A stretch of DNA of 64,000 bases from Fibrobacter sp. UWH4 (GTDB lineage: Bacteria; Fibrobacterota; Fibrobacteria; Fibrobacterales; Fibrobacteraceae), in the NCBI RefSeq assembly GCF_900142475.1, contig NZ_FRAY01000004.1:372001-436000 (forward strand), given 5' to 3'. Every line of letters starts with the position of its first letter. Positions within the stretch are counted from its first letter, which is position 1. The position numbers and the translations under genes were made by a program. Below the pieces are notes generated by a model. It did not search any database. It had not been told where the DNA came from and was given only the letters and a program-made list of their open reading frames with translations. Positions 1-64,000 of the stretch are shown piece by piece.

Positions 1-444
1 ATGCTAGCTCCGCTCGCCTACACCTGGGGCCGCTGGGGCAACTTCATTAACGGCGAACTTTTTGGCGAAGTCACCACTAGCGGAATCGGCATGTGGTTTC
101 CGCTCGCCCACGACAGTCCCATTACCAACCCGATTCTGCACCACCCGAGCCAGCTTTATGAGATGCTTTTTGAGGGTGTTATCTTGTTCGCAATCTTGTA
201 CAACTTAAGGCGCATTCCGCTGTTACGCGACAAGATGCCTTGCCTGTACCTGATGGGCTACGGCTTCTTCAGGTTCTTCATCGAATTTTTCCGCAGGCCC
301 GACGCACACCTCGGCCGCGTGGACCTGTTCGGCATGAGCCGCGGACAGACGCTTTGCAGCGTCATGTTCCTGACCGGCTTAATCTGGCTGATTGTGCTGA
401 TTTACAGGCAGCGCAAGGCTAGCAACTCACTGCAAGTTCGCTGA
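1..444 (+). CDS. lgt: Prolipoprotein diacylglyceryl transferase, 3' part (cut by window edge)
   Basis: Lgt is the inner-membrane enzyme that moves diacylglycerol from phosphatidylglycerol to the lipobox cysteine of prolipoproteins. The visible 147 residues are the C-terminal half. GRWGNFINGELFGE (about residues 11-24) is the Lgt signature with the conserved Arg, Asn and Gly. FIEFFRRPDAHLG (about 93-105) is the second conserved block. The last 25 residues form the final membrane helix and a basic tail. The ATG at position 1 is fortuitous: full Lgt proteins are about 260-290 residues, so the real start lies outside the window. Its 3' end overlaps the end of the convergent tldE gene by 26 bases. 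Confidence 0.95.
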   Translation: MLAPLAYTWGRWGNFINGELFGEVTTSGIGMWFPLAHDSPITNPILHHPSQLYEMLFEGVILFAILYNLRRIPLLRDKMPCLYLMGYGFFRFFIEFFRRPDAHLGRVDLFGMSRGQTLCSVMFLTGLIWLIVLIYRQRKASNSLQVR

Positions 445-1747
445 TGGCGAGCGCAGGCACCTTCACGCTAGAGAACGGATTGTAGTATTCGTTGCCGACA
501 CCAACTACATTCTGAATAATGTCGAAATAGTTTCCGGACAACGTAACACCATCGACGGGGTGTTGGATTACGCCGTTTTCGCACCAGAAGCCATGAGCTC
601 CGATGCTGAGTTCGCCACTCACGGAGCTACAGCCCGAGCCGCCTTCGAGGCGCACCACCAAGAGACACTTGGGGAAAAGCTTTAAAAGGTCTGCCGACGA
701 GAACTCCCCTGCCGGGACAAGCATGTTCCAGAACGCCGTAGACATCTTGGAGCCGAAGTCGCGGGCTCCGTTGCCTGTCGTGGCTCGGCCTGCCTTGGCG
801 GCCGTTTCCAGATTATAGAGAGCTTCATTAAAGACGCCTTCCTTGATGACCTCGACGCGGCGCGTCAAGCAACCTTCGGAATCAAAGAACACCCTGTGGC
901 AGAAGTTTTCACCCAGCGGATCACTCCAAAGAGAAAGCTTTTCGGAAGCAATCTTCTGGCCTTCTTTACCGGCAAGGCGCGAAGTTCCCTTCTGCATAGA
1001 TTCCGCAATGTACGGCGATCCATACATTCCTATGAAACGTCCCGAAACTCGTTCCGAGAACACGACCGGAATCTTGCCACCTTCAATTTTCTTTGCACCG
1101 AAAAGCTCGGTGGCATAAGTGGCGGCCTTGTCGGCGATTTCACCCACGGTGAATTCACTCCAGTCGCGACCACTCTTGACAAAGTTGCCTAGTTTGCTGA
1201 TTCCACCGCGCACGGCGACCGCACCCGCACCGACCGATACGGAATTATCCTTTTCGGTATAGAAAAGTCCCTTATGGTTAGCGACAATCGAAAAGTCGCG
1301 ATTCAGGTCGGCCCCCAGGTACGGAATATTCTTGATGTCGGCAGAACGCGCAAACGTTTCTTTTTCGAGTTCGATGCAGAAGTCCTTGAGGTCTGCCAAC
1401 GTGAGCGATTCCAGTGCCGGATTGTAATCGTGGCAATCTTCCGGAATCTTTGCAGGAGCAGGAAGTTCAATATCAACTTTTTCGGTCCACTGCGTATGGC
1501 AAACCGCATCCTTGATGGTCTGCGCAATAGCCTCTTTCGTCAAGCGTTCCGTATGGGCATAGCCCGGATGACCATCCTTAATCACGCGAATGCCAAGCCC
1601 CACAGAATCCGAGATTTCAGTATTCTGCACCTGGCCCTGAAAAACAGACAAGCCCTCGGAATGGGAGTTCGAAGCAAGCACGTCAAACTGTTCCGCCTCG
1701 CCCTTCGCGAGATCGCACATACAAGAAACAGCATCGGTAATATTCAT
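419..1747 (-). CDS. pmbA: TldE/PmbA-family metalloprotease subunit
   Basis: Non-catalytic partner of the TldD-TldE protease, known in E. coli for microcin B17 maturation and CcdA turnover. The 442-residue length is normal for the family. The middle GTSRLAGKEGQKIAS block and the C-terminal pattern (GxSGELSIGAHGFWCENG, then GNYFDIIQNV and VPALAISEL) are those of PmbA/TldE. The HExxxH zinc motif of TldD is absent, as expected for this subunit. No tldD is in the window. The ATG has no Shine-Dalgarno sequence. The 26 bases between it and the upstream gene are a heptamer repeat, so its transcription start is unclear. Confidence 0.9.
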   Translation of the reverse strand: MNITDAVSCMCDLAKGEAEQFDVLASNSHSEGLSVFQGQVQNTEISDSVGLGIRVIKDGHPGYAHTERLTKEAIAQTIKDAVCHTQWTEKVDIELPAPAKIPEDCHDYNPALESLTLADLKDFCIELEKETFARSADIKNIPYLGADLNRDFSIVANHKGLFYTEKDNSVSVGAGAVAVRGGISKLGNFVKSGRDWSEFTVGEIADKAATYATELFGAKKIEGGKIPVVFSERVSGRFIGMYGSPYIAESMQKGTSRLAGKEGQKIASEKLSLWSDPLGENFCHRVFFDSEGCLTRRVEVIKEGVFNEALYNLETAAKAGRATTGNGARDFGSKMSTAFWNMLVPAGEFSSADLLKLFPKCLLVVRLEGGSGCSSVSGELSIGAHGFWCENGVIQHPVDGVTLSGNYFDIIQNVVGVGNEYYNPFSSVKVPALAISELAVSC

Positions 1748-1773
1748 AGTAAACAGTGGTTAGTGGTTGGTGG
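1748..1773 (-). repeat. Heptamer repeat, family A (CACTAAY type)
   Basis: The whole gap between the higA-like gene and tldE is one tract. Read on the minus strand it is CACCAAC-CACTAAC-CACTGTT-TACT, running directly into the tldE ATG. The same 7-bp unit recurs at 5624-5724 and 42448-42540. Only one arm is present here. Confidence 0.75.
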
Positions 1774-2016
1774 CTAGGATTGAGAGACGCGTTTTACTTT
1801 CGACGCGAGCATGCGCCAGTAGGCGGCGGGGCTCCCCGTTACGGATTCAAGCGATTCGGCAAGTTCGCGGGTAATTTCAACCGTTCCCGCAATCAAGCCC
1901 TCTAGAGTTTCCATCGGAACTCCGATGCGGCGGGCAAATTCCGCCTTGTCCATCTTGAGCCATTCAATACCTTCTAAAATTGCCTGTCCCGGAGTGGGAG
2001 TTCCATGCCTAGCCAT
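1774..2016 (-). CDS. HigA-like XRE-family DNA-binding protein, no adjacent toxin
   Basis: An 80-residue protein resembling HigA/VapI antitoxins: TPGQAILEGIEWLKMDKAEF opens the family's usual N-terminal block, RRIGVPMETLEGLIAGTVEI spans the helix-turn-helix, and a LESVTGSPAAYWRML block corresponds to the family's ALGTSPEFWLNLQ. An ideal GGAGG lies 6 bases before the ATG. HigB toxins normally sit immediately upstream, but here that position holds an unrelated 534-residue exported protein. It may be an orphan regulator or a solitary antitoxin. Downstream comes only a 26-bp repeat and then tldE, so the two may be co-transcribed. Confidence 0.75.
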   Translation of the reverse strand: MARHGTPTPGQAILEGIEWLKMDKAEFARRIGVPMETLEGLIAGTVEITRELAESLESVTGSPAAYWRMLASKVKRVSQS

Positions 2017-2040
2017 TTTGCGCCTCCAGCGCAGTTTGCA

Positions 2041-2107
2041 GAACTTAGTTGATAGAACATAGAAAAATCAGCTTCTAAGTTCTAAGATCTAAGCTCTAAG
2101 TTCTAAA
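2041..2107. repeat. Heptamer repeat, family C (CTAAGNT type)
   Basis: Right arm: CTAAGTT-CTAAGAT-CTAAGCT-CTAAGTT-CTAA. Left arm: the inverted, more degenerate GAACTTAGTTGATAGAACATAG. A short core, AAAAATCAGC, separates them. It fills the gap between the SGNH gene and the higA-like gene and supplies the SGNH stop codon. Same family at 17095-17170 and 41442-41474. Confidence 0.8.
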
Positions 2108-3707
2108 AAATTACGTCCTTCCAGCCTTCGGCACCAAAGCGAAGGTCGCGTTCCACAAATTCCCAAATCAGGAGTTTCTTGCCCTTGAGTACGCCCGCCT
2201 TGCGGGCGAGCTTTTCACGCACAAGTGTAGAAGCGCCGCCGTCGCTCACAATCGAGGACACCGGTCGGCTGATATTCCTAGCAAAATGGGCAATCCAGCC
2301 CGCGTTTACAGGCGCATCCGTCTGGTATATGCGGCTAAAGCTGTCCCCCAGAATCAAAATCTTTGACTTGCGGAAGTCGTCCTTAAAAGGAGTCTTGGTC
2401 GTATCGATTTCAAGCGCCACCGAATCGTCTACATCCAGAAGTCTCGACGCCAGAATACGTTCGTCCATCGCCTGTTGGTACACCACATGGCCCGTTACCA
2501 GCTGCGGCTTAAACACGTCAAACTTGTTGAGTCCACTCATTTCGCCAATATCGCCCATGCGATCCGCCGAGCTATCGACCGGCACATAGCGCAACGCGCC
2601 TGAACCTAGATCAATCACTCCTGCCGCATTCATCTGTAAGACCGAGCCCGCAATTACCGCCGCCGCAAGTTCGGCCCCGCGCGGAGTCCAGTGCGTATCG
2701 TCGTCCAAGTACAGCGGGCCAAAACGCCCGTCGTATTTTTTAGCGGCCAAAAGCGGCGTATACAAGTCAACCGTATTCAGCCCAAGCGAGGTCAACGAAT
2801 CAAGAATCATCTTGCCGTGTCCAGGCGCCACAACGGAATCTACGATGCCGGTCAAACGTTCCGGATAAATACTCGGCTTGCCAGGAGTAATGACCACCAG
2901 GAGTTCTACACCCTTCGCCTTGAGTTGATCCCGGAACTTGAGAATCGCCTGAATCGGGTTATCAAGCTTTGCGCTGCGCACATCCAGCGGCGACGGCTGC
3001 ACCAGGAATTCCACGTCCTGCCGGTAGAAAAGCCAACGGCCCGGACGCTTAGCACAATTATTCTTTTCGGGATCGCAATCGGAACCTAGCACCACCTTTT
3101 CACCGGGATCATTAAAAAGTTTCCAGACGGCGAGCTGGTACTGCGGCCTAAACTTGAGCACTAGCGCATTTTCGTCTTCGACCTTTTTTTCGAATGCTCG
3201 CAGGTAACGGCTTGTCCACACGCCATAATGCTTGACGCCACAAATCGCGCGCCAAACCGACAAATGACCAAATTCAGCCACCACAGCCTTCAGCGTTGAA
3301 TCCACCATCTTGAATGATTCCGGTTCATCTTCAAGGGCAGCCACCAAGGTATCAGCCTGTTTTAACAACTTGTAGTCAGCCTCGGCCGTATCGAGTTCAG
3401 CATAGCTGTTCACCGAAAGCGCAACGGCTTCTAGATCGGAAAGTGCACTGACCACGCCTTCCAGCGACTCGCCCACATCGCCACCACCGGCAATGGATTC
3501 ACGAGCGGCAAGCCAGGCATCGTTCAACTTGATGGACAAATCCACCATCCTAGATTCACGCACAAACGGCGTATAAACGATGTCCTTGAAAATATCTAAG
3601 CTAACGAACCGTTTTTCGCCGCGTAAATCAGCAACCGTCTGCACCGAAAACGGCAACAACAATAAAACTGCAAAAACGACGACAAAAAAGATATAGATTT
3701 TTTTCAC
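2103..3707 (-). CDS. AlgX/AlgJ-like SGNH-fold exported protein
   Basis: A 534-residue protein with an N-terminal membrane anchor or signal (residues 1-23, MKK then a hydrophobic run). The C-terminal half has the layout of AlgX/AlgJ/DHHW-type SGNH proteins, which acetylate exported polysaccharide: LLVVITPGKPSIYPERL (about 275), DDTHWTPRGAELAAA (about 340, the DxxH-like pair) and ILGDSFSR (about 460, the GDS nucleophile block). In this superfamily the GDS serine can come after the DxxH block, as in AlgX. The N-terminal 200 residues are helical and unrecognised. The GTG start is chosen because it begins the signal sequence; it lies only 12 bases beyond the T-run of the tRNA-Arg terminator, with no clear ribosome binding site. 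A partner MBOAT gene is at 17184. Confidence 0.75.
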   Translation of the reverse strand: MKKIYIFFVVVFAVLLLLPFSVQTVADLRGEKRFVSLDIFKDIVYTPFVRESRMVDLSIKLNDAWLAARESIAGGGDVGESLEGVVSALSDLEAVALSVNSYAELDTAEADYKLLKQADTLVAALEDEPESFKMVDSTLKAVVAEFGHLSVWRAICGVKHYGVWTSRYLRAFEKKVEDENALVLKFRPQYQLAVWKLFNDPGEKVVLGSDCDPEKNNCAKRPGRWLFYRQDVEFLVQPSPLDVRSAKLDNPIQAILKFRDQLKAKGVELLVVITPGKPSIYPERLTGIVDSVVAPGHGKMILDSLTSLGLNTVDLYTPLLAAKKYDGRFGPLYLDDDTHWTPRGAELAAAVIAGSVLQMNAAGVIDLGSGALRYVPVDSSADRMGDIGEMSGLNKFDVFKPQLVTGHVVYQQAMDERILASRLLDVDDSVALEIDTTKTPFKDDFRKSKILILGDSFSRIYQTDAPVNAGWIAHFARNISRPVSSIVSDGGASTLVREKLARKAGVLKGKKLLIWEFVERDLRFGAEGWKDVIF

Positions 3708-3719
3708 AAAAGAAAAAAT

Positions 3720-3749
3720 AAAAAAAAGCTGGCAGCCGAAGCTACCAGC
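3720..3749 (-). terminator. Rho-independent terminator of tRNA-Arg
   Basis: On the minus strand, a 9-bp stem GCTGGTAGC/GCTGCCAGC closed by a TTCG tetraloop is followed by eight T. It starts 4 bases after the tRNA 3' end. Confidence 0.9.
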
Positions 3750-3753
3750 GATA

Positions 3754-3826
3754 TACCCGGATCGCGATTCGAACGCGAGTCTGATCCTTAGGAGGGACCC
3801 GTTCTATCCAACTGAACTATCCAGGC
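3754..3826 (-). tRNA. tRNA-Arg (anticodon CCT)
   Basis: A 73-base cloverleaf: acceptor GCCTGGA/TCCGGGT (G1:U72 wobble), D-arm GTTC-GAAC, anticodon stem GGTCC/GGATC around loop CTCCTAA (anticodon CCT), T-arm TCGCG-TTCGAAT-CGCGA, discriminator A. CCA is not encoded. It reads AGG codons. Confidence 0.95.
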
Positions 3827-3857
3827 AACTAACTATTGGTTTCAATAGAGCGGGCAA

Positions 3858-3886
3858 AATATAGCAAACAAGCAAAAAATCATCAA
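3858..3886 (-). promoter_or_regulatory. Promoter of tRNA-Arg
   Basis: Minus-strand -35 TTGATG, exactly 17 bp, then -10 TATATT preceded by TTTGC. The predicted start, near 3851, is 25 bases before the tRNA. Confidence 0.8.
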
Positions 3887-3995
3887 CTTGACCTCTTTTT
3901 TTACGAAAACGGAACTTTTTGTACCATTCATTTGTTTCAAATCACGTAAAAATCGCAAAAATAATAATTTTGTAAGTTTCTTAAAAGCAAATCCC

Positions 3996-4024
3996 TTGCC
4001 TAATCTCGCAGAATTTTGTATCTT
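3996..4024 (+). promoter_or_regulatory. Promoter of a candidate small RNA
   Basis: -35 TTGCCT (3996-4001), 17-bp spacer ending in TTTTG, -10 TATCTT (4019-4024). The same -35 hexamer and spacing recur before the epimerase gene (10661) and the secretin gene (41270). Confidence 0.7.
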
Positions 4025-4030
4025 ATTGTG

Positions 4031-4094
4031 CAGAACTCTTTGTTCTCCTCCTAACCCCCAAAAAACTAGTCCGGCTCTGCTGGGCTAGTTTTTT
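4031..4094 (+). ncRNA. Candidate small RNA with a C-rich, anti-Shine-Dalgarno loop
   Basis: About 64 bases lie between a canonical promoter (-10 at 4019-4024) and a perfect terminator (4060-4094). The segment has no credible reading frame. Its unpaired 5' part carries TTCTCCTCCTAACCCCC (4043-4059), complementary to ribosome binding sites of the GGAGG type. This is the layout of trans-acting small RNAs such as the C-rich ones of Firmicutes. The element stands between tRNA-Arg and cobW, and cobW has its own -10 element downstream. That it is a free RNA is an inference. Confidence 0.5.
4060..4094 (+). terminator. Rho-independent terminator
   Basis: A 13-bp stem (4060-4072 with 4082-4094, one G-T pair) around a 9-base loop, with six T at the 3' end and six A at the 5' end. 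Confidence 0.9.
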
Positions 4095-4146
4095 ATGGGA
4101 AAAGCCGAAATTCGCCTTGCTCACTTTTGCTAAATTATAGGGTACT

Positions 4147-5433
4147 ATGAAAAAGTCAGTACCTATTACGCTGCTCACCGGCTACCTCGGAGCCGGAAAG
4201 ACCACCCTCCTCAACTTTGTTCTCAACAACCAGCAAGGTTACCACGTCGCCGTGATTGTAAACGACATCGGCGAAGTGAACATCGACCAGACCCTTATCG
4301 AAAAGGGCGGAAACATCACTAAAGAAGACTCCGGCAAGGTGGTGCCGCTGTCTAACGGCTGCATTTGCTGCTCCCTGAAGACCGACCTTTTGGAACAAAT
4401 TGCCGAACTGTTGGAAATGAACAAGTTCGACTATATTCTGATTGAAGCCAGCGGCATTTGCGAACCCATTCCTATCGCACAGACTATTTGCATGGCCGGC
4501 GCCCAACTCCAGAGCCGCGACGGCCGTCCGCTCCCCTGCCACCTGGACAACATCGTTTCCGTGGTAGATGTGGCTCGTCTAGCCGACGAATTCGCCGGTG
4601 GTCAGAAGCTTTTGTCCAAGGATCTCGAAGAAGAAGACATTGCGAACTTGCTCATTCAGCAGATCGAATTCTGCAACACCATCGTGATGAACAAGGTTGA
4701 TAGTTTGTCTAAAACCGACCTTGAACACGTGAAGGCCGTGGTTCGCGCCTTGCAGCCCGAAGCCAAGATGATTGAGACGAACTACGGCAAGGTCGACATG
4801 AAGGATATCTTGGACACCAAGCAGTTCGACTTCGAAAAGGTCGGCAACTCCGCCGCCTGGGCCAAGGAACTCATGAAGGAAACGTCTCCCGAAGACGATG
4901 ACGATGACCACGACGAGCATGAGCATCACCATCATGACCACGATGATGATCATGACGAACACGAACATCATCATGACCACGATCACGAAGACCATAGTCA
5001 CTGTGATCACGAACATGGCGTGTGCCACTGCGGTCACCACCACGACAAGGATCATCCGCATGGTGACGAATACGGCATCAGCACGTTTGTGTACGAACGC
5101 CGCCGCCCGCTGATTCGCGAGCGTTTTGAAGTGTTGCTTGACGACTACCCGACTAGCATTATCCGCACCAAGGGTCTCGTGTGGTTCGAAGATGAACGCG
5201 ACAACAGCTACCTGTTCGAACAGGCTGGCAAACAGGCGTCCGCCCAGAATTTCGGACCTTGGTTCGCTAGCGAAAGCGAAGCGGAACAGAAGCGAATCCT
5301 GCGCGAAAATCCGGACTTGCTCAAGGTGTGGGACGAAAAGTACGGGGACCGCATTATCCGCCTCGTCTTCATCGGCCAGCACATGGACAAGAAGAAGATT
5401 ATCGCCGCGATGGATTCTTGCCTAGGCGAGTAA
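4147..5433 (+). CDS. CobW/COG0523-family GTP-dependent metallochaperone
   Basis: G3E-family GTPase that delivers zinc or a related metal to client proteins. Walker A GYLGAGKTTLLN (residues 12-23), the metal-binding GCICC (about 71-75), the VNKVD-type guanine motif as MNKVD (about 182) and a C-terminal CobW_C domain (from about 310) are all present. Between the domains lies a spectacular Asp/Glu/His tract (about 250-305, over 25 His) that could bind or store metal. It is longer (428 residues) than usual because of that tract. The -10 TAAATT (4131-4136), preceded by TTTTGC, stands 10 bases before the ATG. There is no Shine-Dalgarno sequence, so the mRNA is probably leaderless or nearly so. Confidence 0.9.
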   Translation: MKKSVPITLLTGYLGAGKTTLLNFVLNNQQGYHVAVIVNDIGEVNIDQTLIEKGGNITKEDSGKVVPLSNGCICCSLKTDLLEQIAELLEMNKFDYILIEASGICEPIPIAQTICMAGAQLQSRDGRPLPCHLDNIVSVVDVARLADEFAGGQKLLSKDLEEEDIANLLIQQIEFCNTIVMNKVDSLSKTDLEHVKAVVRALQPEAKMIETNYGKVDMKDILDTKQFDFEKVGNSAAWAKELMKETSPEDDDDDHDEHEHHHHDHDDDHDEHEHHHDHDHEDHSHCDHEHGVCHCGHHHDKDHPHGDEYGISTFVYERRRPLIRERFEVLLDDYPTSIIRTKGLVWFEDERDNSYLFEQAGKQASAQNFGPWFASESEAEQKRILRENPDLLKVWDEKYGDRIIRLVFIGQHMDKKKIIAAMDSCLGE

Positions 5434-5434
5434 C

Positions 5435-5603
5435 AGACCGAGCTGGCTAAACTCAACCGAGTCCTTACTCTGAAGCCAGCTCTCTCGCCACCGCCCCAGC
5501 TTAACGCATGGGGCTTTGTGGCTCACAGAAGACCGAGCTGGCTAAACAAGACCGTTCGTGACAATTCAAGATAAGTCCGCACCTAAATGGTGTGGACTTT
5601 TTT
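5435..5603 (+). ncRNA. Candidate structured RNA / attenuator between cobW and acn
   Basis: An exact 18-base sequence, AGACCGAGCTGGCTAAAC, occurs at 5435-5452 and 5530-5547. Either copy can pair its GAGCTGGC with the single GCCAGCTC at 5475-5482, which gives two mutually exclusive helices. Between them lie a small ACTC-AACC-GAGT hairpin and a nested stem (GCCAC/GTGGC around CCCC/GGGG, 5488-5523). The segment ends in a perfect terminator. This could be the 3' UTR of cobW, an independent RNA, or an attenuated leader for acn. I do not recognise a known riboswitch class in it. Confidence 0.45.
5573..5603 (+). terminator. Rho-independent terminator upstream of acn
   Basis: An 11-bp stem AAGTCCGCACC/GGTGTGGACTT with loop TAAAT and six T. 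A -10-like TATCTT follows at 5605-5610, so acn may start its own transcript right after it. Confidence 0.9.
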
Positions 5604-5623
5604 CTATCTTTACGCCCGAAAGA

Positions 5624-5724
5624 AGTAAACAGTATACAGTGATCAGTAAACAGGAATGTAAAAGGAACATTCTTATTACAATCCCAACCACTAATCACTA
5701 ACCACTAATCACTAACCACTAACC
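5624..5724. repeat. Heptamer repeat, family A, two facing arms
   Basis: Left arm AGTAAAC-AGTATAC-AGTGATC-AGTAAAC. A core contains the AATGT..ACATT inversion. Right arm CACTAAT-CACTAAC-CACTAAT-CACTAAC-CACTAAC. It forms most of the acn leader and reaches to 6 bases before the ATG, so no Shine-Dalgarno sequence is left. Confidence 0.8.
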
Positions 5725-5730
5725 GCTATT

Positions 5731-8004
5731 ATGCTTTTCAATTTCGACATGATCCAGGGCGTCTATGCCCGCATTCCCGCCCGCGTTGAAGCTGCCCGCA
5801 AGCAGCTGGGCCGTCCGCTCACCCTCGCCGAAAAGATTATCTACAGCCACCTAATCGATGGCGCCGAGAACAGGACTTACGAACGCGGCAAGGATTTTGC
5901 CGAATTCCACCCCGACCGCGTGGCCATGCAGGACGCTACCGCCCAGATGGCCCTTTTGCAGTTCACCACCGCCGGTAAGGCCCGCGTGGCAGTGCCCAGC
6001 TCCGTGCACTGCGACCACCTGATTATCGCCCGCGAAGGTGTCGAAAAGGATTTGCCCCGCGCCAAGGAAGAAAGCAAGGAAGTTTACGATTTCCTCCAGT
6101 CCGTGTCCGCCAAGTACGGCATTGACTGCTGGCTCCCGGGTGCAGGCATCATCCACCAGGTGGTGCTCGAAAACTACGCCTTCCCGGGCGGAATGATGAT
6201 TGGTACCGACTCCCACACGGTGAACGCTGGCGGCCTCGGCATGCTCGCGATTGGCGTGGGCGGTGCAGACGCCGTGGACGCCATGGTCGGTCTTCCGTGG
6301 GAACTCAAGTACCCGAAGATGATCGGCGTGAAGCTCACGGGCAAGCTCCAGGGCTTCGCTACCGCCAAGGACATTATCCTGAAGCTCGCTGGCATCCTCA
6401 CTGTTAAGGGCGGCACCAACGCCATTATCGAATACTTCGGCGAAGGCGCACGCAGCCTGTCCGCCACCGGCAAGGCAACGATTGCCAACATGGGTGCCGA
6501 AGTGGGCGCCACCTGCTCCACCTTCAGCTACGACGATTCCATGAGCCGCTACCTCAAGGTGACCGGCCGCGCCGACGTTGCCGCCGCCGCCGACAAGATT
6601 GCAGAACACCTCAAGGCCGACCCCGAAGTCGAAGCAAATCCGGAAAAGTACTTTGACCGCGTCGTGGAAATTGATTTGAGCACGCTCGTGCCGCACTTCA
6701 ACGGCCCGTTCAGCCCGGACCGCGCTTTCGCCGTGACCGACATGGCAGAAAGCCTCAAGGCCACCGAAACCAAGCCGGAATCTACCCCGGTCGTGAGCGC
6801 CGCCCTCATCGGCAGCTGCACGAACTCCAGCTACGAAGATTTGTTCATGGCCGCCAACATGATCAAGCAGGCCCTCGCGAAGGGACTCAGCCCGAAGTGC
6901 CCGCTTCTCATCAACCCGGGGAGCGAACAAGTTCGCTACACCGCCGAACGCGACGGCCTCATCGACTTGTTCAAGCAGTTCGGTGCCACCATCATGACGA
7001 ACGCCTGCGGTCCTTGCATTGGCCGCTGGGACCGTGCCGGAGCAGACAAGAAGGAACTCAACACCATCGTTCACAGCTTTAACCGCAACTTCGCAAAGCG
7101 TGCCGATGGCAACCCGAACACTCACGCCTTCGTCGCCTCCCCGCTCATGGCCGTGATCGCCGCCCTCTCTGGCGACATTCGTTTCAACCCGATGACCGAC
7201 ACCCTCGTAAACAATGAGGGCAAGGCCGTGAAGCTCGACCCGCCGGAACAATGCGAACTCCCGCCGAAAGGCTTTGAAGTCAAGGACGCCGGTTATCAGG
7301 CCCCGGCAGAAGACGGTTCCAAGATTACCGTTTCCATCAACCTCGAAAGCAAGCGCCTCCAGGCTCTCGCTCCGTTCGCGGCTTGGGACGGCAAGGACAT
7401 CGCCGGTGCCCCGCTCCTCATCAAGGCCAAGGGCAAGTGCACCACCGACCACATCTCCATGGCCGGTCCGTGGCTCAACTACCGCGGTCACCTCGAAAAC
7501 ATTTCGAACAACATGCTCATCGGCGCCGTGAACGCTTTCAACGGCGAAACGAACAAGGTCCTCTGCCAGTGCGGTGAATACAAGGAAGTCCCCGCACTTG
7601 CCAAGATTTACAAGGCCAAGGGCACGGGCTCCATCGTCATCGGTGACGAAAACTACGGTGAAGGCTCCAGCCGCGAACACGCCGCTATGGAACCGCGCTT
7701 CCTCGGCGTGAAGGCCGTGATCGTGAAGAGCTTCGCCCGCATCCACGAAACGAACCTCAAGAAGCAGGGCATGCTCGCCCTCACTTTCAAGAACGCTGCC
7801 GACTACGACAAGATCCAGGAACAGGACGTGTTCGATATCGTTGGCCTCACCAAGTTCGCCCCGGGTTCCGAGTTCACGCTGGTCGCCCACCACAAGGATG
7901 GCTCCGTCGATAACATCGCCCTCAGCCACACCTACAACGAACAGCAGTGGGCATGGTTCAAGGCGGGTTCGGCCCTCAACCTCATCCGCGCGAACAACAA
8001 ATAA
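5731..8004 (+). CDS. acn: Aconitate hydratase (mitochondrial-type)
   Basis: Converts citrate to isocitrate in the TCA cycle. At 757 residues it is close to the mitochondrial enzyme (about 754 mature) and clearly shorter than bacterial AcnA or AcnB (about 860-890). The [4Fe-4S] ligands are visible in GSCTNSS (about 360) and ACGPCIGRW (about 428-436). The swivel domain carries [14 protein letters not shown] (about 645-658). The leader is a heptamer repeat. A strong terminator follows at 8041-8071. Codon use is strongly biased (Lys AAG, C-ending codons), consistent with high expression. Confidence 0.95.
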
Positions 8005-8040
8005 GTTTATCGAAAAATTTTTCGATTTACACCTCATGTA

Positions 8041-8071
8041 AAAGATTTTCGCGATTTGCGAAAATCTTTTT
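8041..8071 (+). terminator. Terminator of acn
   Basis: A 12-bp perfect stem AAAGATTTTCGC/GCGAAAATCTTT, loop GATTT, ending in five T. A shorter palindrome lies just upstream at about 8009-8026. Confidence 0.9.
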
Positions 8072-8246
8072 CATATTATGTTAAACTCAGCGAAAAGGCT
8101 TAAAAAAAATTTTTTTTGACAGCTTTTTTGACCTATCCAACAAATAAAGTCCTTTTTATATTTGCCTTGTTCGCTTTCCCGCTTGCACCCATACGGGTGG
8201 GCAATGACCATCGAGGTAAGGAAAGCACACATTCCAGAGAGGCGTT

Positions 8247-9632
8247 ATGCTCGACGAATTGCACGAAGAATGCGGCGTCATCGGCATCTATAATGGCGAT
8301 ACCGTCGTAAGGAATATTACCATGGGGCTTTACGCCCTGCAGCACCGCGGTCAGGAAAGCGCCGGATTCGCAGTCACCGATGGGGAAAAGATCCGCGTCC
8401 GCAAATCCATGGGACTTGTATCGACCCTGCTCCGCGAACACAATATCGACGAATTCGACGGTTTTGCAGGCATCGGACACGTGCGTTACAGCACCACCGG
8501 AGCCTCCACGCTCGCCAACGCACAACCGATTCTCGTAAGTTGCAAATGGGGCCAGATTGCAGTCGCCCACAACGGCAACATCACGAACGCCGCCGAGCTC
8601 CGCGCCGAAATGGAAGCCGACGGACACATTTTCCAGACCACCTCCGATTCCGAAATCCTTCTACACGAAATAGCACGCACCCAGGCCGATGACCTGGGTG
8701 AAGCCATTAAGAAGGCTATTGCAAAATTTACCGGTAGTTTCTGCCTCGTCTTTATCAGCAAGGATTCCATGTACGTGGCCCGCGACGGCTTCGGTTTCCG
8801 CCCGCTATCGCTTGCCCGCATGGGCAAAGCCTGGTGCGTTGCCAGCGAAACATGTGCCTTCGACCTGCTCGGAGCAAACTACGTTCGCGACATCCAGCCC
8901 GGTGAATTTTTGACGATTACAAAGAACGGGCTCCATTCGGAACGCTTTACGCACAAGGACCGCCTCGCCCACTGCATTTTCGAATACATCTACTTCAGCC
9001 GCCCCGATTCCAAGATATTCGAGCAAAGTTGCGACAAGATCCGCCGCAAGATGGGCAAGCAACTTGCCAAGGAATGCCCCGTCGACGCCGACATCGTCAT
9101 CTCCGTTCCCGACAGCGCCACCACGGCGGCATTAGGTTATTCGCAGGCCAGCGGCATCCGCTTCGAAATCGGATTGCTCCGTAACCACTATGTGGGCCGC
9201 ACCTTCATCGACCCGACACAAAACGTTCGCGAGCAGAAGGTCAAGCTCAAGTTCAACCCCATCGAGGGCGTCCTCAAGAACAAGCGCGTCTGTGTCGTAG
9301 AAGATTCCATTGTACGCGGCACGACCCTCAAGATTCTTTCCAGGATGCTCCGTGACGCGGGCGCTCTCGAAGTGCATATCCGCATCGCATCGCCACCTGT
9401 CGCACACCCGTGCTTCTTCGGTATGGATTTTCCGAGCCAAGGCGAACTCGCCGCAAGCTCCATGACGCCCGACGAAATTGCCAAGATGCTCGGAGTCGAA
9501 AGCCTCGGCTACTTGAGCGTCGAAGGCATGAAGGAATGTACCGGCGAAGGCGAAAACTACTGCGCAGCCTGTTTCGACAACGACTACCCCGACTACATCG
9601 GCAACGATTCCAGCAAAACAAGGTGCGGGTAA
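8247..9632 (+). CDS. purF: Amidophosphoribosyltransferase (glutamine PRPP amidotransferase)
   Basis: First committed step of purine synthesis: PRPP plus glutamine gives phosphoribosylamine. It is the B. subtilis type. An 8-residue propeptide (MLDELHEE) precedes the catalytic Cys9, and the structural [4Fe-4S] ligands look conserved in CIFEYIYFSRPDS, HPCFFGMD and ENYCAACF. The PRPP loop is VCVVEDSIVRGTT (about 352-364). AGAGAGG lies just upstream of the ATG. A -10-like TATATTTG (8157-8164) suggests a leader of roughly 80 bases, containing a TTGC-ACCC/GGGT-GGCAA hairpin that could be regulatory. Confidence 0.97.
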   Translation: MLDELHEECGVIGIYNGDTVVRNITMGLYALQHRGQESAGFAVTDGEKIRVRKSMGLVSTLLREHNIDEFDGFAGIGHVRYSTTGASTLANAQPILVSCKWGQIAVAHNGNITNAAELRAEMEADGHIFQTTSDSEILLHEIARTQADDLGEAIKKAIAKFTGSFCLVFISKDSMYVARDGFGFRPLSLARMGKAWCVASETCAFDLLGANYVRDIQPGEFLTITKNGLHSERFTHKDRLAHCIFEYIYFSRPDSKIFEQSCDKIRRKMGKQLAKECPVDADIVISVPDSATTAALGYSQASGIRFEIGLLRNHYVGRTFIDPTQNVREQKVKLKFNPIEGVLKNKRVCVVEDSIVRGTTLKILSRMLRDAGALEVHIRIASPPVAHPCFFGMDFPSQGELAASSMTPDEIAKMLGVESLGYLSVEGMKECTGEGENYCAACFDNDYPDYIGNDSSKTRCG

Positions 9633-9654
9633 AAATTTACCATTACCAATAAAA

Positions 9655-9676
9655 GGCGAGAGCAAATGCTCTCGCC
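9655..9676. terminator. Bidirectional terminator between purF and the epimerase gene
   Basis: 9-bp stem GGCGAGAGC/GCTCTCGCC with loop AAAT. It is flanked by T-rich sequence in both directions and lies between two convergent genes. Confidence 0.85.
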
Positions 9677-9698
9677 CTCTTTACAAATTTTCGGTTCA

Positions 9699-10619
9699 TT
9701 AAACTTGGCTATACGTCCACTTGACGTGATCCATCATGAAATCATGCGCATCGAAGGCCAGTCCGAACTGGTCCTTGATTTTGCTGACATCGAAAAGCAT
9801 CGGTTCATCGCCCCAGCCCAGATCCGTTTCGACAATTTTCGACTTACAGCCGGGCTTCTGGGAAATCATCATTTCGGCGATTTCCTTCCAGCTCATCCAC
9901 ACTTCACCGAGACCGAGGAAAATCTCCTCATTCTTGTCGGATTCAAGCAAGCTCAGGTAAAGCTGCGCCTGCTGACTGGCATGGATAAACTGAGTACCGT
10001 CATTCTTGATGACATTGATATCCTTGTTTTCCTTGACGGCCTGAGCCATGGCAAAGAATCGGCGGTCCGGTTGGCTACAGCCATCGGGCCAGGCGGGATT
10101 ACCGAACGTGTACCCGGGGCGAATAATGTTGCGGGTCATCTTGACTTCGGGGAACTGCGTCCCGTAACCGTGCGTAAAGCCGAGGACAAAAGCTTCACCT
10201 GCGGCCTTGGTTGCACCATAAAGATCCATCGGCAGGTTGCTCGTGATTTCGCGCATCGTAGGACGCATACGGCCCATGGCAGCGGTGCTACTCGTGTAAA
10301 TAAACTTCTTGCAGCCGGCCTTTGCTGCATTTTCAAGAAGCATGACCGTCGCACGCGTATCGTTCATCATCATGGCACTCGGGGTATCGCCCCAGCCGAG
10401 CGCAATATGGATACAGGCGTCACAACCATGCAGGCCCTCGGCCATGGCATCGAAATCAGTCAGTGCACATTCTACAAAAGAAACATTGGGCATCGCCTTG
10501 AGCGTGGGCACCTTGTTCGGATGCCTCGTGGCAATAACCACCTCATGGCCTTTTTCCAGAATGGCCTTGACGACGTAGTGACCAATAAAACCTGTTCCAC
10601 CAGTAACGAATACACGCAT
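9699..10619 (-). CDS. NAD-dependent epimerase/dehydratase (extended SDR)
   Basis: Extended short-chain dehydrogenase of unknown substrate, usually a nucleotide sugar or related carbonyl compound. MRVFVTGGTGFIGHYV opens the protein with the GGxGxxG dinucleotide site. YTSSTAA (about 115) supplies the Ser, and LYGATKAAGEAF (about 145) the YxxxK pair. The start at 10619 (306 residues) is chosen because it has AGAGG at proper distance and begins exactly at the Rossmann strand; a longer frame to 10739 would run through the promoter. The specific sugar cannot be read from sequence. Confidence 0.9.
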   Translation of the reverse strand: MRVFVTGGTGFIGHYVVKAILEKGHEVVIATRHPNKVPTLKAMPNVSFVECALTDFDAMAEGLHGCDACIHIALGWGDTPSAMMMNDTRATVMLLENAAKAGCKKFIYTSSTAAMGRMRPTMREITSNLPMDLYGATKAAGEAFVLGFTHGYGTQFPEVKMTRNIIRPGYTFGNPAWPDGCSQPDRRFFAMAQAVKENKDINVIKNDGTQFIHASQQAQLYLSLLESDKNEEIFLGLGEVWMSWKEIAEMMISQKPGCKSKIVETDLGWGDEPMLFDVSKIKDQFGLAFDAHDFMMDHVKWTYSQV

Positions 10620-10637
10620 AACAACCTCTTTTTCCCT

Positions 10638-10666
10638 AAAATACAAACCTTTTAGGATCAAGGCAA
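10638..10666 (-). promoter_or_regulatory. Promoter of the epimerase gene
   Basis: Minus strand TTGCCT, 17 bp ending in TTTG, TATTTT. The predicted start is about 12 bases before the AGAGG ribosome binding site and the ATG. Confidence 0.75.
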
Positions 10667-10732
10667 CCCTTTTTTTGTGCAAGATTTCTAAACCCGCAAA
10701 GAAAAGGGCATACCTTATAAAACACGAACAAA

Positions 10733-10781
10733 CCGACACACTCAGTGTATCGGCCTATTCAAAAGTTTCGGCAACTTGCCG
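10733..10781 (-). terminator. Probable terminator of rpsT
   Basis: Two hairpins follow rpsT on the minus strand: TCGGCA/TGCCGA (10768-10782) and CCGATACAC/GTGTGTCGG (10733-10753). The second is followed by a T-rich stretch interrupted by G. Confidence 0.5.
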
Positions 10782-10792
10782 AGATTCGCTAA

Positions 10793-11053
10793 TTAAGCGA
10801 GGCTGTTGACGACCTTAGCGGCCTTAGCCTTGTAGTTAGCGGCGCGGTTGGCGCAGAAACCGGCACGACCCTTGGCGGCAGCCTTGTCAAGCATGCTGAA
10901 CAGAGCCGGCATAGCCTTGAGGGCTTCTTCCTTAGAGGTAGCAGTACGCACAGCCTTGAGAGCGGTACGGATAGCAGAACGAGTCGAACGGTTCATGGCG
11001 TTGGCCTTTTCAGCCTGACGCAGACGCTTTTTGCAAGATTTGTGTTGAGGCAC
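10793..11053 (-). CDS. rpsT: 30S ribosomal protein S20
   Basis: Small basic ribosomal protein that binds 16S rRNA. It begins VPQHKSCKKRLRQAEK, the S20 pattern, and ends with AANYKAKAAKVVNSLA. The GTG at 11053 gives 86 residues, the family's size, and has GGAG about 8 bases upstream. The longer frame to 11095 adds 14 residues foreign to S20. It is transcribed divergently from the aminotransferase gene. Confidence 0.95.
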   Translation of the reverse strand: MPQHKSCKKRLRQAEKANAMNRSTRSAIRTALKAVRTATSKEEALKAMPALFSMLDKAAAKGRAGFCANRAANYKAKAAKVVNSLA

Positions 11054-11096
11054 CTTATTATCTCCGGGTGAAAACCTACTTAAAAATGTTGGCACA

Positions 11097-11124
11097 AAGT
11101 TAGTAAATTATTCAAAGATTTCAA
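11097..11124 (-). promoter_or_regulatory. Promoter of rpsT
   Basis: Minus strand TTGAAA, 16 bp, TAACTT (TAACTTTG in full). It faces the divergent promoter of the aminotransferase gene. Confidence 0.6.
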
Positions 11125-11155
11125 GGGGTAGTCAAAAAATTCTAACTTTGGAGGC

Positions 11156-12274
11156 ATGATTCCCTTCGTAAACCTCACCGGACAGCGCGAAAAATACCGT
11201 TTTGAACTCGAAAAAGCCGAACAGGCGGTGCTGGACAGCGGATGTTTTATCGGAGGGCCGCAGGTCGAAGCCCTGGAAAACGAGCTTTCGGACTACCTGG
11301 GCGGGTGCCACGTCCAGACCTGCGCAAGCGGGACCGACGCCTTGACGATAGCCCTGATGGCACTCGGACTACAACCGGAAGACGAAGTCATCGTCCCCGA
11401 TTTCACCTTTATCGCCCCCGCCGAATGCGTCGCCTTTCTTGGAGCGACCCCGGTATTCGCCGATATTGACCGCGAAACCCTGCAAATTTCCCCCGAGAGC
11501 GTCCGTTCGCTGATCGGATCGAAAACCAGGGGTATCATCGCCGTTGACCTTTTCGGACAATGCGCCCCCTTCGAGGAATTAAGGGAAATCGCCAACGAGC
11601 ACGGGCTTTGGATTATAGAGGATGCCGCCCAGGCTTTCGGCGCCACCGTCCGTGAAGCAGGAAACGCCAGCAAAGCATGCACCTTCGGCGACATATCCAT
11701 CACAAGTTTCTACCCGAGCAAGCCCCTCGGCTGCTACGGGGACGGCGGGGCACTCTTCACCGCAAGCAAAGACCTCGCCGACAAGATGCGCATGATAGCG
11801 AACCACGGGTCTTCGGGTAGGTACTGCCACGAAATCATCGGGATTAACAGCCGATTGGACGCCCTGCAAGCATCCGTCCTCCGGGTGAAGCTTGGTCACC
11901 TAGCCGAGGAACTCCCCGTCAGGCAGCAAAACGCCCAGAATTACGACCATTTTTTCACGGAATACAACCGAACCGCCCCTGACGGACAAAAGATTCTGTT
12001 GCAGAAAATCGCCACGGGCAACACGAGCACTTACGCACAGTACACCGTGCTCGCCGAAGACCGTGATTCGTTCATTGGCAAGATGAAGCAAGCCGAAATC
12101 CCCTGCTGTATCCATTACCCCATGCCGCTGCACAAGCAGCCCTGCTTTTCGAAGGGGAACGAGCAACTCTGCCCAAATGCGGAATGGGCTTCGAAACACG
12201 TCGTGAGCCTCCCCGTCTGCGCCTTTACCGACGCCGCCGAAATTACAAACAAATTAAAGCTGATTTTTCGGTAA
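11156..12274 (+). CDS. DegT/DnrJ/EryC1 family sugar aminotransferase
   Basis: PLP-dependent aminotransferase acting on a nucleotide-linked keto sugar, as in surface glycan synthesis. CASGTDALTIAL (about 58-69) is the phosphate-binding block. IIEDAAQAFGA (about 152-162) holds the Asp that contacts the PLP nitrogen. SFYPSKPLGCYGDGGA (about 181-196) contains the Schiff-base lysine. The length of 372 is typical. The -10-like TAACTTTG (11143-11150) ends just before GGAGGCATG; with only one base between GGAGG and ATG the Shine-Dalgarno sequence is unusable, so a leaderless start is likely. The sugar is unknown. Confidence 0.9.
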   Translation: MIPFVNLTGQREKYRFELEKAEQAVLDSGCFIGGPQVEALENELSDYLGGCHVQTCASGTDALTIALMALGLQPEDEVIVPDFTFIAPAECVAFLGATPVFADIDRETLQISPESVRSLIGSKTRGIIAVDLFGQCAPFEELREIANEHGLWIIEDAAQAFGATVREAGNASKACTFGDISITSFYPSKPLGCYGDGGALFTASKDLADKMRMIANHGSSGRYCHEIIGINSRLDALQASVLRVKLGHLAEELPVRQQNAQNYDHFFTEYNRTAPDGQKILLQKIATGNTSTYAQYTVLAEDRDSFIGKMKQAEIPCCIHYPMPLHKQPCFSKGNEQLCPNAEWASKHVVSLPVCAFTDAAEITNKLKLIFR

Positions 12275-12361
12275 ACAGCCTCAATTCGCCTGCTATTTAG
12301 GGCGTGAATCGTTGTGGATTTACAATAGACAGCCCTATTATTTTCTAAATTGCGTGCCACT

Positions 12362-13681
12362 ATGAGTATTTCTATCCCTCAGTTGCCCAAGGGCACACGC
12401 GATTTTTACCCGGAAGCCGAGCGCATCCAGAACTACATTTTTGACACCTGGCGTAGCGTCGCCGAATCTTTTGCCTACGAAGAATACGAAGGCCCGATGT
12501 TTGAGCATCTGGAGCTTTATACGGGCAAGTCCGGCGAAGAAATCGTAAGCCAGCTTTACAACTTTAAAGACAAGGGCGACCGTGAAATCGCGCTCCGCCC
12601 CGAAATGACCCCGACGCTTGCTCGCCTCGTAATCCAGAAGGCCCGCGAACTCAAGAAGCCTTTCAAGTGGTTCAGCATGCCGCGCCTGTTCCGTTACGAA
12701 AAGGCACAGAAGGGCCGTCTCCGCGAATTCTTCCAGCTGAACATGGACATTATCGGTACCGAAAGCATTTACGCCGAAGCCGACCTGATGGCAGCCATCG
12801 CCACGATGCTCCGCAAGTTCGGCCTCAAGGACGGCGAATTTGCGATTGGCGTTTCTAGCCGCAAGCTCTTGGCCACCTACCTCGAAGAAATCGGCGCCCC
12901 GAATCCGGCGCTTGTTTACCCGGTGCTTGACCGCCGCTTGAAAATCGGGCCCGAAGCGTTTGCCAAGGCTCTGGCCGATGCTGGTCTCAGCGAAGACCAG
13001 GTGAAAAAGCTCGACGACTTCATGAGCTGCAAGAGCATCGAAGAAGTCAAGGCCAAGGTGCATAGCGAAAACGCGACTGCCGCCCTCGCCGAAATCGAAG
13101 ACCTGTTCGCAACGCTTACCGCTGCAGGCTACGGCGAATGCGTGAACCTGGACCTCAGCATTGTTCGCGGCCTCGCCTACTACACCGGCATCGTGTTCGA
13201 AGTGTTTGACAAGGGCAAATCCATGCGCGCCATCGCCGGCGGTGGCCGTTACGACAGCCTCACCGAAAAGCTCGGTGGCGAACGCATTCCGGGGGTGGGC
13301 TTCGGCATGGGCGACGTGGTACTCGCCGACTTGCTCGCCGAACACAAGTTGCTCCCGAGCCCGAAACAGAGTGTCGACTTCTACATTGCAAGTTTTACCA
13401 ACGACATGAAAAAGGTTTTCGAAACAGCCCAGGTGTTCCGCAACGCCGCAGGTAACACGAACGCCAAGCCGTTCTCGGTCGCACACCCGCTCGCCGCCAT
13501 GAAGATGGGTAAGCAGCTGGACCAGGCCAACTATCAAGGCGCCAAAATCGTCGTGTACGTAGACGGTTCCAAGGCCGCCGAAGGTGAATTCGAATACAAG
13601 GACATGCGCACCGGCGAAATGTTCGTCGGAAACGTAGACGCCATCGTAGAACGACTCAACACCGAGGTAAAGAAAGCCTAG
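12362..13681 (+). CDS. hisS: Histidyl-tRNA synthetase
   Basis: Class II synthetase charging tRNA-His. The N-terminal LPKGTRDFYP is the HisRS opening, RPEMTPTLAR is motif 2-adjacent, and RGLAYYTGIVFEVF (about 260-273) is the histidine-specific motif. GGGRYDSL and the C-terminal anticodon-binding domain complete 439 residues. The ATG at 12362 is preferred to an upstream TTG at 12350. The -10-like TAAATT (12346-12351) ends 10 bases before it, so the leader is very short. Confidence 0.96.
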   Translation: MSISIPQLPKGTRDFYPEAERIQNYIFDTWRSVAESFAYEEYEGPMFEHLELYTGKSGEEIVSQLYNFKDKGDREIALRPEMTPTLARLVIQKARELKKPFKWFSMPRLFRYEKAQKGRLREFFQLNMDIIGTESIYAEADLMAAIATMLRKFGLKDGEFAIGVSSRKLLATYLEEIGAPNPALVYPVLDRRLKIGPEAFAKALADAGLSEDQVKKLDDFMSCKSIEEVKAKVHSENATAALAEIEDLFATLTAAGYGECVNLDLSIVRGLAYYTGIVFEVFDKGKSMRAIAGGGRYDSLTEKLGGERIPGVGFGMGDVVLADLLAEHKLLPSPKQSVDFYIASFTNDMKKVFETAQVFRNAAGNTNAKPFSVAHPLAAMKMGKQLDQANYQGAKIVVYVDGSKAAEGEFEYKDMRTGEMFVGNVDAIVERLNTEVKKA

Positions 13682-13683
13682 CC

Positions 13684-13772
13684 AATTCAGAATTCAGAGT
13701 TCGGAATTAAGAAATTAGGCGGCGCTGCCAAGATTGTATTAATTCAGAATTCCGAAATTCGAATTCATAATT
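13684..13772. repeat. Heptamer repeat, family B (AATTCRG type), two facing arms
   Basis: Left arm AATTCAG-AATTCAG-AGTTCGG-AATTAAG. The core includes the GGCGGCGCTGCC palindrome-like stretch. The right arm in inverted sense is AATTCAGAATTCCGAAATTCG-AATTCATAATT. It occupies the whole hisS-SGNH gap. Confidence 0.8.
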
Positions 13773-13777
13773 ATACC

Positions 13778-15361
13778 ATGATGTCCCCTTTAAAAGTTCT
13801 CTTATCCATCATCAGCCTGTTCGCCGTGCTGGGGCTAATCGCCCTAATTTACCCCGACGGCGGCATCCATGTCGGAGATTACACGCTCCGTTACCCGAAG
13901 CTCACCGAAATCTTCGAGAAACAGAACTCCGCTATGGGGGATTCGCTTGCGGATTCTTCGGCGGCGGACCCCGAAGATGCCATTCGAGAAATGATGGAAG
14001 CGACCAAACGGAAGGAATTTGCAGCCTTCAGCGACTCGCTCAAATTCTACGAGGACTTTTTTAGAAAGGGCAAAACCCGTTTCGACTTGCCGAACAACGA
14101 TCCGACTTGGTTTGACCGTTTCTTCTTGCACCTGGAACTGGCGAGCCTCGATTCGAACGTGGTCCACATCGTGCACTACGGCGACTCGCAGCTCGAAGAA
14201 GACCGCATTTCGGCGACCATCCGCGAAGACTTGCAGGACGAGTTCGGCGGTGCAGGCCCCGGCATGATGCCGCCGATTATGACCGTACCCTCGATGACGA
14301 CGAGCCACTCCAATTCCGGAGCCCTTTCGCGTTACATCCTGTTCGGCCCCAAGGAAGAAGAAGCGGACCACAGCCGCTACGGACCGCTAGCCCAGTTCGC
14401 GAAACTCGAAGGCGAAGCCGCGATTACAATTCAGAAGCGCAAGGAACGCAAGAACGCGTTCAGCCACGTAGGCGGCTACAGCACCGTCAAGATTCTGATG
14501 AACAAGGGCGCGCACCTCAAGGCGAAGCTCAACGTGAACCAGACTTTTGTGGAAGTCGTCGGTGAAGATGCCGAAGGCAACCCGAAAGAAAAGCGCACGA
14601 CCAAGGTGGTCGACGCAGGCGAGCCCACCGTCGAGACCTACAACAAGCTGAAGGTCTACACCTGGAAACTCAAGGACACAACCTCGATTGCCAAGATGTA
14701 CCTTTCCGGTAACGCCGAAATCTACGCCATTGCGGCAGACGGCGCCTACGGCGTCGCCGTTGACAACGTCGCCATGCGCGGATCTTCGGGTACAATTTTC
14801 CACCGCATTGACTCGGATCTTCTTGCGGAATCTTACAAGGCGATGAACGCCCGCCTGATTATCATGGAATACGGCGGCAACCTCGTTCCGGGCACGAATT
14901 CCGGCAACATCGAATGGACCAAGAAAATCATCACCCGCCAGATTCAGGCAATCCAAAAGGCGAACCCCGATGCAGACATTCTTTTCATCGGCCCTGCCGA
15001 CATGGCACGCCAAAAAGACGGGCAATGGCAAACTTACGCCGGACTCAACATGACCATCAAGGCTCTCCGCGAAGTGGCCCTTGATAATGGCGCCGCCTAC
15101 TGGGACATGCACCGCGTCATGGGTGGAAACGGATCGATGATCAAATGGGTCAACAAGGAACCCGCGCTCGGTTTCACGGACCACATCCACTTTACCCGCA
15201 GGGGTGCGGCCTACATGGGAGACCTTTTCTGCGCAGCACTCCGCATGCACTACGACTACTTCAAGTTCCGCGATCGCCATCACATCAGCGACGAAAAGCT
15301 GAAGGACATCCACGAGTGGAAAAAAAGCGAAAAGGATAGCGCAAAGGAGAATAGCAAGTGA
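13778..15361 (+). CDS. Membrane-anchored SGNH/GDSL-type protein of the O-acylation cluster (first)
   Basis: A 527-residue protein with one N-terminal membrane segment (residues 3-25). HYGDSQLEEDR (about 129-139) is the GDS nucleophile block. ILFIGPADM (about 405) and FTDHIHFTRRGAAYMGDLF (about 466-484) supply the later SGNH blocks, the last with a DxxH pair. Such proteins partner an MBOAT membrane acyltransferase to acetylate exported polysaccharide. The next SGNH gene overlaps it by 4 bases and the MBOAT gene follows, so they form one functional unit. Confidence 0.8.
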   Translation: MMSPLKVLLSIISLFAVLGLIALIYPDGGIHVGDYTLRYPKLTEIFEKQNSAMGDSLADSSAADPEDAIREMMEATKRKEFAAFSDSLKFYEDFFRKGKTRFDLPNNDPTWFDRFFLHLELASLDSNVVHIVHYGDSQLEEDRISATIREDLQDEFGGAGPGMMPPIMTVPSMTTSHSNSGALSRYILFGPKEEEADHSRYGPLAQFAKLEGEAAITIQKRKERKNAFSHVGGYSTVKILMNKGAHLKAKLNVNQTFVEVVGEDAEGNPKEKRTTKVVDAGEPTVETYNKLKVYTWKLKDTTSIAKMYLSGNAEIYAIAADGAYGVAVDNVAMRGSSGTIFHRIDSDLLAESYKAMNARLIIMEYGGNLVPGTNSGNIEWTKKIITRQIQAIQKANPDADILFIGPADMARQKDGQWQTYAGLNMTIKALREVALDNGAAYWDMHRVMGGNGSMIKWVNKEPALGFTDHIHFTRRGAAYMGDLFCAALRMHYDYFKFRDRHHISDEKLKDIHEWKKSEKDSAKENSK

Positions 15362-17091
15362 AGCGTCTCTTCCTTCTTGTGATATTCATCGCATTGGTCG
15401 CCACGAACGCCCTCGCAGGCGAGACAAAGCAACCAACCGCGCCGGGAGCATATTCCATTGACCTGTCGCGCTACGACTTTATCGATTCTTCGCTGAACGT
15501 AATCCAGTTCCCCAAGGGGAACGCCGCGTTCACACCGTTTTTCAATAAGCTGGACACGCTTGTATTCGAAAATAAGGGGCAAGTCCGCATCTTGCATATC
15601 GGCGGTTCGCACCTGCAGGCGGACGTGATTTCCGGACGCATCCGCGAGCACTTTATCAAGGAATATCCGGGAGCATCCGCCGGTCGCGGTTTCGTTTTTC
15701 CCTACTCCGCGGCACGCACCAACACGCCCGCCAGCTACGCCAGTTACTATAAAGGCATCTGGGACATGAACAAGAACGTGCAACGCGAAATCAAGAAGCC
15801 GCTCGGACTTCTCGGCATCGCTGTCAGCACCTCCGACCCGCGCGCCGAAATTTCGATTCTTCTGGACAAGTACAATTCGACACCGCTCTGGGGCGAAACC
15901 AAGTTCCGCCTGTTCGGCTATAGCGACAACAACGATGTCATTCCCGTGCTGCGGGTCGATTCAACCGATATCTACGGCACGCTGGATACCACAAGTCAAA
16001 GTTACGTGTTCACCTCCCCACGGCCGATTGATTCCATACAAATTGCATTTCGCTGGATGGATTCTTTACAGCAGGCGACTGTTGCGCAGTTTATTACCGA
16101 CTCCCTGTTGCAGGATTCCATCGCCCGCGCCGTCGAGGATTCGCTAAAAAAAGCAAATGGAGACACACTTGCAAACGACAAACATGGTTCGGCAGGCTCG
16201 CCGACCTCAAAAATCGAAACCGATGCTCCCGCCAAGATTCCGAACAACGTAGCGATTCCTCAACCTGACGTTGCCCGCGACTCCATGTTCCAGGGAGAAT
16301 GCGACGTTCTTGACACCGCCTGCCTCGCTCGCGAAGAAGCGAAGAACAAGGCTGCAAGCAACAGTTCCCGCAGCTGTGCCAACATGGCGAAGAAGCCCTC
16401 CGTCAACTACGCCGAAGGCGAACTTGATTCCACGAACATCGCCGAAGAGCACTGCATCGCCGACACCGTCGCCGTTCCCGATTCTGTGAAAAAGAACGCC
16501 CGTCCGCGTTTCACGCTCACCGGCATTCTCACCGAAACCGACGCCCCCGGCATCACCTATACGGGCGTAGGAATCAACGGAGCCAAGGTTCATGACTATT
16601 TCGAAGAAGTCTGTCCGCTGTTCGAAAAGCAGCTCGCCTACTACAAGCCCGACCTCGTCATTTTCGCCATCGGCATCAACGACGCCAACGTGCAGCACTT
16701 TAACGACAAGCAGTTCAAGGACGATTATGATAAGCTGATAGCCCGCATCAAGAACGTGAACCCGAACGCAGCGATTATCTTCGAGACCAACAACGACATG
16801 TACCGCAAAGTCAAGAAGAAACGCTACGTGCAGCACCCCAATGGCGACATCGCCCGCAAGGCGTTCTTTGCACTCGCCGAAAAGCACCAGGCCGGCGTCT
16901 GGGACAAGTTCAGCATCATGGGCGGCCTCGGTTCCATGGCCAAGTGGGAAAAGGCGGACCTCGCCAAGGCCGACAAGGTTCATTTCAAACTTTCGGGCTA
17001 CAACCTGCTCGGCGACCTGTTCTACAAGGCTATCATCAACAGCTATCAGGAACACATCGCGAATTTGCCCGCACAAACGAGGAGCGAATAA
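15358..17091 (+). CDS. Secreted SGNH-type protein of the O-acylation cluster (second)
   Basis: A 577-residue protein with a clear signal peptide (MKRLFLLVIFIALVATNALA). ILHIGGSHLQAD (about 80-91) replaces GDS with GGS but keeps the serine. FAIGINDANV (about 435) is the Asn block, and DKVHFKLSGYNLLGDLF (about 539-555) ends it with DxxH. A low-complexity Ala/Asp/Ser region (about 255-390) is inserted between blocks; it is Cys-containing and unlike the first protein. The GTG start overlaps the previous stop (GTGA) and has AAGGAG upstream, which indicates translational coupling. The two proteins look like diverged paralogues. Confidence 0.8.
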   Translation: MKRLFLLVIFIALVATNALAGETKQPTAPGAYSIDLSRYDFIDSSLNVIQFPKGNAAFTPFFNKLDTLVFENKGQVRILHIGGSHLQADVISGRIREHFIKEYPGASAGRGFVFPYSAARTNTPASYASYYKGIWDMNKNVQREIKKPLGLLGIAVSTSDPRAEISILLDKYNSTPLWGETKFRLFGYSDNNDVIPVLRVDSTDIYGTLDTTSQSYVFTSPRPIDSIQIAFRWMDSLQQATVAQFITDSLLQDSIARAVEDSLKKANGDTLANDKHGSAGSPTSKIETDAPAKIPNNVAIPQPDVARDSMFQGECDVLDTACLAREEAKNKAASNSSRSCANMAKKPSVNYAEGELDSTNIAEEHCIADTVAVPDSVKKNARPRFTLTGILTETDAPGITYTGVGINGAKVHDYFEEVCPLFEKQLAYYKPDLVIFAIGINDANVQHFNDKQFKDDYDKLIARIKNVNPNAAIIFETNNDMYRKVKKKRYVQHPNGDIARKAFFALAEKHQAGVWDKFSIMGGLGSMAKWEKADLAKADKVHFKLSGYNLLGDLFYKAIINSYQEHIANLPAQTRSE

Positions 17092-17094
17092 AAA

Positions 17095-17170
17095 GGAACT
17101 TAGAACTTAGACCGCTTCGCTCTTAGAGCTTAGACAAAAGATAGTACTAAGTTCTAAGATCTAAGCTCTG
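17095..17170. repeat. Heptamer repeat, family C, two facing arms with a REP-like core
   Basis: Left arm GAACTTA-GAACTTA-GACC, core CGCTTCGCTCTTAGAGCTTAGAC, right arm CTAAGTT-CTAAGAT-CTAAGCT. It lies between the second SGNH gene and the MBOAT gene. The TTCGCTC core resembles the inserts in the tRNA-Pro relic. Confidence 0.75.
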
Positions 17171-17183
17171 CCAACTAATTCAT

Positions 17184-19034
17184 ATGCTTGACTATTTAAT
17201 ACCATACCTCACTCGCACTTTCTCGTTTGACCCGAACAGTCCGCTGCTGTTTACGCAATTCTACTTCTGGGGATTCTTCGCAGTCGTTTTTGCGTTCCTC
17301 ACCCTCATCAAGAACCGCATTCTACTGCGCAACGCATTCTTGTTTGCGACGAGCATGTTCTTCTATTACAAAACGAGCGGGAGCTACGTTTGCATTCTTA
17401 TTTTCTGCGTGGTTGCGAACTTCTTTATAGGCAAGTGGATTGAACGCGCCGAAGAGCATTGGAAAAAGAAGCTTTGGATGATCATCATCGTCATTATTGA
17501 CCTGCTTGTATTGTGCTACTATAAATATTCCTACTTCTTCTTGGACGCTCTCTACGACTTTACCGGCATCGAGCTTCACGTCTACAATTTCTTTGCCGCC
17601 GCCAGCAACAAGCTGTTTGGCACGAATTCCCTCGTCGACACCATCATCCTGCCCGTAGGCATTTCGTTCTTCACCTTCCAGGCGATTAGCTACTGTATCG
17701 ACATTTACCGCGGCAAAATTTCGGCCGTCAAGAACATTCTCGATTTCGGATTCTATCTCACGTTCTTCCCGCAGCTGGTCGCAGGTCCGATCGTTCGCGC
17801 CGACAAGTTCGTGCCGCAGCTTTACCGCAAATACTTCCTGCCCCGCCGCACCTTCGGCATCGCCGTCTTCTGGATTCTAAACGGACTTGCCAAGAAGATT
17901 ATCTTGAGCGACTACCTCGCCACCAACTTCGTAGACCGCGTTTTTGATACGCCGCTCCTGTTTACGGGACTTGAAAACCTCATCGCCCTGTTCGCCTACT
18001 CGCTGCAGGTTTACGCCGACTTCTCCGGCTACACCGACATCGCTATCGGCGTGGCCCTCCTGATGGGATTCCGCCTACCTCAAAACTTCAACAGCCCCTA
18101 CAAGGCGCTCAGTCCCACCGAATTCTGGCGTCGTTGGCACATTTCCCTTTCGAGCTGGTGGCGCGACTACCTGTACATTCCGCTAGGCGGTAACCGCAAC
18201 GCCACCCTCGGCACCTACTTCTGGATGGCCTTCTTGAGCCTTGTCGCCATTCTCCTTTCCGGTAGCGTCTGGGTCGGCATCGCCCTCGGCCTGTTCTTCC
18301 TCTACATCGCTATTTATGCTTATTTCAAGCCGGATTCCCGCAAGTTCATCACCACCAACATGAACGCCATGTCCACGCAGATTGTGGGCGGCTGGTGGCA
18401 CGGAGCGAGTTGGAACTTTATCATCTGGGGTGGCCTCAATGGTTTCGGCCAGGTATTCAATAAGTTTTGGGTCAAACGCAGCAGGACGTTCCGCGCCTCG
18501 GCAGCCTTCCTGCTTTTCGCCGCTAGCGCCATCATCTTCAAGCAGACGCACACCGCCATCTTCGCGATTACCGCGGTCTATTTCGGCGTTCTCTTCGCAG
18601 GCATCTACGCCGTCATGATTTTCCGCCTGTTCAGCGACAAATACTTCCACGGCCTTTACGTTGCCTGGAACGTCACCCTGACCTTCGTGTTCATCACGTT
18701 TACGCGACTTTTCTTCCGCGCCGGTTCAAACCTCGACCCCGCCGAAGCAAACGAAGTCGCCTGGAACACCGCCAAGAACATGGTGCAGCAGATGGGTACC
18801 GCCTGGAAATGGGACACGCTCGGCTCCATCGCCTGGGAACACATCAACATCATCCTCGTGTTTGTCGCGGGCATGCTCATCCACTGGGTCCCGAAAAAAT
18901 TCAAGAGCCGCTACCGTATCGCATTTGCGTCGCAGCCGGTTCCGCTCATGGTTATTTCGACCGCTTTCATCATCTTCGTCATTTACCAGTTTATGAGCGC
19001 AGACAGCTGCCCGTTCATCTACTTCCAGTTCTAG
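17184..19034 (+). CDS. MBOAT-family O-acyltransferase (AlgI-like)
   Basis: Multi-pass inner-membrane enzyme that passes acetyl groups across the membrane for polysaccharide O-acetylation. At 616 residues it is longer than AlgI (about 520). TEFWRRWHISLSSWWRDYLY (about 312-331) with IPLGGNR, and GGWWHGASWNFIIWG (about 398-412) with the putative catalytic His, are the AlgI/DltB signatures. About 12-14 hydrophobic segments are visible. It follows two SGNH genes that would complete the transfer outside. The glycan substrate is unknown. A perfect terminator follows. Confidence 0.92.
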   Translation: MLDYLIPYLTRTFSFDPNSPLLFTQFYFWGFFAVVFAFLTLIKNRILLRNAFLFATSMFFYYKTSGSYVCILIFCVVANFFIGKWIERAEEHWKKKLWMIIIVIIDLLVLCYYKYSYFFLDALYDFTGIELHVYNFFAAASNKLFGTNSLVDTIILPVGISFFTFQAISYCIDIYRGKISAVKNILDFGFYLTFFPQLVAGPIVRADKFVPQLYRKYFLPRRTFGIAVFWILNGLAKKIILSDYLATNFVDRVFDTPLLFTGLENLIALFAYSLQVYADFSGYTDIAIGVALLMGFRLPQNFNSPYKALSPTEFWRRWHISLSSWWRDYLYIPLGGNRNATLGTYFWMAFLSLVAILLSGSVWVGIALGLFFLYIAIYAYFKPDSRKFITTNMNAMSTQIVGGWWHGASWNFIIWGGLNGFGQVFNKFWVKRSRTFRASAAFLLFAASAIIFKQTHTAIFAITAVYFGVLFAGIYAVMIFRLFSDKYFHGLYVAWNVTLTFVFITFTRLFFRAGSNLDPAEANEVAWNTAKNMVQQMGTAWKWDTLGSIAWEHINIILVFVAGMLIHWVPKKFKSRYRIAFASQPVPLMVISTAFIIFVIYQFMSADSCPFIYFQF

Positions 19035-19041
19035 CACATTC

Positions 19042-19073
19042 AAAAAATTCACCTCGCGCAAGGTGAATTTTTT
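19042..19073 (+). terminator. Terminator of the O-acylation cluster
   Basis: A 13-bp perfect stem AAAAAATTCACCT/AGGTGAATTTTTT with loop CGCGCA. Confidence 0.92.
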
Positions 19074-19162
19074 CAAAGCCCTTGCCAAATGTCCAAAAAA
19101 GGTGTTTTTTTCGACATCTTTTGAAAAATGACGTCTTTTTAAGGGTCTTTTGAGGCGGGCGG

Positions 19163-19272
19163 GCATATAAAGCCGTCTGTTTTTCGATTTCATATGCTTT
19201 GGCCCACACAGGGAAAGTTAATTTATTCAAATCAAGCATATAAAAGAGACTTTCTCTGCAATTTATATGCTT
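19163..19272. repeat. Two hairpin units (GCATATAAA arms) upstream of the methyltransferase gene
   Basis: Unit 1 spans 19163-19197 (35 nt): GCATATAAA, loop, TTTCATATGC. Unit 2 spans 19234-19272, with arms AAGCATATAAA and TTTATATGCTT (core 35 nt). Loops are about 17 nt and unrelated in sequence. The format matches the four units at 20902-21182, which share the inner arm TATAAA/TTTATA but have a different outer arm. Confidence 0.75.
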
Positions 19273-19300
19273 CGGCATTCGTAAAAGTTATATTTGGGGC

Positions 19301-20845
19301 GTGATTCACACTCCGGCAACAAATTCCGCTTTCGAAAAGCGCATCAAGCGACAAGTCATCGGCAAGCCACACCGATTTCAGGCGGTTGTCCCGCTCGGTT
19401 TTGAAAAAACGCTCGCCCACGAACTTAGCAGCATCTTAAAAAACGGCGATTCGGTCAAGACACCCGACACCAATTCTCTCCCGCACGTCACCGGAGACGG
19501 CAAAGTTGAATTCACCGCGAAAATCACCGACGCGTGGAAAGCGGTCGCCTGCAGCCGCATTGCCAACCGTATTCTGATGCACATCGCCGACTTCAAGGCT
19601 GAAAACTTCCGCAATTTTGAAAAGAAAGCCGCCGAAATTCCATGGGAGCTCTATTTAGACGAGAGAACAGGTAGCGTCCAACAGGCGATAGACGAGAAAT
19701 CAAATCCTACTAATTCAAACAACGTAGCTCGCAACACCATCAACATCCATGTTACCTGCAGGCATTCACGCCTTTACCACAGCGACGCCGTCGCAGAAAG
19801 GCTACAGAATATTATCGAAGGGGAACGCCGCCTCGCTCCTGCAGTCACGGCATCCGCTACCCCCTCTGCGGGGACACCCCGCAACACCCCGTTCAAAGTC
19901 ATCCTCGCAAAGGCGGGGAACTCCAACCCAATAAAAAATTTCGAACAACATTTATACGTTACCTTCCTCGATGATCGTTGCACCATTTGGCTAGACCTCG
20001 CCGGAGAAGAGCTCTATAGACGTGGCCACGAACGGTTCGTCAACGACGCCCCACTCAAGGAAACAATTGCCGCCGCAATGATCTTTGAGGCACAAAGTAT
20101 CATCCAAAATTCTTCAAATCAGTCCCATCACATTTTCACACAAGACACCCCCTTCCGAGCAACCCTTTTCGACTTGATGGCAGGCAGCGGCACCTTCAGC
20201 CTCGAAGCCGCCTACATGGCAAACGGATTCATTCCCGGCATCTGCCGCGACTTTGCACTCAAGCACCAGCCCGCCTTCAAAGAAGCAACGTGGAAGTTCT
20301 TAACTAGACGAGAGAACGGGCAAAGCCCTACAGACGAAAGACTAGAGGTTGCTGCCGCAACAATCACTAAAATTGTCACGAGCGACATCTCGGAACACGC
20401 TATCGAAATCATCAGGCACAATGTGGAATGCAGCCCGCTCGCAAGCTTCGCTCCAAACGGGAACTCGCCCACCATCACCCCGCAACTCCGCGACTTTTTC
20501 AGCTACACCTCAAAAGAAATTGCAGGCCTTTGCGGCGACACCTCACCCATTCTCGTGTTGAATCCCCCCTATGGCAAGCGCCTCGACTTTGACGCCCCGA
20601 AACTTTATACTAAAATTGGGCGTCATCTCGCTTCGCTCGCAAGCGGATTAAGGCAGCTCGGCAAATTTTTCAGTGTCGCCATTCTCGTCCCGAAAGACGA
20701 TACACGCGATGGCGCCAGATACACCTGCACCGCAAATCTTTTACGCGAATGCCCCGCCCTTTCGCCGGAGAACAACGCTGCAGCCAAACACATCGTCACA
20801 AGCCACGGCGGCCTTACGCTGAATGTGCTTATTGCAAAAATCTAG
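19301..20845 (+). CDS. RlmL-type 23S rRNA guanine-N2 methyltransferase (THUMP-UPF0020) with inserted repeats
   Basis: SAM-dependent methyltransferase. FQAVVPLGFEKTLAHEL (about 27-43) starts the THUMP region. LFDLMAGSGTFSLEAAYM (about 287-304) is the SAM loop, and LNPPYGKRL (about 421-429) the catalytic NPPY motif for exocyclic amino groups. At 514 residues it is longer than the usual 370-390. The excess comes from low-complexity linkers whose DNA looks like REP palindromes: TAGACGAGAGAAC at 19656-19668 and again at 20305-20317, and a GTCATCCTCGCAAAGGCGGGG element at 19898-19918. All keep the frame. The start is GTG, with -10-like TATATTTG ending 5 bases before it, so a leaderless mRNA is predicted. 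Target position is inferred from the family only. Confidence 0.85.
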   Translation: MIHTPATNSAFEKRIKRQVIGKPHRFQAVVPLGFEKTLAHELSSILKNGDSVKTPDTNSLPHVTGDGKVEFTAKITDAWKAVACSRIANRILMHIADFKAENFRNFEKKAAEIPWELYLDERTGSVQQAIDEKSNPTNSNNVARNTINIHVTCRHSRLYHSDAVAERLQNIIEGERRLAPAVTASATPSAGTPRNTPFKVILAKAGNSNPIKNFEQHLYVTFLDDRCTIWLDLAGEELYRRGHERFVNDAPLKETIAAAMIFEAQSIIQNSSNQSHHIFTQDTPFRATLFDLMAGSGTFSLEAAYMANGFIPGICRDFALKHQPAFKEATWKFLTRRENGQSPTDERLEVAAATITKIVTSDISEHAIEIIRHNVECSPLASFAPNGNSPTITPQLRDFFSYTSKEIAGLCGDTSPILVLNPPYGKRLDFDAPKLYTKIGRHLASLASGLRQLGKFFSVAILVPKDDTRDGARYTCTANLLRECPALSPENNAAAKHIVTSHGGLTLNVLIAKI

Positions 20846-20901
20846 TGACATTCACAGACGCAGACCATTTTTCGCCAAAGCATTTTTAAATAGAGCTATT
20901 T

Positions 20902-21182
20902 TACCTATAAACCAAGCTAAAGTCAATCATTTATAGGTACGTCCCCCAAGCAAATATAAAAGTGTACCTATAAAAGACTCAAAATAAGAATGTTTATAGG
21001 TAGTCGGCCTTAAATCACAAACAAACCAAGTAAACGTTTTTCATCATTTTTATTATTTTTACCTATAAGGCCCTATTTAAACAAACCGTTATAGGTACAA
21101 TGCCCCAAACATCAACCAATTACAGAAGTAAAAAAAGGCTTTTCGTACCTATAAACTTCATTTTTTCCGATGTTTATAGGTA
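20902..21182. repeat. Array of four uniform hairpins (TACCTATAAA arms)
   Basis: Units at 20902-20939, 20965-21002, 21060-21097 and 21146-21182 are 38, 38, 38 and 37 nt long. Each has arms TACCTATAAA and TTTATAGGTA (9 bp in the third) around a 17-20 nt loop, and the four loops share no sequence. Spacers are 25, 57 and 48 nt. The array fills the 351-bp gap between two convergent genes. No terminator-like T-run or reading frame explains it. Confidence 0.85.
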
Positions 21183-21196
21183 CACCTAGCGAAAAA

Positions 21197-21733
21197 CTAC
21201 TCTGTCGGCAACACCTTCGTGCGGCGCATAAATGCAAGCGTTTCTTTTTCGCCCTTTTCGGCAAGCATCTTTAGCAGGTAAAGCAACTTCTTGTAAGTCG
21301 TCTCCGTCATTTTTTCACGGGCGGTACTTTTGGTAAGGTACAGCAACGGAGATTCCTGCGTGTACCCCGCCTTGTTATACGTCTTGGAAGCAGCCACACG
21401 ATCGCAAAACATTTCCTTGATGTAGCGGTCGGGCATATCGATGGGCACCAACTTCTTGGTCGCCATTTCGTAGTCGTACCAGAATTCAAAATGATGCTTG
21501 TTTCGGCCCTTGTGGTGCATCCATGCGAGGCTGTAGCCCTTGTCGTTGCGTTCGCCGTTATTTGGCGACTGGTCACCCAAATAATACTTCGCCCCGGGAA
21601 TAAACTCCGTCGGACTGTACTTGGACAAATCATGGAACAGGCCCTGAAAGCCAATTCCCGCCTTAAAGCAAAGCCGAATCACCTCGTTGCGGTGCTTAGT
21701 TATCGTCAAGAAATGTTTTATTGGGTGAAACAT
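21197..21733 (-). CDS. DUF5662 family protein
   Basis: A 178-residue protein of the uncharacterised DUF5662 family. MFHPIKHFLTITKHRNEVIR is the family's opening, followed by GIGFQGLFHDLSKYSPTEF and AWMHHKGRNKHHFEFW. The several His and Asp residues suggest a metal-binding, HD-like helical protein, but no function is established. The second Met (21733) is preferred: it matches the family start, and a -10-like TATTTT ends 10 bases before it. The alternative ATG at 21742 adds three residues. No Shine-Dalgarno sequence is seen. Confidence 0.8.
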   Translation of the reverse strand: MFHPIKHFLTITKHRNEVIRLCFKAGIGFQGLFHDLSKYSPTEFIPGAKYYLGDQSPNNGERNDKGYSLAWMHHKGRNKHHFEFWYDYEMATKKLVPIDMPDRYIKEMFCDRVAASKTYNKAGYTQESPLLYLTKSTAREKMTETTYKKLLYLLKMLAEKGEKETLAFMRRTKVLPTE

Positions 21734-21844
21734 AGCACGCATAAAAATAGAATTTTCTACATTTTCATTCGAAATTTGGCGTTTTCATCCGTAATTTTTT
21801 ACGGGTAGCGTCGCAGAGCTTAAAGACACAAAAAGAGGATTATT

Positions 21845-23704
21845 ATGCCGAAACTTCGTTCGCTCAAGACTATGGAAGGCCGTGAAATGGCCGGTGCACG
21901 CGCCCTGTGGCACGCAACTGGAACCAAAGTGGAAGACTTTGGCAAGCCGGTGATTTGCGTGGTGAACAGCTATACCCAGTTTGTTCCGGGCCACGTTCAC
22001 CTGAAGGACTTGGGTCAAGTGGTCGCCCGTGCGATTAAAGCCGCCGGCGGTGTCGCTAAGGAAATGAACACCATCGCGGTCGATGACGGTATCGCCATGG
22101 GCCACGACGGCATGCTCTACAGCCTCCCCAGCCGCGACCTGATTGCGGACTCCACCGAATACATGGCAAACGCCCACCGCGCCGACGCCCTCGTGTGCAT
22201 CTCCAACTGCGACAAGGTGACTCCGGGTATGCTCATGGCCGCCATGCGCCTCAACATTCCGGCAATCTTCGTGAGCGGCGGCCCGATGGAAGCTGGCCAC
22301 GTGACCACGAAGGACGGCAAGGATCGCGCCCTTGACCTGATTGACGCCATGATCGATTCCGCCGACAGCACCATCAGCGACGAAGAAGTGGCCGCCATCG
22401 AAGCGAACTCCTGCCCCACTTGCGGTTCCTGCTCCGGCATGTTCACCGCGAACTCCATGAACTCCCTCACCGAAGCCCTGGGCCTCAGCCTCCCGGGTAA
22501 CGGCACCATCGTTGCCACCCACGCCGAACGCAAGAAACTCTTTGAAGCTGCCGGTAAGCGCATCGTGGAACTCTGCCACCAGTATTACGACTTGAACGAC
22601 GACAGCATCCTTCCGCGTAGCATCGCCACGAAGGACGCCTTCGAAAACGCCATGCGCCTCGACATCGCCATGGGCGGCTCCTCCAACACCGTGCTTCACT
22701 TGCTCGCCGTGGCCCAGGAAGCAGGCGTGGACTTCACCATGAAGGACATCGACCGCCTCTCCCGCAATACGCCGTGCATCTGCAAGGTGGCCCCCACCGT
22801 TCACAACATCCACATCGAAAACGTGAACCGCGCCGGTGGCATCATGGGCATTCTCGGTGAACTGGACCGCATGGGACTCCTCCACAAGGACGCGAAGACC
22901 GTCCACGCAAAGACCATGGGCGAAGCTCTCGAAGTGAACGACCTCAAGCGCAACCCGACCGAAGAAGCCAAGCAGCGCTACCTCGCTGGCCCCGGCCGCA
23001 AGTACAACCTGGTCGCCTTCTCGCAGAACTTCATGTACCCGGACCACGACCTCGACCGCGCTAACGGCGCTATCCGCGACGGCGAACACGCCTATACCAA
23101 GGACGGCGGCCTCGCTGTTCTGTACGGTAACCTCGCCGTGGACGGCTGCATCGTGAAGACCGCTGGCGTCGACGAATCCATCTTCAAGTTCACCGGCCCC
23201 GCCGTGGTGTTCGAAAGCCAGGAAGATGCCGTGAAGGGCATTCTCGACCCGAACATGGTGAAGGCAGGCGACGTGGTCGTTATCCGCTACGAAGGCCCGA
23301 AGGGTGGCCCCGGCATGCAGGAAATGCTCTACCCGACCAGCTACCTCAAGAGCCGTCACCTCGGCAAGTCCTGCGCCCTCCTTACCGACGGTCGCTTCTC
23401 CGGCGGTACCAGCGGTCTCTCCATCGGCCACGCTTCTCCGGAAGCCGCCAACAAAGGTAACATCGGCCTCGTGCACACGGGCGACGTCATCGAGATTGAC
23501 ATTCCGAACCGCTCCATCAACGTGCAGCTCACCGACGACGAACTCGCCGAACGCCGCAAGGAAATGGAAGCCCGCGGCGCCAAGGCATGGAAACCTGAAA
23601 ACCGCGACCGCGTCGTGTCCAAGGCTTTGCAGGCATACGCCGCGATGGCATCGTCCGCTGACAAGGGCGCTGTGCGTGACCTCTCCCTCATTGGTGTGAA
23701 GTAA
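21845..23704 (+). CDS. ilvD: Dihydroxy-acid dehydratase
   Basis: Dehydrates 2,3-dihydroxy-isovalerate and -methylvalerate in valine, leucine and isoleucine synthesis. The 619 residues match the E. coli enzyme (616). The iron-sulfur ligands are visible in [11 protein letters not shown] (about 120) and [17 protein letters not shown] (about 193-209). [19 protein letters not shown] (about 517-535) is the other signature. AAGAGGA lies 6 bases before the ATG. The AICAR transformylase gene follows after 40 bases with its own AAAGGA, so the two may form an operon although the pathways differ. Confidence 0.97.
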
Positions 23705-23744
23705 TCTTCACCCCACAGAAATTTTAGACAACAAAGGAATAATC

Positions 23745-24797
23745 ATGTCCGAAGAACTCGTTTTGAAATTCGTTGACCCGAAGCCGATGCGCTACGGTGA
23801 AAACTCCCACCAGTCCGCAGTGTTCTACCGCGACCCGACTTGCACCGAAGCAAGCCTCGCTACCGCCAAGCAGCTCTGGGGTAAGGAACTTTCTTACAAC
23901 AACATCGTGGACGCTGACGCCGCCCTCGAAATGGCCCGCGAATTCAGCGAAGGCAACGCCGTCGTGATCGTGAAGCACATGAACCCCTGCGGACTTGCTA
24001 CCGGCGAAAGCCTGCGCGAAGCCATGGAAGCCGCCTGGGCAGGTGACCCGGTGTCGGCCTTCGGTTCCGTGATTGCAGTGACCCGCAAGGTGGACCTCAA
24101 GACTGCTGAATTCTTGAAGGGCCGCTTTGTCGAAATCTTGCTCGCTCCGGCATTCGACGACGACGCTCTCGAATTCCTGAAGAACAAGTCCAAGGACATT
24201 CGCCTGCTTGAAGTCGGCGAAATCAAGAAGGCAACGCACTGCAAGGTGTACAAGCACGTGATCGGCGGCATGCTCGTTCAGGACCGCGACGTGGACACCT
24301 ACGAAAAGTTTGAATGCGTGACGAAGGCCCAGTTCCCGAAGAACAAGGAAGACCTCGCCCGCTTTACCTGGCTCGTGACCAAGCACACCAAGTCCAACGC
24401 TATCGTGATGGGTTACGAATACAAGCCCGGCTACTTCCAGGTGATGGGTCTTGGCCCCGGTCAGCCGAACCGCATCGACTCCAACCTCCGTCTTTGTCAG
24501 CCGCGCGTGCGCGACAATGTCGCCCGTATGGAGGAAGCCAAGGCTTTCTTTGACGAAAACGGCAAGTGCATCAACGAAGCTGGCCTCAAGGCTCTCGAAA
24601 AGAAGGTCTTCGGCGAAGTCGTGATGGGTTCCGACGCCTTCTTCCCGTTCCCAGACAACGTCGAAGCCGCCCACGATGCAGGCGTACGCTACATTGTACA
24701 GCCGGGTGGATCCAAGAAGGACGACCTCTCTATCGAGAAGTGCGACGAATTCGGCATCGCCATGGTGTTCACCGGCATGAGGCACTTCCGCCACTAA
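23745..24797 (+). CDS. Stand-alone AICAR transformylase (PurH C-terminal domain only)
   Basis: Formylates AICAR with 10-formyl-THF, the penultimate purine step. The 350 residues correspond to the transformylase half of PurH: RYGENSHQSAVFY (about 16-28), LSYNNIVDADAALEMA (about 48-63), VIVKHMNPCGLA (about 75-86, with the catalytic Lys-His) and the ending MRHFRH. The N-terminal IMP cyclohydrolase (MGS-like) domain is absent, and no remnant exists upstream, where ilvD ends 40 bases away. The cyclohydrolase must therefore be encoded elsewhere. Split PurH proteins are known mainly in some archaea and a few bacteria. Confidence 0.92.
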   Translation: MSEELVLKFVDPKPMRYGENSHQSAVFYRDPTCTEASLATAKQLWGKELSYNNIVDADAALEMAREFSEGNAVVIVKHMNPCGLATGESLREAMEAAWAGDPVSAFGSVIAVTRKVDLKTAEFLKGRFVEILLAPAFDDDALEFLKNKSKDIRLLEVGEIKKATHCKVYKHVIGGMLVQDRDVDTYEKFECVTKAQFPKNKEDLARFTWLVTKHTKSNAIVMGYEYKPGYFQVMGLGPGQPNRIDSNLRLCQPRVRDNVARMEEAKAFFDENGKCINEAGLKALEKKVFGEVVMGSDAFFPFPDNVEAAHDAGVRYIVQPGGSKKDDLSIEKCDEFGIAMVFTGMRHFRH

Positions 24798-24806
24798 GGG
24801 TCGCCT

Positions 24807-25262
24807 ATGGTTCCAACCTCCCAAAAGGAAATCAATCAGCGGGAAAAGGACCTGTATTACACGGTCCTTTCCTTCCTGAAAAAAATTCGCAAGGCAGGCA
24901 AGACTACAGCGAAAGAGTGGGACGAATACCGTTCCGCTATCAAGAATGTAGCCATGACCGCCGATATGGGTAAGGCCGCTGACTTGTGGACCATGGACAA
25001 CCTGGACCAGTTCAGCCCCGACAACACGCAGCTTCCGCCGCTCAACGACATGGAATACGTGGCACGCGTATCGCCCGAATTCCTTTCGCAGCTCATGGAA
25101 GCGCTGTATTACGGGATGCTGAACCCGACCCAGGCGAACATGATTTCCGACGAGATTCAGGACGCCGATCCGGAATACGTAACTTCGGCCTCGCTCGAGG
25201 AACTGCTCGTAAAACTCTGGATCGGTAACGCCAAAAGCTACCGGAAGATGATTGCAAACTAG
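24807..25262 (+). CDS. Hypothetical protein, 151 residues
   Basis: Not recognised. Soluble, acidic and largely helical, without signal peptide, membrane segment or cysteine motif. It starts 10 bases after the transformylase stop with AAGGG upstream, so it is probably co-transcribed and translated with it. Features seen: a basic N-terminal helix (about 8-32) and a central DNTQLPPLNDMEYVARVSPE segment. Codon use matches the neighbours, supporting a real gene. Confidence 0.75.
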   Translation: MVPTSQKEINQREKDLYYTVLSFLKKIRKAGKTTAKEWDEYRSAIKNVAMTADMGKAADLWTMDNLDQFSPDNTQLPPLNDMEYVARVSPEFLSQLMEALYYGMLNPTQANMISDEIQDADPEYVTSASLEELLVKLWIGNAKSYRKMIAN

Positions 25263-25382
25263 GTGTGAGGTGTGAGCACGGGCTAACGCCCTCTGAGCCA
25301 CAGAGAACAATTTCTCAAAACCTCAAAGCGCCATAGGCACGACCTCATACCTCGTAACCCCAAATCCCTCAAAGCGAATGAA

Positions 25383-26756
25383 ATGAGCGACCTCATTACT
25401 CAAAGGGGCGAAGCCCCGACTTCAAAGCCTCAACGTGTACGTGTAATTGGCGGTGGTCTCGCAGGTTGCGAGGCGGCTTTACAACTGGCGAGCCGCGGTT
25501 TTAAGGTCGATTTGTACGAAATGCGCCCGGAGAAAAATACACCTGCGCACAAAGACGGCCATCTAGCCCAATTAGTTTGTTCCAATAGTTTTAAGGCTTT
25601 GGGCATTACATCTGCCCACGGGCTCCTGAAGCAGGAACTCACGATGCTCGGGAGCTTTCTGCTGGATTCCGCCCGAGAAGCTGCCGTGCCCGCAGGCGAC
25701 TCGCTCACCGTGAACCGCGATATCTTCAGCGAATCGGTTGAAAAAAAGATTGCAGAGAGCCAGAACATTACGCTCCACCGCGAAGAAGTCACAAGCCTCG
25801 AAGGCGACTGCCCTACGCTCGTTGCCGCGGGCCCCCTGGCAAGCGACACGCTCGCCGATGACATTTTCAAGCGCCTGGGCAGCAACCGCCTGCATTTCTT
25901 TGACGCCATCGCCCCGGTTGTCGAAACGGACAGCATCGACTTTGACCACGCCTTCTACATGAACCGCTGGGAAAAAGGCGAAACGGCAGACTTTATCAAC
26001 TGCCCCTTGGACAAGGAAACCTACGCAGAATTTGTACGCAAGCTCTGCGAAGCCGAAAGCACCGAGCCGCGCCCGTTCGAAAAGAACGAACTGTTCGAAG
26101 GTTGCTTGCCGGTCGAAGAAATGGCCCGCCGCGGTTACGAGACGCTCCGCCACGGTCCCATGCGTCCGATTGGCCTTGGACTCGGCAACAACGGGAAATT
26201 GTGGTACGCAGTCATCCAGCTCCGCGCCGAAAACAAGCAGAAGACTTTGTTCAACATGGTGGGTTTCCAAACGCGCCTCAAGTGGGGCACGCAAAAGGAA
26301 ATCTTCACCATGGTGCCGGCGCTCAAGAACGCGAAGTTTGCACGCCTCGGCTGCATGCACCGTAATACCTTCATTGAATCGCCCAAGTTCCTGGACAAGA
26401 CTCTTCGCCTGCGCCCGGATCTTGAATGCGCCAAGGGCATTCCGCCCACGTGGTTCGCAGGCCAGATTACCGGCAGCGAAGGCTACACCGAAGCCGTCGC
26501 CACCGGCTGGTACGCCGCCTGGAACATGGCGCAGACCCTTTTGCACGGGCATGCCGACCCGCTCCCCGACGAAAGCTGCATCGGTTCCTTGATGAACCGC
26601 CTGGTGGAAGAAAACGAAGACTTCCAGCCCATGAACTTCAACTTCGGGCTGCTCCCCCACCACGAAGGCCTCAAGAAGAAGAACAAGAAGGAAATTCTTG
26701 CGGCCCGCGCCGAAGAATCCGTGCGCAAGTGGATTGCGGATAGGAAATTGGTATAA
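25383..26756 (+). CDS. trmFO: Folate-dependent tRNA (uracil-5-)-methyltransferase TrmFO
   Basis: FAD enzyme that makes 5-methyluridine-54 in the tRNA T-loop using methylene-THF. VRVIGGGLAGCEAALQLA (about 19-36) is the FAD site, LYEMRP (about 45) the family tag, and LVCSNSFKA (about 61-69) the conserved Cys block. AGQITGSEGYTEAVATGWYA (about 359-378) is the second FAD block. The length of 457 is normal. There is no Shine-Dalgarno sequence before the ATG; the preceding 120 bases have no clear feature beyond CTCAAAGCG-like repeats. Confidence 0.95.
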   Translation: MSDLITQRGEAPTSKPQRVRVIGGGLAGCEAALQLASRGFKVDLYEMRPEKNTPAHKDGHLAQLVCSNSFKALGITSAHGLLKQELTMLGSFLLDSAREAAVPAGDSLTVNRDIFSESVEKKIAESQNITLHREEVTSLEGDCPTLVAAGPLASDTLADDIFKRLGSNRLHFFDAIAPVVETDSIDFDHAFYMNRWEKGETADFINCPLDKETYAEFVRKLCEAESTEPRPFEKNELFEGCLPVEEMARRGYETLRHGPMRPIGLGLGNNGKLWYAVIQLRAENKQKTLFNMVGFQTRLKWGTQKEIFTMVPALKNAKFARLGCMHRNTFIESPKFLDKTLRLRPDLECAKGIPPTWFAGQITGSEGYTEAVATGWYAAWNMAQTLLHGHADPLPDESCIGSLMNRLVEENEDFQPMNFNFGLLPHHEGLKKKNKKEILAARAEESVRKWIADRKLV

Positions 26757-26762
26757 ACCGCC

Positions 26763-27323
26763 CTACTGGGTCAATTGTTGCTTGGCCAGTTCCGAACGGC
26801 GTTCGCCTTCTTCAACAGAGACTTTTTCTCCGTTCGCACACTTGTAACCGGACAAGCTGCCTTCAGCCTTGAAATTTGCCATTGAGCATTTTCCAAGTTG
26901 TTCTGCAACTCTATTATAAGCCCCGTTCACAAGATATTCTGCACACCCCTCATAAGCCGATGGCTGTGTCGGCGTTGTGCAATAGAGTTGTTCCGACTCA
27001 AAGAAACTACCATAGAACACGCCCTTGTTCAGAAGCATCGAGTCTGCACATTTATCATTACAGTCTGCCAACTTCTTTATTTCATCTGCAATGGTCTGCT
27101 CGCATGCATCGTAGCCCAGCCCAGACATCTTGTTCACATCAAAAATCGGGTTGCACATTAACGAATTATCTACTTCGGGCACGTCATCGTCTACGCCATA
27201 GGCACAAGCAATATGCTGAACGGCCCAAAATCCTGCAAAAACGCTGCACAAAAAGCGTTTCTTGTTGCCCCAAAAACAGGCAAAGATTCCAGCAAGCATT
27301 TTTCCAATAAATGTTCTCATCAT
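26763..27323 (-). CDS. Cysteine-rich exported protein of unknown function
   Basis: Not recognised. From the ATG at 27323 it has 186 residues: a long N-terminal signal-like region (to about residue 43, ending in HIACAYG), then a mature part with about ten Cys in spaced CxxxC or Cx4-8C pairs (YDACEQT, LADCNDKCADS, YEGCAEY) that suggest several disulfides in the periplasm or outside. The longer frame to 27467 would run through the tRNA-Pro gene and is rejected. A -10-like TATGTT preceded by TTTG ends 6 bases before the ATG, so leaderless translation is likely. It converges on trmFO, with stop codons 6 bases apart. Confidence 0.65.
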   Translation of the reverse strand: MMRTFIGKMLAGIFACFWGNKKRFLCSVFAGFWAVQHIACAYGVDDDVPEVDNSLMCNPIFDVNKMSGLGYDACEQTIADEIKKLADCNDKCADSMLLNKGVFYGSFFESEQLYCTTPTQPSAYEGCAEYLVNGAYNRVAEQLGKCSMANFKAEGSLSGYKCANGEKVSVEEGERRSELAKQQLTQ

Positions 27324-27400
27324 GCGTTTAACATACAAATTAATTTGAAAATGGGATGTTTTTTGTCGAACTGGTCTGTTCAATCTGGCGCCTAAGATAC

Positions 27401-27425
27401 AAGAAAAGCCCCCAAAAGGGGGCTT
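27401..27425 (-). terminator. Terminator of tRNA-Pro
   Basis: Minus strand AGCCCCC-TTTT-GGGGGCT then TTTTCTT. A longer imperfect outer stem (GATACAAG/CTTGTATC) extends it to the tRNA 3' end. Confidence 0.9.
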
Positions 27426-27437
27426 ATCTTTCTTGTA

Positions 27438-27511
27438 TCGGGGTAACCAGATTCGAACTGATGACATTCTGCTCCCAAAGCAGACGCTCTACCAGGCTGA
27501 GCTACACCCCG
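27438..27511 (-). tRNA. tRNA-Pro (anticodon TGG)
   Basis: A 74-base cloverleaf: acceptor CGGGGTG/TACCCCG, D-arm GCTC-GAGC, anticodon stem TCTGC/GCAGA around TTTGGGA, T-loop TTCGAAT, discriminator A. CCA is not encoded. A -10 TATATT preceded by TTTGC lies at 27522-27527. Confidence 0.95.
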
Positions 27512-27585
27512 AGTGTGTGCAAATATAGCAAATTATTTTGACCTTTTGGAAAGTTATTTATAGTTTTTATTCGGTCCTGACGGAC

Positions 27586-27823
27586 CGGGGTAACCAGATG
27601 GCCAAAATTCTCACTTCGTTTCGTATTTTGCCCTTCGGGCTTACTTGAACTTCGTTCAAGATAAGGCCTAGAATCGTCATGTTCGCTTCGCTCTCGACGA
27701 TTCTAGTCGAACTGATGACATTCTGCTCCCCAATAAGACTGCAAAGTCCTACAGACTTCGCTCTCGCAACCACCCTCGGTTTACACCCGAGGGCGTGTTG
27801 GCTCACGACAGACGCTCTACCAG
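27586..27823 (-). pseudogene. tRNA-Pro relic split by two palindrome-rich inserts
   Basis: Three exact blocks of the neighbouring tRNA-Pro(TGG) occur in order: 27586-27599 (14 nt), 27707-27730 (24 nt) and 27809-27823 (15 nt). A 107-bp insert splits the T-loop. A 78-bp insert replaces four bases of the anticodon loop. The 5' acceptor strand and part of the D-arm are missing, so it cannot fold as a tRNA. The inserts contain hairpins: CTTGAAC/GTTCAAG, an 11-bp CTAGAATCGTC/GACGATTCTAG pair (27668-27706) and CCCTCGG/CCGAGGG. A GGTCC/GGACC hairpin abuts the 3' side. Confidence 0.8.
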
Positions 27824-27833
27824 ACTGCGTCTT

Positions 27834-27872
27834 AAAAAGAAAAACCGATTCTAGAAAATCTAGAACCGGTTT
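27834..27872 (-). terminator. Terminator of tRNA-Lys
   Basis: A 14-bp stem with one mismatch (AAACCGGTTCTAGA with its complement) around a 3-base loop, followed by a T-run on the minus strand. Confidence 0.9.
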
Positions 27873-27874
27873 CC

Positions 27875-27947
27875 TGAGCTACGAAGGGCTCGAACCTTCG
27901 ACCCACGCCTTAAAAGGGCGTTGCTCTACCAACTGAGCTAGTAGCCC
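27875..27947 (-). tRNA. tRNA-Lys (anticodon TTT)
   Basis: A 73-base cloverleaf: acceptor GGGCTAC/GTAGCTC, D-arm GCTC-GAGC, anticodon stem ACGCC/GGCGT around CTTTTAA, T-arm GAAGG-TTCGAGC-CCTTC, discriminator A. CCA is not encoded. Confidence 0.96.
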
Positions 27948-27958
27948 GAACGCACCCA

Positions 27959-27987
27959 AATATATTAAACCTTTCGCCATTTGTAAA
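27959..27987 (-). promoter_or_regulatory. Promoter of tRNA-Lys
   Basis: Minus strand TTTACA, 17 bp, TATATT, with predicted start about 5 bases before the tRNA. The -35 lies inside a GTAAAGGCGA/TCGCCTTTAC hairpin (27983-28005). Confidence 0.8.
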
Positions 27988-28073
27988 GGCGAAACTCGCC
28001 TTTACCTCAAAAAAACATCGCATTTTTCTGCACATTTCACATATCCGAACCACATTATTTGTAAATTTCAACC

Positions 28074-29084
28074 ATGAATTTCAAACACTTTTTGACCTCG
28101 GCACTTGTGCTGCTCGCGATACCTGCAGCAAGCCACGCCTACTTTACCCAGGGCGACGCCGGACAAGAAGTTTTTTCCTTCATCAACACGTTCGACAGCC
28201 CCCGAAACGCAGCCCTCGAAAAATCCGCTGGCGCAGGTCTTTCAAACGACCCGACCATTACGCAGCTAAACCCGGCCGCCTTTGTCATGCCCGAGAACAA
28301 GGACCACGTGGCATCGGCTCACTGGCAAACGGGAGACATGGCCGACAACCAGGGAAGCCTGTTCTACACGGGACATTCCGGCAAATACATTTACCAAATT
28401 TCCTACAACTGGCTCTCCTACGGTACCATCGACGGCTATGACGAATATGGCGAGGCTACGGGCAAGGACTACGAACCTTTCAGCCAGTTGGCAACGGCGA
28501 CCTTCGCCTTTCCGCTCAAGCATTTCCGGTTCGGCGCCACGCTTAAGTTCGCCGCAGACAAATTGACAGACGATTCCGGTGACCGTACAGCCCTAGGTGC
28601 CGCATTTGACTGGGGTATCGCCTGGCAAGCCGAGAGCAAACTTTACGGTTTCGCCTTCATGGCCCGCGACTTCGGCTGCCTGTTACGTGACTATGTCGAC
28701 GATGGCGAAGACAAGTATTACCCGATGTCGCAAACATTTGCGATTTCGTCCTACTTCCGCCCCAAGCTTCTTCCCCGACTCACGGTCTTTGTTGACAGCG
28801 ACTTTCCCCGCTACCAGGAAGCGTTCCTCAGTCTAGGTGGCGAATATGCCATCGGGCAGCATTTCTTTGCACGCGTCGGTTTCCAGCGCACCTGGCTTGA
28901 CCTGACCCGCGACTTCAAGGAACTGTTCGCCTCCGAAGACCGCCCCGACGAGACCAACAATGCCCACATGCTGAGCGCAGGCCTCGGTTACGCCATGAAT
29001 CTTTTCGCACTGGATTACAGTTTCTCGTACCTTGCCGAAGGAATGGGGCATGAACACCGGCTCGGTTTACGGCTGAATTTCTAG
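28074..29084 (+). CDS. PorV/UPF0164-like outer-membrane beta-barrel protein
   Basis: A 336-residue exported protein with a signal peptide (1-22, ending SHA). The segment DSPRNAALEKSAGAGLSNDPT followed by LNPAAFV matches the PorV/PorQ family opening (S-R-x-A-L-G ... DxxxxxxNPAGL). Alternating amphipathic strands and the terminal aromatic (RLGLRLNF) indicate an outer-membrane barrel. In Bacteroidota PorV serves type IX secretion, but other family members have no known role, so function is open. The -10 TAAATT preceded by TTTG (28062-28067) ends 6 bases before the ATG; a leaderless mRNA is predicted. The next gene starts 10 bases after its stop. Confidence 0.75.
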   Translation: MNFKHFLTSALVLLAIPAASHAYFTQGDAGQEVFSFINTFDSPRNAALEKSAGAGLSNDPTITQLNPAAFVMPENKDHVASAHWQTGDMADNQGSLFYTGHSGKYIYQISYNWLSYGTIDGYDEYGEATGKDYEPFSQLATATFAFPLKHFRFGATLKFAADKLTDDSGDRTALGAAFDWGIAWQAESKLYGFAFMARDFGCLLRDYVDDGEDKYYPMSQTFAISSYFRPKLLPRLTVFVDSDFPRYQEAFLSLGGEYAIGQHFFARVGFQRTWLDLTRDFKELFASEDRPDETNNAHMLSAGLGYAMNLFALDYSFSYLAEGMGHEHRLGLRLNF

Positions 29085-29093
29085 GCAGTCAAG

Positions 29094-29861
29094 ATGCGTC
29101 AATTCGACGTTTTTGTTTTCGAAAAAGACTCTCCCCGCTTTGAGCAATGGAGCCCATCCTTTGAAGATCCGGCGCTCGGCTGGTTTCACGACTCCGACTG
29201 GAACCGCCCGTTGCATAACATTGATGCCGAGTGGGTCGTGTTCGCCCACCCCGCCGTTACGGTCGACCGCAACTTCCTGAACAACCTGGCTCAAGTCATC
29301 GAAGGGTTTCCGATGGTGGATGCCTTCGCACCCAGGGTAAAATTCAATGGGCATTTTTATGGTGGATTGCTGCTCAACAAGGGGAAAGAATTTGCAGCCA
29401 TTTCAGAAAACGAGACAATGCGATTTGTCGCAGCACCGAATCCGACAATAGCCGTCTTTTCAAGCAGGATTATACAACGCACGGGGCTTTTTGACCTGGA
29501 CCTGCCACCTGAATTCAGACTCCTGGATTACGCGCTTCGCATGGCACATGCGGGCGGCAAGATGTTCAACGTGCCGTACCTGGTAGCCGAAGCAAGCTCC
29601 GTCGACCTTTCATCCAAAGAACTCGTCAACGGCCAATTTTTAATTCAAAAGCAATCCGTCGTTCCGCTTTGGGAAATATTCTACAAGTCACTTCCCGTTT
29701 CAAGTCTCACGGGATTCACCTTACGCCACCCGACCCAATTATTCAAGTTCCTGGGACTCGACAAGGACAAGAAACACCGTCAGTTCAAGCGCGACAAGGC
29801 CACGGCACTGTCGAAACTCAATGCGGATTACCTGAAAGAAATATCCTCAAAAAATGTGTAA
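29094..29861 (+). CDS. Glycosyltransferase-like protein (GT-A type, tentative)
   Basis: A 255-residue soluble protein. The order of segments (an HNIDAEWVVFAHPAVTVD stretch resembling a DxD-containing loop, VDAFAPRVKFNG, and PPEFRLLDYALRMAHAGGKM with the acidic E/D) resembles the middle and end of family 2 glycosyltransferases. The N-terminal nucleotide-binding strand is weak, so this is tentative. The C-terminus is lysine-rich. It lies 10 bases downstream of the barrel gene and is probably co-transcribed. Confidence 0.5.
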   Translation: MRQFDVFVFEKDSPRFEQWSPSFEDPALGWFHDSDWNRPLHNIDAEWVVFAHPAVTVDRNFLNNLAQVIEGFPMVDAFAPRVKFNGHFYGGLLLNKGKEFAAISENETMRFVAAPNPTIAVFSSRIIQRTGLFDLDLPPEFRLLDYALRMAHAGGKMFNVPYLVAEASSVDLSSKELVNGQFLIQKQSVVPLWEIFYKSLPVSSLTGFTLRHPTQLFKFLGLDKDKKHRQFKRDKATALSKLNADYLKEISSKNV

Positions 29862-29912
29862 TGAATAATGTGGAATGAAAAATAAATCACCACTCATTCC
29901 TCATCGCCCATT

Positions 29913-30374
29913 CTAAAAGAACACCCAGACCGCAATCCAGAACACCATCAGGCAAAATTCCATTTCCTTCGATATCTTGGAAAGGAACGTACTGCAAAGA
30001 GTCATGCCAAGAATTGCCAAGATTCGCATCCAGGCGATATCGAACCCACGATAAAAAAGCGCTATTCCACCAAAGAGTTCTATCCAGAGCCACAGCGCTT
30101 GCGCTAGCACCAGGTAACGCCTGCGATACAGTGCGAGCGACGTCGTCGAAAAGCAAAGGCTCAGTGCCATCATGCGGAACGGGTAATGTTCCAGCATCGG
30201 ATCGGCGACGCGAGCATCGAACATTTCGCCGCCGAAATAGGTGAACACGCTGAACAGCAACAAGGAGCCTGCAAGTAGGGCTCCGTTGCGGTACGGCGAA
30301 GACCCTTTCTTCCATAAGAAAGAGGCGCAGCCAAGCGCAATCAGGCAGGCGAGCGCATTGACAAGCGGAATCAT
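29913..30374 (-). CDS. Small multi-pass membrane protein of the redox operon
   Basis: A 153-residue protein with about five hydrophobic segments (1-19, 30-48, 70-85, 90-110, 115-150) and no recognised motif. Its ATG overlaps the stop of the NrfD gene by 4 bases (ATGA), so it is translationally coupled and very likely a subunit or assembly factor of the same complex. By position it could correspond to the small ActD- or ActF-like membrane subunits, but sequence similarity cannot be claimed. Confidence 0.65.
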   Translation of the reverse strand: MIPLVNALACLIALGCASFLWKKGSSPYRNGALLAGSLLLFSVFTYFGGEMFDARVADPMLEHYPFRMMALSLCFSTTSLALYRRRYLVLAQALWLWIELFGGIALFYRGFDIAWMRILAILGMTLCSTFLSKISKEMEFCLMVFWIAVWVFF

Positions 30375-32143
30375 CTTGCTCCCTCCCCAGAATCACGTAC
30401 CGCAAGCGACCGCATATAGTTTACCAAGCCGAATGCTTCGGCAGGAGTCAACCGGTTCGCATAAGCACTCATATTTACCCGGCCATTCAAAATAACCTTG
30501 ACCAAGGAATCCGTTCCCAGGCTATCGAGTCTCTGCAAATTCAATTTCGGCGGAACCGGATAATATTCACGCACAAATTTTTCGTTGAACTTTCCGTCGG
30601 CACCATGACAGGTAGCACACCGGGCGTTCCACACCAAAGCCGATTGAACGAGGTCCACTGAGGCATTTTCATTGAGGCCAGCCGCATCAACCGAAGCACC
30701 CGAAGTTTCAGAGGCTCCCCCCGCAAAGAAAGTTCCCGCGCACGCACCCGCCAAAATCAGGATGGCAACCCCCAGGATTTTTTCTAGGCGGTGCAGCACA
30801 AGGGTCTTTTCGATAAAGTAAATCCGCACAAGCAACGTCATCACCGTCGCCAGGGCAATTACCGGATAAATCAGGGGCAGCACATTGGCTAACGAAAGTT
30901 CCACATTCGCAAAAGGGAACTGTCCCCAGGCCCAGACCACAAAAATCAACGCTACGGCAATCCCGACCAGCAGCGGAAACCGCAGAATACGGTATTCCTC
31001 GGAAGACCACGGCTGGATGTAAAACCCCTTCTTCGATTTTTCAACGCCAAGTCCTGAAGCGGCTTCGCGTTCAGCCTTCTCCGCTTCTTCCACTTTCGCC
31101 ATATCGCTGCCATCGACTTCGCCAAAGTAAGCCCCTGTGTTTTCCGCATAGCGGTTCAGCAGGCGACGCACGCCGAAAAACAGCAGCATAAACCCGCCGA
31201 CAGAAAAAGCGACGAGCCCCAAATCGACCCAGCCGAACGATGACGAAGTCCCATACTCCGGCGATACAAGGTAGAAGCGTTCAAGGAACAAGCCGAAAAG
31301 CACACTCACCGAAAGTGCGGCTCGTCCCCAACGGTTTTCACGGACGACCGATACCAGGCGAAGCTGAGGTAGAACACCCGCAAAAATAAAAGCCGAAGCA
31401 AAGAAAGTTCCCTTGAGCAAAAAATCCCAGAACCAGATGGCGCAGAGAATCCAGGAACAGATCAGCTGCAAGCGTTCCAGAAGACGCACGCGGTAACCTT
31501 CGGTACAAAGGAGCAAGTTCACGAGCGCAATTCCCGAGAAAATCGCCCCCGCAATAAAGTAAACCGGGAAAAAGGCGCCACGCCACTCGGGCACAAATGT
31601 CGTCGCAAAATCGAGACTCACCACCGTATGCACCCAGAGCACCAACGGGAAAAGGAGCCACGCCATGGGCTTGCGGTACTTATCCAGAGCAGGATTTGTC
31701 CGCGCCTTCAGGTGCACCCCAAAGAAAACCAGCGAAAGGACTGCATAGACGGCGATGCAGCAGAAATCCCAGACGAGCGGCGAGCCCACATTCGCAAAGT
31801 TTCCCCGCGCATCGAGAAATGGAGCCACCATATAGAAGTTTTGAAGATATCCCAGATGCATCAGCGGGAAAATTCCCGCAAACACGAGGCTTGCAAGTGT
31901 CGAAAGTTCCGCAATCAAGGCCGTGCGACGGTCCAACTTGACATCGAGCGCCAAGAATACGGCCGACAAGAGTGTCCCCGCATGGGCAAGCCCCACCCAG
32001 AATACAAACAAGCTAATCGGCGTACCCCAGAAGGTTCGCGAATCGAGCATCCACGCCGAAGGTCCTTCGTACAGCGAATAGCCCAAGGCACAAAGCCCCG
32101 GCAAAAACAGCGCAAGCCCCGCAAGCATCAGGTAACGGAACAT
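30371..32143 (-). CDS. NrfD/PsrC-family quinone-interacting membrane protein fused to a monohaem cytochrome c
   Basis: 590 residues. The N-terminal 350 form the multi-helix NrfD fold that exchanges electrons with the quinone pool. A charged linker (about 355-390) and three further helices (about 395-480) follow. The C-terminal cytochrome c domain has one CATCHG haem site (about 517) and a RVNMSAYANRLTP Met-ligand region (about 562). In Alternative Complex III the NrfD subunit (ActC) and a monohaem cytochrome (ActE) are separate proteins, so this fusion is notable. It overlaps the iron-sulfur gene upstream by one base and the small membrane gene downstream by four. Confidence 0.85.
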   Translation of the reverse strand: MFRYLMLAGLALFLPGLCALGYSLYEGPSAWMLDSRTFWGTPISLFVFWVGLAHAGTLLSAVFLALDVKLDRRTALIAELSTLASLVFAGIFPLMHLGYLQNFYMVAPFLDARGNFANVGSPLVWDFCCIAVYAVLSLVFFGVHLKARTNPALDKYRKPMAWLLFPLVLWVHTVVSLDFATTFVPEWRGAFFPVYFIAGAIFSGIALVNLLLCTEGYRVRLLERLQLICSWILCAIWFWDFLLKGTFFASAFIFAGVLPQLRLVSVVRENRWGRAALSVSVLFGLFLERFYLVSPEYGTSSSFGWVDLGLVAFSVGGFMLLFFGVRRLLNRYAENTGAYFGEVDGSDMAKVEEAEKAEREAASGLGVEKSKKGFYIQPWSSEEYRILRFPLLVGIAVALIFVVWAWGQFPFANVELSLANVLPLIYPVIALATVMTLLVRIYFIEKTLVLHRLEKILGVAILILAGACAGTFFAGGASETSGASVDAAGLNENASVDLVQSALVWNARCATCHGADGKFNEKFVREYYPVPPKLNLQRLDSLGTDSLVKVILNGRVNMSAYANRLTPAEAFGLVNYMRSLAVRDSGEGAR

Positions 32144-33084
32144 CAGCGCCGCCCCCGCATAAACACGACGGATGGATCCAGGCCGGCGATTTCACGCGGT
32201 GCGTACAGGACGCGGTCCTTTGTCAACTGGACCAGCGGAGATTCTTCGTCGAGCCAGTTGCCAAAGATGATCGCACGCCTCTTGCAGGCGTCCGAGCATG
32301 CGGTGGTCACACCGCGACCGCGCCATTCCGTGGCGTTTCCCGCGGCATTTTCCGAAGCGTTCTTCACCGACGCCACCCCGATTCCTTCTGCGACCGAAAG
32401 TTGCGTCTTGAACTTCAGTCGGTCATTCTGCAGACGGTGCAGACAGAGGCTGCATTTTTCCATGACGCCCTTGTCACGGAGCGGGACTTCCTTGTTGAAC
32501 TTGCGGGCAAGTCCCAGTTTCTGGGCGTCGTTAAAATTGAACTTGCGGGCCTGCACGGGGCAATTCGCCCCACAGAAGCGGCTCCCGGCACAACGCTTAT
32601 ACACCATTGCCGAAAGTCCATCGGGCGTATGGTTCGCCGCCCCCGTCGGGCACACGCGTTCGCAAGGAGCCTTACCGCAGTGGGCGCACATAAACGGTGC
32701 TCCGCTACGCATATCGACCCAGTGCATAAAACGTCCACGAGCCGCATCGTCTTCGGGGACCAAGGGCACATTGTTTTCCAGGTTGCACGCAAAAATACAT
32801 TCGCCACAACCATCGCAAAGGTCCAGGTCTATTGCCATCCCGAACCGGTTCACCGGCGATGCCCCCGGAATACTCAAGGATCCCGGACGCGACACCTTCA
32901 CCAAATCCAGTTGCTTTTTCGCCTGCGAAACCGCAAGCTTCACCTCATCCTCGAATTGCTTGAGAGTCGGACCATCGCCCAACCTCGCCACCTCGTCGAG
33001 TGGCAACTTGCGGCAGCCAAACAGTAACCCCATCACCGCCACCAGCGAGCAACTTTTAATGAATTCGCGACGATCCATTCCCAT
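32143..33084 (-). CDS. Tat-exported lipoprotein-type four-cluster iron-sulfur protein (ActB/NrfC-like)
   Basis: 313 residues. MGMDRREFIK is a twin-arginine signal and LLFGC (Cys24) a lipobox. Four cluster motifs follow: Cys90/93/96/100, Cys133/136/141/145, Cys165-Ser168-Cys171-Cys175, and Cys211/214/263/267. Ser168 replaces the cysteine at the same position where NarH has Trp, which there makes the cluster [3Fe-4S]. ActB of Alternative Complex III likewise carries three [4Fe-4S] and one [3Fe-4S]. The molybdopterin-like domain of ActB is absent. It would hand electrons between the NrfD protein and the pentahaem cytochrome on the periplasmic face. Confidence 0.85.
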   Translation of the reverse strand: MGMDRREFIKSCSLVAVMGLLFGCRKLPLDEVARLGDGPTLKQFEDEVKLAVSQAKKQLDLVKVSRPGSLSIPGASPVNRFGMAIDLDLCDGCGECIFACNLENNVPLVPEDDAARGRFMHWVDMRSGAPFMCAHCGKAPCERVCPTGAANHTPDGLSAMVYKRCAGSRFCGANCPVQARKFNFNDAQKLGLARKFNKEVPLRDKGVMEKCSLCLHRLQNDRLKFKTQLSVAEGIGVASVKNASENAAGNATEWRGRGVTTACSDACKRRAIIFGNWLDEESPLVQLTKDRVLYAPREIAGLDPSVVFMRGRR

Positions 33085-33100
33085 AAGATACCTTCACGCC

Positions 33101-33658
33101 TCAACGGTGGCAAGCGGCACAATAAGTCGCCGCCGGTTTAAAACCACGCTCCTTGAAGGTTTCCCCTCGATGGCACTTGATGCACGACTGCATGTCGAAC
33201 TGTTCGCCGCCATAACGGTTCTGCCGGTAGCCCGTTCCATGGCAATCCGAGCAAGCGACTCCCGCCGCCGCATGGACCCCGTGATGAAACACGACATGGT
33301 CTGGCAAATGGCGCCTGTGCGACCAGGGCTTTTCAGACCGATCCGCCTGCATTTCTTCTTCGGCGAGCTTATCGTTCATCGGGAGCCGATGACAATCCAT
33401 ACAATCCGCCATCGAAGGCATATACGCATTCGCCGAGGCCCGAGCCCCTGTATGGCAGGCGGAGCAGTCCAGGCCTATCGAATCGCCGTGAATGGCGTGG
33501 TCAAAGGGAATCGAGGACATTCCCCGTTCAGGAACCGCCGGTTCCCCCATCAGAAAATCGGCGAGGAACATCGAAAATACAACCACAAAAAGGACGACCG
33601 CCCAACGGAACGGCCCCCCATTCAAAAGCCCAGGCATTTTAATGCCCGAAAACCTCAT
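33101..33658 (-). CDS. Membrane-anchored pentahaem cytochrome c (ActA-like)
   Basis: 185 residues. One N-terminal membrane anchor (about 17-37) precedes a periplasmic domain with five CxxCH sites at 65-69, 86-90, 136-140, 159-163 and 180-184, plus extra His for the sixth ligands (FDHAIH, HHGVH). Five haems with one anchor is the layout of ActA in Alternative Complex III; cytochrome c7/NrfH-like proteins are the alternative. The iron-sulfur gene starts 16 bases downstream, so it heads the core of the redox operon. Confidence 0.88.
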   Translation of the reverse strand: MRFSGIKMPGLLNGGPFRWAVVLFVVVFSMFLADFLMGEPAVPERGMSSIPFDHAIHGDSIGLDCSACHTGARASANAYMPSMADCMDCHRLPMNDKLAEEEMQADRSEKPWSHRRHLPDHVVFHHGVHAAAGVACSDCHGTGYRQNRYGGEQFDMQSCIKCHRGETFKERGFKPAATYCAACHR

Positions 33659-33689
33659 ATCACCAAGAACAGAAATCCCTTAAAAGCGA

Positions 33690-34025
33690 CTAGAGCAGTC
33701 CCTTCTTGGCCGATCGCATCAAGTTCCTGATTTGCTTGTTGTTCAGCTTGGGCACCTCGGCATCCTTCTGGGCACGGGACTTCGGGGCACAGTCTTCGCA
33801 AAGGTGTTTCGTCACCGTGCCAAAACTGGCGGCGCCGTTGCTCACGGACGTTTCCCTGAAACGGTAGGAGCGAAGCAGGGCTTCCTTCTTGCACTTGTCG
33901 CAAATACCCATCTTGGGAGCGGCGGCCTCGTGCGAACGTTCCTTCTTGGGAGCGTCGCTCGTTTCTTCCCAGGCCTTGCTCTGGGCTGCAATCTTGCGTG
34001 CGAAATGATCGTCTGTCAAACTCAT
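33690..34025 (-). CDS. Small zinc-ribbon-like protein
   Basis: 111 residues from the ATG at 34025, which has GGAAGGG upstream; a longer frame to 34100 lacks one. CDKCKK (about 43-48) and CEDC (about 75-78) form a CxxC...CxxC zinc site. The flanking regions are highly charged. No family recognised. It lies 31 bases upstream of the pentahaem cytochrome and 17 bases downstream of the SGNH-like gene, so it is probably in the same transcript. Confidence 0.65.
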   Translation of the reverse strand: MSLTDDHFARKIAAQSKAWEETSDAPKKERSHEAAAPKMGICDKCKKEALLRSYRFRETSVSNGAASFGTVTKHLCEDCAPKSRAQKDAEVPKLNNKQIRNLMRSAKKGLL

Positions 34026-34042
34026 ATTTACCCTTCCTTTTT

Positions 34043-34627
34043 TTATTTCAATTCTTTCTTTATAAAGTCGTATAGGAACAGCGAGAGGAACGTGTTGCAT
34101 ATCGATGTCGGCAAGCCGTCGTCCGTATACAGGCTACGCCCGAACTTTCCTCTTTCCAACTGTTTTTCCTTGAAATCCGCCACATAGGCGGCAAAATCCA
34201 TAATCCGGACACGCTTGTCATCCTGGGAGGCAAGTCCCCGGAGCAAATCGTTCAGGGCGACCACCTGCGAAGGGGCCTGCGGAAACATGTCCTCGGGAAT
34301 CGTCAAGAAATGGACCGTCGCAAGCGTCTTGCTCAAGATTTCGTGAGCAAGGGCCTGGTACAGGGTAAATACCCCATTATAATCAGTTCCGCCCCGTTTC
34401 AGTTCCTTGAGTCCGAGCCCCAAGATAATCCGTCCCGCCTTCTTGCCAATAATGTCGGCCGAGGCGCGGTCCAAGAGCTGGCGCAAGCTCTGGGGCGCAG
34501 GTGCGTTGATCGAAAACTGTACAGGTCTGTTGGCTTCCCGACAAAGAAGAATTTCGGCAAAGCGGTTGGCAGCCTCGCCCTGTTCTCCGAGAAGTTCGTC
34601 GCCGATAATCAGAATCCTGTTTTCCAT
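34043..34627 (-). CDS. Degenerate SGNH/GDSL-like protein
   Basis: 194 residues. ILIIGDELLGEQGEAANRFAE (residues 5-25) looks like a GDSL block with Glu in place of the nucleophilic Ser. GRIILGLGLKELKRGG could be the Asn block without Asn. The final DDGLPTSICN stands where DxxHP would be. The fold may be kept while hydrolase activity is lost; the assignment is tentative. A -10-like TAGATT ends 9 bases before the ATG and no Shine-Dalgarno sequence is present. Confidence 0.5.
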   Translation of the reverse strand: MENRILIIGDELLGEQGEAANRFAEILLCREANRPVQFSINAPAPQSLRQLLDRASADIIGKKAGRIILGLGLKELKRGGTDYNGVFTLYQALAHEILSKTLATVHFLTIPEDMFPQAPSQVVALNDLLRGLASQDDKRVRIMDFAAYVADFKEKQLERGKFGRSLYTDDGLPTSICNTFLSLFLYDFIKKELK

Positions 34628-34639
34628 TACATATATAAT

Positions 34640-35164
34640 CTACACTCTTGAAGGGCGTTTGACCACCGAAAGTAACCAAAAATTCTCTTTTTTTTGCCTT
34701 TTTTTGACAATATGGCCATCGGCGACTAGGGCTCCAGGCACATTCTCGATAGGAGATCCATCATCCAGGTAAATGTCGAGAGAAGCCCCTTCCGGAAGCC
34801 CCGCCATCACGAGACGACTCCGCATCGCATTATTTGGACACACGACGCCACGCAGGTCCAAGTGTTCCGGAAACGTTCCTTTTAAAGCCTTCGGCAAAGG
34901 GGCAATCTTTGTTTTTTCGCAAAAATCGGCAATTTCGGGGGCAAACCTCGCAGGCGAGTCCAACCAATTTCCGAGAGGATATTCCGGCATATCTGTCGCA
35001 AGAACTCGCGCGAGAGCCTCTTCCGGAGCCACCGCGACCAGATTTTCGCGACGGAACCATTCCGCACAGGCATACGAAACCAGTTTCCGGAGAGCGGCAT
35101 CGAACCCAGGATTTCCCTTTTGGGCCTCGATCCACTTTTCTAGGGGACTTTTATCCTTATCCAT
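34640..35164 (-). CDS. TusA-like sulfur-carrier domain fused to an unknown N-terminal domain
   Basis: 174 residues. The C-terminal part (about 100-172) reads as a TusA/SirA domain: LDLRGVVCPNNAMRSRLVMA carries the Cys-Pro motif with the sulfur-binding Cys (about 108), followed by the LDIYLDDGSPIENV strand. The N-terminal 95 residues are helical and unrecognised (KWIEAQKGNPGF, YPLGNWLDSPARFAPEI). TusA domains carry persulfide sulfur. Its place at the head of a run of genes ending in a PsrC/NrfD-type complex hints at sulfur chemistry, but no catalytic polysulfide reductase is present. Confidence 0.7.
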   Translation of the reverse strand: MDKDKSPLEKWIEAQKGNPGFDAALRKLVSYACAEWFRRENLVAVAPEEALARVLATDMPEYPLGNWLDSPARFAPEIADFCEKTKIAPLPKALKGTFPEHLDLRGVVCPNNAMRSRLVMAGLPEGASLDIYLDDGSPIENVPGALVADGHIVKKRQKKENFWLLSVVKRPSRV

Positions 35165-35300
35165 AGCCGTTACCCAAGTTTATTTGATAAATTTTTGTGA
35201 AAACTCGGTTAACAATGTAGCAAACTTTGTGTAGGGTTTCTATATTTGGCCGCAAGTTCCGAAAAGGGGCAAAAAGTTTTTAAATAGGTTATACGGTTTT

Positions 35301-36860
35301 ATGGCAATCAGTACAATCCTACTCGACATTATGTTCGTCGTCTACGTCATCGCAGGCATCGGACTGGTCATTTACGGTTTCAGCTGTTACTATAGCATCT
35401 ATCTCTTCCTGAAGAATAGCCGCACCACGCGACTTTCCGACAGGAAAAAGATTCTGCAGTTCTATCGAGAACATTCCATGGACGACCTTCCGCAGGTCAC
35501 CACCCAGTTGCCGGTCTTTAACGAAGCGAACTGCGTCGAGCGCCTGCTCGAAGCCGTGTGCGCCATCGACTACCCCAAGGACAAGCACGAGATCCAGGTG
35601 CTGGACGACTCCACCGACGAATGCTACGAAGTCGCCAAGAAGAAAGTCGCCGAACTCGCCGCCAAGGGTTACGACATCAAGCTCATTCACCGTACCAACC
35701 GTTCCGAATTCAAGGCTGGCGCCCTTAAAGAAGCCATGAAAGTGGCCAAGGGCGAATTCCTCGCGATTTTCGACGCCGACTTCGTCCCCGAGAAGGACTT
35801 CCTCCTCAAGACGATCCCCTACCTGGTGATGGACGATCAGATTGGTCTGGTCCAGGGTCGCTGGGGCCACTTGAACCGCACCGAATCCGGTCTTACGCTC
35901 GCACAGTCTATCGGTATTGACGGCCACTTCGTGGTGGAACAGTCTGCTCGCAGCTGGGGCAAGCTCTTCATGAACTTCAACGGCACCGCAGGCGTGTGGC
36001 GCAAGCAGGCCATCTATGGCGGTGGCGGCTGGGAAGGCGACACCCTGACCGAAGACATGGACCTTTCTTACCGCAGCCAGCTCGCCGGTTGGAAAATGAA
36101 GTTCGTGTTCGACGTGATCGTTCCGGCCGAACTCCCCAACGACATCAACGCCTTCAAGGCACAGCAGTTCCGCTGGGCAAAGGGTTCTATCCAGACGGCC
36201 ATCAAGATTTTGCCGCGCGTGCTCAAGGCCCAGGTTCCACTCCGCGTAAAGATTGGCGCCATCCTCCACACGACGCACTACTCGATCCACCCCTGCATGT
36301 TGTTTACCGCCCTCTGTGCTTGGCCGCTGCTCGCCTTCTTTGAACCGGTCGCACACCTGCCGACCTGGGCCTACACTGTCGGTTTCAGCTTTATCTTCCT
36401 CGCCGCAATAGCTCCTTCTGTTCTTTACTTTGTGGCTCAGCGCTGCTCCGGCTACACCGGTTGGAAAATCCGCCTGCTCTCCCTCCCCATCCTCATGGCT
36501 CTCGGCGTAGGTATCGCAGTGAGCAACTCCCGCGCCGTGTTCTCTGCCGTAATCGGTGCCAAGGGCAGCTTTGTCCGCACCCCGAAGAGCGGCGGATCCA
36601 AGAAGAAGGCCAAGAGCCACTACGCCCAGAAGTTCCCGTGGCAGGCCGTTGTTGAACTGGGTGTCGGCGTCTACTGCATTTTCGGTCTTCTGGAATACAT
36701 CGGTGCGCAGAAGTTCATTATCGGACCGTTCCTCGCCCTCTATTCTGTCGGATTCCTCTCGGTGAGCGTGCTTAGCTTTATGCACTACATCGGCAACCTC
36801 ATCGAAATGCACAAGGCCCGCGCCGCAGAAAAGGCTGCAGAAAAGAAGGCTAACGCCTAA
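35301..36860 (+). CDS. Cellulose-synthase-like processive glycosyltransferase (GT2)
   Basis: 519 residues. Membrane helices occur at the N-terminus (about 5-32) and in the C-terminal half (about 330-500). The cytosolic GT-A domain has the D,D,D,QxxRW set: VLDDSTDE (about 95), FDADFVPE (about 155-162), TEDMDLSYR (about 250) and QQFRWAKGS (about 290-298). It would extrude a beta-linked glucan or mannan from a nucleotide sugar. No BcsB, PilZ domain or other cellulose gene is adjacent. A TATATTTGG -10-like element lies at 35242-35250, giving a leader of about 45 bases. It is divergent from the TusA-like gene. Confidence 0.88.
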   Translation: MAISTILLDIMFVVYVIAGIGLVIYGFSCYYSIYLFLKNSRTTRLSDRKKILQFYREHSMDDLPQVTTQLPVFNEANCVERLLEAVCAIDYPKDKHEIQVLDDSTDECYEVAKKKVAELAAKGYDIKLIHRTNRSEFKAGALKEAMKVAKGEFLAIFDADFVPEKDFLLKTIPYLVMDDQIGLVQGRWGHLNRTESGLTLAQSIGIDGHFVVEQSARSWGKLFMNFNGTAGVWRKQAIYGGGGWEGDTLTEDMDLSYRSQLAGWKMKFVFDVIVPAELPNDINAFKAQQFRWAKGSIQTAIKILPRVLKAQVPLRVKIGAILHTTHYSIHPCMLFTALCAWPLLAFFEPVAHLPTWAYTVGFSFIFLAAIAPSVLYFVAQRCSGYTGWKIRLLSLPILMALGVGIAVSNSRAVFSAVIGAKGSFVRTPKSGGSKKKAKSHYAQKFPWQAVVELGVGVYCIFGLLEYIGAQKFIIGPFLALYSVGFLSVSVLSFMHYIGNLIEMHKARAAEKAAEKKANA

Positions 36861-37110
36861 GGCAAGGCCCCGATTCATACGGATTTATCCGCCGCAGTTC
36901 CTCGAGGATTGCGGCGGTTTCTTTTTGGTAGCCGCCGTACAGTTGCAGATAGAGCCTGTAATAGCCCGAATAGACGCCTAGCGCTCCAATCGAGATGACA
37001 GAAGCCGCCACGACGGCCACCAAAAGTTCAGCCAGCGTAAAACCGCGATTTGTCAGATTTTTCGCGGGGTACAGCGGATTTTTTGACGGTTTTAGCGGAT
37101 TTTTTCGCAC
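36850..37110 (-). CDS. Type II pseudopilin-like protein (very short)
   Basis: 86 residues. The class III signal NRGFTLAELLVAVVAASVIS (about 21-40) has cleavage expected after Gly23 and Glu at +5. Only about 60 mature residues remain, so it is a minimal or truncated minor pseudopilin (GspH/I/J-like). It overlaps the previous pseudopilin gene by 19 bases and its 3' end overlaps the convergent GT2 gene by 11 bases. Confidence 0.75.
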   Translation of the reverse strand: MRKNPLKPSKNPLYPAKNLTNRGFTLAELLVAVVAASVISIGALGVYSGYYRLYLQLYGGYQKETAAILEELRRINPYESGPCLRR

Positions 37111-37424
37111 CGGACAAGCCTCCGCAGTTCAACCTCCCGCATTTTCACCGAAAATACCTCGACCCATGCCAGTGGCTTTACCCCGGGAACCGCATTTAGG
37201 ACAACATTCACCTCGTTACGGACAAAAGAGGAATCCTTGCAGCGAGGAGGTTTTAGGACAAGTTCTTCTACGGTTTCACCCACGGCGACAACAGATTTCG
37301 CCTTAGCCCGCTCCAAGGCCCGCAAGCGATTGAACCCATCCAGGAAGCGCCCAAACACGAGTATGCCCGCCGAAAGTACGGCAAGGGCGATACAGATTTC
37401 CATCAAGGTAAAGCCTCTTTTCAT
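37092..37424 (-). CDS. Type II pseudopilin-like protein
   Basis: 110 residues. MKRGFTLMEICIALAVLSAG is a class III signal (Gly4/Phe5, Glu at +5). The ATG at 37424 gives a 4-base ATGA overlap with the GspK-like gene, which is the reason for choosing it over 37436. The mature part has two Cys (PPRCKDS, VRCEKIR). GspI-like minor pseudopilin is the nearest description. Confidence 0.8.
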   Translation of the reverse strand: MKRGFTLMEICIALAVLSAGILVFGRFLDGFNRLRALERAKAKSVVAVGETVEELVLKPPRCKDSSFVRNEVNVVLNAVPGVKPLAWVEVFSVKMREVELRRLVRCEKIR

Positions 37425-38338
37425 TTCAAGCTCCATTCAAAAGGTTGCAACTGGCCTGAAATGAACGCGGGTATCAGCATCGAATCCGGCTCCGATCTTT
37501 CAGCATTTTCAAGCGACATCGCGAACGAAGGATACCGACGGCGTACCTTTCGCACCCCGTTCGGGAACAGCACCTCTCGGCGCGCCACGACAACGCCCGA
37601 GAAATCAAACCCCTGCGAAATTTCGACGCGTTCTTCGCTGAAGGCCTCTAGCCAGCGTACACGGACATTGCCTCGTAATGTAACCGGTCCCCGCGCATAG
37701 ACCCGCAGCGTATCAAAGTTCACGCTCCCCCGCACTTCCGCGGAACCATCGACTCTAAAACGCCCCGACGAAGTATTCCCATCCAAATTCAGAGTCAAGT
37801 CACCTTCCTGCACCCAAAGCGACATGGGCTGCATCCGTCCCAAAAAGCGACGGTTTCCCGACTTGACTTTCAGGGCAAGCGGTGGCTTCGCCATCGTGAT
37901 TTCGCGGATCAGTTCCCGGCGAAACCCCTCGTAAATTTCACGACGGCGTTCATAGGAATTCAGCAAGGAGCAAGCGCTATCGCAGGGGACGCCCGCCAAG
38001 ATACGAATCCGCTTGTCGGCGCTACCCGAATTCGCAGATGACATAGGCGCCGACAAGACCGCCCAGGGGCCAAGACGCCCCCGTTCTACTTTAGGGAGCG
38101 CCCTGTTCCATGGCGGGCGCTCAAAGAAATCCGCCGGCAGCCCCGACAGGTTCGCAATCAGCGCCGATTCCGCATCGTAAATCCGTTGCTGTTCCTGCAA
38201 CTGCCGAAGAGCAGCTCGCCGCACCCCACCCGGCATCTGCAAAAGGGACGTCAGCAGGAGTGTTACCGCCAGGAGAATCCCCAGCACGAGTGGCAAAACG
38301 GCCCCACGGCGCCTCAGTGCAAAAAAGCCCCTACCCAT
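37421..38338 (-). CDS. GspK/PilX-like membrane-anchored protein
   Basis: 305 residues from the ATG at 38338. MGRGFFALRRRGAVLPLVLG starts a hydrophobic helix without the pseudopilin Glu, typical of PilX/GspK-like tip or accessory proteins (RRRGAxLPLVLGILL). The rest is soluble, with two Cys (VPCDSACSLL) and a late beta-rich part (TLRVYARGPVTLRGNVRV) reminiscent of repetitive beta-strands. A frame extending to 38488 lies inside the upstream gene and is rejected. Confidence 0.65.
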   Translation of the reverse strand: MGRGFFALRRRGAVLPLVLGILLAVTLLLTSLLQMPGGVRRAALRQLQEQQRIYDAESALIANLSGLPADFFERPPWNRALPKVERGRLGPWAVLSAPMSSANSGSADKRIRILAGVPCDSACSLLNSYERRREIYEGFRRELIREITMAKPPLALKVKSGNRRFLGRMQPMSLWVQEGDLTLNLDGNTSSGRFRVDGSAEVRGSVNFDTLRVYARGPVTLRGNVRVRWLEAFSEERVEISQGFDFSGVVVARREVLFPNGVRKVRRRYPSFAMSLENAERSEPDSMLIPAFISGQLQPFEWSLK

Positions 38339-39437
38339 CGCCGACTCCACGCACGACCACTGAATCGCCACAGACAAGACGAACGCCGGCACGACCGATG
38401 TTTTCCACGGCAAAATCACCGAGAGAATCTCCCAGCGAAACGACACGAGATTCCGTCGCCACAGTAAACATCGCCAACTTTTCGCCAACCACCCCGTTCA
38501 AGCGGAATCCAGGCAACGAGCATTTTTTTCGAGCGACAGCCGATTCCACGACAAATGCTTTTTCGACTCTGCCCTTTTCTATCGGTTCCATTGATTTTGG
38601 CATCTCGGGAGTCAAAAGCAGTTCCACCGGGGCTGCCTCGACACAGTTTTCACACGACAAGGCCCCCTTTCCGCTGTACACCACCCCAAATTCATACAAC
38701 AACGCCAAGCATAGGAGCGATACCGTTCCGAGGATTTTCCAGGGAATCTCCAAACGGAAATTTCGACGAATGCCTTGCAAATTCACCTCATTCCAGAGAA
38801 AACTCCGCGCCGACTTCTTGAAATTTCGCCTTTCAAATCGGGGCGGCAACTCAATTTCAGCAAAACGCCCTACTCGCGAAAAAAGTACATCCGTCTTCAG
38901 AAAACAACGGAACCGACACAAGTACGCCTCCATGGAAGTTCCTTCTCTGCCGATGTCGCATTCCTCAGACCAATACGCCAATCGCCCTTCGCAAAACACC
39001 AGCGAATAGAGGACGCCATCCACCAACGCATAGCACCAAAAATTGGCGTCACCGTTTTCCGTCATATTCCGACAAACAAATTCTTCCGCTGCGGAATACA
39101 ATGCGATTTGACGCGGCAAAAGGCACCTCCGCTTCGAAAAAATCCAAAAGCGAACCGGAAATTTCCTGATTTTTGAAGCACCCATCGCTGTCGTTTCTAC
39201 ATTTTCCGCAGCCCTCACCACAACAAGGCACCGCGAAACGGTTTGATGCGATTCAACAAAAGAGACTAGCGGCAAGACGGCGAAGTTCCCCCCTTTCGAT
39301 TTCAAATGCCAACTGTTTTCGGGAAACTCCCGCGCAAACGCAATTTCCGCATCCTGCGACGAAACACACTCGCCATATTCCGCCGGGCAATCCCACGTAA
39401 AAATTCTTGCTTCTACTGGATGCACTCGCAACATCAT
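38331..39437 (-). CDS. Bitopic secretion platform protein, GspL/PilM-like N-terminus with GspC/PilP-like C-terminus
   Basis: 368 residues. A cytoplasmic part (1-230, Cys-rich, no clear actin-fold motif) is followed by one membrane helix (about 233-254) and a periplasmic part. The last 58 residues (LNGVVGEKLAMFTVATES...GDSL...VRLVCGDS) have the strand pattern of the GspC homology region/PilP, which docks on the secretin. Its position directly after the secretin gene with a 4-base overlap supports this. A single protein spanning the roles of GspL/M and GspC would be economical; the assignment is inferred. Confidence 0.55.
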   Translation of the reverse strand: MMLRVHPVEARIFTWDCPAEYGECVSSQDAEIAFAREFPENSWHLKSKGGNFAVLPLVSFVESHQTVSRCLVVVRAAENVETTAMGASKIRKFPVRFWIFSKRRCLLPRQIALYSAAEEFVCRNMTENGDANFWCYALVDGVLYSLVFCEGRLAYWSEECDIGREGTSMEAYLCRFRCFLKTDVLFSRVGRFAEIELPPRFERRNFKKSARSFLWNEVNLQGIRRNFRLEIPWKILGTVSLLCLALLYEFGVVYSGKGALSCENCVEAAPVELLLTPEMPKSMEPIEKGRVEKAFVVESAVARKKCSLPGFRLNGVVGEKLAMFTVATESRVVSLGDSLGDFAVENIGRAGVRLVCGDSVVVRGVGDG

Positions 39438-41230
39438 TGCCCCTCCTTTTCTACATGCGGCGTAATGAATATCGCCAATTCATTTTCTTCTTCCTGTTCC
39501 GAAGTGTAACTGAACAACCGTCCAAGCAGCGGGATACTTCCCAGGAACGGCACCGCCGAACGCACCTCGGACTTGCTCTTGCGAATAAGGCCTCCCAGAC
39601 AAAGCGTTTCGCCGTTTTCCAACACCACGACCGTCTTCAGGTTCCGCGTACTGATGTCACGGGGGCCGTCACCGGAGCTGCGGCCCGCCGTTTTGATTTC
39701 AGGCGATACTTCCAGAGTGATGCGTCCATCTTGCGTCACTGACGGCGTGAGTTCCAGCGAGATGCCGTCGTTGAACGAACGGTAATCCGTAATCGGGTAA
39801 CCATCGGCAGAAACCTGGCTGACTAGATAGTAGACAGTATTCGTCACATTGAGTTCCGCCTTGTTGCCGTTGAGAGTCGTAAGGCGAGGACGTGCCAAGA
39901 CTTCGGCTACATTATTTTCTTCCATCGAGGCAAGTTCCATTTCGAACCGATCGGGCAGCAAGCCGATTTTCCCGAACGCACCCGACACGGAGAAATCCTT
40001 ACTCATAAAATCAAGATAACCGCGCGCCCCGATATCCCGCTCGGCCGTTTTCCGCGTCGCGCCACTATGAAGACCGATTTCGAAACCGCGCCCCCGTTTG
40101 AATTCCACCACGATACACGAAAGAGTCACCTGCATCGCGGGGAGGTCCACTTGTTTCAGCAAATCGACCGCCATTTGGATTTCGGAAAGCGAACCCGCCA
40201 AAAGCAGGGCGTTCTGTTCCTTGACTTCCGTCGAAATAAAGTTCGCACTCGGCGAGATCTTCCCCAGATGAGCCAGCGCACGCTCCGAGTGGATATGGCG
40301 CAACGGATAAAAGCGCGTCGTAGAAAGGGCGTTGCGCATCCCTCCTTCGGATACATACAAAGTATTGCTATCAAGTACATAGCTGTAGCGACGCCCCCTG
40401 AAAAGCGACTCCACCAAATCTTCGAGAGTCGCCCCGTCAAACTTGAGGCGAACCGTTTCGTGAACGTCCCCGTAGACCGCCAAGTTGAGCCCCGAAAGAT
40501 CCGCCAGTTCGTCAAGCACCTGCAAGAGTTCCCCTTCTGCGATTTCCGCCGAATACAAGTCGCCGTCGCGTTCCAGGCGAATGTTACCTGACGGACTTCC
40601 GCCACGGTCATTCGCCCCGGCTTTCGCGCTCTGACGGCGCTTTTCTCCGACGCGTAGGCATTCCCCTTCGCGCCACACGCGAAAGCCGTGCGCCCCCATC
40701 AGGGCGCGGAACGCCCCTTCCGCAGGCATTCCCCTGAGAGTTCCCGTAATGCGCCCCTCAAGCCCCGGCGATGCCAAAATGTTCAGCCCCGAATTCAGCG
40801 CAAACTCACGCACGAACTCGTTCACCTCCTGCCCCTTGACCGAAAGCGTCACCAGCGAATCCTGCATACGGAATTCCGACTCGCCGCGCGCCCGTGCCCG
40901 CCGCACATGGAAAACAGAGCCTTCCTGCACAACCTCTAGGCCGTGCGCCGAACAAAGGGCCGTAAGTCCCTCCATGACGCCCACCCCGTCCAAATGGAAC
41001 GTCACCCTGAAATTGAGCGAATCATCCACCAGCATCGGCGTATCGTAAGCGCGCGACATCGCCCGTACGACATCCGCCAAGGGCGTATCAACAAAATCAA
41101 GAGTCGCACCCCTCAAGTACGAAAGCGGGAGCAACAAGTAAACGAGGATTTTAAGGAATCCCAAAGATCTGGACAAAAGTCTCTCGGGATAGGCAATGAC
41201 CCTGCCGCGGGATATACCAATAACCGCCAC
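39434..41230 (-). CDS. Secretin (GspD/PilQ family)
   Basis: Outer-membrane channel of a type II secretion or type IV pilus-like system. N0/STN-like and N-domain repeats (about 40-330) precede the C-terminal secretin domain (about 360-590), which has VLARPRLTTLNGNKAELNV, TVVVLENGETLCLGGLI and the closing VPFLGSIPLLGRLFSYT. The promoter's -10 overlaps the most upstream TTG of the frame (41248), so that start is impossible. GTG at 41230 (598 residues) is the first usable one, and a TTG at 41164 next to the hydrophobic signal is the alternative. No GspE ATPase, GspF or prepilin peptidase is in the window. Confidence 0.9.
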   Translation of the reverse strand: MAVIGISRGRVIAYPERLLSRSLGFLKILVYLLLPLSYLRGATLDFVDTPLADVVRAMSRAYDTPMLVDDSLNFRVTFHLDGVGVMEGLTALCSAHGLEVVQEGSVFHVRRARARGESEFRMQDSLVTLSVKGQEVNEFVREFALNSGLNILASPGLEGRITGTLRGMPAEGAFRALMGAHGFRVWREGECLRVGEKRRQSAKAGANDRGGSPSGNIRLERDGDLYSAEIAEGELLQVLDELADLSGLNLAVYGDVHETVRLKFDGATLEDLVESLFRGRRYSYVLDSNTLYVSEGGMRNALSTTRFYPLRHIHSERALAHLGKISPSANFISTEVKEQNALLLAGSLSEIQMAVDLLKQVDLPAMQVTLSCIVVEFKRGRGFEIGLHSGATRKTAERDIGARGYLDFMSKDFSVSGAFGKIGLLPDRFEMELASMEENNVAEVLARPRLTTLNGNKAELNVTNTVYYLVSQVSADGYPITDYRSFNDGISLELTPSVTQDGRITLEVSPEIKTAGRSSGDGPRDISTRNLKTVVVLENGETLCLGGLIRKSKSEVRSAVPFLGSIPLLGRLFSYTSEQEEENELAIFITPHVEKEGQ

Positions 41231-41246
41231 TTTGGCGGATATTCGC

Positions 41247-41275
41247 AATATACAAAAATTTTCCGGTTAAGGCAA
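41247..41275 (-). promoter_or_regulatory. Promoter of the secretin operon
   Basis: Minus strand TTGCCT, 17 bp ending in TTTTTG, TATATT. A CCGCC/GGCGG hairpin lies just downstream, around the GTG start. Confidence 0.75.
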
Positions 41276-41441
41276 ACGATTTTTTTCAAACAAATTCCAT
41301 ACATCTATCATCACGAACAACGAAACAGGTCTGTCAATACCCCAATTTTGTAACATTGTACTTGGATGTAAAGCCATGCATTTTTTTTGTGTTCGTAAAT
41401 GTAAAAGAAGTCATCGCAAGCGGCAATCCGAGGGTATTTTC

Positions 41442-41474
41442 CAAGTTCTAAGTTCTAAGCTCTAAATTCTAATA
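41442..41474. repeat. Heptamer repeat, family C, single arm
   Basis: CTAAGTT-CTAAGCT-CTAAATT-CTAAT, immediately followed by the -10-like TATATT of dapA. The rest of the divergent 41249-41441 gap shows no other clear feature. Confidence 0.7.
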
Positions 41475-41490
41475 CTATATTTTAGTCACT

Positions 41491-42447
41491 ATGCAGATTA
41501 CTAACGCTTCTCAACTTACTGGTGTTTTCCCCGCGTTGTTCACCCCGCTCAAGAACGACGATCCCAAGAACCTTCGCAACTCCATCGACTACAAGAAGAT
41601 GGGCCAGATGATCGACGACGTGATCGCTAACGGCGCAAGTGGCGTGCTCCCTGCCGTGACCACGGGTCAGAGTGCGACGGTTTCTCCGCAGCAGCACCTG
41701 GATGTTATCAAGTTTACGCTCGACTATGTGGACGGCCGCGTGCCCGTGATTGCCGGTGCCGGTTCCAACTGCACTCGCGAATCGATCGAAATGATCGAAA
41801 ACGTTCAGAAGATTGCCCCGGTGGCAGTCCTCTGCGTTACTGGTTACTACAACAATCCGCCGCAGGAAGGCCTCCTGAAGCACTACCGCACGCTCAGCAG
41901 CGAGACGGGCGCCAAGATCGTGATTTACAACGTTCCGGGCCGCACCTCCAGCTACGTGCACCCCGACACCTTGATTGAACTTGCCGAAGACAAGAACATC
42001 ATTGGTCTGAAGCAGGCAGTTGAATTCGGCTTTGGCGAAAAGTTCCACGAAGACACGATGCGCGTGATCAAGGAAACGAAGGGCAAGGACTTCGCCGTCA
42101 TGAGCGGTGAAGACGGTCTCTTCGCGGACCTCCTCGAAATGGGCGGCACGGGCCTCATCAGCGCTTCGGGCAACATCCCCGAAGCCACGAAGACCTTCGT
42201 GGACCTGTACAAGGCTTTCCAGACCGGCGACAAGGACAAGGCTCACAACCTGCAGAAGGACGCCCGCGACTTTATCGACATCACGTTCTGCCGCAAGAAT
42301 CCGATTCCGCTGGGCACGCTGTTCAACAGCCCGCTGTTCCAGCCGCTCGTGAGCGTGAAGGATACCGCAAACGGTGCAGACGCCGTGGCCCGCATCATGA
42401 AGTTGATTGAAGAAAAGGCCCCGAGCCTGAAGAAGTACCACGTTTAG
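41491..42447 (+). CDS. dapA: 4-hydroxy-tetrahydrodipicolinate synthase (or close DHDPS-family aldolase)
   Basis: Condenses pyruvate with aspartate semialdehyde on the way to lysine and meso-DAP. 318 residues. LCVTGYYNNPPQEG (about 111-124) contains the catalytic Tyr, YNVPGRTS (about 147-154) the substrate Arg, and IIGLKQAV (about 170-177) the Schiff-base Lys. The usual GTTGE is PAVTTGQSATVS here, slightly divergent, so a related N-acetylneuraminate lyase-type activity is not fully excluded. The -10-like TATATTTTAG (41476-41485) ends close to the ATG, with no Shine-Dalgarno sequence. Confidence 0.85.
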   Translation: MQITNASQLTGVFPALFTPLKNDDPKNLRNSIDYKKMGQMIDDVIANGASGVLPAVTTGQSATVSPQQHLDVIKFTLDYVDGRVPVIAGAGSNCTRESIEMIENVQKIAPVAVLCVTGYYNNPPQEGLLKHYRTLSSETGAKIVIYNVPGRTSSYVHPDTLIELAEDKNIIGLKQAVEFGFGEKFHEDTMRVIKETKGKDFAVMSGEDGLFADLLEMGGTGLISASGNIPEATKTFVDLYKAFQTGDKDKAHNLQKDARDFIDITFCRKNPIPLGTLFNSPLFQPLVSVKDTANGADAVARIMKLIEEKAPSLKKYHV

Positions 42448-42540
42448 TAAACAGTGGGCAGTGGTTAGTAAACAGGATTAGTATGGTGGCTTCGACGCGA
42501 TTATAATCCTAACCACTAATCACCAACCACTAATCACTTT
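42448..42540. repeat. Heptamer repeat, family A, two facing arms
   Basis: Left arm AGTAAAC-AGTGGGC-AGTGGTT-AGTAAAC begins in the dapA stop codon. The core GGATTAG...TATAATCC is itself an inverted repeat. Right arm CTAACCA-CTAATCA-CCAACCA-CTAATCA. It fills the gap up to the GGAG of the next gene. Confidence 0.82.
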
Positions 42541-42556
42541 TTTACTGGAGAATCCA

Positions 42557-43243
42557 ATGGCAAAGACTCAGAAATCCATCAGTGACGAAATCTGCGACTA
42601 CCTCAAGAAGCAGAAGCTCTCCCCCATTCCCGTTCAGACCTTGAACGAAGACATGGAAACCACCCGCTACTTCGGTGGCGACCTCAAGGAATTCATTGCA
42701 GCCGCCAAGACTCTCGGCGCCAAGGGAATCTTTGTTGAAACCTTGTACCTCGAAGAAGACGAATTCTACTACGACAGCGGCATGGACGACGAAGAATACA
42801 TGGCCCTGTACGGCGACGAAGAATGCTGCAACGGCGAGTGCAAGTGCGGCAAATGCGACGACAAGAAGAGCAAGAAGAAGGCAAAGGATGACGATTCCGA
42901 CGTCGACGGCGTTTACTTTGAACCCGAAGACCTCGACGGTCTCGACCTCACGCTCCTCAAGCCCCAGATGGCCAAGTACCTCGACCGCGTAGGTGAAGCC
43001 TGCGGCGCACGCCTCACCGTTCCGGGCGTTGACCACCTCGAAGTGGAAATCTTCGCTGACTGGTACGACGACTTCGCCGAACTCGTAGACGAAGCCTCCG
43101 AAGCAATCGAAATCGACCCGACCGACGCACTCCGCCAGGCTCAGGCCATCTTCGAAGCTGAAGAAGCGGAACTCGCCAAGGAAGAAGACAAGAGCGTCAA
43201 GAAGATCGCTGCTCATCCGCCTAAAAAGACCAAGAAGAAGTAA
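42557..43243 (+). CDS. Acidic hypothetical protein with a Cys cluster
   Basis: 228 residues, not recognised. A short N-terminal helical region (SDEICDYLKKQKLSPIPVQT) is followed by a very acidic stretch, a CCNGECKCGKCDDKKSKKKA metal-binding-like cluster (about 95-114), a globular middle (about 125-190) and a lysine-rich tail. No signal or membrane segment. GGAG precedes the ATG. A bidirectional terminator follows. The cluster suggests metal (Zn or Fe-S) binding only by composition. Confidence 0.65.
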   Translation: MAKTQKSISDEICDYLKKQKLSPIPVQTLNEDMETTRYFGGDLKEFIAAAKTLGAKGIFVETLYLEEDEFYYDSGMDDEEYMALYGDEECCNGECKCGKCDDKKSKKKAKDDDSDVDGVYFEPEDLDGLDLTLLKPQMAKYLDRVGEACGARLTVPGVDHLEVEIFADWYDDFAELVDEASEAIEIDPTDALRQAQAIFEAEEAELAKEEDKSVKKIAAHPPKKTKKK

Positions 43244-43273
43244 TTCTTCAAACGAAGTATTTGCATATAAGTT

Positions 43274-43302
43274 AAAAAGTCGCGACATTGTCGCGACTTT
43301 TT
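43274..43302. terminator. Bidirectional terminator
   Basis: 13-bp perfect stem AAAAAGTCGCGAC/GTCGCGACTTTTT with loop ATT, serving the plus-strand gene before it and possibly the convergent DUF1846 gene. A lone GCATATAA half-site like the 19163 hairpin arms lies at 43263-43270. Confidence 0.92.
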
Positions 43303-43310
43303 CATTTTGA

Positions 43311-43399
43311 TCTAGATTCTGCGGTTTCGCTCAGGATGACGGTTCGGCCCTTCGGCAGGCTCAGGGACCTTCACGGACGAGACTAGAATGACATTCTAG
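43311..43399. repeat. REP-like palindromic repeats
   Basis: A TCTAGATTCTGCGGTTTCGCTCAGGATGACG block, a CCTTCGGCAGGCTCAGGGACC block, then GACGAGACTAGAATGACATTCTAG ending at the DUF1846 stop. These are the mixed stem-loop words that many genomes use as REP sequences. Confidence 0.7.
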
Positions 43400-43400
43400 C

Positions 43401-44897
43401 TTAGCCGTGGTACAGCTTGCTGGTTTGGTATGTAGGTTCCGTGGTGAGATTCACACCCAAGCGGCGGAACACGCCTACGTCGACCTGAGAAAGAATCACG
43501 CTGGAGTGCACTTCGCAGTGGCGGAGTTCCGGCAACTTTTCAAGTGCAATCTTCGCGTTGTAATCCGTGAGGGCGCAAACAGAAAGCGCGACCAGGACTT
43601 CGTCCATGTGCAGGCGCGGGTTCTTGTGGCCGAGCTGCTTGGTCTTCAGGTTCTGAATCGGTTCGATCACCATCGGCGAAAGCAGACGCACTTCGTCGGG
43701 GATTCCGGCCAAGTGCTTAAGGGAATCCAGAAGCATTGCAGAAGAGGCGCCGAGCAGCGAAGACGTCTTGCCCGTAATAATGGCACCGTCGTTCAGCTGA
43801 ATCGCCACCGCCGGACCACTTGTCAATTCCGCCTTTTCGACAGCGGCAGCAATCACGGGGCGGTTTGCAGTGCTGATCTGGGCCTGTTCCATAATCAGTT
43901 CCTGCTTATAAACTTGGTCCTTGTCGGCATTGCCCTTACGCACGTCGCAAAGCGTGTTGTAGTAACGGCGAATGATTTCCTGACGGGCGGCTTCGCAGAC
44001 AGCATCATCATCGACAATGCAGTTGCCAGCCATGTTCACGCCCATGTCCGTCGGGCTCTTGTACGGAGATTCCCCGAGAATGCGGGTAAACAGGGCGTTG
44101 AGCACCGGGAAGATTTCCACGTCGCGGTTGTAGTTGATGGTCGTCTTGCCGTAAGCTTCCAGGTGAAACGGGTCGATCATGTTCACGTCGTTCAAGTCGG
44201 CCGTCGCGGCTTCATACGCGAGGTTCACCGGATGCTTGAGAGGAATGTTCCAAATCGGGAAGGTCTCGAACTTGGCGTACCCCGCCTTAATTCCACGCTT
44301 GTTTTCATGGTAAATCTGCGAAAGGCACACAGCCATCTTTCCACTTCCCGGGCCCGGTGCGGTCACCACCACGAGTTCGCGGGTGGTTTCAACAAATTCA
44401 TTCTTACCGTAACCATCGTCGCTCACCACCAGCGGAATGTTGCTCGGATAACCCGCAATCGGGTAATGGCGATAAACCTTGAGGCCAAGATCTTCAAGCT
44501 TCTTCTGATAGGCAACAGCACTCGGCTGTTCCTGCCAGCGGGTCAGCACCACGGAACTCACGTACAGACCATAGCCACGGAAAGCGTCAATCAGGCGCAA
44601 CACATCCTGGTCATAGGTAATGCCCAAGTCGCCGCGAACCTTGTTCTTTTCGATGTCACCCGCGTTAATCGCGATAATGACTTCGGCCTTGTCCTTGAGC
44701 TTTTCAAGCATGCGGATTTTACTGTCGGGCGCAAAGCCAGGCAACACGCGGGATGCGTGATGATCATCGAACAGTTTTCCACCAAATTCCAGATAAAGTT
44801 TTCCACCGAACTTCGCAATGCGCTCGGCAATTTTCTCGGACTGCGTCCTCAGGTACGCGTCGTTATCAAACCCTACTTTAAACATCTTTTTGTCCAT
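43401..44897 (-). CDS. DUF1846 family protein
   Basis: 498 residues, the usual length of DUF1846 (UPF0371). FKVGFDNDAYLRTQSEKI opens it, YLEFGGKLFDDHHASRVLPG (about 35-54) is the family signature, and APGPGSGKMAVCLSQIYHE (about 184-202) is a P-loop-like segment. Structures of family members are known but no firm biochemical role is established. GATATT lies 6 bases before the ATG with no Shine-Dalgarno sequence, suggesting a short-leader mRNA. Confidence 0.9.
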   Translation of the reverse strand: MDKKMFKVGFDNDAYLRTQSEKIAERIAKFGGKLYLEFGGKLFDDHHASRVLPGFAPDSKIRMLEKLKDKAEVIIAINAGDIEKNKVRGDLGITYDQDVLRLIDAFRGYGLYVSSVVLTRWQEQPSAVAYQKKLEDLGLKVYRHYPIAGYPSNIPLVVSDDGYGKNEFVETTRELVVVTAPGPGSGKMAVCLSQIYHENKRGIKAGYAKFETFPIWNIPLKHPVNLAYEAATADLNDVNMIDPFHLEAYGKTTINYNRDVEIFPVLNALFTRILGESPYKSPTDMGVNMAGNCIVDDDAVCEAARQEIIRRYYNTLCDVRKGNADKDQVYKQELIMEQAQISTANRPVIAAAVEKAELTSGPAVAIQLNDGAIITGKTSSLLGASSAMLLDSLKHLAGIPDEVRLLSPMVIEPIQNLKTKQLGHKNPRLHMDEVLVALSVCALTDYNAKIALEKLPELRHCEVHSSVILSQVDVGVFRRLGVNLTTEPTYQTSKLYHG

Positions 44898-44920
44898 CTA
44901 AAAAATATCTGCACAAAAAT

Positions 44921-44953
44921 AAAAAAAAGAAAGATCCTCACTTGTGCGAGGAT
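44921..44953 (-). terminator. Terminator of the diguanylate cyclase gene
   Basis: Minus strand ATCCTC/GAGGAT around an 8-base loop, followed by CTTTCTTTTTTTT. It lies about 95 bases after the stop. Confidence 0.75.
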
Positions 44954-45046
44954 GTCGATTTAATGGAGATGCCCGCAGGAGTTTTCCCCGCACTTGATGC
45001 AGGGTGGGTACAAAAGGCTCCAAACAGTCACTTTGGCTCCAGCCGT

Positions 45047-46387
45047 TCAGACGACCGCATCGATGATTTCGTCGCGACCGCCCTTCATAGACTCCTTATT
45101 CTTGTACATCAAGGCGTCGGCTCGTTCAAAAACAACGGAAACGTTCTTGTCGTGAGCCGGGTCGAACACAGAAATTCCGCAAGCCAAGGAGACCTTATTT
45201 TTTCCGGTACCGTCATTTACTTTTTTGACAAAGTCCTGCTCCAGTTTTTCGCGATTTTCATAATCGGAGCCGAGAAGAATTACAACAAACTCATCGCCGC
45301 CCACGCGGAACACGGGACTATGCTTGAAAGTTTCGCACACCAGTTTCGAGGCTTTCTTGATATAGATGTCGCCCACCTTGTGGCCCTGCGTGTCGTTTAC
45401 GGTCTTGAGCCCGTTCACGTCGCAAATGGCAACGGCAAACTCCACCGGTTCCTTTGACTGGATTTGCCGGTTGAGTTTCGTCTCAAATTCACCATACGCA
45501 TTCTTGTTCTTGATGCCCGTCAAATCGTCTCGACGCGACTTTTCGAACGCAAGGTTCGCCTCTTCCCTAATTTTCTGTTCGCGGCGCACCTGGGCATCCA
45601 CGTTGGTAACACTGATAACCACATGGTTCTTGTCCGCATACACAGCCACCAGGTTCACATACTGCGGACCTGCCGGAGAATTCAAGCGATAAGTCAAGGA
45701 GAACATGGCGTGTTCGTCGAGTTCCCTCAACAGGCTTTCCCTTTTCAGAGCCGCCACAATCAGGGGGATATCCTCTTTGTAGATAACACTCAAGGCGTCC
45801 TTCTGAAGTTGGTTGAAGAAATCATCACCTTCGAAAGCGATGCAGAGTTCGCAGAACAGGCGTTCGCTCTTATACAAGGCGTAATGGTTCGTGACTAGAT
45901 CTACCATATAAAGAGCGTCGTAACGTTCGGCAAGCGCCATCACGATCCGCCCAAAGACTTCACCTTTGGAAGCCTTTTTTTCCAGTTCAATGCGCTCGCG
46001 TTCACGCTTGTCAACATTGTTCACGCCAATCACTAAAAATTCATGCCCATGCGAACGAGCAAAAACCGCCTTTATCTGGAACCAGACGGGCTCACCAGCT
46101 ATTACCAAGCGGTACTTGAATTCAAATACGTTTCCATCTTGAATCGCTTTGAGCAACGATTCGTGGTTGATATGGTCAGCAAAGGACTGTTTGTCTTCGG
46201 GATAAACGACAGCTTCCACATTGACTTTCACATCATCCCAAAAATTATTGCTATTCACCAATTTCAGTTCCTGATGCTCGCCGCGATAAACACGCATCGA
46301 ATAACAGCTCGTTTCGTTATCAACGAAGAAAACACACTCGTAATCAAGTGAAAGAGCCGAAGCGAAATCTTCAAAAGTGAGTTGCAT
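45047..46387 (-). CDS. Cytosolic PAS-type sensor diguanylate cyclase (GGDEF)
   Basis: Makes cyclic di-GMP. 446 residues without membrane segment. Two PAS-like regions (about 20-130 and 150-255, each with an F-x-Y-R-L core) precede a coiled linker (REQKIREEANLAFEKSRRDD) and a GGDEF domain that starts at DLTGIKNKNAY (about 283). VFRVGGDEFVVIL (about 360-372) is the intact active site. No RxxD inhibitory site is obvious. No EAL domain. The ligand of the sensory half is unknown. Confidence 0.9.
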   Translation of the reverse strand: MQLTFEDFASALSLDYECVFFVDNETSCYSMRVYRGEHQELKLVNSNNFWDDVKVNVEAVVYPEDKQSFADHINHESLLKAIQDGNVFEFKYRLVIAGEPVWFQIKAVFARSHGHEFLVIGVNNVDKRERERIELEKKASKGEVFGRIVMALAERYDALYMVDLVTNHYALYKSERLFCELCIAFEGDDFFNQLQKDALSVIYKEDIPLIVAALKRESLLRELDEHAMFSLTYRLNSPAGPQYVNLVAVYADKNHVVISVTNVDAQVRREQKIREEANLAFEKSRRDDLTGIKNKNAYGEFETKLNRQIQSKEPVEFAVAICDVNGLKTVNDTQGHKVGDIYIKKASKLVCETFKHSPVFRVGGDEFVVILLGSDYENREKLEQDFVKKVNDGTGKNKVSLACGISVFDPAHDKNVSVVFERADALMYKNKESMKGGRDEIIDAVV

Positions 46388-46686
46388 ATCTTCTTCCCAA
46401 ACTTATTTATAGAAAAACAAGTTTTTTTACAGGGAAAGGGATCTTTCTACAGCACAAAGTAAGATTTCCGCCACATTTTTATCATTTTTATCGAGCCGTT
46501 TCCACCGCTCCAAAGGGTCAATCCTTGAAGCAACCTTCCATAAACCACCAGTTAGCGGCAGGACTCCGAGCCCCCAAAATCCGTTTTTTTGCTAAAAATC
46601 GGCATTTTTACGGTTTTAGAAACTGAAATCGCCCAAATCTAGCGTTAATTTATACGCAAAGAACGGGAAAATTTTACATTCCGTCC
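46388..46686. other. Intergenic region with no resolved gene
   Basis: AT-rich space between the divergent cyclase and rpsP genes. An AAACTT/AAGTTT inverted repeat (about 46399-46424) and GCGT/ACGC (about 46643-46658) are the only structures noticed; no open frame or RNA fold stands out. Confidence 0.6.
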
Positions 46687-46715
46687 TTTACACACAAGAT
46701 TTTTTTTGCTATCTT
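46687..46715 (+). promoter_or_regulatory. Promoter of the rpsP operon
   Basis: -35 TTTACA (46687-46692), 17 bp ending TTTTGC, -10 TATCTT (46710-46715). The leader is about 62 bases. Confidence 0.8.
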
Positions 46716-46784
46716 TGGCCCAAAACAATAAAAACAAACCCCATTTTCCCCGAAAACGGGAAAATAAACAAATAAGAGGTTAAA

Positions 46785-47225
46785 ATGGCAACCGTTATCC
46801 GTCTCGCTCGTTTCGGCAAGCGTCACAACCCCTTCTACCGCGCCGTGGTGATCGACTCCCGCAAGGCTCGCGACGATAGCTTTATCGAACAGGTGGGTTT
46901 CTACAACCCGAATTCCAAGACTCCGGAAATCAAGTTCGAACAGGAAAAGGTCCTCAAGTGGCTCCAGACCGGTGCACAGCCGTCTGACACCGTTCGCAGC
47001 CTCCTCAAGAAGGTCGGCATCATGGACCTGTTCCACGAAATCCGCGCTGGCCGTTCTATCGAAGGCAAGTCCGCTACTCCGCGTGCTGAAAAGGCCAAGA
47101 AGGCCAAGCTCGGTCCCAAGGCTCTCGCCAAGATCGAAGCTGAAAAGGCCGCCAAGGAAGCCGCCGCTGCTGAAGCCGCTGCCGCCGCAGAAGCTCCGGC
47201 CGAAGCACCTGCTGCCGAAGCATAA
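46785..47225 (+). CDS. rpsP: 30S ribosomal protein S16 with extended Ala/Lys/Glu tail
   Basis: ATVIRLARFGKRHNPFYRAV is the S16 start. The conserved core ends near residue 85, and the protein then continues with a Lys/Ala then Ala/Glu/Pro tail to residue 146, about 60 residues longer than typical S16 (80-90). The tail is low complexity and probably disordered on the 30S surface. First gene of rpsP-rimM-trmD-rplS; a strong hairpin follows, so downstream genes may be read at a lower level. Confidence 0.97.
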   Translation: MATVIRLARFGKRHNPFYRAVVIDSRKARDDSFIEQVGFYNPNSKTPEIKFEQEKVLKWLQTGAQPSDTVRSLLKKVGIMDLFHEIRAGRSIEGKSATPRAEKAKKAKLGPKALAKIEAEKAAKEAAAAEAAAAAEAPAEAPAAEA

Positions 47226-47243
47226 TTTTCGCTTGAAAGGAAA

Positions 47244-47281
47244 CCTCGTGCCGACCACACAAATTGGCACGGGGCTTTTTT
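47244..47281 (+). terminator. Terminator or attenuator between rpsP and rimM
   Basis: 9-bp stem CCTCGTGCC/GGCACGGGG around a 13-base loop, then six T. Confidence 0.85.
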
Positions 47282-47348
47282 ATCTGGCAAAATCCGCTTG
47301 AACCAAGGTAACCACCTTCCGCTGATTCAAAACCCCACTAAGTCTTTC

Positions 47349-47906
47349 ATGTCTGAGTCCCAAGATTACATCACCGTATGCCAGCTCATGCGCACGCATG
47401 GCGTCAAGGGATACATCAAGGCGATGCCGCTTACTCACGACCTCACGCGTCATGAGAAGCTCAAGGACGTGATGCTAAAGAAGACCAATGGTGAACAGGT
47501 ACAATTGACTCTGGAAGATTCCAGGCTTGCAAACAATCTGTGGTTATTAAAGTTCAAGGGGTATGACACGCCGGAATCCCTGGTACATTTCGTCAATGCA
47601 GACGTAATGATTCCCGAATCGGAGAGGCTCCCCGCCCCCGAAGGCGAATATTACCTGGACGATTTGGAGGGTTTCCGCGTAAAACTGGAAGACGGCCGCG
47701 ACATAGGCGAAGTTCTTGAAGTCGAAGAACTGCCTACCGTGAATGCGTTTCACGTCAAGTTCGACGCAGCCTTCCAACGCGAATTTTCCGCGAAAACAAT
47801 CCTCGCCCCCTGGATAGACGACTGTGTCTTGGACGTGGACGAAGATGGCAAGAACATCGTATTCAGCGCAGACTATTTAAAGAGTCTGTGCCCGGAGGAA
47901 AGGTGA
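47349..47906 (+). CDS. rimM: Ribosome maturation factor RimM
   Basis: Assists 16S rRNA processing by binding S19. 185 residues from the ATG at 47349, where MSESQDYITVCQLMRTHGVK aligns with the RimM opening (G-x-x-x-x-x-HGxxG). EGEYYLDDLEGFRV (about 96-109) begins the PRC-barrel half. A TTG-started extension to 47298 overlaps the terminator region and is not favoured. Its stop overlaps the trmD start (GTGA). Confidence 0.93.
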   Translation: MSESQDYITVCQLMRTHGVKGYIKAMPLTHDLTRHEKLKDVMLKKTNGEQVQLTLEDSRLANNLWLLKFKGYDTPESLVHFVNADVMIPESERLPAPEGEYYLDDLEGFRVKLEDGRDIGEVLEVEELPTVNAFHVKFDAAFQREFSAKTILAPWIDDCVLDVDEDGKNIVFSADYLKSLCPEER

Positions 47907-48607
47907 GAATCGACTGCATCACCATTTTCCCCGAGATGTTTGCCCCCATGAAGCAATCAATCATGGGTCGCGCCCAGAGCAAAGGACTGATGGAGTTCAA
48001 CACCGTCTACCTGCGCGACTTTGCCATCAACGATTACGGCCAGGTGGACGACGTGCCGTATGGCGGCGAACCGGGAATGGTCATCAGGCCAGAACCTATC
48101 GCCAACGCCATCCGCAGCACGGGTGTCAAGGAAGATGGCGGCAAAGTCATCTACCTGACGGCAGACGGCGTTCCCTTTACCCACAAGATGGCCAAGGAAC
48201 TTTCCAAGGAAAGCCACCTGGTACTCATCTGCGGGCATTACAAGGGGATCGACGACCGCATCCGCCAGTCCGAGGTCGACCTGGAAATTTCTATCGGCGA
48301 TTTTGTCGTGAGCGGGGGCGAACTCCCTGCCATGCTCGTGACGGACGCCGTGGTGAGACTCCTGGACGGGGCTCTCGGCAACAAGGAATCCGGCGAAACG
48401 GACTCTTTCGCGCAGGGGGTACTGGGGTGGCCGGTCTATACCCGACCCGAAGTTTTTGAAGGAAAAAAGGTCCCCGAAGTGCTCCTTTCGGGCCACCACG
48501 CGAACATCAAAGCCTGGAGGCGCCAAGAATCGTTAAAAAGAACGCAAGAAAGACGCCTAGACATCTTTAAAAATCTTGAAGAAGATACTAAATTTGGCAT
48601 CAAATAA
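47903..48607 (+). CDS. trmD: tRNA (guanine-37-N1)-methyltransferase
   Basis: SPOUT-class enzyme making m1G37. 234 residues from GTG 47903, which has a perfect GGAGGAAAG upstream and begins VRIDCITIFPEMF. YGGEPGMVIRPEP (about 54-66) and CGHYKGIDDRI (about 107-117) are the knot motifs, and GDFVVSGGELPAM (about 132-144) the SAM site. Translation is coupled to rimM by a 4-base overlap. Confidence 0.97.
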   Translation: MRIDCITIFPEMFAPMKQSIMGRAQSKGLMEFNTVYLRDFAINDYGQVDDVPYGGEPGMVIRPEPIANAIRSTGVKEDGGKVIYLTADGVPFTHKMAKELSKESHLVLICGHYKGIDDRIRQSEVDLEISIGDFVVSGGELPAMLVTDAVVRLLDGALGNKESGETDSFAQGVLGWPVYTRPEVFEGKKVPEVLLSGHHANIKAWRRQESLKRTQERRLDIFKNLEEDTKFGIK

Positions 48608-48622
48608 AAACGAGGTACACAA

Positions 48623-48970
48623 ATGTCCCTGAACATTGAAGCAATCCACAACGAAAATTTGAAGACCGACCTTCCCGAACTCCGCGCCGGTGACACCGTT
48701 ACCGTGAACGTAAAGGTGATCGAAGGCACCAAGGAACGTATCCAGCCGTTCAAGGGCGTCGTGATCCAGAAGAAGAACACCGGTATTTCCGCAACTCTTA
48801 CCGTCCGCAAGATGAGCGGCTCTGTGGCCGTGGAACGTATTTTCCCGCTCCACTCCCCCCGCATCGACTCCATCGTGCTCGACCGTCCGGGTAAGGTTCG
48901 CCAGGCTCGCATCTACTACATGCGCGACCTCCGCGGTAAAGCTGCTCGTATCGACGAACGTCAGGCTTAA
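48623..48970 (+). CDS. rplS: 50S ribosomal protein L19
   Basis: 115 residues, the usual size. [20 protein letters not shown], then [20 protein letters not shown] and the C-terminal [19 protein letters not shown], are the L19 signatures. GAGGT precedes the ATG. Last gene of the conserved four-gene operon. Confidence 0.97.
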
Positions 48971-49000
48971 TTAGTCTTTCATCGAGGCGTTTGCATTCCT

Positions 49001-49930
49001 ATGAATATGGGAAATTCAAATCAGCCCTCGCGTCAAGAGATAATCCCGCCCACGCACCAAAGCGTGAAGGCGGGTTTTATTGTATACTCACCCAAAAGCG
49101 AAGAACGCAGTATCGTCATTCTTGAAGAAGGCGAACTCGTCGCCCGCGAAACCACTCCGCCCCATCCGGTCGTATTCACCATGCGTCCTGGAGACCTGGT
49201 CGGGGTGGCGTCGCTTCTTGAACGGGAACCGTTCAAGTATGAACTTTCGGCAAGCAAGGATTCCAAGATTACCCTCGTTACCGAAGAATGCATGGAATCG
49301 GAGCTCAAGCGGCTCCCACTTTGGCTTTTGGCGCTTATCCGCAAGATGTCTTCCAAGACGCACCAGCTGAAGCGCGCGACCGTGGAGACCCGCGTCAAGA
49401 ACACGCTCAAGAGTCTCGCCGAGTACCTGTACCACAAGCCCGAAAAAGTGAATTTCAACCTCACCGAACTGATCCGCGAATTCCGTTTCTTGACCAAGAT
49501 TCCGGCGGCGACCATCCAGGAAGACGTGAAGGCGATTTTCCGCAGGCACCTGATCAAGCTTTCGCAAAAGGACGAACGCATTTACTGCCGGGTCGTCGAT
49601 ACCGAACTGATGCGGATTTTTGCGGATTATCAGCAGAGTATCGACAGCGGAAAGGACTTCGTTCCTTACAAATTAAGTCTCCTACAAAAGAAGCTCCTGG
49701 TATTTCTCGCCACCCTCGAAAAAGCCGAACCCAAGACCAGCCCCGAATGGATTTCGTTTATCCAGGAAAAGTTCAAAGAAGTCGAAGTCTCGCAGTGGAT
49801 TAACCTGCTGAAGCTCGAGTGGTTCCGCAAGCTGGATACAGATTCCGACCGCTACGAAATGGACAAGAAAACCATCCGGTATTTTTTGAAGGCGCTCCGT
49901 TACGAGACCAACATTCGGGGGGTGCTATGA
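49001..49930 (+). CDS. Cyclic-nucleotide-binding-fold protein (Crp-like, first of pair)
   Basis: 309 residues. The N-terminal part (about 20-105) has the cupin-like CNB fold: FIVYSPKSEERSIVILEEGELV, then FTMRPGDLVGVASLLE. The phosphate-binding cassette Arg/Glu pattern is not intact, so ligand binding is uncertain. A helical dimerisation stretch and a winged-helix-like region (LTELIREFRFLTKIPAATIQ, about 148-167) follow, with a helical C-terminus. It overlaps the next gene by 4 bases. The pair probably works together, perhaps as a heterodimeric regulator. Confidence 0.75.
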   Translation: MNMGNSNQPSRQEIIPPTHQSVKAGFIVYSPKSEERSIVILEEGELVARETTPPHPVVFTMRPGDLVGVASLLEREPFKYELSASKDSKITLVTEECMESELKRLPLWLLALIRKMSSKTHQLKRATVETRVKNTLKSLAEYLYHKPEKVNFNLTELIREFRFLTKIPAATIQEDVKAIFRRHLIKLSQKDERIYCRVVDTELMRIFADYQQSIDSGKDFVPYKLSLLQKKLLVFLATLEKAEPKTSPEWISFIQEKFKEVEVSQWINLLKLEWFRKLDTDSDRYEMDKKTIRYFLKALRYETNIRGVL

Positions 49931-50859
49931 TTCTTGGAGAAGGATCGATTCTTGTTCACGAAGGCGATCGCAACAACAACCTTTATGTTGTTCGTAAAGG
50001 AATTCTTCAAGGAAACAATACGCGTGGCGACAGCACCACCTACGAAGCCGGCGACCTGATAGGTGAACTTTCGCTCCTGAAGAACGAGCCCTGTCCCGAA
50101 ACAATTACCGCCGATGAAGACTGCGAACTCCTAGAGATTTCTCCCGAAAACCTGAACGAAATCCAGGAACAGGAACCAGTGTGGTTCAAGTCGATTATCC
50201 AGTTCATGACAAGTCGACTTTCCATTGCGCAAAGCAACAAGCACAAAAGCGACAAGATCAAGGCGCTACCGAGCGTTCTCTACATTCTGGATTCCAAGGC
50301 GACCAAAACCGCAAGCAACGGAATCGCCTTAGACGAAATTCTCCAGGCGGTCTACAACCTTTTCAACATCTCACGCGACGGCATCAAGGACGTCCTACAT
50401 CTGCTTGAGGAACTTGAAATACTCAAGGAACAGGGCGACAAGGTGTTTTTCAAGAACAGGAACGTGGTGCATCTACTGTACGAAACCATCCGGTACCGTG
50501 CCCGCTACCAAAAGATGCCTCCCCAGATTCTTTCGATGACAGAACAGATGGTGCTGAACGCCGTCATCAGGACCGTGCAACAAAGCAACGAACCGCTCAA
50601 GAACGGCATGTTCACCGTGATGACACCCGACCTGCTGAAGGTCTCACGGCGCGCCATGTACGGGGCGACACTCACGACGCGCACCCTGCTCCCGCTTTTG
50701 CAGCGCAAGCTGCTGAACGCCTCCGTAACACTTGGAGACGGGAGCGCACTACCCGAAATCGAGGCAGTTCCGTTCTTCTTCGGCGACTTCGACAATATCC
50801 TCGACCTGATGGAACTCAACCGCATTTACCCGCTGCTTGATAAAAAATTAGTGAAATAG
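49927..50859 (+). CDS. Cyclic-nucleotide-binding-fold protein (second of pair)
   Basis: 310 residues from the ATG at 49927, which overlaps the previous stop (ATGA). MILGEGSILVHEGDRNNNLY (1-20) and YEAGDLIGELSLLKNEPCPE (about 39-58) are a better CNB match than in its neighbour, with the GEL/S block; the Arg of the canonical RxA cassette is not evident. The rest shares the helical layout of the first protein. The two look like an ancient tandem duplication. No DNA-binding helix is certain. Confidence 0.78.
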   Translation: MILGEGSILVHEGDRNNNLYVVRKGILQGNNTRGDSTTYEAGDLIGELSLLKNEPCPETITADEDCELLEISPENLNEIQEQEPVWFKSIIQFMTSRLSIAQSNKHKSDKIKALPSVLYILDSKATKTASNGIALDEILQAVYNLFNISRDGIKDVLHLLEELEILKEQGDKVFFKNRNVVHLLYETIRYRARYQKMPPQILSMTEQMVLNAVIRTVQQSNEPLKNGMFTVMTPDLLKVSRRAMYGATLTTRTLLPLLQRKLLNASVTLGDGSALPEIEAVPFFFGDFDNILDLMELNRIYPLLDKKLVK

Positions 50860-50860
50860 C

Positions 50861-50936
50861 TAGTTCAGAATTCGGAATTCAGATTTCAGAATGGACTCAA
50901 GATTTCCGAACTCCGAACTCTGAAATCCGAATTTTT
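50861..50936. repeat. Heptamer repeat, family B, two facing arms
   Basis: Left arm TTCAGAATTCGG-AATTCAG-ATTTCAG, core AATGGACTCAAG, right arm ATTTCCG-AACTCCG-AACTCTG-AAATCCG-AATTT. The yajC -10 (TATATT, 50938-50943) begins at its edge. Confidence 0.82.
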
Positions 50937-50981
50937 CTATATTTACCCCGCAAATCAACTAAACCCCTAGCAGGTAAAAAC

Positions 50982-51362
50982 ATGAAACTTTCCGCACTTC
51001 TCGTGACCCTTTCCTCCATCGCCGCATTCGCCCAGGAAGCAGCCCCCGAACAGCAGCAGGGTGGCATTATGAGCTTCCTTCCGCTCATTCTCCTGTTCGT
51101 GGTGATGTGGCTTTTCTTTATCCGTCCGAAGAACAAGGAAATGAAGAAGATGGAAGAAATGCGCAAGGCGCTCAAGAAGGGCGACAAGGTGATGACCACA
51201 GCAGGCATTATCGGCACCGTCACCAACATCGACGAAACCGGCACGAGCATCACCGTCCGTACCGCCTCTACCACGCTGATCGAATTTGAAAAGTCCGCCA
51301 TTCTCCGTGTTCTGAACGCCGAAGCCGCTCCGGCCGCCGCCAAGACCGAAGAAAAGAAGTAA
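50982..51362 (+). CDS. yajC: Sec translocon accessory protein YajC
   Basis: 126 residues. An N-terminal signal-like helix (1-17), a Gln-rich spacer, a membrane helix (about 30-46) ending in WLFFIRPKNKEMKKMEEM, then a small cytosolic domain with KKGDKVMTTAGIIGTVTNI (YajC signature). It joins SecDF-YidC at the translocon. The extra N-terminal hydrophobic segment before the normal YajC helix is characteristic of several FCB and proteobacterial versions. def follows 10 bases later. Confidence 0.93.
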   Translation: MKLSALLVTLSSIAAFAQEAAPEQQQGGIMSFLPLILLFVVMWLFFIRPKNKEMKKMEEMRKALKKGDKVMTTAGIIGTVTNIDETGTSITVRTASTTLIEFEKSAILRVLNAEAAPAAAKTEEKK

Positions 51363-51372
51363 GGAGTAGCCG

Positions 51373-51912
51373 ATGGCTCTTCTCGAAATTAAGACCTACG
51401 GCGATCCGGTGCTCCGCAAGAAGTGCGAGCCGGTGACCGAGATTACCCCCGAACTGCGCCAGCTCGCCAAGGACATGCTCGAAACCATGTACGACGCCCC
51501 GGGATGTGGTCTTGCCGCTCCGCAAATTGGCAAGAACATCCGCCTGGTCGTCATTGACACAGCCGTTCCCGGCGAAGAGGAACCGCGCCCCTACATCATG
51601 TTCAACCCTGAATGGGAAGCAGAACCCGATGCGAAGCCGGTCCCTTATGACGAAGGATGTCTTTCGGTACCGGACATTTTCTGCAACGTGATTCGCCCTG
51701 ACAAGGTGTGCGTGCGTTTCTTCGATATCAACGGGGAACCGCAGGAACTGCATGACTGCGATGGACTCTTTGGCCGTTGCATTCAGCACGAGACGGACCA
51801 TCTGAACGGCGACCTGTTTGTCGACAAGATTTCGACAGCCGACCGCACCATGAACCAGTCCAAGCTGCGCAAAATGGCCAAGGAAACGCAGGCGAAGTTG
51901 AAGAAGCATTAA
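51373..51912 (+). CDS. def: Peptide deformylase
   Basis: Removes the N-formyl group from nascent proteins. 179 residues. All three motifs are present: GCGLAAPQIG (about 45-54), EGCLSVP (about 95-101, Cys ligand) and QHETDHLNG (about 137-145, HExxH). GGAG precedes the ATG. yajC lies just upstream and is likely co-transcribed. Confidence 0.97.
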   Translation: MALLEIKTYGDPVLRKKCEPVTEITPELRQLAKDMLETMYDAPGCGLAAPQIGKNIRLVVIDTAVPGEEEPRPYIMFNPEWEAEPDAKPVPYDEGCLSVPDIFCNVIRPDKVCVRFFDINGEPQELHDCDGLFGRCIQHETDHLNGDLFVDKISTADRTMNQSKLRKMAKETQAKLKKH

Positions 51913-51945
51913 TTCTGAATTCGGAGTTCGGATTTCGGAATCATT
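51911..51945. repeat. Heptamer repeat, family B, single arm
   Basis: AATTCTG-AATTCGG-AGTTCGG-ATTTCGG-AATCATT between def and the SpoIID gene, reading out of the def stop codon. Confidence 0.75.
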
Positions 51946-51981
51946 CTTCAGTAGTCAAGTCGAATGTTCAAAAGGGAAAAA

Positions 51982-53370
51982 ATGGATTGTAAGAAGCATA
52001 ACCTAGCTGCATTTATGCTAGAAACTATGCGACAAAGCAATCCTTTTTTCTTTTTCCCTATTCTTGTTTTCTGCGCTTCGTTTGCATTCGCAGACGATGG
52101 TTTTGACTTGCCCGACGATGTGCAGAAAGCGGAAGTCCCTGCAAGCGTTGAAGACATCGCTGATGTTCCCGTCAATTTCGCACCGATTGAAGCGACGACA
52201 ACAGGAACAGCCGATTTGTCCGTCAAAACAACGGCGGCAACATTCAAGGAGCACCCGATTCCCGATGAACTGAACCGTCCGCTCCGCGTAGGGATTTTCA
52301 CGGGAGTCAGGGAACTTTACTTTAAGTACCAGGGCGAAACTGTCCATGTCACCGCATCCAGGAACAAGGTCAAGTTCGAAGCCGGGGGAAATTCCACCGA
52401 GGATATTTCACGGGAATTCAATAGCGATGAAGGCGGATGCCTCGCCGTCGCGCCAGACACCAAGACTCTCGGCAAGGCGTGTTACCCCGGAAGCATCCTG
52501 TTCCGCAACACGAACGGCAAGCTGGATGCCATCAATTCGGTCGATGTCGAAGACTACTTGCGCGGAGTCGTACCTTACGAAATCGGGAAACTGGACAGCA
52601 GCCGTATCGAAGCCCTGAAAGCACAGGCCGTGGCCGCGCGCACCTACGCCTACAAGCATTTCAACAGCCGTGAATCCGTAGGCTTTGACGTATACGCAGA
52701 CACTAAAGATCAAGTATACAAGGGCCTCGAATCGGCAACACCGCTGACCGATGCAGCCGTCAAGGCAACCGCAGGCGTTGTCATGACTTATGGCGGAGAA
52801 TTCATTATCGCCTACTATCATTCCACCTGCGGGGGCATTACCGAGACGCTCGCCACCTGGAATCGCACCGATCTCCCTTATTTAAAATCAGTCCCAGACA
52901 GGCGCCCCAACGGAAAGCCCTGGTGCGACGAATCCAGCTACACCAAGTGGGAGCGCCACTTTGCGGACAAGGAAATCGTCAAGCTTTTCAAGGCAAACGT
53001 CACCGAAGCCAAGGCGACCTTCAGCAGTGCAAACGGAAAGGATTTCAAGAAAATCAAGTCCATCAAGATCAAGGACAAGTTAAAAAGCGGGCGCATCATG
53101 ACGCTCCGCGTCGAAACGGACAAGGGGCATTTCGACGTATTGACCGACCGAACGCGCTGGCTATTCAAAAAAGCCGGGACGATTCTCCCCTCTTCATTCT
53201 TTACCGTGAAAAAGGAAGGCAAGGAATGGGTGCTGACAGGGACCGGATTCGGACACGGCGTGGGCATGTGCCAAATGGGCGTTCGTGCACGAGCGCAGGC
53301 CGGGCAAAGCTACCAGGAAATCCTGAGCCATTATTATCAGGGAATCACCCTGGAAAAATTCGATCGGTAA
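51982..53370 (+). CDS. SpoIID/LytB-domain peptidoglycan-active protein
   Basis: SpoIID is a lytic transglycosylase that acts on denuded glycan; in non-sporulators LytB-type homologues modify the septal wall. 462 residues from ATG 51982, which has AAGGGA about 6 bases upstream (an alternative ATG is 51964). A signal sequence is visible (SNPFFFFPILVFCASFAFA). VDVEDYLRGVVPYEIGKL (about 188-205), ALKAQAVAARTYAYKH (about 212-227), HSTCGGITE (about 280-288) and GTGFGHGVGMCQMGVRARA (about 423-441) are the family blocks. The methylthiotransferase gene follows 4 bases later. Confidence 0.92.
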   Translation: MDCKKHNLAAFMLETMRQSNPFFFFPILVFCASFAFADDGFDLPDDVQKAEVPASVEDIADVPVNFAPIEATTTGTADLSVKTTAATFKEHPIPDELNRPLRVGIFTGVRELYFKYQGETVHVTASRNKVKFEAGGNSTEDISREFNSDEGGCLAVAPDTKTLGKACYPGSILFRNTNGKLDAINSVDVEDYLRGVVPYEIGKLDSSRIEALKAQAVAARTYAYKHFNSRESVGFDVYADTKDQVYKGLESATPLTDAAVKATAGVVMTYGGEFIIAYYHSTCGGITETLATWNRTDLPYLKSVPDRRPNGKPWCDESSYTKWERHFADKEIVKLFKANVTEAKATFSSANGKDFKKIKSIKIKDKLKSGRIMTLRVETDKGHFDVLTDRTRWLFKKAGTILPSSFFTVKKEGKEWVLTGTGFGHGVGMCQMGVRARAQAGQSYQEILSHYYQGITLEKFDR

Positions 53371-53374
53371 GGCC

Positions 53375-54697
53375 GTGGATTATCCCAACGAAAAGCCGTT
53401 ACTCGTCGTGATTAGCCAAGGTTGCGCAGCCAACTTTGGCGACGGTGAAAAAATCGCCCGCATTTTTGCAAATGATTACCGCGTTGTCTTTGGGATGCCT
53501 AAAGAAGCTACTAACGGCGAAACAGAAAAGCCCGCGGCCTTCGTACTGAATGTATGCACAGTCAAGGGAAACGCAAGCGCGTTAAAGCTGCTGCGCGAAG
53601 CCATGAGCACGGCCCCAGAGGCAAAATTATTTGTTACGGGATGTGCGCCGAAAGATTTTCGAGAAGAAGTTACAAAGATTACAGATAAAGTAATGTATAC
53701 GAGTTTGAAGGAACTGCTAGCTAGTGATTGCCACGCCCCTCACGGGGCTCGCAATGACGCACAAGATTTTCGCGACCATCGCGGGGCTCGCAATGACATT
53801 CCGCTGCGAGAATCTCCGTTGGTAGGAATCGTCAACATCGAGGAAGGTTGCCTCGATGCCTGCGCCTACTGTTCCACGCGACTCGTAAAAGGCCGCCTGT
53901 ACAGCTACCCCGTCGCCGATATCGTGCAACAGGTCAAGAACCTCGTTGCAGACGGCTGCGTCGAAATCCAGCTGACAGGGCAAGACTGCGGCTGCTACGG
54001 GTTCGATACAGGAACAAACCTCGCCGAACTGGTGCAGCGAATTCTTGACGAAGTTCCTGGAGACTACAAGATGCGCCTAGGCATGGGCAACCCGCGTCAC
54101 ATGTTGCGTTACGCCGACTCCCTCCTGAAATGTTTCGACGACGAGCGCGTCTACAAGTTCATCCACCTGCCCGTCCAGAGCGGAAGCGAAGATATCCTCA
54201 AGGCGATGAACCGCAAGCATTCCGCCCAGGACTACATCGATCTCGCCGAAGCATTCAACAGGATTCCCCGATTCACGCTCAGCACCGACCTTATCGTCGG
54301 TTTTCCCGGCGAATCGGAGCGGGACTTTCTGGACACCTTGGCGCTCCTCGAAAAGACCCGCCCGACAGTCTGCAACATCACCCGTTTCGTGCCGCGCCCG
54401 AATACACCGGCCTACAACATGACCGGCGCCGTTCCCGACAGCATCAAGCACGAGCGTTCCGCCGCCCTTGCTGAAGCCTTCCAGCAGATTGCCGCCGAGA
54501 ACAATTCCCATTGGGTCGGCACCACCGAAACGGTTGTCATCGAAAAAAACGGCTACCGCAAGGGCACTTACATTGCCCGGAACGCCGCCTACCGCCCCGT
54601 CGCTATCACCAGCGAGGCGCCGCTACGGCCGGGCGAAAGGTTCACCGTCACGATAACCGCCGCAGAACCCTTCGCCCTTATCGGCGAAAGAATCTAA
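53375..54697 (+). CDS. Radical-SAM methylthiotransferase of the MtaB/CDKAL1 type, with a repeat-derived insert
   Basis: Adds a methylthio group to t6A37 of tRNA (family knowledge). 440 residues. The N-terminal MTTase domain has Cys in ISQGCAANFGD, LNVCTVKG and VTGCAPKDF. The radical-SAM CxxxCxxC is CLDACAYC. EIQLTGQDCGCYGFDTGTNL, MRLGMGNPRHML and RVYKFIHLPVQSGSEDIL match the archaeal/eukaryotic e-MtaB (CDKAL1) branch better than MiaB or RimO. A C-terminal TRAM domain is present. Residues about 118-141 are encoded by REP-like DNA (53726-53797) between the first two domains. The start is GTG. Confidence 0.85.
   Translation: MDYPNEKPLLVVISQGCAANFGDGEKIARIFANDYRVVFGMPKEATNGETEKPAAFVLNVCTVKGNASALKLLREAMSTAPEAKLFVTGCAPKDFREEVTKITDKVMYTSLKELLASDCHAPHGARNDAQDFRDHRGARNDIPLRESPLVGIVNIEEGCLDACAYCSTRLVKGRLYSYPVADIVQQVKNLVADGCVEIQLTGQDCGCYGFDTGTNLAELVQRILDEVPGDYKMRLGMGNPRHMLRYADSLLKCFDDERVYKFIHLPVQSGSEDILKAMNRKHSAQDYIDLAEAFNRIPRFTLSTDLIVGFPGESERDFLDTLALLEKTRPTVCNITRFVPRPNTPAYNMTGAVPDSIKHERSAALAEAFQQIAAENNSHWVGTTETVVIEKNGYRKGTYIARNAAYRPVAITSEAPLRPGERFTVTITAAEPFALIGERI
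53726..53797 (+). repeat. REP-like palindrome inserted in frame in the methylthiotransferase gene
   Basis: ATTGC-CAC-GCCCC-TCAC-GGGGC-TC-GCAAT forms a long stem (53727-53755). A second partial copy repeats CGGGGCTCGCAATGAC at 53782-53797. It is 24 codons long, keeps the frame, and gives the low-complexity repeat HGARND / HRGARND. Confidence 0.8.
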
Positions 54698-54733
54698 TTT
54701 TCTAACTTTATCCCCAAAATAAAGGGAAAAAAA

Positions 54734-56386
54734 ATGAAAAGTTCTAGAGATAACTGGGGTTCGAAACTTGGCGTTATCCTTGCAGTCGCAGGTTCCGCCG
54801 TCGGACTTGGCAACTTTTTGCGTTTTCCGGTACAGGCAGCCACAAACGGTGGCGGCGCATTCATTATTCCATACCTCATCGCCTTCCTGCTCCTGGGCAT
54901 TCCTCTTTCTTGGATGGAATGGACTCTTGGTCGCGCAGCCGGCAATAAGCACCACGGCACCGCTCCGGGTGGATTCCACTATATTCTGAACAAAAAGCCC
55001 TGGGCAAAGCACCTCGGTTCGCTCGGTCTTCTCCCGCCCCTGTTCATCAGCTTCTACTACATCTTTATCCAGTCCTGGATTCTGGCGTTTACCTACTACT
55101 CCGCCACGGGCAAACTGATGGAAGTCGTCGCCGGCGGTTACGAACCGATGAAGGAATTCTTCGGCAACTATATCATGCTGAACACCAAAGTCGGCCCTGT
55201 TCCTGCCGCTATCCTCTTCTTCTTGCTCACCTTCGCCTGCAACATGGGACTCCTGTCGTTCGGCGTGCGCAAGGGCATTGAACGCGTGAACAAGATTACC
55301 ATGCCGATTCTTTTGATCATGGGCATTATCCTCGTGGTGCGCGTGCTTACGATTACCGACATCGGTAAGGGTCTTGCCTTCGTGTGGAACCCGAACCTTT
55401 CCGAAATTCTTAACCCCGCCGTTTGGCTTGCCGCCTCCGGCCAGGTGTTCTTTACCATGAGCCTCGGTATGGGCATCGTCTTCTGCTACGCAAGCTACCT
55501 GAAGCCCAAGGAAGACCTGGTGCTTTCGTCTTTAACTGCGAGCGCCACCAACGGCTTTGCCGAAATCATTCTTGGTGGTACCATCGTGATTCCGATGGCC
55601 GTACTCATTGCCGGCAACAATATTGAAGAATGCGCGAAGCTCGGCACCTTCGGCCTCGGCTTCCAGACTATGCCGTTCGTGTTCGGCCAATTGCCCTTTG
55701 GCGGATTCTTCCAGACGCTTTGGTTCGCGATGCTCTTTATCGCGGGCGTCACTAGCGCTATTTCGATTATCCAGCCCCTGATCAGTTTCTGCGAAGACGA
55801 CCTGAAGTTTAGCCGCAAGGGCTCCATTACCGCCACCGGTACAGTGACCTTCTTGGGAGGCCTTGTGGGTATTTTCGGCCTTGCCGCAGGCGCAGTCGAT
55901 GAACTCGACTTTTGGGGCGGAAGCTTCTTGCTGGTGGTTCTCGGCACCATTCAGGCGTTCATTTTCTCGTTCGTACTCGGCCGCCGCAAATCCGACGTGA
56001 TTGGCGAAGACGGCAAGCCGGAATGCGAAGCTTTCGCCTTGATGAACGACGGCGCCGCATTGAAACTCCCCCGATTCTTTAGGCCGATCATTATGTACGT
56101 GTGCCCGATTTACCTGGCAATCGTGCTAGTCGCCTGGATCATTCACGACGGCATGGGCGTACTCCTGTTGAGTAACGTTCCGGCCGATGCCAAGGTCACA
56201 TTCCTCGGCAGCGAATTCTCACAGATTGGCTTTACCTGGGGCGTTCGCGGGTTCCTGCTCGCCCTCGTGGTGCTTTTGAACATTACCATCTACTACGCCT
56301 GGAAGGAGAACGGCCCGGCCAGAAAAGCCAGCATACCCCACAAGCAAAATATGTCTGTCGGCGATTCCGACAGCGAGGAGGCATAA
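54734..56386 (+). CDS. Neurotransmitter:sodium symporter family (NSS/SNF) amino-acid transporter
   Basis: Sodium-coupled importer of a small molecule, usually an amino acid. 550 residues with about 12 membrane segments. WGSKLGVILAVAGSAVGLGN (about 8-27) is the NSS opening, with the sodium and substrate loop GLGNFLRFP and NGGGAFIIPYL. The MetP-type bacterial members work with a tiny one-helix protein, and such a gene follows directly. AAGGGA precedes the ATG. Substrate unknown. Confidence 0.93.
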   Translation: MKSSRDNWGSKLGVILAVAGSAVGLGNFLRFPVQAATNGGGAFIIPYLIAFLLLGIPLSWMEWTLGRAAGNKHHGTAPGGFHYILNKKPWAKHLGSLGLLPPLFISFYYIFIQSWILAFTYYSATGKLMEVVAGGYEPMKEFFGNYIMLNTKVGPVPAAILFFLLTFACNMGLLSFGVRKGIERVNKITMPILLIMGIILVVRVLTITDIGKGLAFVWNPNLSEILNPAVWLAASGQVFFTMSLGMGIVFCYASYLKPKEDLVLSSLTASATNGFAEIILGGTIVIPMAVLIAGNNIEECAKLGTFGLGFQTMPFVFGQLPFGGFFQTLWFAMLFIAGVTSAISIIQPLISFCEDDLKFSRKGSITATGTVTFLGGLVGIFGLAAGAVDELDFWGGSFLLVVLGTIQAFIFSFVLGRRKSDVIGEDGKPECEAFALMNDGAALKLPRFFRPIIMYVCPIYLAIVLVAWIIHDGMGVLLLSNVPADAKVTFLGSEFSQIGFTWGVRGFLLALVVLLNITIYYAWKENGPARKASIPHKQNMSVGDSDSEEA

Positions 56387-56387
56387 T

Positions 56388-56489
56388 ATGGAATTTTCTA
56401 CTAGCGGCCTGATTTTTATGGTCCTTTCGTGGGCAGGTATTATCGGGATGTGCACCTTCTGCTTTTACAAGGTGTTCAAGAAGAAATAG
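56388..56489 (+). CDS. MetS-like small subunit of an NSS transporter (33 residues)
   Basis: Too short for usual gene calls but well supported: 33 codons beginning 1 base after the transporter stop, with GGAGG 8 bases upstream. The product is one membrane helix (GLIFMVLSWAGIIGMCTFCF) with a KVFKKK basic tail, as in MetS, the small partner of the methionine transporter MetP in Corynebacterium. It is expected to stabilise or activate the 550-residue transporter. Confidence 0.8.
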   Translation: MEFSTSGLIFMVLSWAGIIGMCTFCFYKVFKKK

Positions 56490-56490
56490 T

Positions 56491-56586
56491 TATGAATTCG
56501 GATTTCGGAATTCGGAATTATTTGTAATCGCGACTTCGCCGCCAAATTTTCTCATTCTGAACTCTGAATTCTGAAATCTGAACTAA
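56491..56586. repeat. Heptamer repeat, family B, two facing arms
   Basis: Left arm GAATTCGGATTTCGGAATTCGG-AATTA, core TTGTAATCGCGACTTCGCCG, right arm TTCTGAACTCTGAATTCTGAAATCTGAAC. It lies between metS and the fused acyltransferase gene. Confidence 0.8.
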
Positions 56587-56597
56587 TTTGAGGATTT

Positions 56598-59500
56598 ATG
56601 AAACTGACCAAGTACCAGAGTTCCATTGCGTACCTGATTTTTGTTTTCTGTAGCATTTTTGTGCAGATGGGCCTGTTCGTCCATTTCCAGAGATGGCTGT
56701 CCATCTCGTTCGAGGGGCCCGCCTTCTGGTGGCGCAGCATGCTTTTACAATTTGCCATTTTTGCACCGAGCATCTTTATGCTCCCGGCAGCCAGCTATTT
56801 TGCAGGCCGATTCCACAAGGGTCGCGTCATGGCATGGTCTTCGGTGGGAATGCTTGCCTCCGTGATTGCCGTCGTGGTCTGTTACGTGGCGGGCGCCGAA
56901 TGGGTCGCCTACGGTCTCCTCGGGCTGTACGGAATATTCCTTGCCGTGCACAGCCCGGCCAAGCTCGGCATCATGAAAGAGATGGTCGAAAGCGAAGACC
57001 TCGTGAAGGTGAACTCCTGGTACATGGCGCTTTCTGTTCTCGGTACTGCTGCAGCGGCTTTCTTCGCCATGGGACTTTCTGGCAGGCCTGATTCGCCCAT
57101 CAGTATCGACCTTACGCTTTGGATTTATCTCGGCTTAAGTGTCGTGACAACGATTGCTGGCTTTTGCATCAAGGTCGGCGAAAGGCACGACAACCTCAAG
57201 ATGCGTTCCCCCATGCGAAATTTCTCGGCCACCTGGAGCCACCCGATTGTACGTCTATCGATTCTTGGTCTTGCCGCCTTTTGGGGCGTGACGCAGATTT
57301 TCTTGATTTTGATTCAAGACTTGGCGAATATGCTGAACACAGCCGTGATTCCGATTTCCATGTTCATCGTGACCGCCGGCTATGTGGTTGGAGCATTCTC
57401 TGCCAGTTGGGCTTCCAAGGGCTTTGTCGAAACAGGCCTGATCCCGTTTGCAGCAGTAGCCTCCGCTATTACCATGTTTGCACTCCCGTTCGTACATAAC
57501 GCCTGGTTGCAGGCGATCCTTTACGGCATTATCGGTTGGAGCGCCGGCTGCGCCTTCGTGATTTTGCGTACGGTCATTCAAAGCTACACCCGCCCCGATA
57601 CAGCAGGCCGCATTCACGCAGTGGCAAACTGCATTCAGATGGCTGCACTCGTGCTGATTATGGGCGGTCAAACATTGCTCCTCATCTTTACGCCGATTAC
57701 GCTCGATTACTGCTTTATGATTTTAGCGGTAATTCTTGCACTTTGCTTTATTGCAACCCTCAAGAACAACCCGATGGCCCTTTTGCGAGCGGCACTCCGC
57801 TTTGCGTTCGCCTTCGTATTCCATTACCGAGTCAAGGTGATGGGCGTACAGAACATCCCCGAAAACGGTCCGGTCCTTCTCGTGGGTCCGCATTTCAGCT
57901 TTATTGACTGGGCGGTCCTCCAGATCGCATCTCCCAGGCCACTCCGCATCGCAAGCAACCGCAACACATTCGCCGACTGGTACCAGCGCTGGTTCTTCCA
58001 CGGGAACTTCCTGATTAGCATTAACCGCCGCGACCCGGCCCCTGCCATGGAAGAAATCCACAAGGCGCTCCTGAACGGAGAAGCGGTCGTCATCTTCCCC
58101 GAAGGCGAAGTATCGAAAACTCCGTTCGTCTCGACATTCTCTCTCGATTACAGCAAGGCCATCGAAGGCACCGAAGCGCAGATCGTTCCGTTCTATATTC
58201 AGGGACTCTGGGGCAGCCGCTATAGCCATGCCTCGGAATGCGTGAACCGCCCCCAGTCCTTCAACCGCATCATCAGTGTCGGTTTTTCGAAACCGCTCCC
58301 GGCGAACGCCTCCGAAAAAGACATCCGCCGCGACCTGGAACTTCTGGACACCGACATCTGGAACGCCGCCATAAACTACTCCGAAACCATCGTTCCGCTT
58401 TGGTTCAAGGCCATGCGCAAGCGCCGTTCCCGCGTGATGCTTATTGACCCCGCCGGCAACCACGTCAACGGCTACGACATGATTCGCCTGTGCCACTATT
58501 TCGGCAAGGTCATCAAGTCTGTCGCCAAGGGTGACCGCAACGTAGGCTTTATGCTCCCGACCAGCCGCGACGCCGCCCTCGGCATTATGTCGATTCTCGG
58601 CACCGGCAAGACGTCCGTGAACCTGAACTACTCTGCGCCGGTCGATACGATTCTCGGCTGCATCGAAAAGGCCGACCTTTCTACCGTAGTGACGACGCAC
58701 GCCTTCTTCGACAAGCTCTGCGGAAAGAACGTCGCCTTCGGACAAATCGCCGGTAAATGCCAGATGATTTACCTGGACGAAGAAGAAGCGAAAATGTCGA
58801 CGATATGTCGCCTTGTTTCGACCTTTATCATCCACATCTGCCCGGGAGCGATTTTACGCCGTCTGTGGTTTACCGCAGCCGACCTGAACGACGACGCCGT
58901 CATCCTGTTCAGTTCGGGTTCCGAAGGCACCCCGAAGGGTGTCGAACTCACGCACAAGAACGTGATCGCGAACGCCCAGCAGGGTGACCACATTATCAAG
59001 CTTCGCCGCACCGATGTCATGACAGCCCTTCTCCCGCTGTTCCATTCGTTCGGCTTCACCATGACTTATATGATGCCACTTCTGGACGGAGTCCCGATGG
59101 TTCTCTGCCCCGACCCGACGGACATCAAGACGCTCGCCCGCGTGTGTGCCCAGTACAAGACGACCATCATGATGGGCACGCCGACCTTCCTCCGAGCCAT
59201 CGCTATCAACCGCTGGGTTCATCCGATGTGCCTGGATTCGTTGCGCTACATTATCGCCGGCGCCGAAAAGCTCCGCCCCGAAATGCGAGAAACCTTCAAG
59301 CTCAAGTTCGGCAAGGATGTCTACGAAGGTTACGGATGCACCGAACTCACGCCGCTCGCTACGCTCAACGCCCCGAACGTACTCCTTGACGACTTCCTCA
59401 CCATGGAAAAATGCTCCGACAACTCGAGCATCGGCATGTCCGTACCGGGTTCCGTCTGCGCCATCATCGATCCGGAAACCAACGAATTCCTGCCGCAGGG

Positions 59501-59990
59501 TGAAGAAGGCATGCTGGTCGTGACCGGTCCGCAGGTCATGAAGGGCTACCTCAAGGACAAAGAAAAAACAGACAGCGTCATCCTGGAAGTCAACGGACGC
59601 CGCTGGTACAAGACCGGCGACAAGTGCACCATCACCCCGGATGGGTTCGTACAAATCCTCGGACGTTACAGCCGCTTTGCCAAGCTCGGTGGCGAAATGA
59701 TTTCACTCACCGCCGTAGAACTCCGCATCGCCGAATCCGGCATCATGGAAGACCACGAATTCGCCGTGACGGCCGTTCCGGATTCTGCCAAGGGCGAAAA
59801 AATCGTGCTCCTGGTCAAGGAGGGTAACGCCGAAGAAATATCCCGCAAACTCCGCAAATCGGGCATTCCGCCGCTTATGCAGCCGGGCGCCGTCTTCAGT
59901 GTCGATCAGATTCCGAAGCTCGGGAGCGGCAAATGGGACTTCAACGGGATGAAAAAACTCGCTTTGGAACTGGTAGACGAGAAAAAATAA
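56598..59990 (+). CDS. LplT-PlsC-acyl-ACP synthetase fusion (lysophospholipid recycling)
   Basis: 1130 residues combining three E. coli activities. Residues 1-395 are an MFS flippase like LplT. About 400-590 is a PlsC-type acyltransferase with HFSFID (HX4D, about 431-436) and FPEGEVSKT. About 600-1130 is an AMP-forming ligase with LFSSGSEGTPKGVELTH (about 771-787), GTPTFLRA and YKTGDKC. Lysophosphatidylethanolamine would be flipped in, re-acylated and supplied with acyl-ACP by one protein. In E. coli lplT and aas are two adjacent genes. GAGG lies 6 bases before the ATG. Confidence 0.92.
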   Translation: MKLTKYQSSIAYLIFVFCSIFVQMGLFVHFQRWLSISFEGPAFWWRSMLLQFAIFAPSIFMLPAASYFAGRFHKGRVMAWSSVGMLASVIAVVVCYVAGAEWVAYGLLGLYGIFLAVHSPAKLGIMKEMVESEDLVKVNSWYMALSVLGTAAAAFFAMGLSGRPDSPISIDLTLWIYLGLSVVTTIAGFCIKVGERHDNLKMRSPMRNFSATWSHPIVRLSILGLAAFWGVTQIFLILIQDLANMLNTAVIPISMFIVTAGYVVGAFSASWASKGFVETGLIPFAAVASAITMFALPFVHNAWLQAILYGIIGWSAGCAFVILRTVIQSYTRPDTAGRIHAVANCIQMAALVLIMGGQTLLLIFTPITLDYCFMILAVILALCFIATLKNNPMALLRAALRFAFAFVFHYRVKVMGVQNIPENGPVLLVGPHFSFIDWAVLQIASPRPLRIASNRNTFADWYQRWFFHGNFLISINRRDPAPAMEEIHKALLNGEAVVIFPEGEVSKTPFVSTFSLDYSKAIEGTEAQIVPFYIQGLWGSRYSHASECVNRPQSFNRIISVGFSKPLPANASEKDIRRDLELLDTDIWNAAINYSETIVPLWFKAMRKRRSRVMLIDPAGNHVNGYDMIRLCHYFGKVIKSVAKGDRNVGFMLPTSRDAALGIMSILGTGKTSVNLNYSAPVDTILGCIEKADLSTVVTTHAFFDKLCGKNVAFGQIAGKCQMIYLDEEEAKMSTICRLVSTFIIHICPGAILRRLWFTAADLNDDAVILFSSGSEGTPKGVELTHKNVIANAQQGDHIIKLRRTDVMTALLPLFHSFGFTMTYMMPLLDGVPMVLCPDPTDIKTLARVCAQYKTTIMMGTPTFLRAIAINRWVHPMCLDSLRYIIAGAEKLRPEMRETFKLKFGKDVYEGYGCTELTPLATLNAPNVLLDDFLTMEKCSDNSSIGMSVPGSVCAIIDPETNEFLPQGEEGMLVVTGPQVMKGYLKDKEKTDSVILEVNGRRWYKTGDKCTITPDGFVQILGRYSRFAKLGGEMISLTAVELRIAESGIMEDHEFAVTAVPDSAKGEKIVLLVKEGNAEEISRKLRKSGIPPLMQPGAVFSVDQIPKLGSGKWDFNGMKKLALELVDEKK

Positions 59991-60051
59991 CCCTTCTATG
60001 CTAAAATATTGTATATTAAGTTGTATAGGAGCAGAATAAAAAGGAGTCTAA

Positions 60052-60558
60052 ATGGATCAAATCGTCAAGAAAGTTCAAGAACTGGGGCTAACGCTCCCCC
60101 AATGTCCGGCACCGCTTGCCGCATACGTCCCGGCCACCCGCAACGGCGACACGATTTTTGTCTCGGGTCAGCTTCCATCGGTCAACGGGGATTTTTCGGC
60201 ATTCTGTGGATCGGTCCCGAAAGATATTTCTGTTGAAAAGGCCGCCGAAGGCGCCGCCATCTGCCTCATGAACAACGTGGCAGCCGCCCTTACCCTGCTC
60301 GAAGAAGACGAAACGCTTCGACTCGTGCAGATGCAGGGCTTTGTGCAATCCGCCGAAGGTTTCCATGAACAGCCCGCGGTACTGAACGGAGCAAGCGAAC
60401 TGGCCGTTAAGATTTTCGGCGAAAACGGTAAACACGCCCGAACCGCCGTCGGAGTAAGCGCGCTTCCCAAGAATGTCGCAGTCGAAATCAGCTGCACCTT
60501 CCAGGTCATCAAGGCCGAAGCCAAGTTCACCGGCCGCTACGGATGGATCGAAGGATAA
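60052..60558 (+). CDS. RidA/YjgF/UK114 family protein
   Basis: 168 residues, the longer YjgF subfamily (about 150-155). GDTIFVSGQLPSVNGDF (about 31-47), MNNVAAAL, MQGFVQSAEGFHEQPAVLNGASE (about 94-115) and ALPKNVAVEISCTFQV (about 138-153) are the family strands. RidA proteins deaminate reactive enamines/imines; the key Arg (usually R105, in RxxxxV..LP) appears as RTAVGVSALPKN. AAGGAG precedes the ATG; a terminator follows. Confidence 0.9.
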   Translation: MDQIVKKVQELGLTLPQCPAPLAAYVPATRNGDTIFVSGQLPSVNGDFSAFCGSVPKDISVEKAAEGAAICLMNNVAAALTLLEEDETLRLVQMQGFVQSAEGFHEQPAVLNGASELAVKIFGENGKHARTAVGVSALPKNVAVEISCTFQVIKAEAKFTGRYGWIEG

Positions 60559-60581
60559 CCTCGATTAAATCTTATTATTAC

Positions 60582-60607
60582 GCCCGCTCAACAGAGCGGG
60601 CTTTTTT
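60582..60607 (+). terminator. Terminator of the RidA-family gene
   Basis: 8-bp stem GCCCGCTC/GAGCGGGC with loop AACA, then six T. It touches the stop codon of the convergent HD gene. Confidence 0.93.
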
Positions 60608-61110
60608 CACACCGTAACCGTCTTCAGCCATTCGCGCATTTCATAGACATCGACTTTCGCCTGCAAGGACTTGTGGGCGATTCTTGCACCCGGATTGGTC
60701 GCCATCTTTTTAGGATCCAGATGCATACCTACGCGGCCGAGGTCTAGGCGGTCGGCATCGTAGCAGGTGTTGATGGTCGGATCATCGGTCTGATGTTCCT
60801 TAGTGTGATAAAAGCAGGCGTGATAAAGTTGGTCGAACTGTTCCTGCGTAATATCGAGGAGTCCCTTTTCGAAACATTCCTTGGCAAAAGCCGCGCTGCG
60901 CTCGCCATGCTCGCCATCGTAGCCGTCATCTTCGCGCTTGCAATCGTGAAAGAGAGCGAACAGTCGCACGACCGTCACATCGGCACCTGTAATAGGCGCA
61001 AGGAGCAAACCGTTGAATTCCACCTGCCGCCAATGAGCAAGCCCATGAATCGTCGAATCCACGATTCGGTTGCTATAGACAAACTCTTGTAAAGCAGCAA
61101 AGTCTAGCAT
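60607..61110 (-). CDS. HD-domain metal-dependent hydrolase-like protein
   Basis: 167 residues. The HD-superfamily ligands can be placed: IHGLAHWRQVEF (His about 22-25), LFALFHDCKRED (HD about 54-56), CFYHTKEH (about 95-102) and CYDADRLDLGRVG (Asp about 113-115). Substrate unknown; many relatives cleave phosphomonoesters or nucleotides. It lies downstream of mutS on the same strand, separated by a heptamer repeat. Confidence 0.8.
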   Translation of the reverse strand: MLDFAALQEFVYSNRIVDSTIHGLAHWRQVEFNGLLLAPITGADVTVVRLFALFHDCKREDDGYDGEHGERSAAFAKECFEKGLLDITQEQFDQLYHACFYHTKEHQTDDPTINTCYDADRLDLGRVGMHLDPKKMATNPGARIAHKSLQAKVDVYEMREWLKTVTV

Positions 61111-61112
61111 AG

Positions 61113-61196
61113 ATCTAATTCAGATTTCGGTGTTCGGAATTCAGAATTACCTATATAAAATTTAATTCATAATTCTGAAATCTGAATTCCGAATTA
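61113..61196. repeat. Heptamer repeat, family B, two facing arms
   Basis: Left arm AATTCAG-ATTTCGG-TGTTCGG-AATTCAG-AATT, core ACCTATATAAAATTT, right arm AATTCATAATTCTG-AAATCTG-AATTCCG-AATTAT. It spans the gap between mutS (its stop lies in the repeat) and the HD gene. Confidence 0.82.
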
Positions 61197-63806
61197 TTTT
61201 CCGTAGTGCTCCTTCAGGTCCATCAGGCATTGGAGCGCCTGCATCGGTGTCATTTCTTCGGGTTTCAGGCGGCGGATTTCTTCTTTAAGGAGCTGCGTGG
61301 ATTCGTCAGGGGGAGCGAACAGGTCGACCTGCGGCTTTTCCATGAGTTTCTTGTGGGTCGCGCCATCGCTCGGGTCAATCTTCTGCTTTTCGAGGCGCAA
61401 GAGAATCTTGCGGGCGCGGCGCAGCACGTTGTTCGGGAGGCCCGCCATTTCCGCTACGTGAATACCGTAGCTGGAGTCGCAAGCGCCTTCGAGAATCTTG
61501 TGCAAGAAAATCAGCTTGTCGCCCTTTTCCTGAACGCCCACCTGGAAGTTGCCGGCATGTTCAAGGCTTTCGACAAGGCCCGTGAGTTCGTGGTAGTGCG
61601 TTGCAAACAGCGTAATAGCGGCGCGGGCCGGTTCATCGTGCAGAGTTTCCACAATCGCCCACGCAATCGAGAGACCGTCAAAGGTGCTGGTACCGCGACC
61701 GATTTCGTCGAGAAGCACCAGGCTGTGCGAAGTCGCATTGCGCAAGATGTTCGCAGTTTCGATCATTTCGACCATGAACGTCGAAAGGCCGCGGCTCAGG
61801 CGGTCGCTGGCACCCACGCGGGTAAAGATGCGGTCCACCACGCCGATGCGTGCACTTTCAGCAGGCACAAAGCAGCCGATTTGCGCCATGAGCACAATAA
61901 GCCCCGTCTGGCGCAGGTAAGTCGATTTACCGGCCATGTTCGGGCCCGTAATGAGCATCAGGCGGGTCGCTTCGGGCGAAAGGTTCACATCGTTCGGGAT
62001 AAAGTCCAGGTCGGAATTGACCGCGACAATCACCGGATGGAAACCACCCTTGATTTCGATACCCGAGCCTTCGAAGACTTCGGGGCGAACGTAATTGTAC
62101 TTGCGGGCGGCGCGGGCAAAGCTGTAAAGCGTATCCACGTGCGCAATCGCATTCGCAATTTCTTGCAGTTCGGCACGCCAGCTGTTCACGCGTTCGCGCA
62201 GTTCGCAGAAAATCTTGTATTCCAGCGCATGAATGTTGACTTCGGCGTTACTGATGATGGATTCGCATTCCTTCATCTCGGGCGTAATGTAGCGTTCGCC
62301 ATTCACCGTCGTCTGCTTGCGGATGTATTCGTCGGGAATCGGACTTGTGGCCTTCGCCATCTGCGCCTTGGTAATTTCGATGTAGTAACCGAAGACACGG
62401 TTATAGCCCACCTTGAGGCTCGGGATGCCGAGGCGTTCTCGCTCGCGAACTTCCAAGGAGGCTATCCATTCGCGGCGTTCCTTGATGTCTTCGTTCATGG
62501 CATCGAGTTCCGCGTTTGCACCCGCGCGAATCATGCCGCCCTCGCGGACGGTCAGCGGCAAGTCATCGTTAAATTGCGAGAGGAGTTCTTCGCCGCGGCC
62601 ACGGGCGGCAATGAGGGCCGCTCGCATCGGTTCAAATATCGGCGAATTCAAGCCCTCAAGTACATCGGCCACCTTGGATGCCTGCGAAAGCGAACGGCCC
62701 ATGCCCGCCAAATCGCGGGCATTCGCGCGGCCAGAACCGACGCGGCCCATCAGGCGTTCCATATCGAGAATCGAAGTCAGCGATTCTTTCAGTTCATCGA
62801 GAGCGACCGGGTTGTTAACGAGTTCTTCGACGGCTTCTTCACGTTCCTTAATGCGGTCCACCGAAATCAACGGGTGACTCACCCATTCCTTCAAGTTGCG
62901 CCCGCCCATGGCCGTCACCGTAAAGTCGAGCACGTAGCAAAGCGTGCTGCTGATATCGTCGGCATTCAGCGGGCGCACCAGTTCCAGATTACGCAGCGTG
63001 CTCGGGTCAAGCGTCATGTAGTCGTCGAGATTCAGAATCTCGAGCGTCGTAAAGTGCGAAAGTTCGGACTTCTTCTGGTCCATCAAGTACTGGAGAAGCG
63101 CTCCCGTCACCTGGGTTTCGACCACTCGCCCATCGAGACCGAGACCGTCCAAAGCCTCGACCTTAAAATGCGTAAACAGCACATCCTTCGCGGAATCTTC
63201 GCCGAACAGGAAAGCCGGAAGTTCTGTCACCAGAATGTTTTCGGAGCGGATCAAGTCCATGACGCCGCTAGGAATCACGGTTCCTTCGGGCACTACGACT
63301 TCTTTCGGCATACGGCGGCAGAATTCACATTCGAACGCCTGCACCGAGCTCTTGCACGCGGCCAGGTAGCCGGTCGTCACGTCGGCAATCGCAAACGAGA
63401 CCGAGTCCTTTTCGGGAATGAAAGCGCAAAGGTAATTCGCCTCTTTCGCATTCAAGTTCGACTCGTCCATTGCAGTGCCGGCACTGATGATTTCTACAAT
63501 GTCGCGCTTGACGATTCCCTTCGCGAGTTTCGGGTCTTCCACCTGTTCGCAAATGGCAATGCGGTAGCCCGCCGCCACCATCTTGGGCACGTAGCGGTCT
63601 GCGGCATGGTGCGGGAACCCGCACAAGGGTGTAGCTCCCGAGGCGCCGTTGTTGCGGCTCGTGAGCGTGAGTCCTAAAATCTTCGAGGCAACCACGGCAT
63701 CGTCTTCGAAAAGTTCGAAGAAGTCGCCCATTCTAAAAAACAAGATGCAGCCGGGATTCTGTTTCTTGATCTCGTAATACTGCTGCATTAACGGGGTCAC
63801 AGCCAT
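61194..63806 (-). CDS. mutS: DNA mismatch repair protein MutS
   Basis: Mismatch-recognising ATPase. 870 residues. FFRMGDFFELFEDDA (about 23-37) contains the Phe-x-Glu mismatch-reading motif. ITGPNMAGKSTYLRQ (about 624-638) is the Walker A. LVLLDEIGRGTSTFDGLSIAWA (about 693-714, Walker B/signature) and the ATHYHEL (about 738-744) follow. A C-terminal beta-clamp and dimerisation part is present. Its ATG overlaps the upstream stop codon by one base (TAATG), so expression is coupled to scpB. Confidence 0.98.
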   Translation of the reverse strand: MAVTPLMQQYYEIKKQNPGCILFFRMGDFFELFEDDAVVASKILGLTLTSRNNGASGATPLCGFPHHAADRYVPKMVAAGYRIAICEQVEDPKLAKGIVKRDIVEIISAGTAMDESNLNAKEANYLCAFIPEKDSVSFAIADVTTGYLAACKSSVQAFECEFCRRMPKEVVVPEGTVIPSGVMDLIRSENILVTELPAFLFGEDSAKDVLFTHFKVEALDGLGLDGRVVETQVTGALLQYLMDQKKSELSHFTTLEILNLDDYMTLDPSTLRNLELVRPLNADDISSTLCYVLDFTVTAMGGRNLKEWVSHPLISVDRIKEREEAVEELVNNPVALDELKESLTSILDMERLMGRVGSGRANARDLAGMGRSLSQASKVADVLEGLNSPIFEPMRAALIAARGRGEELLSQFNDDLPLTVREGGMIRAGANAELDAMNEDIKERREWIASLEVRERERLGIPSLKVGYNRVFGYYIEITKAQMAKATSPIPDEYIRKQTTVNGERYITPEMKECESIISNAEVNIHALEYKIFCELRERVNSWRAELQEIANAIAHVDTLYSFARAARKYNYVRPEVFEGSGIEIKGGFHPVIVAVNSDLDFIPNDVNLSPEATRLMLITGPNMAGKSTYLRQTGLIVLMAQIGCFVPAESARIGVVDRIFTRVGASDRLSRGLSTFMVEMIETANILRNATSHSLVLLDEIGRGTSTFDGLSIAWAIVETLHDEPARAAITLFATHYHELTGLVESLEHAGNFQVGVQEKGDKLIFLHKILEGACDSSYGIHVAEMAGLPNNVLRRARKILLRLEKQKIDPSDGATHKKLMEKPQVDLFAPPDESTQLLKEEIRRLKPEEMTPMQALQCLMDLKEHYGK

Positions 63807-64000
63807 TAGGCATCTCCCATCGACAATTCAACCTGGTCCGGATTTTCTTCGGGCTGCACCGGTTCTTCGGGGCTCACCGATTCGGGTTTAGCGTACTGCG
63901 GCACCAAGGCGCCCGCTTCCAGAAGTTCGCTGAATTCGCGGAGGCGCGGCAGGTCTTCAGGAATGCGGTTGATGCCGAAATACTTCATGAATTCCTGCGT
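63806..64000 (-). CDS. scpB: ScpB C-terminus (cut by window edge)
   Basis: Open through the window end. Reading on from the edge gives TQEFMKYFGINRIPEDLPRL, which matches the TTxEFLEYFGLxxLxDLPxL end of the second winged helix of ScpB, the condensin accessory protein in chromosome segregation. A 33-residue Glu/Pro-rich acidic tail follows. The internal ATG at 63988 lies inside that motif and is not the real start. Confidence 0.75.
   Translation of the reverse strand, partial: TQEFMKYFGINRIPEDLPRLREFSELLEAGALVPQYAKPESVSPEEPVQPEENPDQVELSMGDA

What the first reader, a model, noticed from the sequence alone, without database searches (positions are those of the whole stretch)
19163..21182. A single gene bracketed by arrays of uniform-length hairpins with variable loops
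Upstream of the methyltransferase gene are two units (35 and 39 nt, arms GCATATAAA/TTTATATGC). Downstream are four units (38, 38, 38, 37 nt, arms TACCTATAAA/TTTATAGGTA). All share the inner arm TATAAA/TTTATA and a 17-20 nt loop; outer arms are specific to each side, and loops differ completely. Constant arms and length with free loop sequence point to a protein- or ssDNA-structure-recognised element rather than terminators. Possibilities: binding sites of a dimeric regulator, recombination sites, or products of a REP-type transposase.
Basis: seen in the sequence. Interest (0 to 1): 0.8.

Follow-up and report, generated by a model that had tools for sequence, protein, structure and literature searches.

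The report
Nuclease gene with mobile palindrome arrays
The hairpin-like units are not hairpins but evenly phased protein-binding sites that occur in about 14 arrays across this Fibrobacter genome, and they belong to a hitherto undescribed single-gene nuclease family that carries its own version of the array in front of its gene and whose arrays have spread like small mobile elements in gut bacteria of at least two phyla.

Summary
TACCTATAA-N19..21-TTATAGGTA forms 14 arrays of 3-5 units in the genome (reversed-pattern control: 0). Unit spacing is quantised at 63/74/85/95/106 bp (6-10 helical turns), AT content oscillates at ~10.5 bp, and arms mutate independently: double-stranded protein sites, not hairpins. 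Comparing flanking genes in Fibrobacter and Clostridia revealed one protein family (~275 aa, no Pfam/NCBIfam model; C-terminal PD-(D/E)XK/EDxHD-type nuclease fold, catalytic-like residues invariant). Of 54 homologues, 49 have a phased palindrome array directly upstream and 53 have one on some side, each with its own arm sequence; arm similarity tracks mainly the N-terminal domain. This genome has two such genes with two separate array sets. In other genomes, arrays are homologous over exactly the array interval, flank the gene as direct copies, and (as in the window) fill intergenic gaps that are 9-62 bp in relatives: arrays are mobile units. Arms in solo arrays evolve ~10 times slower than loops. 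Best reading: a REPIN/RAYT-like partnership built on a different enzyme and on dsDNA-phased sites. Nuclease action, spreading mechanism and host benefit are untested.

The parts
20902..21182 (.). TACC-type array of four phased palindromic units; an insertion between RlmL-like and DUF5662 genes (gap 358 bp here and in G037; 9-62 bp in six other species)
20902..20939 (.). unit 1: TACCTATAAA-N18-TTTATAGGTA
20965..21002 (.). unit 2, 63 bp (6 turns) from unit 1
21060..21097 (.). unit 3 (arms TACCTATAA/TTATAGGTA), 95 bp (9 turns) from unit 2
21146..21182 (.). unit 4, 37 bp, 85.5 bp centre to centre (8 turns) from unit 3
19163..19270 (.). pair of GCATATAAA-type units (19163-19197, 19236-19270; 73 bp = 7 turns apart): orphan or relic array of another specificity; no gene with this arm type found in this genome; only one further unit genome-wide (C1:331225)
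19301..20845 (+). RlmL-like RNA methyltransferase gene (UPF0020): bystander between the two arrays
   Evidence: present with short empty flanks in other species
21197..21742 (-). DUF5662 gene: bystander, convergent with the methyltransferase gene

Best explanation
The window carries one solo copy of a dispersed, array-type mobile element. Its units are inverted pairs of ~10-bp half-sites bound as double-stranded DNA by a cognate protein, one dimer per unit; units stand a whole number of helical turns apart, so 3-5 dimers line up on one face of a bent or wrapped DNA and form one nucleoprotein complex. The protein is a ~275-aa family with an N-terminal recognition domain and a C-terminal PD-(D/E)XK (EDxHD-like) nuclease domain; its gene (outside the window, G000:C5:39239-40054) sits behind one array, which probably also controls its expression. 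Arrays move as whole units, alone or as array-gene-array, most likely through cutting and repair initiated by the protein; solo arrays are the non-autonomous copies. Several families with different arm sequences coexist without mixing. Shown: phasing, gene-array linkage, one array specificity per gene, whole-array copying, purifying selection on arms. Inferred: that this protein binds the arms, that it cuts DNA, that it drives the copying, and why solo arrays stay under selection.
For: Genome-wide arrays with zero reversed-control matches. Helical quantisation: 40 TACC spacings, Rayleigh p ~1e-14; 69 spacings from other families peak at 10.5 bp with R=0.94 (arrays are partly related, so the p-value is nominal). 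AT content peaks every ~10.5 bp around unit centres. Arm core ACCTATAA almost invariant, mismatches one-sided. Unbiased comparison of ORFs near arrays from Fibrobacter and Clostridia: the top family is one ~275-aa protein next to arrays in 6 Clostridia and 10 Fibrobacter genome records (some Fibrobacter entries are the same genome under two names). 49/54 homologues have a phased array upstream, 53/54 on some side, with family-specific arms. Arm similarity follows protein identity (rho 0.25, 0/2000 permutations; N-terminal part 0.37, C-terminal 0.135). All nine array-rich genomes have the gene; gene-free genomes show no excess, with two weak exceptions. Second gene copy in this genome has its own array set (TTACATACTAA, five loci). 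Mobility: G021 arrays homologous across loops and spacers with edges at first and last arm; G038 and JAFUGL copies mostly 68-87% in loops/spacers (one pair 53%) vs 43-61% in flanks; nine loci with arrays on both sides of the gene, direct copies where read in full; empty sites at the window locus. Selection: arm core 3/736 vs loops 48/913 changes, P=1e-9. Nuclease fold: padloc PDC-S68 C-terminus E=1e-24; VIA Z 8.8 homing endonuclease I-Bth0305I, Z 8.1 TnsA, Z 6.8 Vsr; E170, E216, H217 in 54/54 and D201 in 53/54.
Against: No binding or cutting data. In this genome the TACC arrays are too old: loops/spacers are not more alike than background, so mobility of the window's own copy rests on relatives and on the empty sites. 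No target-site duplication was seen, so the spreading chemistry is unknown. Strong selection on arms of solo arrays is not expected of idle transposon relics and hints at a host-level role. Foldseek alone gave no PDB hit under E 0.001; a Z near 8 is only modest evidence.
Confidence: 0.6

Rival explanations
1. Arrays are chromosome-architecture or regulatory sites: the nuclease-fold protein is a DNA-bending/bridging factor (like a nucleoid organiser), not a mobility enzyme; array copies arose by ordinary duplication.
For: Helical phasing and periodic AT content fit wrapping; arms under strong purifying selection at solo sites; arrays spread over the chromosome at about 14 sites; a gene-proximal array in front of nearly every homologue looks like autoregulation.
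Against: Patchy presence in the genus (gene absent from about a third of species), up to eight paralogues with different arms per genome, location turnover between species, whole-array homology ending exactly at array edges, conserved catalytic-like residues.
Confidence: 0.2
2. Defence or toxin module: a nuclease with array-tethering, the solo arrays keeping the enzyme bound and harmless; selection on arms comes from toxicity of free enzyme.
For: Patchy, multi-copy, fast specificity change and cross-phylum occurrence resemble defence or selfish genes; C-terminal domain shared with PADLOC candidate defence proteins.
Against: The PADLOC match is only the generic nuclease domain; genes stand alone among housekeeping genes, not in defence islands; no direct evidence of toxicity.
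Confidence: 0.12
3. RNA or ssDNA hairpins (terminators, REP hairpins).
For: Palindromic units, intergenic, 7 of 14 arrays between convergent genes.
Against: No T-run; one-sided arm mismatches (23 vs 2); spacing in helical turns.
Confidence: 0.03

Closest known systems
REPIN / RAYT (TnpA-REP) systems
   Same: Dispersed intergenic palindromic units, several families per genome each linked to its own single-copy gene with units beside it; units conserved, spacers free (PMC3116915; PMC8266576).
   Different: RAYTs are HuH Y1 enzymes acting on single-stranded hairpins with compensatory changes; here a PD-(D/E)XK/EDxHD-type fold and helically phased dsDNA half-site pairs with independent arms, 3-5(8) units per array.
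EDxHD / Vsr-like homing endonucleases (I-Bth0305I) and TnsA of Tn7
   Same: Best structural matches of the C-terminal domain (Z 8.8 and 8.1); TnsA works at transposon ends that carry several protein-binding sites (general knowledge).
   Different: No intron, intein, TnsB/TnsC or DDE partner; no sequence family in common; N-terminal domain differs.
Rpn / YhgA-like recombination-promoting nucleases (PF04754, PF12784)
   Same: Multi-copy PD-(D/E)XK-type nucleases linked to DNA mobility and phage defence (PMC5350276, PMC10327210, abstracts).
   Different: No Pfam match; no palindrome arrays reported for Rpn as far as I know.
MITEs and solo LTRs
   Same: Short non-autonomous copies derived from a gene-bearing element; direct array copies flank the gene.
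   Different: No terminal inverted repeats beyond the units, no target duplication seen; arms kept by selection long after loops diverged.

Membership tests
REPIN/RAYT | HuH Y1 transposase linked to the repeats | tested here: not met
   Linked protein has no Pfam/NCBIfam match and a PD-(D/E)XK-like C-terminal fold
REPIN/RAYT | Hairpin with compensatory arm changes, recognised as ssDNA | tested here: not met
   One-sided changes 23, same change on both sides 2; helical phasing
REPIN/RAYT | Dispersed intergenic copies with one cognate gene per repeat family | tested here: met
PD-(D/E)XK / EDxHD nuclease superfamily (fold) | alpha/beta core with E..D..ExH-type residues conserved | tested here: met
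   AF2 pLDDT 87; residues invariant; PDC-S68 C-terminus E=1e-24; VIA Z 8.8 (modest)
PD-(D/E)XK / EDxHD nuclease superfamily (fold) | DNA cleavage | not testable with these tools
   needs biochemistry
Tn7-like transposon | TnsB/TnsC partners and target duplication | tested here: not met
   Gene stands alone between housekeeping genes; no obvious target duplication in aligned copies
Rpn family | PF04754/PF12784 match | tested here: not met
   no match among 14 members up to E=1
Intrinsic terminators | GC-rich stem followed by T-run | tested here: not met
   AT-rich stems, no T-run after the units
Chromosome-organising sites (matS, parS, ram type) | bound by an architectural protein, positional bias on the chromosome | tested here: inconclusive
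   Arrays on most large contigs; no ordered chromosome available

The most novel reading that the evidence does not exclude
A new class of mobile genetic element: a stand-alone EDxHD/PD-(D/E)XK nuclease whose element ends are phased arrays of dimer sites on wrapped DNA, which spreads gene-less arrays that the host then keeps, with specificity switching gene by gene and transfer between Fibrobacterota and Bacillota.
Probability: 0.5. Interest if true: 0.88.

Novelty: categorically new. Interest (0 to 1): 0.82.

Why it matters
It links an uncharacterised, widespread gut-bacterial protein family to its likely DNA targets with base-level predictions, provides dozens of natural protein/half-site pairs for decoding DNA recognition, and offers a second, enzymatically unrelated example of the REPIN-RAYT way of life. 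The conserved solo arrays make it testable whether bacteria put such elements to use, for example in folding or marking the chromosome.

Tried and rejected
Regulon idea: genes beside the 14 arrays are unrelated housekeeping genes, 7 of 14 arrays between convergent pairs. A Fibrobacter lipoprotein family near many arrays was dismissed as an abundant paralogous family (from memory; sequences). Phage or plasmid origin: no relative confirmed in viral contigs; in phage records one full-length-like hit on an unannotated 4-kb faecal contig; plasmid hits are only the C-terminal domain of helicases. Single units in Enterovibrio, Nostoc, Pantoea and others, and single units in nine viral contigs, look like chance single matches. 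Homology among this genome's own TACC arrays with equal spacing patterns: not above background. PDB by sequence: nothing convincing. Literature for such arrays: none found in the open-access library, so novelty is limited to what that library holds.

Full report
OBSERVATION. All six units are present at the stated positions. Upstream of the RlmL-like gene are two 35-bp units with arms GCATATAAA; downstream are four 37-38-bp units with arms TACCTATAA(A). They are far beyond chance: 29 exact genome-wide matches of the TACC pattern against 0 for the reversed control, 39 with up to three mismatches against 0.

ANATOMY. In this 3.70-Mb genome (window = C4:372001-436000) the TACC units form 14 arrays of 3-5 units, all intergenic. 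Centre-to-centre distances cluster at 63, 74, 85, 95 and 106 bp, that is 6 to 10 helical turns (40 distances, Rayleigh p about 1e-14). AT content around unit centres oscillates with about 10.5 bp, through the loop and the inter-unit spacer. The half-site core ACCTATAA is almost invariant while loops are free; where an arm position varies it varies on one side (23 cases) rather than equally on both (2 cases). This is the signature of protein dimers lined up on one face of bent double-stranded DNA, not of RNA or ssDNA hairpins.

WIDER DISTRIBUTION. The same architecture, with the same spacings and core but other outer arms (GGGGCR, GGCA, TGGG, TACA, mixed), occurs in many species of the genus. 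A pattern scan of GTDB genomes found TACCTATAA arrays with 73-75-bp or 84-bp period also in gut and rumen Clostridia: Lachnospiraceae, Eubacteriales, Saccharofermentans, Ruminococcus. Named records with matching contig lengths identify the genus as Fibrobacter (G037 = Fibro_02, G038 = F. succinogenes RUG14562).

THE PROTEIN. An all-against-all comparison of ORFs near arrays gave one family shared between phyla and directly beside arrays: about 275 aa, in 6 Clostridia and 10 Fibrobacter genome records, a few of which are the same genome under two names. It has no Pfam or NCBIfam model. Its C-terminal part matches the C-terminal nuclease domain of PADLOC candidate PDC-S68 (E=1e-24) and of AAA/RecD-like helicases. 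The AlphaFold model (pLDDT 87) aligns best with homing endonuclease I-Bth0305I (Z 8.8), Bax1 (8.2), TnsA (8.1) and Vsr (6.8) (modest scores). E170, E216 and H217 are invariant in 54 homologues, D201 in 53. The family is patchy: 28 of 41 genus genomes match, with one to eight copies, a few of them only fragments.

GENE-ARRAY PARTNERSHIP. A de novo search for repeated palindromes, blind to arm sequence, finds a phased array upstream of 49 of 54 homologues and on some side of 53. Arms differ by paralogue (TACCTATAA, TTACATACTAA, TTTACGGACTAA, TGTCACTAA, GTACCTGCTAA, GGCTGACTAA and others). Arm similarity follows protein similarity, more for the N-terminal part (rho 0.37) than for the nuclease part (0.135), pointing to the N-terminus as reader of the arm. 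Spacings of the non-TACC families again follow 10.5 bp (R 0.94). This genome holds two genes, C5:39239-40054 with the TACC array and C6:92437-93198 with a TTACATACTAA array, and the second specificity also has solo arrays at other loci: two separate systems in one cell. The GCA units in the window have no gene of their type among the homologues found in this genome and are best read as orphans.

MOBILITY. In G021, five array copies of the GTACCTGCT family align over the whole array including loops and spacers, and homology stops at the outermost arms. In G038 and a Lachnospiraceae genome, most array copies compared share 68-87% of loop and spacer bases (one pair 53%) against 43-61% in flanks. 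At nine loci arrays lie on both sides of the gene; in the cases read in full (L304, L306, L307) they are direct copies. At the window locus, the RlmL-DUF5662 gap is 358 bp with the array in G000 and G037 but 9-62 bp in six other species. In this genome itself the arrays are too diverged to show copying.

SELECTION. Between G000 and G037 the arm core changed in 3 of 736 positions against 48 of 913 in loops (P about 1e-9), leaving out one locus with a spurious extra unit. Solo arrays are therefore still constrained.

INTERPRETATION. The best single reading is a REPIN/RAYT-like partnership using a different enzyme and a different recognition principle. Binding, cleavage, the role of the protein in spreading, and the reason for selection on solo arrays are inferred. 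Rivals are an architectural role and a defence or toxin role; they overlap with the main reading, since an element may be put to use by its host.

LIMITS. Genomes are drafts and most are unnamed; arrays and homologues are phylogenetically related, so p-values are nominal; literature was searched only in an open-access library.

Noticed in passing
G000: C2 464069/492981, C4 363092/392902 (the second is the window array), C5 9572/40228: Three of the 14 TACC arrays' neighbour distances are 29-30.6 kb; three gaps within any 2.5-kb band under 100 kb have a simulated probability of about 0.014, so suggestive only.
   Followed up: partly
window 13778-19034: Two long secreted-type ORFs followed by an MBOAT acyltransferase gene look like a polysaccharide O-acetylation cluster (MBOAT by Pfam; the rest by eye).
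   Followed up: no
window 13684-13769, 17080-17169, 50868-50926, 61116-61181: Intergenic stretches of degenerate AATTCAGAATT or ACTTAGAACTTAG motifs in both orientations; origin unknown.
   Followed up: no
L047, L049, L059 (G022, G016): Arrays with mixed arms (TACC, TACA, GGCA, GACC) inside one array, and no gene found in G022: possibly arrays in transition between specificities or decaying after gene loss.
   Followed up: partly
L103 (G018), L092 (G031) versus L093 (G019), L096 (G038): Arrays beside the same neighbouring gene carry GGGGCG arms in two species and GTACC arms in two others, suggesting a wholesale arm switch at a kept site or repeated insertion.
   Followed up: partly
L182, L209, L244 (Eubacteriales S27M_St_58): Arrays of 7-8 units at exactly 84 bp; in L182 the loops are nearly identical, suggesting recent tandem growth by unit duplication.
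   Followed up: no
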